This document shows, piece after piece, positions 1-32,810 of a DNA stretch of 32,810 bases. A model generated the notes under the pieces. That model was not told where the DNA came from and did not search any database. It was given only the letters and a program-made list of their open reading frames with translations. The DNA is from Bacillota bacterium (lineage in GTDB: Bacteria > Bacillota > Clostridia > Lachnospirales > Lachnospiraceae), in assembly GCA_029224465.1 (NCBI GenBank), contig JAQXUQ010000029.1, positions 1 through 32,810 of the forward strand, given 5' to 3'. Both the position numbers and the translations under genes were made by a program. Position 1 is the stretch's first letter; each line of letters begins with the position of its first letter.

Positions 1-13
1 GTGCCGGAGGGGC

Positions 14-35
14 TTGCAAGAAGCTCTTCTTGCAA
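14..35. repeat. Perfect inverted repeat, 10-bp arms
   Basis: The arms TTGCAAGAAG (14-23) and CTTCTTGCAA (26-35) are exact reverse complements separated by CT. The element could form a tight hairpin or be a dyad site for a dimeric DNA-binding protein. It is not followed by a T-run on the plus strand, so it is not an intrinsic terminator for that direction. The same arm sequence recurs at 55-64. Its function is unknown. Confidence 0.8.
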
Positions 36-170
36 AAAGCCTTAAATTGAAAATTTGCAAGAAGAAAAATGCAAATTACGCACAAGCTTTCTTGCAAAAG
101 AGCAGAAATGCGGATTTGCGCAGAAAGATTTCTTGCAAAAATGGGAAATCTTCGGATTTGCACGAAATTG
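27..170. repeat. Array of imperfect TTGCAA-type repeats
   Basis: The 11-mer TTCTTGCAAAA occurs at 27-37, 89-99 and 130-140. The stretches 88-128 and 129-170 form an imperfect tandem pair about 41-42 bp long: both begin TTTCTTGCAAAA and both carry CGGATTTGC (111-119 and 153-161). A further TTGCAAGAAG sits at 55-64. The stretch is much more AT-rich than the rest of the window. Short ORFs exist here in several overlapping frames but none has a ribosome binding site or a recognisable product. It could be an operator array for the polysaccharide operon, or a decayed intergenic repeat family. Confidence 0.7.
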
Positions 171-172
171 CG

Positions 173-217
173 AGCGTCGGGGCGATTTGCCCGGCGTGAC
201 GGGAAAGCGTCGGGGCG
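173..217. repeat. 12-bp direct repeat in GC-rich leader
   Basis: AGCGTCGGGGCG occurs at 173-184 and again at 206-217. The surrounding stretch from about 170 to 270 is very GC-rich, an abrupt change from the AT-rich repeat array before it. No gene is evident. It lies upstream of the likely operon promoter. Confidence 0.6.
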
Positions 218-292
218 GCCAGCCCGCGCGCGGCGGGAAAGAGCCGGCGCGGCCCGTCCGCACGCCAATCCGTGCATGAATGCAGTCTTTCA

Positions 293-301
293 TGGTATAA
301 T
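293..301 (+). promoter_or_regulatory. Extended -10 promoter of the polysaccharide cluster
   Basis: TGGTATAAT is an exact TATAAT (296-301) preceded by the TGn extension. No good -35 hexamer lies 16-18 bp upstream, which is usual for extended -10 promoters. Transcription would start near 308, giving a leader of roughly 55 nt before the ATG at 364. This is the only convincing sigma-A type promoter seen before the cluster. Confidence 0.65.
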
Positions 302-363
302 ACATAAATTATGATACGCGCCTTCATGCGCATATCCGGTTCAAGAGGAAAAGAGGATCACAA

Positions 364-1368
364 ATGAGCTATCAGAATATAAAATTTCCGGAAGGCAGCG
401 TGTTTACCGTGACCGGCGGCGCCGGCTTCATCGGATCAAACATCGCGGGAGCACTGCTGGACATGGGTTATACTGTCCGCGTGATGGACAATCTTTCCAC
501 AGGGCACATGGAGAACATCGAGCCATATCTGCAGAATGAAAGATTCACGTTCCTGCAGAAAGATATCCGTGATCTGGATTCCTGCATGGAGGCCGTGAAG
601 GGCGCGGATTATGTCATTCATCTCGCTGCCTGGGGATCGGTGCCCAGAAGCATTGAGATGCCGCTTCTGTACGAGGAAATCAATATCAAGGGTACATTGA
701 ATATGATGGAAGCAGCGAGGCAGAACGGGGTATCGCGCTTTGTCTATGCTTCGAGCTCCTCGGTATACGGCGATTCGACAACGCTCCCCAAAAAGGAAGG
801 CTTTGAAGGCAATGTTCTTTCGCCTTATGCGCTGACCAAAAGAACCGACGAGGAGTATGGAAAGCTTTATAAAAAGCTGTACGGGCTGAACACCTACGGA
901 ATGCGCTTCTTCAACGTCTTCGGCAGGCATCAGGACCCGGACGGCGCGTATGCAGCAGTTATTCCGAAGTTTATCCGCCAGCTCCTGTCAGGAGAGCGCC
1001 CTACGATTAACGGGGACGGCAGACAGAGCCGGGACTTCACGTATATCGACAATGTCATCGAAGGGTGCCTGCGCGCGTGTGCAGCTCCGGAAGAAGCGGC
1101 AGGAACTGCGTATAACATCGGCGCCGGCGGAAGAGAGTATCTGATTGATGTCTACCATGACATCTGCAATGCCCTCGGCGTAGAGGTGGAGCCTGTGTTC
1201 GGACCGCCCAGAGCCGGCGATATCCGGGATTCCAACGCGGATATTTCCAAGGCGGCGGAAAAGCTCGGTTACGATCCTTCGTATGATTTCGCGGCCGGTA
1301 TCCGGCTCGCGATTGACTGGTACAGGGAATATTTTTCACAAAACAAAACCGGCGGTGAAAAATCTTGA
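364..1368 (+). CDS. NAD-dependent UDP-N-acetylhexosamine 4-epimerase (WbpP/WbgU type)
   Basis: This is an extended short-chain dehydrogenase/epimerase of 334 residues, the usual length. It has the Rossmann motif GGAGFIG at residues 18-24, the catalytic serine in SSSSVYG (130-136) and the YxxxK pair as YALTK (155-159). GSVPRSI (91-97) matches the signature of bacterial UDP-GlcNAc/GalNAc C4-epimerases such as WbpP and WbgU, so interconversion of UDP-GlcNAc and UDP-GalNAc (or their uronates) is the best guess. A GAGGA-type site precedes the ATG. It is the first gene after the promoter, and its stop overlaps the TTG start of the next gene. A UDP-Glc/Gal or UDP-uronate 4-epimerase cannot be excluded. 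Cytosolic. Confidence 0.85.
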   Translation: MSYQNIKFPEGSVFTVTGGAGFIGSNIAGALLDMGYTVRVMDNLSTGHMENIEPYLQNERFTFLQKDIRDLDSCMEAVKGADYVIHLAAWGSVPRSIEMPLLYEEINIKGTLNMMEAARQNGVSRFVYASSSSVYGDSTTLPKKEGFEGNVLSPYALTKRTDEEYGKLYKKLYGLNTYGMRFFNVFGRHQDPDGAYAAVIPKFIRQLLSGERPTINGDGRQSRDFTYIDNVIEGCLRACAAPEEAAGTAYNIGAGGREYLIDVYHDICNALGVEVEPVFGPPRAGDIRDSNADISKAAEKLGYDPSYDFAAGIRLAIDWYREYFSQNKTGGEKS

Positions 1369-2099
1369 AAATAGCGGTCCGACTAGACGATATCACGCCC
1401 GACATGGACTGGGTGAAATTTAACAGATTCAAGGAGCTGATGGACCGGTATTATGTAAAGCCCCTGATCGGCGTTGTGCCGCTGCCGGAGGATCCGGGCC
1501 TTTCCCGCGGGGAAGCGCGCTCTGATTTCTGGCCGTATGTCCTTTCTCTTCGCGATGAGCTCGGCTGGGAAATCGCCATGCACGGCCTGCACCATGTGTA
1601 CACGACAAAGCGCGGTGGCATGTTTCCGCTCAATCATCAGTCCGAATTCGCGGGACTTCCCTATGATAAACAGCGGAAGATGATTCTGACCGGTAAAAAA
1701 GTGCTGGCGGACCATGCGATTGTCACGGACATCTTCATGGCACCGTCGCATACGTATGACCGCAATACTTTGAAGGCATTGAAAGAAAACGGCTTTACGC
1801 GCATGACCGACGGCTTTGGAAAGCTGCCGTATATCTACGAAGGCATCACATTTTATCCGGTATCTTTCCGTCAGCAGTCCAGCCTGCGGCAGAAGGACGG
1901 CATTACGACGTTTGTCGTGCATTGCAACACGCTCGAAGAAAAAGACTTTGTTCGCTATGAAAAGATCTTTCAGGAGCAGCAGATGCTGCCATATAGAGAA
2001 CTCCTGTATTACCGCCCTGTAAAGAGAGGCATCGGCGGAAGACTCAAAGAGAGGGCGATGGCCTCCGCGAAGCGGCTGCTCGTATCGGCAAAGAGATGA
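1365..2099 (+). CDS. DUF2334 polysaccharide deacetylase-like protein
   Basis: This 244-residue protein resembles the DUF2334 branch of the carbohydrate esterase 4 (NodB-like) fold. An Asp pair sits near the N-terminus (RLDDI, D8-D9). A histidine cluster, HGLHH (73-77), corresponds to the metal-binding H-x-x-x-H of CE4 enzymes, and APSHTYD (126-132) matches the next conserved block. The start is TTG in a TTGA overlap with the epimerase stop, with GGCGGTG just upstream, so translation is probably coupled. There is no signal peptide or membrane segment, so it should act in the cytosol, perhaps removing an N-acetyl group from a lipid-linked or nucleotide-linked sugar. The substrate is unknown. 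A 97-bp gap with three copies of GCAGCCGG follows. Confidence 0.75.
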   Translation: MKIAVRLDDITPDMDWVKFNRFKELMDRYYVKPLIGVVPLPEDPGLSRGEARSDFWPYVLSLRDELGWEIAMHGLHHVYTTKRGGMFPLNHQSEFAGLPYDKQRKMILTGKKVLADHAIVTDIFMAPSHTYDRNTLKALKENGFTRMTDGFGKLPYIYEGITFYPVSFRQQSSLRQKDGITTFVVHCNTLEEKDFVRYEKIFQEQQMLPYRELLYYRPVKRGIGGRLKERAMASAKRLLVSAKR

Positions 2100-2196
2100 G
2101 ACGGCCGCACGCAGCCGGTGCGGAAGCTGCGCAGCCGGAAGGAATACGCAGCTGCGCTCTACGTACCGCAGCGGGGAGCAGCCGGAGGAAATGGAA

Positions 2197-3423
2197 ATGA
2201 CGAATACAGAACCGATCCGTGTGCTCCACGTACTCGGCAAGCTGAATATGGGCGGCGCGGAAAGCCGTATCATGGATCTTTACCGTCATATCGACAGAGA
2301 CAAGGTCCAGTTTGACTTTCTCGTGCATTACGGCGTTTCGAAAGCCGCATGCGGAGGAGATGACAGCACAGAAAATCTGCTTCGCCTGCGCCCGAAGGAA
2401 TTCTTCGACGATGAAATAACGGCACTCGGCGGCAGGATCTATGTCCTGCCGCGCTTCGACGGACGGAACCTTCTGCGGTACAGAAAAGCGGCCGGCGCTT
2501 TTTTTGCCGGCCACCACGGATTCGCCGCTGTGGAAGGACACATGACCAGCATGGCCTCCGTATATCTGCCTCTTGCGAAGGCGGCCGGCGTTCCGCTTAC
2601 GATCGCGCACGCAAGAAGCGCCGGTGTGGACCCGGGCCTCCGGGGGATCGCGACCAGATGGCTGCGAAGACCGCTTCCGAAACGGTGCGACTGCATGCTC
2701 GCCTGTTCGCGGCCTGCCGGCCTTTGTGTTTTCGGTGAAAAGGCATGCCGCGAAGGCAGAGTGCAGTTTATGCCGAACGCGGTGGATCTTTCGGTTTTCG
2801 CTTTTAACGAGGAAGCGGAGCAAAACAGAACCCTGCTGAGAAAGCAGCTCGGTTTTCCGGACGGCGCTTCGGTCATCGGCCATGTCGGCCGCTTCGATCC
2901 CGTGAAAAACCAGGCGTTTCTGCTGCCGGTCCTTTTAAAGCTCCGGGCGGCTTATCCGGAACGGGATTTCCGCCTCCTTTTTATCGGCGGCGGTGTAAAC
3001 AAAGGAGACGTCGAGGCACAGGCACGGGAGAGGGGACTTTCGGAAGCAGTTGTTTTTGCGGGGGAAAAGGCTCCTTCGGAGACCGCGAAGCTCTATGCGG
3101 CGATGGATCTGTTCACGCTTCCGTCTTTTTATGAAGGACTTCCGGGAACGGTCATCGAGGCGCAGGCCGCGGGACTTCCCTGCGTGATTTCCGACAGAAT
3201 TACGAATGAAGTCTGCATTACAGAGGAAGTCCTGCAGAGCAGCATTACGGACGCGGATACGTTCTCGAAAGACCTTGCTGCCATGCAGGCGATGACAGCG
3301 GCGTCAAGGCAGCAGCGCTCCTTCCATGCGCGGGAAAAACTTTCCGCCGCAGGGTACGAAGTGAGCACGGCGGCGCAGAGACTGCAGGCGTGGTATCTTC
3401 GCGGAGGCAGAGGGCTCATATGA
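2197..3423 (+). CDS. Glycosyltransferase family 4 (EpsF/CapM-like)
   Basis: This is a retaining GT-B glycosyltransferase of 408 residues. The N-terminus (LHVLGKLNMGGAE) is the classical GT4 donor-acceptor cleft opening. The C-terminal half contains the EX7E motif as EGLPGTVIE within SFYEGLPG...AAGLPCV. Two in-frame ATGs occur at 2191 and 2197. GGAGG at 2184-2188 lies only 2 nt from the first but 8 nt from the second, so 2197 is preferred. Its stop overlaps the next gene by 4 nt (ATGA). It probably adds one sugar to the lipid-linked repeat unit at the inner membrane face. Donor and acceptor cannot be told from sequence. Confidence 0.85.
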   Translation: MTNTEPIRVLHVLGKLNMGGAESRIMDLYRHIDRDKVQFDFLVHYGVSKAACGGDDSTENLLRLRPKEFFDDEITALGGRIYVLPRFDGRNLLRYRKAAGAFFAGHHGFAAVEGHMTSMASVYLPLAKAAGVPLTIAHARSAGVDPGLRGIATRWLRRPLPKRCDCMLACSRPAGLCVFGEKACREGRVQFMPNAVDLSVFAFNEEAEQNRTLLRKQLGFPDGASVIGHVGRFDPVKNQAFLLPVLLKLRAAYPERDFRLLFIGGGVNKGDVEAQARERGLSEAVVFAGEKAPSETAKLYAAMDLFTLPSFYEGLPGTVIEAQAAGLPCVISDRITNEVCITEEVLQSSITDADTFSKDLAAMQAMTAASRQQRSFHAREKLSAAGYEVSTAAQRLQAWYLRGGRGLI

Positions 3424-4334
3424 GTATTTCGGTTTACCTTCGCCGGTTCCTGACAGATCCGAAGATCCGCTTCGGATATCTTGCCAAGGCGGGGTTTTAC
3501 AACAGGCTTTCCGATGAGGAATTTATCCGGCGCCGCTACAGACTCTTTTTCGGCAGGGAGCCGGACCTTGACAATCCCCGCACCTATACGGAAAAGGTGC
3601 AGTGGCTCAAACTCCATGAGAAAAATCCGTCCTATGCCACGCTGGTTGACAAATATGAGGTCAAGGCATTTGTGCGGCAGGCGCTTGGAGAAGAGCATGT
3701 CGTGCCGGCGTATGGCGTGTATGATTGTTTTGACGATATTGACTTTGAGAGTCTCCCGCAGCAGTTCGCACTCAAATGCACGCATAATTCCGGCGGCGAG
3801 GTGCTGGTCAGAGACAGGAAGAATCTGGATCTTGCAGCCGCGCGGCAGAAGATCAGCGCCTGCCTGAAGGTCAATTATTATTACACCGGAAGGGAATATC
3901 CGTATAAAGAGGTAAAGCCGAGAATCCTTGCGGAAAAGCTTCTTCTGCCCGCGGACGGAAGCGAGCCAAGAGATTATAAGGTGCATGTTTTTAACGGCAA
4001 GGCAGCGCTCATCCAGGTAGACAGCGGCAGGCACTCGGACGCGCATGTGAAGAATTTCTACACGCCGGACTGGACGTATATACCGGTCAGCAACGGCATT
4101 CCTTCGGACCCTGCGCTGCCGGCGCCGGACCTTCCCTGTACGGACGAGCTGCTGGCGCTTTCGGAAAAACTGACAAAAGCGGTCGGGAACCCGCCGGTAC
4201 TGCGGACCGACTTTTATGTTGTGGACGGACGGATTTATTTCGGGGAAATTACGTTTTTCCATGCCTCGGGATTTGATCCGTTTGATCCGTCGGAGTATGA
4301 CAGAAAATTCGGCGATATGATCCGGCTGCAGTAA
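3420..4334 (+). CDS. TupA-like ATP-grasp protein
   Basis: This 304-residue protein matches the TupA-like ATP-grasp family, named after a teichuronopeptide biosynthesis protein of alkaliphilic Bacillus. Visible family blocks are FALKCTHNSGG, an RILAEKLL strand with EPRDYKVHVFNGK, and the metal-binding end RTDFYVVDGRIYFGEIT followed by GFDPFDP. ATP-grasp enzymes ligate a carboxylate to an amine or similar nucleophile through an acyl-phosphate. A role in adding an amino acid or peptide to a uronic acid of the polysaccharide is therefore reasonable but unproven. The ATG at 3420 overlaps the previous TGA. An in-frame ATG 30 nt earlier lies inside the GT4 gene and is less likely. A roughly 100-bp gap separates it from asnB. 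Confidence 0.8.
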   Translation: MSISVYLRRFLTDPKIRFGYLAKAGFYNRLSDEEFIRRRYRLFFGREPDLDNPRTYTEKVQWLKLHEKNPSYATLVDKYEVKAFVRQALGEEHVVPAYGVYDCFDDIDFESLPQQFALKCTHNSGGEVLVRDRKNLDLAAARQKISACLKVNYYYTGREYPYKEVKPRILAEKLLLPADGSEPRDYKVHVFNGKAALIQVDSGRHSDAHVKNFYTPDWTYIPVSNGIPSDPALPAPDLPCTDELLALSEKLTKAVGNPPVLRTDFYVVDGRIYFGEITFFHASGFDPFDPSEYDRKFGDMIRLQ

Positions 4335-4435
4335 CGGGGCGCTGCGCGGCATCTGCCTGTCCGCCAGCAGCGACGGCTGCCGACGGAACAGCGGTGCGGA
4401 GCCCGCGCCGGAAGCAAGGAATACAGGATTGTTAT

Positions 4436-6418
4436 ATGTGCGGAATCTGCGGATACATTTCGAAAAGGACAATTTCACAGGAACAGCTTACGCGGATGAA
4501 CGACACGATGATCCGGAGAGGGCCGAATGACGCCGGCGCGGAAGTTTTTGCGGCTGCCGGCGGATATACGGCGGGACTCGCGCAGAGAAGACTTTCGATC
4601 CTCGATCTTTCACCCGCGGGGCATCAGCCGATGCATTCTGCAGGCGGAGAAGTCACGATCGTCTATAACGGGGAAATCTACAATTATCAGGAAATCCGCA
4701 GGCAGCTGCCGGATTATCCGTTCCGCTCGAACTGCGATACCGAGGTGATCCTCGCGGCGTACCTTGCCTGGGGCATCGACTGCGTCCGCCGTTTCAACGG
4801 CATGTTCGCGTTCGCGCTTTACGATAAAAGAAGCGGCGAGCTCTTCCTTGCAAGAGACCGCATGGGTGTAAAGCCGCTGTATTACTGGCTCGAGGACGCG
4901 GCGGGCGAAAACCGGGTTGGCGGGAACGCGGCAGGCAGCAGCGCATCGGGCGAAGATGCGGCGCAGCACCCGTTCGGAACGGCCGGCAGGACCGGAATTG
5001 TTTTTGCTTCCGAACTGAAACCCATCATGGCCTGCCCCGGCTTTGAGCGTGCAATACGAGGCGATGTTCTTGCGCGTTATCTTTCGCAGGAATATATCGC
5101 GGGTCCGGAGACGGTTTTCAAGGATGTGTACAAGCTGGAGCCGGGAACGATTCTCCGCTTTAAAGACGGAGTCCTTGCGAAGACCGTCTACTGGAATGTA
5201 TTCGATGTCTACCGCCGTATGCAGGAGAGTCCGGTAACGGATTACATGGAAGCGCGGGAAGAGCTGAAAAAGCTGCTGCAGCTTTCGGTCCGGAGAAGAC
5301 TGATTGCTGATGTGCCGCTCGGGTGCTTTCTCTCCGGAGGTTATGACTCCTCGCTCGTCTGCGCGCTTGCGCAGGAGGAACTCGGCGCGGTGCCTTTAAA
5401 GACGTTCTCGATCGGCTTCGAAGACCCTGCGTTTGACGAGTCGCCGTATGCGGAAGCCGTTGCCCGGCACATAGGGTGCGATCATACGTCGCTTCGGATT
5501 TCCGAAAAAGATATGCTGGATCTGGTGTCCGACCTGCCGCTCCACTTTGATGAGCCGATGGCGGATTCGTCCGAAATTCCGACGATGCTCGTTTCGGCGC
5601 TTGCAAAACAAAAGGTAAGCGTCGCGCTTTCCGGCGACGCGGGCGATGAGTTTTTCTGCGGTTACAATATCTACGAGAAGGTCGAACAGGCCCGGAAGCT
5701 CCGGCTTCTCGGCGCGGCAGCGCACGGCATCGGGCAGCTCCGTATCGGGGGGAAGCTTTTAGAAGACCGCTATCCGTTCCACCTCCGGACAATTTCGCGC
5801 AATACGGACCCGAAGACATGGACGCAGTTCGGCGAGGGAAAGAGCGGCGCTCTCGCAAAGCGTCTTGTTAAGGGAGCGGGGCTTCCTGTCAATTATCCGA
5901 TGGAGGATCAGATCCCTTCGAAGAACTGGCAGGTGCGGCGGATGCTGCTGGATATGGCGACCTATCTTCCGGACGATATCCTCGTCAAAGTCGACCGCGC
6001 CGGTATGAAATACTCCCTTGAAAACCGGTGTCCGCTGCTCGATAAAGATGTGATGGAGTATTCGTTCCGGATCGATCATTCATTTAAATATCACAAGGGA
6101 GTCAGGAAATATATCCTCAAGGATATTGTTTATGACTATATTCCGAAGGCACTGATGGACCGCCCGAAGAAGGGCTTCTCGGTCCCTTTGTCCGACTGGC
6201 TGCGGGGACCGCTCCGCGGGCAGCTTCTGGATTACGCGGACCGGGATTTCCTGCTCCGGCAGGGACTCTTTGCGCCGGAGGAGCTGGAACCGGTGCTTTC
6301 CGGATTTCTGCAGACCGGCGACGCCGGCAGCGGAACCGGAGCAAATTATTCGGGAATTCTCTGGAGCTTTTTTGTTTTTCAGCAGTGGTATGACTGCTGC
6401 ATCGGGAGCAATACATGA
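4436..6418 (+). CDS. asnB: Asparagine synthase-type glutamine amidotransferase
   Basis: This is a 660-residue AsnB-family protein. Starting at 4436 places the nucleophile Cys at position 2 (MCGICGYI), as class II glutamine amidotransferases require after Met removal. AGGA at 4425-4428 is well spaced for this start. The glutaminase domain shows RRGPND (27-32) and YNGEIYN (77-83). The synthetase domain has the PP-loop SGGYDSS (300-306) and ends in a typical GFSVPLSDWL block. Residues about 153-187 are a Gly/Ala/Ser-rich insertion just before the strand IVFASELKP. Such proteins in polysaccharide loci are known or suspected to amidate sugar carboxylates (for example uronamides) rather than free Asp. 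It follows the ATP-grasp gene and overlaps the next gene by ATGA. Confidence 0.88.
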   Translation: MCGICGYISKRTISQEQLTRMNDTMIRRGPNDAGAEVFAAAGGYTAGLAQRRLSILDLSPAGHQPMHSAGGEVTIVYNGEIYNYQEIRRQLPDYPFRSNCDTEVILAAYLAWGIDCVRRFNGMFAFALYDKRSGELFLARDRMGVKPLYYWLEDAAGENRVGGNAAGSSASGEDAAQHPFGTAGRTGIVFASELKPIMACPGFERAIRGDVLARYLSQEYIAGPETVFKDVYKLEPGTILRFKDGVLAKTVYWNVFDVYRRMQESPVTDYMEAREELKKLLQLSVRRRLIADVPLGCFLSGGYDSSLVCALAQEELGAVPLKTFSIGFEDPAFDESPYAEAVARHIGCDHTSLRISEKDMLDLVSDLPLHFDEPMADSSEIPTMLVSALAKQKVSVALSGDAGDEFFCGYNIYEKVEQARKLRLLGAAAHGIGQLRIGGKLLEDRYPFHLRTISRNTDPKTWTQFGEGKSGALAKRLVKGAGLPVNYPMEDQIPSKNWQVRRMLLDMATYLPDDILVKVDRAGMKYSLENRCPLLDKDVMEYSFRIDHSFKYHKGVRKYILKDIVYDYIPKALMDRPKKGFSVPLSDWLRGPLRGQLLDYADRDFLLRQGLFAPEELEPVLSGFLQTGDAGSGTGANYSGILWSFFVFQQWYDCCIGSNT

Positions 6419-8553
6419 TTATCATCCGCATGTCCGGCGGCCTCGGGAATCAGATGTTTCAGTACGCTTTGTATTTGAAGCTGGTTTCGCTGGGGCGGGA
6501 GGTCTGTTTTGACGACACAACCGAATATACGACCGTGACGGACGACGGACGGGTCAGAGAGCGGCGCCCGAAGATGCTCGGGGTGTTCGGGATAGACGTT
6601 CCGAGGGCACGGCAGGAAGATCTGATCCGCATGACGGACAGCGACATGCGCCTTGCTTCGCGTATCCGCAGGAAAATCACGGGGCGCAGGTCGAAGCTCC
6701 TGCACGATCATGATTTTCACTTTGATCCGGCGTTTCTGCGCGTTGAAGACGGGTATTTTGCCGGGTGCTTTCAGAGCCCTCTGTATTTCGCGGGCGTTGA
6801 AGAGAAGGTGCGCCGGGCTTTTACGTTTCCGGAGAATATTCTGGAAGGGCAGGAGCACGCACAGGACGTGCGCGGAAAGATACTGGAGGCGTCCGGCGTC
6901 AGTGCTTCGATTCACCTTCGCTTCGGAGATTATCTTGACAATCAGAAGCTGTACGGCGGCATCTGCACGGACGCGTATTATGACGCCGCCGTGCGGTATC
7001 TGACGGAACGGTGCAAGGGCATCCGCTTCTTCGTCTTCTCGAATGATGAGACGCGCGCGCGCGAATGGATCGGCAGGCGGGAGAATCCGGGCGTGTTTAC
7101 GTATGCGAGCGTTTCGGATGAGGATCATGGCTATATAGATCTGTATCTGATGAGCCTTTGCCGGCATCATATTATTGCGAACTCCAGTTTTTCGTGGTGG
7201 GGCGCATATGTCGCCCGGCAGGCGGCAGCGCCGGACGACTCACAATATGGCGCCCACCATGCGTCAGCGGTGGACACTAAGGGAATCACGATCGCCCCGT
7301 CCCTCTGGGTCAACACCGAAGACGGCAGCGGCCTTTATAAAAGTGACATTTACACAGATGATATGGTGCGCATCCGTCCGGACGGCGTAATCGCAAAGGG
7401 CGAAGGCGCAGTGCAGCCGCTGGTTTCGGTCATTGTCGCCGCTTACAATGTGGAACGTTATCTTTCTGCGGCACTGGAGAGCGTCCTTGCACAGACCTAC
7501 AGAAATCTTGAGATTCTGACAGTCGATGACGGCTCCACGGATAAAACGCCGGACATCTGCGACGCGTACGCCCGGAAAGACTCGAGAATCCGCGTCATCC
7601 ACAAGGAGAACGGCGGCCTTTCGGACGCCAGAAACGCGGCCCTTCAGATCGCTTCCGGCGATTATATTGCGTATCTTGACGGAGATGACAGGATGCAGCC
7701 GTGCATGATCGAAGCGATGGTGCGCGCCTGCCTTCTGACAGACGCGCCGGTTGCCGCGGTCAAGTACAGGGCGGTCCGCGAGGGCGCGGCGAAGACGCCT
7801 CCGGATACTGCATGCACCGGGCAGCCGGCTGAGCCGGATCAAGCGGCACCGGGCGCGCGCAGACCGGAGAACCCGGGATCAGCCGCAGCGGTACCGGACC
7901 TTCGCGAAGCGAAAATTCTGACACAGGATGAAGCGCTGGACAACTGGATCCGGAACGGTCTGCACGGAAACGAACGCAAATATATCCTTTACAATTCCGT
8001 CTGGAGCAAGCTTTTCCGGAAGGATGTGGCGGAATGTGTCCTTTTCCCGAAAGGGGAAAACAGCGAAGATATCCCATACACCACACGGACCCTTCTGAAA
8101 GCGGACAAGGTCGTCCTGATTCCGCAGCCGTATTATCTCTACCTGCAGGGCCGCAGCGGCAGCATTATGAATGAAAAGACGGGAGAACGGCGGCTTGGCG
8201 ACGAGCTGCGCCACTGGCAGGAACAGATCCTTCTGCTTACGGAAGCCGGCAAGCAGAAGGCCGCGGCCGGCGCGAAAGCCTGCCTGCATCTTCGTTACAT
8301 GCAGTACGATCTGGAATTCCGGGGCAGTATGGAGACGGCGCTCTATTCCGGAAAGATTGAACAATGGATGCGCCGAAACAGGAAGGAAATTCTTGCGGAC
8401 GCGCGCAGGGCGGACTGTGTCGGCAAAAGGGAAAGACTGCGGCTGCAGCTGTTCCTTTTCAGCCCTTCGCTGTATGAAAAAGTACTGAACTTTTATGGAA
8501 AAGCCGCCGCGAAGCGCCGCGGCAGAACGGAAGCGCAGAATGGCAGAATATAA
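6415..8553 (+). CDS. Two-domain glycosyltransferase: GT11 fucosyltransferase fused to GT2
   Basis: This 712-residue protein joins two complete glycosyltransferases in one frame. Residues 1 to about 315 are GT11 (alpha-1,2-fucosyltransferase-like): SGGLGNQMFQYA at the start, HLRFGDY (167-173, GDP-sugar binding) and NSSFSWWGA (256-264). Residues from about 335 are a GT-A family GT2 domain: SVIVAAYN, VDDGSTD, then LDGDD (421-425) as the DxD metal site, and later VWSKLFRKD. A Pro/Ala/Gly-rich insertion fills about 457-495, and a shorter Ala/Asp-rich stretch follows the GT11 core (268-288). No stop or frameshift interrupts the joint. The protein would add fucose (or another GDP-deoxyhexose) and a second sugar. 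ATGA overlap with asnB; GGGAG precedes the start. Confidence 0.87.
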   Translation: MIIIRMSGGLGNQMFQYALYLKLVSLGREVCFDDTTEYTTVTDDGRVRERRPKMLGVFGIDVPRARQEDLIRMTDSDMRLASRIRRKITGRRSKLLHDHDFHFDPAFLRVEDGYFAGCFQSPLYFAGVEEKVRRAFTFPENILEGQEHAQDVRGKILEASGVSASIHLRFGDYLDNQKLYGGICTDAYYDAAVRYLTERCKGIRFFVFSNDETRAREWIGRRENPGVFTYASVSDEDHGYIDLYLMSLCRHHIIANSSFSWWGAYVARQAAAPDDSQYGAHHASAVDTKGITIAPSLWVNTEDGSGLYKSDIYTDDMVRIRPDGVIAKGEGAVQPLVSVIVAAYNVERYLSAALESVLAQTYRNLEILTVDDGSTDKTPDICDAYARKDSRIRVIHKENGGLSDARNAALQIASGDYIAYLDGDDRMQPCMIEAMVRACLLTDAPVAAVKYRAVREGAAKTPPDTACTGQPAEPDQAAPGARRPENPGSAAAVPDLREAKILTQDEALDNWIRNGLHGNERKYILYNSVWSKLFRKDVAECVLFPKGENSEDIPYTTRTLLKADKVVLIPQPYYLYLQGRSGSIMNEKTGERRLGDELRHWQEQILLLTEAGKQKAAAGAKACLHLRYMQYDLEFRGSMETALYSGKIEQWMRRNRKEILADARRADCVGKRERLRLQLFLFSPSLYEKVLNFYGKAAAKRRGRTEAQNGRI

Positions 8554-9289
8554 AAACGGGAAGCTGCAGCTTCCGCAGGTAACGCTGGCCGCGATGACGA
8601 GCGTGAACATATCCGCAACGATCAAGGCTCTGCAGTACAGCATGCGCGGGATCGATTTTGGCAAAGTGGTGCTGATTACGCACAGGAAGCCTTTGTTTTT
8701 ACCGGAAGGAATCACCTACCGGCATATTGAACGGCTGGACAGTATCGACAAGTTCAACTATGACATGGTCTATGAGCTTTACAAATATGTGGACACGGAC
8801 TTCGTGCTGACGGTGCACGCCGACGGTTTCGTCGTCAACCCGGACAAGTGGCAGGATGCGTTCCTTGACTATGACTATATCGGTTCTCCGTGGCCGGATC
8901 CGCACGATGACTTCACGTACAGAGATATCCACGGAGAGCTCATCCGTGTCGGCAACAGTGTCGGCATCCGCTCGAAGAGGCTTCTGGAATTTCCTGCCCT
9001 TGCGGGCATCCCGTTTGAGAAAGATCACGGATGGTTCAATGAGGACGGCTTTATCTGCGTGAAAAACAGACACCTGTTCACAGCTGCGGGCATGACTTAC
9101 GCACCGCTTTCTCTGGCTGTCTACTTCGGACATGAGCATATGATTCCCGAAGAGGAAGGCATCCGGCCGTTCCTGTTTCACAAGTGGGAAGGCACCAATG
9201 CGCAATACCCGAGATTCCGCATGGACTCGGACGGACTGACCGGCAGAATCCGCGGCAAACTCCGCAGAATGAAGAAAGGCGGAAGATAG
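8540..9289 (+). CDS. DUF5672 family protein, probable glycosyltransferase
   Basis: This 249-residue protein shows the DUF5672 pattern: TLAAMTSVN near the start, TVHADGF (91-97), DYDYIGSPWP (110-119) and a VGNSVGIRS block (137-145) that resembles the VGNGGFSLRS signature. The family sits in glycan loci and is presumed to be a GT-A-like glycosyltransferase; its reaction is not established. The start at 8540 overlaps the GT11-GT2 gene by 14 nt and has a GGAAG-type site. An earlier in-frame ATG at 8495 lies deeper in the upstream gene and has no ribosome binding site. The stop TAG directly abuts the next ATG. No membrane segment is seen. Confidence 0.72.
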   Translation: MAEYKNGKLQLPQVTLAAMTSVNISATIKALQYSMRGIDFGKVVLITHRKPLFLPEGITYRHIERLDSIDKFNYDMVYELYKYVDTDFVLTVHADGFVVNPDKWQDAFLDYDYIGSPWPDPHDDFTYRDIHGELIRVGNSVGIRSKRLLEFPALAGIPFEKDHGWFNEDGFICVKNRHLFTAAGMTYAPLSLAVYFGHEHMIPEEEGIRPFLFHKWEGTNAQYPRFRMDSDGLTGRIRGKLRRMKKGGR

Positions 9290-10207
9290 ATGGTTTATGA
9301 TTGCTTTCAGTTTTTCAATGAGCTGGACATATTAAAGCTCCGGCTGCACGTGCTGAGCGATGTTGTGGACCGCTTTGTCATCAGCGAATCGACCGTGACG
9401 TTTTCGGGGGACCCGAAGCCGCTGTTTTATGAGGAAAACAAAGAGCAGTTCCTTGACTTTCAGGACCGCATTATTCACGTTGTGGTTGACGACACGCCGA
9501 TGGACTGCGATGCCTACGCGCGGGACCATCACCAGAAGTGCGCCGTCGCGCGGGGGCTCAAAGACGCGAAGGACGACGACATTGTCATCTTTTCGGACGT
9601 TGATGAAATCCCGAATCCGGAGATGCTGGAAAGACTGCTCCCGGATGTGGAGCCCGGAAAGATTTATATGCCGGCGCAGCGGCTGTTTTACTGCTATCTG
9701 AATTTGGAAGACATCTCGGGAAATAACCTTTCGGTAACAGGAGAGTTTCCGGGCGTTACCCGCAGGATGTGGCTTGGCACGAAGATCTGCAGAAAGAGCC
9801 TTCTTCGTCAGTACACGACCGAGGAACTGCGGGACAAGGCAAGACAGGATATCGGTGTGCGCGTACCGGACGGCGGCTGGCATTTTTCCTATATGGGCGG
9901 CGGCAAAAACGAGTCGGTCGAAGAACGCGTGCGGTACAAGATAAAGAGCGCCGCGCATCAGAATTATAATAACAGGAGGACCCTGTTTGAAGTCGGCGCG
10001 AGACTGCGCCGCAAAGAGGATATCCTCGGACGCAGCGCGCAGATGGTCGTCACGAAGATCGATGATACGTATCCTTTATATCTTCGGGAGCACCTTCCGG
10101 AATATGATTATCTGCTGTACAAAGAGCCGCACTGGTACAGAAAAGCGATGGATCGTGCCACGGAGGCGGCGCTTTCCGCAAGGGACCGGCTCCGCGGAAG
10201 AAAATGA
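9290..10207 (+). CDS. Glycosyltransferase family 17 protein
   Basis: This 305-residue protein matches GT17, the family of the eukaryotic beta-1,4-mannosyl-glycoprotein GlcNAc-transferase (MGAT3). The N-terminus MVYDCFQFFNELDILKLRL and the block RFVISES are hallmarks, and the DxD-type metal site is SDVDEIP (102-108). GGWHFSYMGG appears further on, as in other bacterial members. It is plausibly a GlcNAc or other HexNAc transferase acting on the repeat unit. The ATG follows the previous TAG immediately, with GGCGGAAG as ribosome binding site. A gap of 39 bp separates it from the next gene. Confidence 0.83.
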   Translation: MVYDCFQFFNELDILKLRLHVLSDVVDRFVISESTVTFSGDPKPLFYEENKEQFLDFQDRIIHVVVDDTPMDCDAYARDHHQKCAVARGLKDAKDDDIVIFSDVDEIPNPEMLERLLPDVEPGKIYMPAQRLFYCYLNLEDISGNNLSVTGEFPGVTRRMWLGTKICRKSLLRQYTTEELRDKARQDIGVRVPDGGWHFSYMGGGKNESVEERVRYKIKSAAHQNYNNRRTLFEVGARLRRKEDILGRSAQMVVTKIDDTYPLYLREHLPEYDYLLYKEPHWYRKAMDRATEAALSARDRLRGRK

Positions 10208-10246
10208 CGGGCAGGTCTGCACTTTTGCAAGAAAAAGGAGAGCCGG

Positions 10247-11224
10247 ATGATCGGAACGGAATTTCTGCAGGGACAGGGGCTGGGGAACCGCCTGTTCGCC
10301 TATATTACGGCGCGCAGCATCGCGGAAGACAAAGGCTGCGTTTTCGGGACAGCCGGACAGGAGCTTTTACAGGCGGATTTTCTGGAGCTCGATAAAGGCG
10401 CGAAGATTACGGACACCGCCTCGTTTACGCGCTATGATGAGAAAGAGGAGCGGCTGTATCTGCCGACTTCCGCGCACGATATGGTGCACGGCATCTTTGT
10501 CGCCGGCGCCGACGGGAATCTTCGCGCGATAAAGGACAACACGCTGATTTACGGAAATCTGCAGGACGAGTCTTATTTCGCGGCGTATAAAGAAGAGATC
10601 CGCTCCTGGCTTCGGGTAAAACAGGACTATGATTCCTACGGGTATACGCAGGACAACCTGTGTGTCCTGAATATGCGGGGCGGCGAGTACACAGACAAGC
10701 CCGAGCTGTTCCTCCGGAGGAAATACTGGACAGACGCGATGGCGCGCATGAGAGAACGCGTGCCGGACATGCGGTTCGTGATCGTTACGGACGATGTCCC
10801 TGCGGCAAAGCGCCTGTTTCCGAAGCTCGAAGCGCTTCACAAAAGTCCCGCGTTTGACTATGTCACCGTGAAAAACGCGCGGTACCTGATTGTATCGAAC
10901 TCCTCGTTCGCGTTCTTTCCGGCGTATACTTCCGAAACGGTCCGTTTTGTCATCGCGCCGAAGTACTGGGCCCGCCACAACGTATCCGGCGGCTTCTGGG
11001 CATCCCCCCAGAACATCTATGACGAATTCAACTATCTTGACAGAAAGGGACAGCTTTTCACCGCAGAGCAGTGCAGGGAAGAACTCGCTGAATTTTCCTT
11101 GCCTTTGACAAAGCCGTGGAAAGAGGGAGACCCCGATGTACGGGCGGTGGAAGCGCGCAACAGGCGGCGCTATCTGATTGACCGCGTGCAGCTGAAAATC
11201 CGGAGAAAGCTTGGAATCCTGTAA
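10247..11224 (+). CDS. Divergent GT11-like (fucosyltransferase-fold) glycosyltransferase
   Basis: The 325-residue protein looks like a distant GT11 member. GQGLGNRLFAYITA (9-22) corresponds to the GGLGNQLFQYA opening. NMRGGEY (142-148) stands where HxRxGDY is expected. SNSSFAFFPA (217-226) matches the ANSSFSWWGA block. The changes H to N and D to E in the central motif suggest altered donor or acceptor use. A strong AAGGAG site at 10235-10240 is 6 nt before the ATG. It could equally be annotated as a protein of unknown function with this fold. The call rests on three motifs in the right order and spacing. Confidence 0.62.
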   Translation: MIGTEFLQGQGLGNRLFAYITARSIAEDKGCVFGTAGQELLQADFLELDKGAKITDTASFTRYDEKEERLYLPTSAHDMVHGIFVAGADGNLRAIKDNTLIYGNLQDESYFAAYKEEIRSWLRVKQDYDSYGYTQDNLCVLNMRGGEYTDKPELFLRRKYWTDAMARMRERVPDMRFVIVTDDVPAAKRLFPKLEALHKSPAFDYVTVKNARYLIVSNSSFAFFPAYTSETVRFVIAPKYWARHNVSGGFWASPQNIYDEFNYLDRKGQLFTAEQCREELAEFSLPLTKPWKEGDPDVRAVEARNRRRYLIDRVQLKIRRKLGIL

Positions 11225-11226
11225 TT

Positions 11227-13404
11227 ATGTATCAGTACCTGAAACGACCTAAAGTATCCATCTGCATACCGGCGTATGAAAATTCGGAGGGGATTACAAG
11301 GCTCCTCGACTCGATTTTAACGCAGCTGTTCACGGACTACGAGATCATCATCACCGATGACTCGAAGACGGACCGCGTCGAAGCGGCAGTGCGGGCAGCG
11401 GAGGACGGTTTTGTCGCATACGGCTTTTCGGGCATCGATACCGGCTCCAGAATCCGCTATTACAGGAACAAGGAAAGGAAGGGAGCGGTCGCGAACTGGA
11501 ACGAGGCGGTTTCCCGCGCGCGCGGCGAGTACGTCAAGATCATGCATCATGACGACTGGTTTACCGATGAGCGCTGTCTTGCTCTGTTTGTGGAAATGCT
11601 TGATCAGCATCCGGAAGCGGACATGGCTTTTTCCGGCAGCTATCAGGTCGAGCCCGGCATGAGCGGGGAAGAGCTTGAAAATGCGCGCAGGAAGCGCCGT
11701 TTCGGACTTTTCGTCAAACCGAGGACAGAGTCGGAAAAGCGGCATGCCGTGAAATCAAAGTTCGCACGCGGCATCAGCGAAAAAGACGAGGCACTTCTTC
11801 GGGCAGATTTTAGAAACCTCTATCTCGGCAATACGATCGGGGCGCCCTCGGCGGTGATTGTCCGGAAAAGTGCGCTGGATCAATGGAAAATCACCTATGA
11901 CACAAATTTGACCTGGCTGGTCGACGAAGAGTATTATCTTCAGATTCTGCAAAACAATCCACACTACGCCTTCACGGCCAAGCCGCTGATTTCGATCGGA
12001 CTTTCCTACAGTCAGCTAACCGAGAAGGTGGAATCGGACGAGCTGCTTCAGCGGAAGGAATACACATACGTCTACTGCAAATATAACCTGCAGAAGGCAG
12101 ATGCGCGTTTCGCGCGCTTTCTTTCGGATGTCCTTGCCAAAAACCACGCGCAGAAAAAGGAAGCCTGCGGCGTCCCGGGCATTACGCCGCAAATGTACAG
12201 AGAAAGTGTCCGGAAGATGCGGAAGGCAATGCGTGACAGAAGGCTCGATACGCTGGATTACCTGACAGACAAGGCGCAGGGGAAGCTGGATGGCAAGTTC
12301 GGAAAAGCGGCCAATGTCCTATTTTATATGGGACTCTTGATTGAGATCGCGATCGTCATCATCGATAAGAGCGACCTGACGAATCCGTTTACCGGAAGAT
12401 TGTTTCAGCTGACCTTTGTTCTGTTCCTGTTTCGCATGCTGAGCGCGAAATGGAACCGGAAAGAGAGAACCGTGATTTTCGCGGCGCTCGTTCTCGGGGT
12501 GATCGTTTACAAAGTCAGCGGGCGCAATGACCTCATCCGGTATACGGTCTTTATGGCGGCCGGCCTGGCTGCCGGGCCGAAGAAGGTCTGTAAAACGACA
12601 TTTTTTACTTCGATCGCCGGCTGCCTTCTGCTGGTGTTCCTGTCTGTGACAGGTATCTTCGGAACATTGAAGCTCACGCAGGATTTCGGGCACGGTGTCG
12701 AGACGAGATGGTGCCTCGGACTGGGGCACCCGAACGCGCTGCACTGCATGGCAATGATGCTCGTGCTCTTTGCGCTGTACCTGTATTATGATCAGATAAA
12801 GCCTTGGATGCTGGCAGCGCTTGCCGCGGGGGACCTCGGACTGTATTTGCTGACAAAATCGAACACGGCGTTTGCCGTCACGCTGGCGGCGATCCTGCTG
12901 ACAGCGCTGATGCGGAGGGGCAGCAGGCTGCAGAAGTCTTCTACAGTCTATGTCCTCGGAGAAGCGGTGGTCGCGGCAGGGCTTGTTTTTTCCCTGCTGG
13001 CGGCAGTCATCAATCCTGCGGATGATCCCTCCCTGCGGATTCTGGACCACCTCCTCACGGGACGGATGGCTTCCCTGTGGGATACGACATTCTATGAAGG
13101 AACGCTGGGGACCTGGCATCTGTTTTCGGGCAGGGACTGCGGAGCGTATTTTGATCTCGGCTTTGTCCGTATCATTTACTGGTATGGAACCGTGGCGGGC
13201 GCTGTCATCCTCGCGCTGATCTTTGTCCTTCTGAAAAGAGCAAGGCAGGAGAGAAACGCGGCGCTTTTCATCCTGCTGGCTGCCTGCTGCATCTATACGG
13301 TACCGGAGGCGCATCTGGTTTCCCGGTACATTGCAAGAAATTACTGCCTGATGCCGGCTGCCATGACGCTGGCTTCCATGCTCGGTCGAAAGGAAACAAG
13401 ATGA
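11227..13404 (+). CDS. GT2 glycosyltransferase fused to Wzy-like polysaccharide polymerase
   Basis: This 725-residue protein has two parts. Residues 1 to about 300 are a GT2 domain (VSICIPAYENSEG, ITDDSKTD, metal site MHHDDWF at 106-112). Residues from about 365 to the end are a polytopic membrane domain with roughly ten hydrophobic helices. The membrane part carries O-antigen polymerase/ligase hallmarks common in Firmicutes: LGLGHPNALH (497-506), LTGRMASLW (610-618) and DLGFVRIIYWYG (643-654). It is the only polymerase candidate in the cluster, so this half most likely joins flipped repeat units outside the membrane while the GT2 half works in the cytosol. The reading frame is continuous. 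Its last codons overlap the next gene by ATGA. Confidence 0.83.
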   Translation: MYQYLKRPKVSICIPAYENSEGITRLLDSILTQLFTDYEIIITDDSKTDRVEAAVRAAEDGFVAYGFSGIDTGSRIRYYRNKERKGAVANWNEAVSRARGEYVKIMHHDDWFTDERCLALFVEMLDQHPEADMAFSGSYQVEPGMSGEELENARRKRRFGLFVKPRTESEKRHAVKSKFARGISEKDEALLRADFRNLYLGNTIGAPSAVIVRKSALDQWKITYDTNLTWLVDEEYYLQILQNNPHYAFTAKPLISIGLSYSQLTEKVESDELLQRKEYTYVYCKYNLQKADARFARFLSDVLAKNHAQKKEACGVPGITPQMYRESVRKMRKAMRDRRLDTLDYLTDKAQGKLDGKFGKAANVLFYMGLLIEIAIVIIDKSDLTNPFTGRLFQLTFVLFLFRMLSAKWNRKERTVIFAALVLGVIVYKVSGRNDLIRYTVFMAAGLAAGPKKVCKTTFFTSIAGCLLLVFLSVTGIFGTLKLTQDFGHGVETRWCLGLGHPNALHCMAMMLVLFALYLYYDQIKPWMLAALAAGDLGLYLLTKSNTAFAVTLAAILLTALMRRGSRLQKSSTVYVLGEAVVAAGLVFSLLAAVINPADDPSLRILDHLLTGRMASLWDTTFYEGTLGTWHLFSGRDCGAYFDLGFVRIIYWYGTVAGAVILALIFVLLKRARQERNAALFILLAACCIYTVPEAHLVSRYIARNYCLMPAAMTLASMLGRKETR

Positions 13405-14783
13405 ATCATCGAAACCGAATCATCCAGACATACGGTCTGTGGTTTATCGATATGCTCTGTATCGCGCTGTCCTATTTCATCGCGACGCAGCTGCGCTTTG
13501 CGAGCGCGCGGGACTACGGGAGCAAAACACTCCACTACATGGTCCTTGTCATCTTCCTTTTGTTCTGTACGGTATACAGCTATTTCGTGGACTGGAACAG
13601 ATCGCTCTTAAAGCGCGGCGTCTTTCAGGAATTCATGGCGGTCCTGAAATTCAACGCGGTCATGATCATCATTTCGATGACGTTTGTGTTTTTCGCGCAG
13701 TGGGCGTACATTCTCTCGAGAAGCGTGATCCTGAATTTTGCGTGGATCAATCTCGTCTTAATGCTTGCCGCGCACCAGATCTATAAGATTTTCCTGCACA
13801 GGCTGTTCAGCTCCGCGTCCCTTGTGACCAAGGTCCTGCTGGTCGCCGGAGCGGACAGCATGGACGCAGCCGCGCAGCGCCTTGGGAGAACCATGGGAGA
13901 GGGGTATCAGATTGTCGGGACGGTAACAGTCGCTGATCTTAAAGAAAACACACTGCGTAAGATTACCGAAAAGATGACGCAGATACCGTTCGATGAAGTG
14001 CTCATCTGTACGCCGCAGGCGTCGCTGGAGGAGACCGCGCCACTAATCGAGGGCTTCGAGGAGATGGGCGTTGTCTGCCACCTCGCGCTGGATCTTCCCG
14101 AGTACGGCGATGCCATCACGAGTGTCGGCAAGTTCGGAGACTATACAGTACTGACCTACTCCAGATTCCGTTCAAGCTACAAGAAGCTTCTGATCAAGCG
14201 TGCTTTTGACATACTGGGAAGTCTGATCGGCCTTGCGCTGACCGGCGTCATCACGATTTTTCTCGCGCCTGCGATCAAGCTGGATTCGAAAGGACCTGTC
14301 TTTTTCTCGCAGGTCCGCGTCGGCAAAAACGGCAGGCGTTTTAAAATCTACAAGTTCCGTTCGATGTATCAGGACGCCGAGGCAAGGCTCAAAGACCTGC
14401 AGTCGCAGAATGAAGTCGAAGGCCTGATGTTCAAGATGGAAAATGATCCCCGGGTCACGAAAGTCGGACGCTTTATCCGCAAAACAAGTCTCGACGAGTT
14501 TCCGCAGTTTTTCAATATCTTAAAAGGCGACATGAGCCTTGTCGGCACGAGACCGCCGACCGAGCGGGAGTTCGAACAGTACGACGAGCACTACAGAAGA
14601 CGACTGTCCATGACGCCGGGACTGACCGGCCTCTGGCAGGTCAGCGGCCGCAGCGACATCGACAACTTCGACGATGTCGTAAAACTCGACCTGCAATATA
14701 TTGACAACTGGTCTTTGTCGCTCGATTTCAAGATCCTGCTGCAGACCGTGGGCGTAGTCCTGTTCCACAAAGGAGCAAAGTAA
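13401..14783 (+). CDS. Polyprenyl-phosphate sugar-1-phosphate transferase (initiating enzyme)
   Basis: This 460-residue protein has the WbaP/CpsE-type layout. It has four N-terminal membrane helices (about 10-130), a Rossmann-like CoA-binding domain (about 143-245), one re-entrant or membrane helix (about 270-292) and a C-terminal bacterial sugar transferase domain. Family motifs are KRAFDILGS (266-274), KIYKFRSM (315-322), the catalytic Asp-Glu in SLDEFPQ (363-369), VGTRPP and PGLTGLWQ (406-413). It transfers a hexose-1-phosphate from a UDP-sugar to undecaprenyl phosphate, the first step of repeat-unit assembly. AAAGGAAA precedes the start. The stop is directly followed by the next ATG. Confidence 0.95.
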   Translation: MNHRNRIIQTYGLWFIDMLCIALSYFIATQLRFASARDYGSKTLHYMVLVIFLLFCTVYSYFVDWNRSLLKRGVFQEFMAVLKFNAVMIIISMTFVFFAQWAYILSRSVILNFAWINLVLMLAAHQIYKIFLHRLFSSASLVTKVLLVAGADSMDAAAQRLGRTMGEGYQIVGTVTVADLKENTLRKITEKMTQIPFDEVLICTPQASLEETAPLIEGFEEMGVVCHLALDLPEYGDAITSVGKFGDYTVLTYSRFRSSYKKLLIKRAFDILGSLIGLALTGVITIFLAPAIKLDSKGPVFFSQVRVGKNGRRFKIYKFRSMYQDAEARLKDLQSQNEVEGLMFKMENDPRVTKVGRFIRKTSLDEFPQFFNILKGDMSLVGTRPPTEREFEQYDEHYRRRLSMTPGLTGLWQVSGRSDIDNFDDVVKLDLQYIDNWSLSLDFKILLQTVGVVLFHKGAK

Positions 14784-15965
14784 ATGGTTCTGGTTATAGA
14801 CACTTTCAAGCTGGTCAAAGGCGCCGGCAAGAGTATCGGTATTTACAATCTGACAAAGAGTCTGGTTACATATCTGGGCGCCGAAAATGTGCGCCGCGGC
14901 ATGCCGCACAGAATTATTGTACTCGGCAATCCGAAGAATCAGAAGGATATGGAGCGGGACGGCACGGAATTTGTGATCGTTCCCGGAAATCCGCTGGACC
15001 GGAAAACCTTTGTGATCTGGGAACTGTTCCGTGTCAAAAAGTACGCGCAGCGCTATCATGCGGACAGGATACTGTTCCCGAGAGGATACCGGCCGCTTGT
15101 TTACCGCGGCAAAGATACGATTATCGTGCATGATCTGATCCCGTTCTGGTACAACGAGAACTGCCCGGGATATCTGGGACGCGTCGAAAATGCCTATATC
15201 ATGAACCGTCTGAAAGCTTCGATCCGCCATGCGGACCGCGTCATTACGATCTCGGACTATTCGAGGCAGGAAATTGACAAACTGGTCCCCGGCAGCTACG
15301 GCAAGGTCAAAGAGATCTACAACGGACTCAATGATATCGAGCCCTGGGACCCGGGCGTTCCTGTCGGCAGTGCGGAGGGAGACACGAAGGGGAATCCGGA
15401 GACAAGCGCGCCGGTCGAAAAAGAAGATTATATCGTGGCAGTTACGACGAAGATGCCGCACAAGAACGCGAAGGGTATCGCTGCCGCCTACGAAAGATAC
15501 TGCAGCGTCTGCAGGGAGCGCAAAACAGAGCCGCTGCCGCTTCGGATCATCGGCATTCCGGATATCGGAGCGTTTATCCGTGACGGCGTGATCAGCAGCG
15601 AAAACGCGCGGCGCGTGACTTGTTTTTTCTATATTGAAAAATATTCCGATATGTGCAGGATGATTGCGAAGGCCCGGATGTTCCTGTTCCTGTCGCTTGC
15701 GGAGGGCTTCGGCTTTCCGCCTCTCGAAGCCATGCAGATGGGAACGCCGGTCGTTTCATCGGACCGGACGGCGCTCCGGGAAGTCGTTGCGGACGCCGGG
15801 CTTCTTGTGGATCCGGACAAACCGCAGGAGGCCGCGGAAGCGCTGCTCCGCCTTCAAGGTGATCCCGCGCTATGCAAAGACCTGATCGCAAAAGGCTACC
15901 GTAATATCCGCCGCTTTTCCTGGAAAACCAGGACACAGGAATACTGGGACGAACTTTTTCAGTGA
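14784..15965 (+). CDS. Glycosyltransferase family 4
   Basis: This 393-residue GT4 protein begins DTFKLVKGAGKSIGIYNL, typical of bacterial mannosyl/rhamnosyltransferase-like GT4 members. It has HDLIPFWY (116-123), ITISDYSR (154-161) and the EX7E motif EGFGFPPLE (307-315) followed by GTPVVSSD. A Gly/Glu/Ser/Pro-rich stretch at about 190-213 interrupts the linker between the two Rossmann domains. AAAGGAG lies shortly before the ATG. It is encoded straight after the initiating transferase, so it may add an early sugar, but order in the operon does not prove order of action. Confidence 0.88.
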   Translation: MVLVIDTFKLVKGAGKSIGIYNLTKSLVTYLGAENVRRGMPHRIIVLGNPKNQKDMERDGTEFVIVPGNPLDRKTFVIWELFRVKKYAQRYHADRILFPRGYRPLVYRGKDTIIVHDLIPFWYNENCPGYLGRVENAYIMNRLKASIRHADRVITISDYSRQEIDKLVPGSYGKVKEIYNGLNDIEPWDPGVPVGSAEGDTKGNPETSAPVEKEDYIVAVTTKMPHKNAKGIAAAYERYCSVCRERKTEPLPLRIIGIPDIGAFIRDGVISSENARRVTCFFYIEKYSDMCRMIAKARMFLFLSLAEGFGFPPLEAMQMGTPVVSSDRTALREVVADAGLLVDPDKPQEAAEALLRLQGDPALCKDLIAKGYRNIRRFSWKTRTQEYWDELFQ

Positions 15966-15971
15966 GGCGCT

Positions 15972-17255
15972 ATGGGAAAATCGAGACTCATATTCTTCGA
16001 TACAACCAATTACACGGATTTCCCGATCGGCGGGCAGTTAACGAGCGTGCGGAGCCTTCTGCGGTTTCTGTGCGAGACCTGCCCCGAACGGTGCGGCGGG
16101 ATTGTCCTTTACGGTGTCAGCAAGAAGCAGGAGGAGGTCGGCAGGCTCCGGAAGCTGCCTCTTTTCGGGCAAAACATCACTTTCCTCCCCGCGGCCGCCG
16201 CGGAAACGGATCTTGCGCATACGGCGAAATCGCTGCGGGCGGCATTCGCGAAAGGCATTCTGCGCTATGGAAGGCAGCTCCATATCACAAAAGAGGACTG
16301 CTGTTACCTGCAGACGCCGGAGGCGTACGGACCGGTCAAATTGCTCTGCCCGGGGGCTTCCATCGTCATTTTCTCGCACGGAAGTTATGCCAACATGGAG
16401 CGGGGGTTCCGCTTTTTTCAGGATGATTCCGTAAAAAGCCGTCTGATCCGCGGCGCGTTTCTCGGGTATCTGAAATCGGTGCTTCGCGGGGCTAAGCTGA
16501 TCTTCATTCTCGATGAAGCGAGCAGGAAAGATTATCTTCCCTATAATCGAAGTCTTGTAAAGGTCACGAATTCGGTGGTTCTTCCGGAGTCGTATGAAAG
16601 CTTTGACGCGGCGGCGCGGGCAGCGCGGTACGCAGGCCGCCTTCTGTTTGCAGGCCGCCTTTCCAAAGACAAAGGCGTTGAGAATATCATGCGCGCGGCA
16701 GCGTCTCTTTCTGCTGCAGGCACGCAGGTTTCCCTGCAGGTTGTAGGAGACGGAGAACAGGGAGAAGCGCTGCGCAGGCTTGCAAAAGAACTGGACCCGC
16801 AGGGCAGCGTGATTACCATGACCGGTGCGGTGCCGCCCGCAGAGGTGGCGGAATACATGGACCTTGCGGATATTCTGGTCATGAATTCCGCGTTCGAAGG
16901 CGTTCCAATGACGATCCTGGAGGCGTTATCCCATGGGCTTCCCGTTATCTCCACAGATGTCGGCGGTATCGGTGAGGCGGTGCGCTTCCGGGAGCCGGAA
17001 GGCGCCGGGACGGACAGGCAGCCGCAGAGCGCCGGGACGGAAGAACCGCCGGAGGGACACGGAACGGGGCAAAACGCGCATTTTGATGCGGAGCGCACAG
17101 ACGGAAGCGTGCAGAGTATCGCGGCTGCCGTCCTGCGGATCCGGAAAAATTATGCCGTGTACGCAGGGAACGCGCACGCAAACGCGCGGCAGTATGATTA
17201 CAGAGAGGTTAACAGGCTGATCTACCAAAACCTTGCAAAGTTCTGGAAGGAGTAA
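15972..17255 (+). CDS. Glycosyltransferase family 4
   Basis: The protein has 427 residues. The N-terminal domain is divergent but contains a GGQLTSV opening (20-26). The C-terminal domain is clearly GT4: LLFAGRLSKDKGVENI (224-239), VVGDGEQ and the EX7E motif EGVPMTILE (309-317), then HGLPVISTDVGGIGE. Residues about 340-379 are a Gly/Thr/Gln/Pro/Glu-rich insertion placed right after that block, where most GT4 proteins have a short loop. It lies 6 nt after the previous stop, with a weak ribosome binding site. Function: addition of one sugar from an unknown nucleotide donor. Confidence 0.85.
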   Translation: MGKSRLIFFDTTNYTDFPIGGQLTSVRSLLRFLCETCPERCGGIVLYGVSKKQEEVGRLRKLPLFGQNITFLPAAAAETDLAHTAKSLRAAFAKGILRYGRQLHITKEDCCYLQTPEAYGPVKLLCPGASIVIFSHGSYANMERGFRFFQDDSVKSRLIRGAFLGYLKSVLRGAKLIFILDEASRKDYLPYNRSLVKVTNSVVLPESYESFDAAARAARYAGRLLFAGRLSKDKGVENIMRAAASLSAAGTQVSLQVVGDGEQGEALRRLAKELDPQGSVITMTGAVPPAEVAEYMDLADILVMNSAFEGVPMTILEALSHGLPVISTDVGGIGEAVRFREPEGAGTDRQPQSAGTEEPPEGHGTGQNAHFDAERTDGSVQSIAAAVLRIRKNYAVYAGNAHANARQYDYREVNRLIYQNLAKFWKE

Positions 17256-17256
17256 A

Positions 17257-18339
17257 ATGCCGAAGGTCAGTGTCATCGTTCCGGTCTACGGAGCGGAAAA
17301 CTACATAGTACAGTGCGTCCGTTCCATTACCGGTCAGACGTTCCGGGATCTAGAAATTGTTCTGGTTGACGACGGCTCGAAAGACCGCAGCGGAAGCATC
17401 TGCGACGAGCTGGCGGAAGAAGATCCGCGGATCCGGGTGATTCACAAGGACAACGGCGGCCTCACGAGCGCCTGGATCCGGGGCGTACAGGAAAGCAGCG
17501 GCGAATATCTTTGCTTTGTCGATTCCGATGACTGGATCAGTCAGGATATGATCGACAGGCTCTTCCGGCGCGCGGAAGGCGGTGCGATGCGTGAAATCAT
17601 CTCTTCCGATTATCTGATCGAGCGGATGAACGGCGCTGCGCCTTCGCTGTCAACGAGTGCCGCAGCGCCCGGAGAATATACGGGAGAGCGGCTGCAGAAA
17701 GAAATCAAAGACCGGCTTCTTGGAAACGAGCGGCGTACGGTCATTCTTTCGAGATGCATGAAGCTGATCGCAAGGAGTCTGATTGAAAAGAACATCGCTT
17801 TCTGTGATCCGCGGATCCGGATGGGAGAGGATGTCTGCATTATGGCGCCTGCATTTCTGGATGCACAGCGTGTTGTCATCGAGCGATACGCAGGTTATCA
17901 TTACCGTCTCGTCGATGACTCGATGGCACACGGGTATGATCCCGGCCTGTATGAAAACAACCTGCTTCTTCGGAAGAAGCTGCGGGAAATGCTGATCAAA
18001 AAGGGCAGCGGGCATCTGCTTGCCGCAGCGGATCTGGAATTTTACTGGCTTATGCACCTTGAGCTCAAGAACGAGCTGCGGCGAAGGGATATTCCTTTCA
18101 AGGAGATCGCAAGTCTGGTGCGTAAAAGAATCTCGGATGCCCGTCTCCGGGAGCTGCAGATCCGGCTCCCGGTTCCGCCGTCGGATCCGATGGGCCGTAT
18201 CCTTGCATTCATGATCAAACGGCCGGATAATATACGCGTTGGTCTTGCGCGGGAGGCTCTCCTTGGCGGACAGAAAATGCGCGGCGCTGCCGGAAAGAGG
18301 AAAATCCTCCGGCGAACGGAGAAGAAAATCCATGCATAA
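17257..18339 (+). CDS. Glycosyltransferase family 2
   Basis: This 360-residue GT-A enzyme starts PKVSVIVPVYGAENY and has VDDGSKD and the metal-binding VDSDDW (88-93). The start at 17257 is fixed by AAGGAG at 17247-17252; an upstream in-frame ATG at 17233 lies inside the previous gene. The C-terminal half is the less conserved extension seen in EpsJ-like capsule transferases. Its end overlaps the next gene by 8 nt. The family is inverting; donor and acceptor are unknown. Confidence 0.87.
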   Translation: MPKVSVIVPVYGAENYIVQCVRSITGQTFRDLEIVLVDDGSKDRSGSICDELAEEDPRIRVIHKDNGGLTSAWIRGVQESSGEYLCFVDSDDWISQDMIDRLFRRAEGGAMREIISSDYLIERMNGAAPSLSTSAAAPGEYTGERLQKEIKDRLLGNERRTVILSRCMKLIARSLIEKNIAFCDPRIRMGEDVCIMAPAFLDAQRVVIERYAGYHYRLVDDSMAHGYDPGLYENNLLLRKKLREMLIKKGSGHLLAAADLEFYWLMHLELKNELRRRDIPFKEIASLVRKRISDARLRELQIRLPVPPSDPMGRILAFMIKRPDNIRVGLAREALLGGQKMRGAAGKRKILRRTEKKIHA

Positions 18340-19378
18340 TCTTACAGTTACGGTCATTATTCCGTTTCACAACGCGCGGGAGACGCTGCAGGCGGCACTG
18401 GACAGCGTTCTTTCACAGACCTATGACCAACTGGAGATTATCCTGATCGACGACGGCTCCTCTGACGGAAGCGGAGAGCTTGCGGACGTACTTGCAGCGT
18501 CCCCCATGCGGGAAGGGCGGATCGTAAAAACCCTTCATCAGGAAGATCTTGGCGTATCGGTTTCCAGAAACCGCGGGACACTGGCTGCAGAAGGCGGATA
18601 CATCACTTTTCTGGACGCGGATGATACGATGGATCCCGGCATGATCGCGTATCTCGTGCGCCTTCTGCGGGAAACCGGCGCGGATATTGCGGGGTGCGGT
18701 TTCCAAAGCGTTTCTGCGAAGAAGCCGCCGGAGGAAATCCCGGAACCGGACGCCGGGGAAAAGATACCGCACAGGCTCCTGCAGGGCAGTGAAATCGCGC
18801 GGGAGATCATCATGCGCCACGACACCAGAGTCTGGAGCAAGCTGTTTACCAGAAAGACCGCTTTGTCAGCGCGCTTTCAGGAAGGACTTACGATCGGAGA
18901 GGATATGCTCTATGTCCTTTCCTGCGCCGGGCCGGAGACGAAATACGCGGCCGCGGCCGCGCCGCTTTACCGCTACACGGTAAACCCGGAAGGCGCAATG
19001 AACCGGCCTTTTACGCGTTCCTATATGGACCAGCTGCGCTGCTGGGAGCTGGCTCTGACGCGGATCGGAGCTGTTTTCCCGGAGCTTTTGCAGGACAGAA
19101 ATTTCTGCGGCTCGCTCGGCTCGGTACAGGCGGTTTCCGCAGTGCTTGCCGCTTCGAAAATCAGCCTGCTGCCGGGAAAAGAAAGACGCGCTTTTGCAGA
19201 TTGCCTGCGCACATGCAGGGAGAGGGTAAAGGACGCGCTCTCAAATCCGGATGTCCGCGAGAACCTCCCCGCCGGATACGGAGCTAAGACATCGCTTCTT
19301 CTGCATGCGCCCGCCCTCTTCGGCGTCATGACGCGTGTGGCACAGAACTGCAAAAATGCATCGGAAGGACTGAAATGA
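18332..19378 (+). CDS. Glycosyltransferase family 2
   Basis: This is a 348-residue GT2 protein with VTVIIPFHNA at the start, IDDGSSD and FLDADD (93-98) as the metal site. RVWSKLFTRK in the middle parallels the VWSKLFRKD block of the GT11-GT2 fusion, so these two GT2 domains belong to the same subgroup. GGAGAAG at 18318-18324 supports the ATG at 18332. A longer in-frame ORF from 18239 would run far into the preceding gene and is rejected. Overlaps the next gene by ATGA. Confidence 0.86.
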   Translation: MHNLTVTVIIPFHNARETLQAALDSVLSQTYDQLEIILIDDGSSDGSGELADVLAASPMREGRIVKTLHQEDLGVSVSRNRGTLAAEGGYITFLDADDTMDPGMIAYLVRLLRETGADIAGCGFQSVSAKKPPEEIPEPDAGEKIPHRLLQGSEIAREIIMRHDTRVWSKLFTRKTALSARFQEGLTIGEDMLYVLSCAGPETKYAAAAAPLYRYTVNPEGAMNRPFTRSYMDQLRCWELALTRIGAVFPELLQDRNFCGSLGSVQAVSAVLAASKISLLPGKERRAFADCLRTCRERVKDALSNPDVRENLPAGYGAKTSLLLHAPALFGVMTRVAQNCKNASEGLK

Positions 19379-20562
19379 CGAACGATCTCGCGTTTTATAT
19401 GCACGCAGGCAGCGGAAACCACGGCTGTGAAGCCATTGTGGACTCGCTTGCCCGCATGCTCCGCAACAAGAAAATTCTGCTGGTAACGAACAGCGCGGCA
19501 GAGGACGAGAAGTATTTACCGGAAGAAGTCCGGGAGCATCTTACGATTGCGCAGGAGCAGCATATTTCGGAACACTTTTTCACGCACGCGTTTTATTACG
19601 CGAGGCGCCGCCTTACGGGAGATCAGGAATCTTTTCTCCGGTACCGCCTTGCGCCGATGACCGGCAGGGAAAAGCCATCTCTTGCGGTTTCGATCGGAGG
19701 AGATAATTACTGCTATCCTTCGATGGTTGAAGACCTGATGCTCTCGAACAGCATGCTGAACCGGCAGGGAACGAAGACAGTGCTGCTTGGCTGTTCGATC
19801 GAGCCGGAGCTTCTGAAAAAACCTGCGCTTCTGGAGGATATGAACCGGTACGCGAAGATCATCGCAAGAGAGAGTATTACGTATTCCGCACTGGAGAAGG
19901 CGGGCATTCCCGCGGAGAAGCTTGACTGCTGCCCGGATCCTGCTTTCGCGCTGCCCTCGGATGAGTCGGCGCTTCCGGCGGGCTTTGCCTGCGGCAACAC
20001 GGTCGGCATCAACCTCAGCCCGATGGCGCAGGACTACGCGGAGGACAGAACAGCTCCGATCCGCTGCATGCAGGAACTGATCCGGTACATTCTGCGCGAA
20101 ACCAATATGGGTGTTGCTCTGATCCCGCATGTTGTCTGGGAGCGCAGCGACGACAGGAAAGTTCTGCGTGAGCTGTATCAGAGCTTTGCGGACGAGCCGC
20201 GGGTACGGATGATAGACGATCACAGGGCCGAGCAGCAGAAGGGCATCATCGCGAACTGCCGCTTCTTTGTCGGCGCGAGGACGCACGCGACGATCGCCGC
20301 CTATTCGACGCTGGTGCCGACGCTTGTGATCGGTTACTCCGTCAAGGCGAGAGGAATCGCGCAGGATCTGTTCGGACAGTCGGAGCACTATGTCCTGCCG
20401 GTCCAGACGCTGCAGAATCCGCGGCAGCTGACAGACGCCTTCCGCTGGATGATGGACCACGAAGAACAGATCCACTATGCCCTGGCAGGCGCCATTCCGC
20501 TGTATCTGAAAAAGGTGCAGGGAAACGCGGAAACCCTGCGCGGACTCCTGCAGCAGGTATGA
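19375..20562 (+). CDS. Polysaccharide pyruvyl transferase family protein
   Basis: The 395-residue protein matches the polysaccharide pyruvyl transferase family (CsaB/EpsO type). It has GSGNHGCEAI near the N-terminus, SIGGDNYCY in the middle, and a C-terminal GARTHATIAAYSTLVP block followed by GYSVKARG, the signature of the family. Members transfer a pyruvyl group from phosphoenolpyruvate to a sugar to form a ketal, though some members have unrelated roles. Here it would add negative charge to the repeat unit. It begins in an ATGA overlap with a GGAAGG site upstream and is followed after 15 nt by the flippase gene. Confidence 0.85.
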   Translation: MTNDLAFYMHAGSGNHGCEAIVDSLARMLRNKKILLVTNSAAEDEKYLPEEVREHLTIAQEQHISEHFFTHAFYYARRRLTGDQESFLRYRLAPMTGREKPSLAVSIGGDNYCYPSMVEDLMLSNSMLNRQGTKTVLLGCSIEPELLKKPALLEDMNRYAKIIARESITYSALEKAGIPAEKLDCCPDPAFALPSDESALPAGFACGNTVGINLSPMAQDYAEDRTAPIRCMQELIRYILRETNMGVALIPHVVWERSDDRKVLRELYQSFADEPRVRMIDDHRAEQQKGIIANCRFFVGARTHATIAAYSTLVPTLVIGYSVKARGIAQDLFGQSEHYVLPVQTLQNPRQLTDAFRWMMDHEEQIHYALAGAIPLYLKKVQGNAETLRGLLQQV

Positions 20563-20577
20563 CGGCACGGAGGTAAG

Positions 20578-22107
20578 ATGGGAAGAGTCAGACTGGCGGA
20601 AAAGAATATTGTCTTCGGTTACATCGGTCAGCTCGCAACAGCGCTGATCTCTTTTGTGCTGCGCACAATCTTCATCCAGAATCTTGCCGAACAGCTTCTG
20701 GGCGTCAACAGCCTGTACACGAATATCCTTTCCATCCTCTCGATGGCGGAGCTCGGGATCGGAACCGCCCTGAATTTCGCGCTCTACAGGCCGGTCGCGG
20801 AGCATGATCGTGAGAAGGTCAAGTCGTACATGCAGATGTACCGCAAGGCGTACTATGTCATCGCTCTTGTTGTCGCGGGCATCGGCCTTGCGATCGCGCC
20901 GTTCCTGCGGTATCTCATCAAGGACCCGGGACCGGTCACCGTACAGCAGATGACGCTGTATTACTTCATCTTCCTGTTCAATACGGTCAGCACGTACTTT
21001 GTTTCGTACAAGTATTCGCTTGTCAACGCGCAGCAGAAAAACTACATACAGACCAACATCAATACAGTCACCAAGATCATTACCGCGCTGCTGCAGATTC
21101 TGGTGGTCGTTTTCACGAAGAATTTCCTGCTGTTTCTGTTAACGGACGCACTGGTGCAGCTTCTGCAGAAAGTCTTTGTGAACTGGTATCTGAACCGGCT
21201 GTATCCTTTCCTTCTGGAGAAAAACATCACGCCGCTCTCCAGAGAAGAAAGCGATGAAGTCTGGCGCAAGACCAAAGCGCTCGTTCTTCATAAAGTCGGT
21301 GATGTCGCAAGACTTCAGACGGATTCGATCATCATTTCCTCGTTTATCGCGGTTGCCGTTTCGGGCATGGTCGACAACTACACGCTCGTCATCAATACGG
21401 TTTCGAACTTCGTGAACATCATATTCAATTCGGTGATTTCGGGGTTCGGGAACCTGATCGCAACCGAGTCAAAACAGCGCCAGTTTGAACTTTTCAAGGT
21501 CTACCGCTTTTTCGCAAGCTGGGTCTACGGCTTTGCGGCGACCGGCTTCTTCATCCTGCTGACACCGCTTATCCGGATCTGGTTAGGAGATGCCTGGGTG
21601 CTGCCGTCTTCGGCGGTTTACCTGATCCTGACCGACCTGTATTTCAAGGGAGACAGAATTGTTCTGTCCAACTTCAAAACCGCGGCCGGCGTTTTCGAAC
21701 AGGACAAATATCTCGCCCTGATTCAGGGCGCGGTGAATCTTGTCTTGTCGGTCTGGCTCGTGCAGAGGATCGGCCTTGCCGGCATCTATGTCGGCACCGT
21801 TGTTTCCGGCCTGATCGCCAATGTCACAAAGCCGGTGATTATCTATCATGTCTGTTTTGACCGCTCGCCGGCGTCGTATTTTGCGGATATGGCAAAATAC
21901 GTAGTGACCGTCGCGGTCATAACGATGGCAAGCCATTATATTACAGCGCCGCTTCTTGCAAGACCCGGCATTCTGCCTTTCCTTGTCTGTGTGGTCCTGA
22001 TCACGGTACTGTTCAACGCGGTCTTCATGCTGCTGTTCGGCAGGACACAGGAAATGCGCTATCTGAAGGGCCTTCTGAAGAACCGGCTCTCAAAGGGGGA
22101 GAACTGA
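20578..22107 (+). CDS. Wzx-type polysaccharide flippase
   Basis: This 509-residue polytopic membrane protein belongs to the MOP/polysaccharide transporter superfamily. The hydropathy pattern suggests about 12-14 membrane helices. The N-terminal amphipathic start RLAEKNIVFGYIGQ and the ELGIGTALNFALYRP block are typical of Firmicutes Wzx proteins. It moves the undecaprenyl-diphosphate-linked repeat unit to the outer membrane face for polymerisation. GGAGGT lies 4 nt before the ATG. With the polymerase domain and the initiating transferase it makes this a Wzx/Wzy-dependent locus. Confidence 0.92.
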   Translation: MGRVRLAEKNIVFGYIGQLATALISFVLRTIFIQNLAEQLLGVNSLYTNILSILSMAELGIGTALNFALYRPVAEHDREKVKSYMQMYRKAYYVIALVVAGIGLAIAPFLRYLIKDPGPVTVQQMTLYYFIFLFNTVSTYFVSYKYSLVNAQQKNYIQTNINTVTKIITALLQILVVVFTKNFLLFLLTDALVQLLQKVFVNWYLNRLYPFLLEKNITPLSREESDEVWRKTKALVLHKVGDVARLQTDSIIISSFIAVAVSGMVDNYTLVINTVSNFVNIIFNSVISGFGNLIATESKQRQFELFKVYRFFASWVYGFAATGFFILLTPLIRIWLGDAWVLPSSAVYLILTDLYFKGDRIVLSNFKTAAGVFEQDKYLALIQGAVNLVLSVWLVQRIGLAGIYVGTVVSGLIANVTKPVIIYHVCFDRSPASYFADMAKYVVTVAVITMASHYITAPLLARPGILPFLVCVVLITVLFNAVFMLLFGRTQEMRYLKGLLKNRLSKGEN

Positions 22108-22108
22108 T

Positions 22109-23125
22109 ATGTATATTGACAAAGGACTGCTGGATCTTCTGTCGGACGAAGCGGCGCGCCAGCTCCTCGAACTGCCCCGGCAGGACGCGGCGGGAACGTT
22201 CAAACGTCTCGTGAAAAGGGCACTTGGCCGGCAGACGCCGAAGAAGGACGATCTGTTCTGGCCGGCGGGACTTCTGCTTCTGGGACTTTGGGAAGCCGGA
22301 CGCAGGGAAACTGTGGAAGCGTATATCCGCGCGTGGGCAGCAAAGGACGCGCCGGTAGCTTATGTCGACGACGCGCTGGCGGGATATGTGATCCTGTGCC
22401 TGTATGAACAGACAAAGGATCCGCAGTGCAGGGAGGCTGCGGACCGGATCTTCCGGTTCCTGGATGATACGCCGAAAGATCAGAGCGGAGCGATTATCTA
22501 CAACCCCGGAAGAGGCAACGGGTATATCTTTGCGGACGGCGCCGGCATGACCGCCCTGTTTCTTTCAAAGTACGGAAAAGTGTTCGGAAACGCAGAAGCT
22601 TCGGCGCTCGCAAGGCGCCAGATCGGCAGCTTTTTAAATTACGGGATGGATTACCTGTCTTCGCTGCCCTATCACGGATATGACCGTCAGAGCGGCGTCA
22701 AATACGGCATTATCGGCTGGGGACGCGCAACAGGCTGGCTCCTGATGGGGATGAGCGGCATCATCTGCGACACAGGGGACAAAGAAGTGCTTGCGGCTTT
22801 CCGGGAAATCCTGGACGCGGCGTTTACGCACCAGCGGAGGGATGGCTTGTTCTCCTGGCAGCTGGAAGCCGTGGACGGCCCGGCGGACACTTCCGCAACC
22901 GCGATGATCCTCTGGTCGGCCGCCCGCGTGATGAAGGAAGGCTGGCTCAAAGATCTGGACAGGAACCTTCTTGCCGACGGCGCGGACGGACTGCGCCGGC
23001 AGATCAACGGCGGAAGAATTTACGGCGCGTCCGCGGAATGCATTGATTTCGCGCAGTACGTGCAGCAGTACGGGTGCTATCCCTGGGGACAGGGAGCGGC
23101 GCTGTCGTTTTTCGGGGTGTTCTGA
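22109..23125 (+). CDS. GH88/GH105-like (unsaturated uronyl hydrolase-type) protein
   Basis: This 338-residue, mostly helical protein resembles the six-hairpin glycoside hydrolases of GH88/GH105. Supporting blocks are YVDDALAGYV (85-94), FADGAGM (141-147, with the Asp where family members carry a catalytic acid), GIIGWGRATGW (200-210), DTSATAMILW (260-269) and a C-terminal YPWGQGA (324-330). Members normally cleave unsaturated uronic acids made by polysaccharide lyases. There is no signal peptide, so it would be cytosolic. A ribosome binding site, AAGGGGGAG, is well placed. Its location between the flippase and a fucosyltransferase gene is unusual. It may be a trimming, recycling or non-catalytic protein. 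Confidence 0.75.
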   Translation: MYIDKGLLDLLSDEAARQLLELPRQDAAGTFKRLVKRALGRQTPKKDDLFWPAGLLLLGLWEAGRRETVEAYIRAWAAKDAPVAYVDDALAGYVILCLYEQTKDPQCREAADRIFRFLDDTPKDQSGAIIYNPGRGNGYIFADGAGMTALFLSKYGKVFGNAEASALARRQIGSFLNYGMDYLSSLPYHGYDRQSGVKYGIIGWGRATGWLLMGMSGIICDTGDKEVLAAFREILDAAFTHQRRDGLFSWQLEAVDGPADTSATAMILWSAARVMKEGWLKDLDRNLLADGADGLRRQINGGRIYGASAECIDFAQYVQQYGCYPWGQGAALSFFGVF

Positions 23126-24060
23126 TGCTGATTATCAAACTGATGGGCGGGCTCGGCAACCAGATGCAGCAGTACGCGCTCTGCAGAAAACTGCAGACGC
23201 TGGGGCGCGAAGCAAAGCTCGATGTCTCCTGGTTCGAGGACGAAAGGCTCCAGAAGAGCGTCCTCGCGCCGAGAAAGCTGGAGCTGGCTTATTTCCGGAA
23301 TCTTTCTCTGCAGACAGCTTCCGCGGCGGAGATCCGGAAAGTCCGGGGCGCATCGTCGCTGCCCGCGAAAGCATTTCGAAAGCTGACCGGAAAAACGACG
23401 GTTTTTACGGAAAGCGAAATGTATCATCCGGAGATCTTTTCGATGGACGGGCGGTATCTCGAGGGATATTTTGCCTGCAATAAATATTACGCGGATATAC
23501 TGCCGCTTTTGCGGGAGGAATTTGTTTTTCCAAAGAGTAAAGATCCCGCGCGCACTTTGCAAAACAATGAGGTCATCCGGCAGATGAAAGATGCATCGGA
23601 GATTTCCGTCAGCATTCACCTGCGCCGTGGAGATTATCTTGCGAAGGAAAACGCGGCGCTCCTTGGCGGCATCTGTACGCCCGCCTATTACGACGGCGCG
23701 GTCCGTTTTCTCGAACAGAAGGCGGAGGGCACAGGGAAGAAGCTTCATTTCTATGTCTTTTCGGACGACCCGGAATTCGCGCGGCAGTGCCGGTTCGGTA
23801 CGCAGGAAGAAGAGATGACCATCTGCGACTGGAACAAGGGTGACGAGAGCCTTCTGGACATGGACCTTATGAGTCACTGCCGGTGGAATATCGCCGCAAA
23901 TTCAACGTTCAGCTTCTGGGGAGGACGGCTGAATCCGCACCCAGGCGCGGTCAGAATCCGGCCGCTCCGGCACCGCAACAATCAGATTCCGGAGGCGGCT
24001 GTCATGAAAGAGCTTTGGGAAGGCTGGACGCTGGTTGATCTGGACGGTAAAGTTATATAG
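23125..24060 (+). CDS. GT11 alpha-1,2-fucosyltransferase-like glycosyltransferase
   Basis: A compact single-domain GT11 protein of 311 residues: [12 protein letters not shown] (7-18), HLRRGDY (165-171), then VFSDD and [10 protein letters not shown]. All GT11 motifs are intact, unlike the GT11-like protein encoded at 10247. The ATG at 23125 overlaps the previous stop by one base (TGATG). A longer frame from 23074 is inside the preceding gene. Donor is expected to be GDP-fucose. This is the last gene of the cluster; the terminator stem begins within its final codons. Confidence 0.88.
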
Positions 24061-24080
24061 TGTTTCCGTCCGCGTTTTTT
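24042..24080 (+). terminator. Intrinsic terminator at the end of the polysaccharide cluster
   Basis: GGACGG (24042-24047) pairs with CCGTCC (24066-24071), a 6-bp GC-rich stem. Two more A-T pairs are possible after a mismatch. A GCG and a run of six T (24075-24080) follow. The left arm is inside the last codons of the GT11 gene. The loop is longer than usual at 18 nt, so efficiency is uncertain. It is the only terminator-like structure seen in the first 24 kb. Confidence 0.6.
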
Positions 24081-24088
24081 GCTACAAT
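24080..24088 (+). promoter_or_regulatory. Extended -10 promoter of trpS
   Basis: TGCTACAAT is a TACAAT hexamer (24083-24088) with the TGn extension. It begins within the T-run of the upstream terminator. No strong -35 element is seen. Transcription would start near 24095 and give trpS a leader of about 45 nt. Confidence 0.6.
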
Positions 24089-24098
24089 AGAAGGAACA

Positions 24099-24120
24099 GG
24101 GCGGGCCGTGAAGTCCGCCC
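24099..24120 (+). promoter_or_regulatory. Hairpin in the trpS leader
   Basis: GGGCGGG (24099-24105) can pair with TCCGCCC (24114-24120) around an 8-nt loop, giving six GC pairs plus one G-U. No T-run follows, so it is not a terminator. The AGGAG at 24129-24133 starts only 9 nt downstream, so the stem could affect ribosome access or protect the mRNA 5' end. The leader is too short for a T-box. Confidence 0.45.
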
Positions 24121-24140
24121 GCAGCAGCAGGAGTAAATAC

Positions 24141-25310
24141 ATGAAGAAAATCATTCTGACAGGCGACCGTCCGACCGGCCGTCTGCACATAGGACATTAT
24201 GTCGGATCACTGCGGCGCCGCGTGGAGCTGCAGAACAGCGGGGAGTTCGATGAGATCAACATTCTGGTTGCGGACGCGCAGGCGCTCACGGACAACTTCG
24301 ACAATCCCGAAAAGGTGCGCGCGAACATTGTCAATGTAGCGCTCGATTATCTCGCGGCGGGGATCGACCCTTCGAAGAGCAGCATTATGATTCAGTCCGC
24401 GATCCCGCAGCTGACCGAGCTGACCTTCTACTATATGAATCTGGTTACGGTCGCGAGACTGCAGAGAAATCCGACAGTCAAATCGGAGCTGTCGATGCGC
24501 GCCTTCGGAGAAGGCATTCCGGTCGGCTTCTTCTGCTACCCGATCAGTCAGACGGCAGATATAACGGCATTCAAGGCAACGACCGTTCCCGCGGGAGAGG
24601 ATCAGGAACCGATGCTTGAGCAGACGCGTGAAATTGTCCGCTCGTTCAATCATACGTATCACTGCGATGTTCTTGTTGAGCCGGAAATTCTGCTTCCGCA
24701 GAATAAAGCGAGCATGCGGCTGCCGGGCACGGACGGCAAGGAGAAGATGTCCAAATCTCTCGGCAACTGTATTTATCTTTCGGACGAGCCACAGGTCATC
24801 AGCAAGAAGGTAAAGAGCATGTACACCGATCCCGGGCATCTGAATGTGAACGATCCGGGCAAGACAGAGGGGAATCCTGTTTTTACGTATCTGGATGCCT
24901 TCTGCAGGCCGGAACACTTCGCTGCGTTTCTGCCGGAATATCAGAACCTGGGCGAGCTCAAGGAGCATTACAGAAGAGGCGGTCTCGGAGACGTCAAGGT
25001 CAAGAAGTTCCTGGACGCCGTGCTCGAGGATACGCTGACACCGATCCGCGAGAAGCGGCATGACCTTGAAAAGAACATCGACTATATTTACGAAGTATTA
25101 AAAGAGGGAACCGAAAAAGGCAGGGAAAGAGCGGAGCAGACGCTCGATGAAGTCAAGGACGCGATGAAGATCAACTACTTTGACGACAAAGAACTGATTC
25201 TGCAGCAGCAGAAGGAATTTGACAAAGAGAGACAGGAACGCGAGGCACTCGAAAGGAGACGGGAGGCATCCCGCCGCGGCAATCAGAAGAAGACACAGGA
25301 ACATGCGTAA
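24141..25310 (+). CDS. trpS: Tryptophanyl-tRNA synthetase
   Basis: Class I aminoacyl-tRNA synthetase charging tRNA-Trp. [14 protein letters not shown] contains the HIGH motif (16-19), and [10 protein letters not shown] gives KMSKS (202-206). AGGAG lies 7 nt before the ATG at 24141; a longer in-frame reading starting at 24060 covers the promoter and leader and is rejected. At 389 residues it is longer than many bacterial TrpS proteins (about 330-350). The extra length is largely a highly charged Lys/Glu/Arg/Gln-rich C-terminal helix (about 355-389). It probably has its own promoter and is a housekeeping gene unrelated to the polysaccharide cluster. Confidence 0.96.
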
Positions 25311-25328
25311 CGGATTTGCGAGGCGGTT

Positions 25329-26558
25329 ATGAACTACGAAGAGGCAAAACAAAAGCTATGCGCATACGGGCAGGAACATGCCCTGCAGTACTGGGACGAG
25401 CTTTCCGAGACGGAGCGGCAGAACCTGCTCCGTCAGATTGAGGCGCTGGACTTTTCCCCGATTCACTTTGTAAAGGACAGAGGGGAGCTCCCTGCGAAGG
25501 GGGCCATCAGCCCGCTGAAGGCCATGGAACTTCCCGAAATTGAAGACCGCAGAGAAGAGCTTATGGAAACCGGCCTGCAGGCGATCCGCGAAGGCAGGGT
25601 CGGCGCGGTGCTTCTTGCAGGCGGCATGGGCACGAGACTTGGCAGCGACAATCCCAAGTGCATGTATGATATCGGCATCACGAGACATGTCTATATCATG
25701 CAGCGGCTCATCGAGAATCTGATGGACGTTGTCCGCGCAGCGGACGGCACGTTCGTTCCGCTTTTTATCATGACCAGCGAGAAGAATCATGAAGCGACGA
25801 CCGGGTTTATGAAGGAACATAATTATTTCGGTTATGATCCTTCGAAGGTCTGGTTCTTCCGTCAGGATATGGCGCCGGCGACCGATTATAACGGAAAGGT
25901 CTATATGGAAGCGAAGGACCGCATCGCTTCCTCGCCGAACGGCAACGGCGGCTGGTTTGCCTCGATGGCAAAAGCGGGACTGCTGGATACGCTGCATGAT
26001 CTCGGGATCGAGTGGCTGAACTGTTTTTCCGTAGACAACGTACTGCAGAGGATCGCGGACCCTGTCTTTATCGGCGCAACGATCAGGAGCGGATGCGCTT
26101 CGGGCTCCAAGGTAGTCCGCAAGGCTGCGCCGGACGAGAAGGTCGGCGTGATGTGCCTTGAAGACGGCTGCCCTTCGATCATCGAATATTACGATATGAC
26201 ACCGGAGCTTTTAAACGCGAAGGACGACGCCGGAAATCCCGCGTACAACTTCGGCGTAATTCTGAATTATCTTCTTCGGGAGAAGGATCTTGAAAAGATC
26301 ATGAACGAGAAGCTGACGCTGCACATCGTCGAGAAGAAGATTCCGTATATGGCGCAGGACGGTACGTTTGTCAAACCGCAGGCGCCCAACGGCTATAAGT
26401 TCGAGCTCCTGATTCTCGATATGATCAGACACATGGGCTCCTGCCTGCCGTTTGAGGTCAGGAGAAACTGTGAATTCGCACCGATCAAGAACAAAGAGGG
26501 CGTTGATTCCGTAGAAACTGCGAGAGAGCTCTGCCGGGAGAACGGCATCGAACTCTGA
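25329..26558 (+). CDS. UDP-sugar pyrophosphorylase (eukaryotic UAP/UDPGP type)
   Basis: This 409-residue nucleotidyltransferase belongs to the UDPGP family. LAGGMGTRLGSDNPK (96-110) is the nucleotide-binding loop with its Lys and most resembles UDP-GlcNAc pyrophosphorylase of the eukaryotic type (UAP1). Further family blocks are FRQDMAPATD, NCFSVDNVLQ and YKFELLILDM. It makes a UDP-sugar from UTP and a sugar-1-phosphate; UDP-GlcNAc or UDP-GalNAc is likeliest, UDP-Glc also possible. The ATG has GAGGCGG upstream, 18 nt after trpS. galE follows after 32 nt, suggesting a nucleotide-sugar supply pair. Confidence 0.85.
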   Translation: MNYEEAKQKLCAYGQEHALQYWDELSETERQNLLRQIEALDFSPIHFVKDRGELPAKGAISPLKAMELPEIEDRREELMETGLQAIREGRVGAVLLAGGMGTRLGSDNPKCMYDIGITRHVYIMQRLIENLMDVVRAADGTFVPLFIMTSEKNHEATTGFMKEHNYFGYDPSKVWFFRQDMAPATDYNGKVYMEAKDRIASSPNGNGGWFASMAKAGLLDTLHDLGIEWLNCFSVDNVLQRIADPVFIGATIRSGCASGSKVVRKAAPDEKVGVMCLEDGCPSIIEYYDMTPELLNAKDDAGNPAYNFGVILNYLLREKDLEKIMNEKLTLHIVEKKIPYMAQDGTFVKPQAPNGYKFELLILDMIRHMGSCLPFEVRRNCEFAPIKNKEGVDSVETARELCRENGIEL

Positions 26559-26590
26559 TTGCGGCAAACATACAAGGGAGGACAAAAGAC

Positions 26591-27607
26591 ATGAAAATTC
26601 TTGTTACCGGCGGCGCCGGCTTTATCGGAAGCCATACCGTGATCGAGCTGCAGAACGCGGGACATGAACCGGTCATACTGGACAACCTGTACAACGCGAG
26701 CCCGAAGGTGATCGGCAGAATCGAGGCCATCACCGGGAAGAAGGTCCCGTTCTATGAAGCGGATATCCGGGACAGGGAAGCACTGAACCGTGTCTTTGAC
26801 GCGGAGAAACCGGACGCGGTTATTCATTTCGCAGGCCTCAAGGCAGTCGGCGAATCCGTGCACAAGCCGTGGGAATACTACGACAACAATATCACCGGCA
26901 CGCTGACACTCCTGGATGTCATGAGAAAACATAACTGCAAGAACATCATTTTCTCATCCTCCGCGACCGTCTATGGCGATCCCGCGTTTGTACCGATTAC
27001 CGAAGAGTGCCCGAAGGGAACCTGCACGAATCCTTACGGCTGGACAAAATGGATGCTCGAGCAGATCCTGACCGATATGCACACTGCGGATCCGGAGTGG
27101 AACGTTATCCTGCTCCGCTATTTTAACCCGATCGGCGCGCACCCGTCAGGAACCATGGGCGAGAACCCGAACGGTATCCCGAACAACCTGATGCCGTATA
27201 TCACGCAGGTTGCAGTCGGCAAGCTTGAGAAGCTCCATGTCTTCGGCAACGACTACGACACACCGGACGGCACCGGTGTCCGCGATTACATTCACGTAGT
27301 CGATCTTGCGAAAGGACATGTCTGTGCGCTGAAGAAGCTCGCGCCCGGCAGCGGCGTCAGCATTTACAACCTCGGCACCGGACACGGATACAGTGTCCTT
27401 GATATTGTTCACAATTTCGAGGAAGCGACAGGGAAGAAGATTCCGTATGTCATTGACCCGCGCAGAGCCGGCGACATCGCAACCTGCTACTGCTCCGCGG
27501 AGAAGGCGCACAGGGATCTCGGCTGGACCGCGCAGTACGGAATCCGCGAAATGTGCGAGGATTCCTGGCGCTGGCAGAGTATGAATCCGAACGGATATGA
27601 TGACTGA
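26591..27607 (+). CDS. galE: UDP-glucose 4-epimerase
   Basis: A 338-residue GalE with all family hallmarks: GGAGFIGSH (7-15), AGLKAVGES (81-89), the catalytic SSSATVYG (122-129) and Tyr149/Lys153 in YGWTK, at the same numbering as the E. coli enzyme. It interconverts UDP-glucose and UDP-galactose and may also act on the N-acetylated forms. GGGAGG precedes the ATG. Its stop overlaps the start of the next gene by 11 nt. It is a different subfamily from the epimerase at 364 (WbpP type). Confidence 0.95.
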   Translation: MKILVTGGAGFIGSHTVIELQNAGHEPVILDNLYNASPKVIGRIEAITGKKVPFYEADIRDREALNRVFDAEKPDAVIHFAGLKAVGESVHKPWEYYDNNITGTLTLLDVMRKHNCKNIIFSSSATVYGDPAFVPITEECPKGTCTNPYGWTKWMLEQILTDMHTADPEWNVILLRYFNPIGAHPSGTMGENPNGIPNNLMPYITQVAVGKLEKLHVFGNDYDTPDGTGVRDYIHVVDLAKGHVCALKKLAPGSGVSIYNLGTGHGYSVLDIVHNFEEATGKKIPYVIDPRRAGDIATCYCSAEKAHRDLGWTAQYGIREMCEDSWRWQSMNPNGYDD

Positions 27608-28901
27608 TCTGGCAGGAAGAATAAGATATGCAGCCGCTGCGGCAATCCTTTCCGGGATTGTCTGCAGCGGCTGCGGCGTTTTACCGGAGGGGACATTGCC
27701 TTCGCTGCCTTTTGCGGCGGAGAAGAGCGGCCCGGCGGCTGCCGGGGCAGCAGGGGACAGCGCGGGCGACGCCGGAAAAGCGGCGGACAGCGAAGGAGCC
27801 TCTGCGGCGGCGGACAGCGAAGCAGTCTTCGGGACGGAAGAGGCAGGACAGAATGCCGGCGGCGAAGCCTCTGTGCTGGCGCCCGCGCCTTCCTATGAAG
27901 CGGAGGCACTCTCCGACGGCTCTTCGACGTACGGTTATCACCTGTTAACTGCAGAGGGGCAGAAGATCTATGACGAGGTGCTCACCGCGGTCAGGGAACG
28001 CAGGACGGTAACGGTATCAACACTTGATAAAAATTTGCTGGATCAGGTTTATGACTGTGTGACGGCGGACCATCCGGAGCTGTTTTACATCAGCGGATAT
28101 ACTTATACAAAGCATTCCGTGATGGACAAACTGCTGAGCATCAGCTTCGAGGGAAATTATGAAATGACGGCGCGGCAGCAGGAAGACGCGCAGAAGATTG
28201 CGGATGATTATACGGCACGCTGTTTTGACGGTCTTCCCGCGGACGCGGACCAGTTTGAAACGGCAAAGTATCTGTTCGACTATATTGTGACCCATACCGA
28301 TTACGATACGGCCGCAAAGGATAATCAGACGATTCTGTCCGTAATGCAAAACGGCAGGAGTGTATGCAGCGGATACGCGAAAAGCTTCCAGTATCTTTTA
28401 AATAAAGCCGGCATTCCGTGCACCCTTGTGACCGGGACAGCCTTCGGATCTGCGCATGCATGGAATCTCGCGCTGCTGGACGGGGATTATTATTATTTTG
28501 ATGTTACGTTTGGCGATGCCTCTTATCCGGGCAGTGATGTAAAGCGCAAGGTGATCGGATATGAATATTTCGGCGTGACAAGTGAGGAAAGCGAAAGAAC
28601 GCATACCGCTGACGGCCGGATTCCGCTTCCGGTCTGCAGGGCGGAAGCGGACAACTACTATGTACACGAAAACGCGCGGCTGCAAACCTATGACAGGCAG
28701 AGGATTGCGGAGCTCGCGCGGAAAGCCGCTGCAGAAGACTCCGGTATCCTGCGGCTGCAGGCAGCCACCGCGCCGTTATATGACGAGCTGTTAGATCAGC
28801 TGATCGGACAGCAGCAGATTTATGATTTTCTGCCGGGCGTCCGGAGCCTGAATTATATCCGGGACAAGGATATGCGTACGCTGACGTTCTGTTATGAATA
28901 G
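27597..28901 (+). CDS. Transglutaminase-like probable lipoprotein
   Basis: The 434-residue protein starts with a short signal-like segment (AAAAAILSGIV) ending in CSGC at residues 23-26. Cys26 is a possible lipid-attachment site, although the residue at -3 is Cys instead of the usual Leu, so lipidation is uncertain. Residues about 41-95 are a Gly/Ala/Asp/Glu-rich linker. A transglutaminase-like core follows with the likely triad Cys257 (VCSGYAKSFQ), His287 (AHAWN) and Asp302 (FDVTFGD). Such proteins act outside the membrane as cysteine peptidases or crosslinkers; the target is unknown. Two adjacent ATGs (27597, 27600) are possible starts, and the ribosome binding site is weak, fitting coupling to galE. 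The 3' end overlaps hflX tail to tail by 10 bp. Confidence 0.82.
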   Translation: MMTDLAGRIRYAAAAAILSGIVCSGCGVLPEGTLPSLPFAAEKSGPAAAGAAGDSAGDAGKAADSEGASAAADSEAVFGTEEAGQNAGGEASVLAPAPSYEAEALSDGSSTYGYHLLTAEGQKIYDEVLTAVRERRTVTVSTLDKNLLDQVYDCVTADHPELFYISGYTYTKHSVMDKLLSISFEGNYEMTARQQEDAQKIADDYTARCFDGLPADADQFETAKYLFDYIVTHTDYDTAAKDNQTILSVMQNGRSVCSGYAKSFQYLLNKAGIPCTLVTGTAFGSAHAWNLALLDGDYYYFDVTFGDASYPGSDVKRKVIGYEYFGVTSEESERTHTADGRIPLPVCRAEADNYYVHENARLQTYDRQRIAELARKAAAEDSGILRLQAATAPLYDELLDQLIGQQQIYDFLPGVRSLNYIRDKDMRTLTFCYE

Positions 28902-30181
28902 GAAAAACGCGCCAGTCTTGCCGCGTCCTTCCGGGACAGGCGCAGACGGATCCGAATTCCTTCCGGCAGGTATTCCTCCGTAGTGTCAGGGTAAGCCTCC
29001 TTTAAATCGTGGAGAACCGAACCCTCCGGATAAGGAATCAGAAGCGTTTTTTCCACATACTGCATCTGTATGATCTGATCAATGCGTTCCAGGAGAATAT
29101 CTATGCCGATGCCTTTTCCGGCTGCCATCCAGATATGGTCCGCGTGGAAAACGGGAATCCGGACATCTTCCCGCAGGTCGGCTTTGTTATAAACATACAG
29201 AACCGGAATGCCGGCGGCATCGATGTCCTCCAGCGTTTTTCTGGTAACCCGGATCTGCTGTTCGTAATCTTCGTCCGAACAGTCAACGACTTCCAGCAGA
29301 AGATCGCTGTAACGGACTTCTTCGAGTGTCGAGCGGAATGCCTTCACAAGAGGGTGTGGCAGATCGCTGATAAAGCCGACTGTATCGGACAGCAGAAAAG
29401 GCTGGTGACCTGGGATCCGGATTTTGCGGACCGAAGTGTCGAGCGTCGCGAACAGCATATCCTTCGCGAGCACTTTTTTATCTGCGGCGCCCTGCTCCGC
29501 TTTGTCTAAAAGCGCGTTCATCAGTGTGGATTTGCCGGCATTTGTATAACCGACCAGCGAAACCAGAGGAAGTCCGGAAGCAGTTCTGGCGTTTCTCTGC
29601 GTCTGCCGTTCCCTGCTGACTTCCTTTAATCTTGCGTTTACGACTTCGAGCTGATGCTCGATATGGCGGCGGTCCAGCTCGAGCTTTTCTTCTCCCGCGC
29701 CTTTATTCGAGAGCCTTCTGGAGCCCCCACCCTGCCGGCCGAGGTTTCTGCGCATGCCGACAAGCCGCGGCAGCATATATTGCAGCCGCGCGGATTCAAC
29801 CTGCAGGCGGGCCTCTCTGGTGCGGGCGCGCGAGGCAAAGATCTGCAGGATAATACCGGTCCTGTCCAGTACCTCCGTATCAAAGACCTTCTCGAGGTTA
29901 CGCACCTGCATCGGCGTCAGCGCTTCATTAAAGATGACAAGATCCGCGCTGCATTCTTCGATGGTCAGCAGAACTTCGTGTACCTTGCCGCTGCCGATGA
30001 GAGTCGCGCGGGTCACATCCGGCGTATTCTGCACGATGGAAGCGGCGGGCTCAATGCCGCAGGCTTTCGCCAGTTCGGCCAGCTCATGCATGGAGTTCTC
30101 ATAGCGCTGCGCGCTGCTGCCGGTATTGAGTCCGACGAGAACGGCGCGGGGAAGTTTCTCCGGCTTTTGCAGTTCGATCAT
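28892..30181 (-). CDS. hflX: Ribosome-associated GTPase HflX
   Basis: This 429-residue GTPase has the HflX N-terminal domain (AVLVGLNTG start, VIFNEALTPMQVRNLE), the long helical linker with GMRRNLGRQGGGSRR, and the G domain: GYTNAGKST (G1), DTVGFI (G3) and NKAD (G4). HflX splits or rescues stalled ribosomes. An in-frame ATG lies 18 nt upstream at 30199, but GGAGGT (complement of 30186-30191) sits 4 nt before the ATG at 30181, so the shorter form is preferred. The 3' end overlaps the transglutaminase gene on the other strand. The gene diverges from the GNAT gene with fewer than 50 bp between starts. Confidence 0.95.
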   Translation of the reverse strand: MIELQKPEKLPRAVLVGLNTGSSAQRYENSMHELAELAKACGIEPAASIVQNTPDVTRATLIGSGKVHEVLLTIEECSADLVIFNEALTPMQVRNLEKVFDTEVLDRTGIILQIFASRARTREARLQVESARLQYMLPRLVGMRRNLGRQGGGSRRLSNKGAGEEKLELDRRHIEHQLEVVNARLKEVSRERQTQRNARTASGLPLVSLVGYTNAGKSTLMNALLDKAEQGAADKKVLAKDMLFATLDTSVRKIRIPGHQPFLLSDTVGFISDLPHPLVKAFRSTLEEVRYSDLLLEVVDCSDEDYEQQIRVTRKTLEDIDAAGIPVLYVYNKADLREDVRIPVFHADHIWMAAGKGIGIDILLERIDQIIQMQYVEKTLLIPYPEGSVLHDLKEAYPDTTEEYLPEGIRIRLRLSRKDAARLARFSYS

Positions 30182-30228
30182 AGATACCTCCGGTTTCATA
30201 AATCAATTACCAACGAAAGGATAAAACA

Positions 30229-30759
30229 ATGTATATCAGAAAATCAACACCGGATGATCTTCCGGAGATCCTCTCGATTTACGCACATGCCCGCGCGTTT
30301 ATGAAGGCGCATGGAAATCCGGACCAGTGGGGCGACATCTGGCCGCCCAAAGACCTGATCCGCAGAGACATCAGCGAGGGAACCGGCCGCGTCTGCATCG
30401 GGGATGACGGCAGGATCTGTGCTGTTTTTTACTATAATTTCGGAGATCATATCGACCCATGCTATGACAGAATTTATGACGGCGCATGGCGTAATGATTC
30501 TCCGTACGGTGTCGTGCACAGGATCGCTTCCGCGGGAACGCAGAAGGGCGCCGGATCTTTCTGCATCCGCTGGGGCTATGAACAGTCCGGAAGGCATTTG
30601 CGCATGGATACGCACAGGGATAACAAAGTCATGCAGTCCTGCCTTGCGGGACTTGGCTTTGTACGGTGCGGTACGATTTATGTCACAGAGGACGACGCGC
30701 CACGCATCGCTTACGAGAAATGGGAACCGGCTGCAAGTTCACATAACCCACAACATTAA
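30229..30759 (+). CDS. GNAT-family N-acetyltransferase
   Basis: This is a 176-residue protein of GNAT type. MYIRKSTPDDLPEILSIYAHA is the usual first strand and helix. A middle region ends in QKGAGSFCIRW where the acetyl-CoA pyrophosphate loop is expected, and HRDNKVMQSCLAGLGF near the C-terminus is a common family block. It transfers an acetyl group from acetyl-CoA to an unknown amine. AAAGGAT precedes the ATG. Divergent from hflX, so both promoters must overlap coding sequence. Confidence 0.88.
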   Translation: MYIRKSTPDDLPEILSIYAHARAFMKAHGNPDQWGDIWPPKDLIRRDISEGTGRVCIGDDGRICAVFYYNFGDHIDPCYDRIYDGAWRNDSPYGVVHRIASAGTQKGAGSFCIRWGYEQSGRHLRMDTHRDNKVMQSCLAGLGFVRCGTIYVTEDDAPRIAYEKWEPAASSHNPQH

Positions 30760-30826
30760 GACACAAAGCGAACACAATCACCATCTATACTCATAATTGT
30801 CCGAAAGGATATACAGCGAATACAGT
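30749..30826 (+). promoter_or_regulatory. Candidate htrA promoter and operator region
   Basis: Two weak promoter choices are visible. TATACT at 30786-30791 is a good -10 without a clear -35. TTGTCC (30797-30802), 18 bp, then TACAGT (30821-30826) matches 4 of 6 bases in each box. Just upstream, ACACAA occurs at 30761-30766 and 30772-30777, exactly 11 bp apart, with a related CACAAC at 30749-30754. Direct repeats of one helical turn are the usual target form of OmpR-type response regulators, which control htrA in several Firmicutes. Confidence 0.35.
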
Positions 30827-30864
30827 ATCATTTGAACATAGAGAAGAAAGGATGGCACGCAGAT

Positions 30865-32586
30865 ATGGCAGACGAGTTCAACAGGGAGAACGGCGGATAT
30901 TCAGACGGATCCGCGTTCCAGCATAATCAGGGCAGCGCGAACGAAAACGCGGGAACCGGCAACGGCTCTTACAATTATAATCAGGGAGAATACCATAACA
31001 CGTATTCGAATGCGTACGGCTCCAATCAGGCGCACGGGAACGCTTCGAACGGTTACGGACAGAACAACAACGGCGGCGCGGGAAACAACCGTCCGAAGAA
31101 AGGCAAAGGAAAGGCCGGTAAGGCAGCTTTTGCGATTCTTCTCGCGGTGATCGTCGGCGCGAGCGCAGGCGTCGGCGCGTGGGGCATCAATAAGGTTGCA
31201 GGAAACCAGAACGGGAAGAACGAAGCCTCCGCAAATCTGCAGATTGATCCGGAAGACGGCAAACAGGAGCAGTCATCCGGGGATACGCAGAACTCCGGAA
31301 CGGACGACAGCAGCGCGCAGAACAGCGAAAAGAGCGGATCCGGAAGCAGCGCCCAGCTTTCGATGAACGATTCCCAGGCGGTTGTAACAGACGTATCGAA
31401 GGTCGTGGAGAAGGTGATGCCTTCCATGGTCTCCGTCTATAACAACTTCACACAGACAAGACAGGATTTCTTCGGTCAGACCTATTCCCAGCAGTCGCAG
31501 GCGACCGGTTCCGGCATCATTATCGGCAAAACAGACACCGAGCTGCTCATCGTCACGAACAATCACGTAGTCGCGGACGCGGATTCGCTGCAGGTGCAGT
31601 TCCAGGATGAAAATACGGCGGACGCCAGCATCAAGGGAACCGATGAGACAAATGACCTGGCGGTCATCGCGGTCAAGCTCTCGGATATCAAAGATGACAC
31701 AATGAGCAAGATCAGCATTGCGACACTGGGCAATTCCGACAATCTGGTTCTGGGCGAGCCGGTTGTGGCAATCGGTAACGCGCTCGGCTACGGCCAGTCT
31801 GTCACTACCGGTGTTGTCAGCGCTCTGAACAGGGAAATCACGCAGGAAAACAATGAAACCGGCACATTTATCCAGACCGACGCGGCGATCAACCCCGGCA
31901 ACTCCGGCGGCGCTCTCGTGGATCTCAACGGCAATGTCATCGGCATCAACTCCAGTAAGATCGGCGGCAGTGCGGTCGAGGGTATGGGCTACGCGATCCC
32001 GATTTCCAAGGCGGAGCCGATCATCGAAAGCCTGATGAATCAGACAACGAAGGAAAAGGTTTCTGAAGACAAGCAGGGCTATCTGGGCATCTCCGGCGTC
32101 AGCGTGACGTCGCAGGTTTCGAGCGCCTACAATATGCCGCAGGGCGTTTATGTCGCGAAGGTCATCTCCGGCACAGGCGCGGCGGATTCCGATCTGCAGA
32201 AAGGCGATATCATTACCGCGATCGAGGGATCAACAGTGCAGTCGCTGGAACAGCTCCAGAAGCAGCTGACGTACTATGAAGCCGGCAGCACGGTGATAAT
32301 CACCGTAAAACGCGCATCCGCCAACGGCGAATACAAGGAACAGGAGATTAAGATCAAGCTGACCGACAAGAAGACGATGGAAGCCGCAAGTGACAGCGAG
32401 GACAGCCAGAACAGCAAGAAGAGCAGTCCCGCGGCACCCGGAAACGGCAATGGCAGTCAGGGAAATTCCGGCAGCGGAAACGGACAGAACGGAAACGGAA
32501 ACAACGGCTCTTCGGGAGATGATTCCGGGGAGGAAGACGATGAAAACGGTTTCTATCAGTTCCCCTGGAGTTTCTTCGGCAACTGA
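30865..32586 (+). CDS. htrA: HtrA/DegP-type membrane-anchored serine protease
   Basis: This 573-residue protein has an Asn/Gly/Gln/Tyr-rich cytosolic head (1-75), a Lys-rich stop (78-86), one membrane helix (about 87-107), a Ser/Gly/Gln-rich linker and a trypsin-like domain. The triad is His234 (TNNHVV), Asp264 (TNDLAV) and Ser347 (GNSGGA). One PDZ domain follows (about 395-485), then an Asn/Gly-rich acidic tail that ends in the aromatic FPWSFFGN. It degrades or refolds damaged exported proteins. AAAGGAT at 30847-30853 supports the ATG at 30865; a longer reading from a TTG at 30832 has no suitable site. Confidence 0.93.
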   Translation: MADEFNRENGGYSDGSAFQHNQGSANENAGTGNGSYNYNQGEYHNTYSNAYGSNQAHGNASNGYGQNNNGGAGNNRPKKGKGKAGKAAFAILLAVIVGASAGVGAWGINKVAGNQNGKNEASANLQIDPEDGKQEQSSGDTQNSGTDDSSAQNSEKSGSGSSAQLSMNDSQAVVTDVSKVVEKVMPSMVSVYNNFTQTRQDFFGQTYSQQSQATGSGIIIGKTDTELLIVTNNHVVADADSLQVQFQDENTADASIKGTDETNDLAVIAVKLSDIKDDTMSKISIATLGNSDNLVLGEPVVAIGNALGYGQSVTTGVVSALNREITQENNETGTFIQTDAAINPGNSGGALVDLNGNVIGINSSKIGGSAVEGMGYAIPISKAEPIIESLMNQTTKEKVSEDKQGYLGISGVSVTSQVSSAYNMPQGVYVAKVISGTGAADSDLQKGDIITAIEGSTVQSLEQLQKQLTYYEAGSTVIITVKRASANGEYKEQEIKIKLTDKKTMEAASDSEDSQNSKKSSPAAPGNGNGSQGNSGSGNGQNGNGNNGSSGDDSGEEDDENGFYQFPWSFFGN

Positions 32587-32639
32587 TCATCTTTGAATGA
32601 CGGGAACCTTGCAATACGGAAATCCATAAATACATAATA

Positions 32640-32810
32640 AACACCGCCCGGCGGCGCACGTTTTCTAACCGGTGCAAGTCCGGAGTCCGCCCGGTAGTGG
32701 GAAGGACATAGCTGAAGGCAAGGGTGTCCATCGTGAGGTGGAATCTGAAGGAAGCCGGATTCGGGGAAACTACTAACCCGAGGGCAAACCTCTGGCCTGA
32801 CGTACAGGAA
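32640..32810 (+). mobile_element. Group II intron, 5' part (domain I), cut by the window edge
   Basis: The stretch contains blocks characteristic of domain I RNA in bacterial group II introns: CTAACCGGTGCAAGTCCGG (32665-32683), AGGGTGTCCATCGTGAGGTG (32721-32740), AATCTGAAGGAAGCCGGA (32742-32759) and GGGCAAACCTCTGGCCTGACG (32772-32792, a stem in such introns). The usual GUGYG 5' end was not found, so the left boundary is approximate. The AACACCGCCCGGCGGCG segment at about 32640-32656 could be the first stem of the intron or a terminator remnant of htrA. The reverse transcriptase gene and domains IV-VI would lie beyond the window. Confidence 0.8.

Follow-up and report, generated by a model that had tools for sequence, protein, structure and literature searches.

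The fusion gene and its polysaccharide cluster

The window, that is, the whole stretch of DNA that was analyzed, corresponds to an entire contig of 32,810 bases, and the polysaccharide cluster was seen only within it. The source genome is a draft of 34 contigs and is 96% complete. At the center of this study is a single ATG-started frame of 725 codons plus stop, free of internal stops, which joins a GT2 glycosyltransferase domain to a predicted Wzy-type polymerase domain. The gene starts 2 bases past the stop codon of its upstream neighbor, and its 3' end shares an ATGA overlap with the next gene, which encodes a priming transferase. The fusion gene, its parts, and the neighbors considered below are located as follows.

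8495 to 9289 (+): DUF5672 gene, companion of the GT2 (PF18922; co-occurrence)
9290 to 10207 (+): GT17-like gene, companion of the GT2 (PF04724; co-occurrence)
10247 to 11224 (+): GT11-like gene, directly upstream of the fusion (PF01531 below cut-off; upstream in 13 of 13 fused genus loci)
11227 to 13404 (+): GT2-Wzy fusion gene (open frame; architecture repeated in 12 further genus genomes; AlphaFold2 model)
11227 to 12186 (+): GT2 domain, residues 1 to 320 (PF00535; alignment A2)
12187 to 12306 (+): linker, residues 321 to 360 (AlphaFold2 model; start of a continuous predicted helix, 321 to 381, entering transmembrane helix 1)
12307 to 13401 (+): putative Wzy-type polymerase domain, residues 361 to 725 (family A1; hhalign against Wzy_C proteins; topology)
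13009 to 13158 (+): predicted long outer loop, residues 595 to 644, with invariant R613 and D643 (alignment A1; hydropathy; AlphaFold2 model)
13401 to 14783 (+): priming phosphoglycosyl transferase of the WcaJ/WbaP type (PF02397; TIGR03025 above cut-off)
20578 to 22107 (+): Wzx-type flippase (MatE and NF041503 WZX_like, both below cut-off; 13 membrane-like segments)

Three of the 26 main frames of the window have more than three membrane-like segments, namely, the fusion (11), the flippase (13), and the priming transferase (7). The first-pass annotation had taken the fusion for the sole polymerase candidate of the cluster, and within these 26 frames this holds; a second, different polymerase-like protein of the source genome is encoded on another contig (C6). 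A priming transferase and a flippase, as found in a Wzx/Wzy-dependent pathway, are both present in the cluster, the flippase by matches below cut-off. The cluster also encodes a second two-domain protein, in which GT11 is joined to GT2 in one 712-codon frame (6415 to 8553); this protein is common to many loci of the genus and, in genome G267, lies directly upstream of a stand-alone wzy. Immediately after the flippase gene, and within the cluster, lies a GH88-type hydrolase gene (22109 to 23125).

The draft state of the genome, with its 34 contigs, speaks for a sequencing or assembly error that joined two genes, an outcome that the first reading of this DNA had named as its refutation. Such a frameshift or assembly artefact is excluded because relatives carry the identical fused architecture: RUG304, an uncultured Lachnospiraceae genome, has a single fused frame with 91% identity to the window protein, and 11 more genomes are fused as well. 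A search of related genomes for the two-domain architecture, as had been proposed, recovered it as a single open frame in 12 of 61 other genomes of the genus. Furthermore, dN/dS relative to RUG304 was well below 1 throughout (0.093 in the GT2, 0.235 in the linker taken as residues 301 to 360, and 0.105 in the Wzy part), and by this measure both halves are under purifying selection. We regard the artefact as practically out of the question. An internal start yielding a separate Wzy protein was also rejected, on the weak evidence that a simple pattern search found no Shine-Dalgarno-like stretch at any of the six in-frame start codons at 12193 to 12400.

The two halves of the protein

The N-terminal half matches PF00535 (Glycos_transf_2) over residues 11 to 134 with 82.4 bits against a cut-off of 23.3. 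It keeps the Asp motifs of GT2 glycosyltransferases, and D44, D45, D109, D110, W230, and D233 are invariant in an alignment of 12 rows (A2). Together with the open frame and the conserved membrane blocks described below, this bears out the initial description of one 725-codon frame holding a complete GT2 domain and a polytopic domain.

The membrane half, scanned alone, gave no Pfam or NCBIfam match above cut-off, and the window protein by itself had no PF04932 match and reached no Pfam polymerase model. No solved protein chain matched the membrane half by sequence (best E 0.4, unrelated). It aligns with 26 relatives at 23 to 46% identity, and in the resulting family of 27 rows (A1) 10 positions are invariant, among them R438, N503 (GHPN), R613 (TGR), D643 (FDLG), and E694; the sequence blocks first quoted as those of polymerases recur across this alignment. 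Only 7 of the 27 members match PF04932 (Wzy_C), with a best E of 1.2e-4. When the A1 profile was compared by hhalign with 20 Wzy_C (PF04932) proteins of the class, it gave 94.6% (E 1.5e-8, 386 columns) over the whole family length, versus 0.1 to 0.2% for control profiles (flippase, DUF6056). At the level of the family profile, a sequence relation to PF04932, and hence to the Wzy_C/O-antigen ligase superfamily, was thus found.

Structure and topology prediction of the whole protein, a check suggested with the first annotation, returned a confident AlphaFold2 model (84-row alignment, mean pLDDT 93.3, pTM 0.81). It displays alternating strands and helices in the N-terminal half, an unbroken helix from 321 to 381, and helices fitting about 12 membrane spans, some of them short; hydropathy alone gave 9 spans. 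Counting the charged loop residues gave no clean inside/outside signal. Because the GT2 must be cytosolic and the number of spans is even, both ends are placed inside and the long loop, 595 to 644, outside. The predicted topology, with the GT2 inside and the long loop of the polymerase outside, fits the original suggestion that the fusion tethers a cytosolic sugar transfer to an extracellular polymerization.

By prediction, the membrane half has the traits of the superfamily: many transmembrane helices, a long outer loop near the C terminus, and conserved Arg and acidic residues on the outer face (R438, R613, D643, and E694 in the predicted topology), where the superfamily has a conserved Arg and an acidic residue or His. 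Many transmembrane helices and a long outer loop near the C terminus are given for clans GT-C1 and GT-C2 in section 11 of PMC10920833, an article in which the CAZy polymerase families GT122 to GT135 are described, and according to its sections 9 and 11 most polymerase families of the ligase-like clan have an Asp or Glu in place of the ligase His. In our profile alignment, D643 is aligned opposite the His of the Wzy_C HN motif, at low local confidence. With this family profile and this predicted topology, we treat the membrane half as a putative Wzy-type polymerase domain.

Occurrence and history of the fusion

A strong match to the polymerase domain was found in 25 of 62 genus genomes, 13 of them fused (window included) and 12 stand-alone. 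One of the 13 fused loci is cut by a contig end, and there are two near-copy pairs among them. In 5 of the 12 stand-alone congeners, the locus includes a separate GT2 gene that belongs to another clade, and by eye no relic of a lost GT2 was seen in frame, with stops left in place, in the 12 genus stretches upstream of stand-alone wzy. Outside the genus, the fusion was found in one genome, G233 (654 aa, no linker). In the family sample, 29 of 397 genomes match the polymerase domain at E 1e-8, and the GT2-Wzy fusions are those of the window and G233. In the order (392 genomes) and class (391 genomes) samples, both overlapping the family sample, the window's was the sole frame above 700 aa with a strong match; weaker matches in the order sample include fusions of 735 aa (GT10), 815 aa (GT4), and 1211 aa (GT26-GT4). 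Relatives of the window polymerase in the three samples are mostly stand-alone, in line with the first-pass statement that Wzy proteins normally are.

Stand-alone Wzy proteins of Lachnospiraceae in A1 resemble the membrane half (the same 23 to 46% identity) and share its conserved blocks and, in the genus, many neighbors. They differ in having no GT2 domain, an orthologous GT2, if present, being a separate gene. Other transferases are also found joined to polymerase-type domains. In loci L058 and L059, the polymerase is joined to a C-terminal GT4-type domain (by Pfam for L059 and by likeness for L058), and in L066 a more distant polymerase-type domain is joined to GT10 (Pfam). These C-terminal transferase fusions lie at L058:8717-10972, L059:8576-10843, and L145:2354-4786 (all GT4-type), at L066:9141-11336 (GT10), and at L149:1579-5211 (GT26 plus GT4, 1210 aa). 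Like the window protein, the Wzy-GT4, Wzy-GT10, and Wzy-GT26-GT4 proteins have a glycosyltransferase and a polymerase-type domain in one chain, but their transferases are C-terminal and of other families, and L066, L145, and L149 are distant relatives in their membrane domains.

In 8 of 28 family loci, the gene immediately before wzy encodes an orthologous GT2, in L040 as a GT2-DUF6056 protein, and Kineothrix alysoides (L122) is among the named records with a GT2 gene directly before wzy. Because separate adjacent genes recur across the family and in named records, the neighbor pair is probably older than the fusion, and the fusion probably arose in Lachnospiraceae from a GT2 gene followed by wzy.

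Each of the 13 fused genus loci carries the DUF5672, GT17, and GT11-like genes upstream of the fusion. The set adjoins the fusion in every locus but L097, in which a gap of about 1.5 kb separates the two. Co-occurrence was scored in 47 loci, each covering at most about 20 kb and some ended by contig edges; L055, L056, and L062 were left out because they were too short or truncated on the upstream side. Of the 33 loci that had both DUF5672 and GT17, 28 also had the GT2, fused or free, and 5 did not; none of the 14 loci lacking one or both of these genes had it. Kinship ignored, the association was strongest with DUF5672 (p 3e-8) and GT17 (p 1e-6), followed by the GT11-like gene (p 0.001) and the GT4 genes at 14784 and 15972 (p 0.003 and 0.03). 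No association was found with 12 other cluster genes, including those for the flippase, the priming transferase, and AsnB (p 0.2 to 1). With shared ancestry removed, 4 supported pairs were left, with a mean of 3.2 concordant and 0 opposed, which is too few for significance. In the congeners G415 and G423, whose wzy locus is without the GT2, a GT2 of the other clade is encoded on another contig, again beside DUF5672 and GT17. DUF5672 and GT17 (8495 to 10207 in the window) thus accompany GT2 across the family, even on other contigs, and DUF5672 may be a transferase of the GT2's branch.

Distances and trees were then compared between the halves. Over 14 loci, GT2 distances correlated with those of DUF5672 (rho 0.74), GT17 (0.80), and the GT11-like gene (0.75); between the GT2 and its own Wzy half, rho was 0.29, and 0.06 within 10 fused loci. 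Distances of the Wzy half gave 0.42 to 0.53 with GT17 (0.53), the GT11-like gene, DUF5672, the priming transferase (0.44), and the flippase (0.46), with no close partner among them. The 14 fused GT2s come together in the GT2 tree (76/85; 74% of bootstrap trees), and the fused polymerase domains are scattered in the Wzy tree. That the 13 fused genus polymerase domains form a single clade was rejected by the AU test with the Wzy tree (p 0.0015), and grouping the Wzy half of G233 with the genus gave p 0.48. In mutual tests on 12 fused loci, each half rejected the tree of the other (p 0.012 and 0.0016), a discordance that is not specific to the halves, most other pairs of cluster genes likewise rejecting each other's trees. 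From these comparisons the halves seem to have separate evolutionary histories, and the distance and tree patterns would fit losses of the GT2 part as well as recombinational exchange. We therefore read the GT2 as a presumptive repeat-unit transferase that belongs with its upstream neighbors and is tied to a polymerase of separate history.

Proposed working and rival readings

We think it likely that, in a pathway of the Wzx/Wzy type, the fusion tethers a repeat-unit glycosyltransferase to the very polymerase that acts on its product, both activities being those we infer for the two domains. The N-terminal GT2 would work on the cytosolic side, adding a sugar to the lipid-linked repeat unit, together with the products of the DUF5672, GT17, and GT11-like genes. 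A flippase such as that encoded at 20578 would then turn the repeat unit to the outer face, where the C-terminal Wzy-type domain would join flipped undecaprenyl-PP repeat units to the chain. A rigid helix would hold the two halves together. The benefit would probably be local, with the transferase placed at the polymerase and the flippase, and units carrying its sugar made there.

To our knowledge, little is understood about the coordination of repeat-unit assembly on the inside with polymerization on the outside, and the acceptor sugar is known for few Wzy enzymes. Only one such polymerase is given as characterized in section 9 of PMC10920833. A polymerase tied to one repeat-unit transferase would point to a sugar that may matter for the polymerase, and fused and split relatives within one genus offer a natural experiment on the effect of the tie.

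A comparable design is known from WadA, a bifunctional O-antigen ligase found in Brucella and in related Rhizobiales, which combines GT25 and GT121 (PMC10920833); the final sugar of the core is added by its cytosolic transferase and then used by the ligase half of that chain (PMC9938171). The main text of PMC10920833 contains neither "fused" nor "fusion", and "appended" appears there twice, both times for WadA. Like WadA, the window protein has, by prediction, a cytosolic transferase and a 12-helix domain of the superfamily in one chain. Unlike WadA, it has a GT2 instead of a GT25, and no GT25 domain was found among its Pfam matches at E up to 1. In addition, its polymerase-type domain is encoded beside flippase and priming transferase genes, whereas the WadA ligase acts on lipid A-core, and it occurs in a Bacillota lineage where its separate-gene relatives are common. 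The concept is thus known from WadA, and in the titles and abstract openings of papers found in one open-licence library we did not find a polymerase version with a GT2; with the fusion, the WadA design would reach beyond ligases to polymerases and also into Bacillota. For Rhizobium, PMC7589315 reports contacts of PssJ, a terminal transferase, with other transferases and, ambiguously, with Wzx/Wzy proteins.

By analogy with WadA, the sugar added by the GT2 may be the very acceptor used by the polymerase, though it may instead form a side branch. In the acceptor case, the protein would license its own substrate across the membrane. The combined proposal, that the GT2 installs the acceptor sugar of the polymerase and that the junction is a recombination seam at which the GT2 is exchanged together with the DUF5672-GT17-GT11-like cassette and apart from Wzy, seems to us unlikely to be right in both its parts. 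A looser coupling, in which repeat units are handed to the polymerase, is also possible.

The main competitor of the tethering proposal, which we hold to be rather unlikely but still worth serious attention, is that a soluble GT2 is fixed to the membrane by an adjacent polytopic protein and that the polymerase plays no functional part in the arrangement. Indeed, in six loci (L040, L112, L115, L120, L123, and L125) the orthologous GT2 is found in a frame of 786 to 819 aa directly before a stand-alone wzy, and the second part of this frame is DUF6056 (Pfam) in both of those scanned, L040:10321-12720 and L115:3995-6355. The discordant histories of the two halves of the window gene point the same way. 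On the other hand, a polymerase-type domain is a repeated partner of transferases, as in the fusions with C-terminal GT4 (L059, L145), GT10 (L066), and GT26 plus GT4 (L149), which argues for more than anchoring. Cellulose- and hyaluronan-type processive synthases also combine a GT2 with a membrane domain in a single chain, and a GT2 followed by many transmembrane helices could suggest that the fusion is such a synthase with its own membrane channel. This is extremely improbable, since the [QR]xxRW (QxxRW) motif is absent from all 14 fused proteins, the membrane half is of the Wzy type and homologous to stand-alone polymerases, and the cluster holds flippase-like and priming transferase genes.

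Compared with the tethering proposal, a GT2 coupled to polymerization itself, setting chain length or pace without Wzz, is very unlikely. The first-pass annotation had proposed that the fusion could make length control possible without Wzz, and the source genome (96% complete) indeed has no Wzz match. Among 10 genomes, however, Wzz is present in 3 of 7 with the fusion and in 1 of 3 without it, being absent from the other 2, so that this part of the proposal found no support. Nor did a role of the GT2 in polymerization itself: in 12 congeners the polymerase has no GT2 domain attached, and the GT2 comes and goes with DUF5672 and GT17 and is a separate gene upstream of wzy in the 8 of 28 loci mentioned above.

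The polymerase-like protein on contig C6 of the source genome (L148:8042-9688) represents, with L146:1904-3919 and L147:1967-3823, a second polymerase-like family, and L148 has no Pfam match. By eye, the C termini of these proteins look like a soluble domain between two membrane helices, as in chain-length co-polymerases; if true, polymerase and length regulator would share one chain, which would be of interest.
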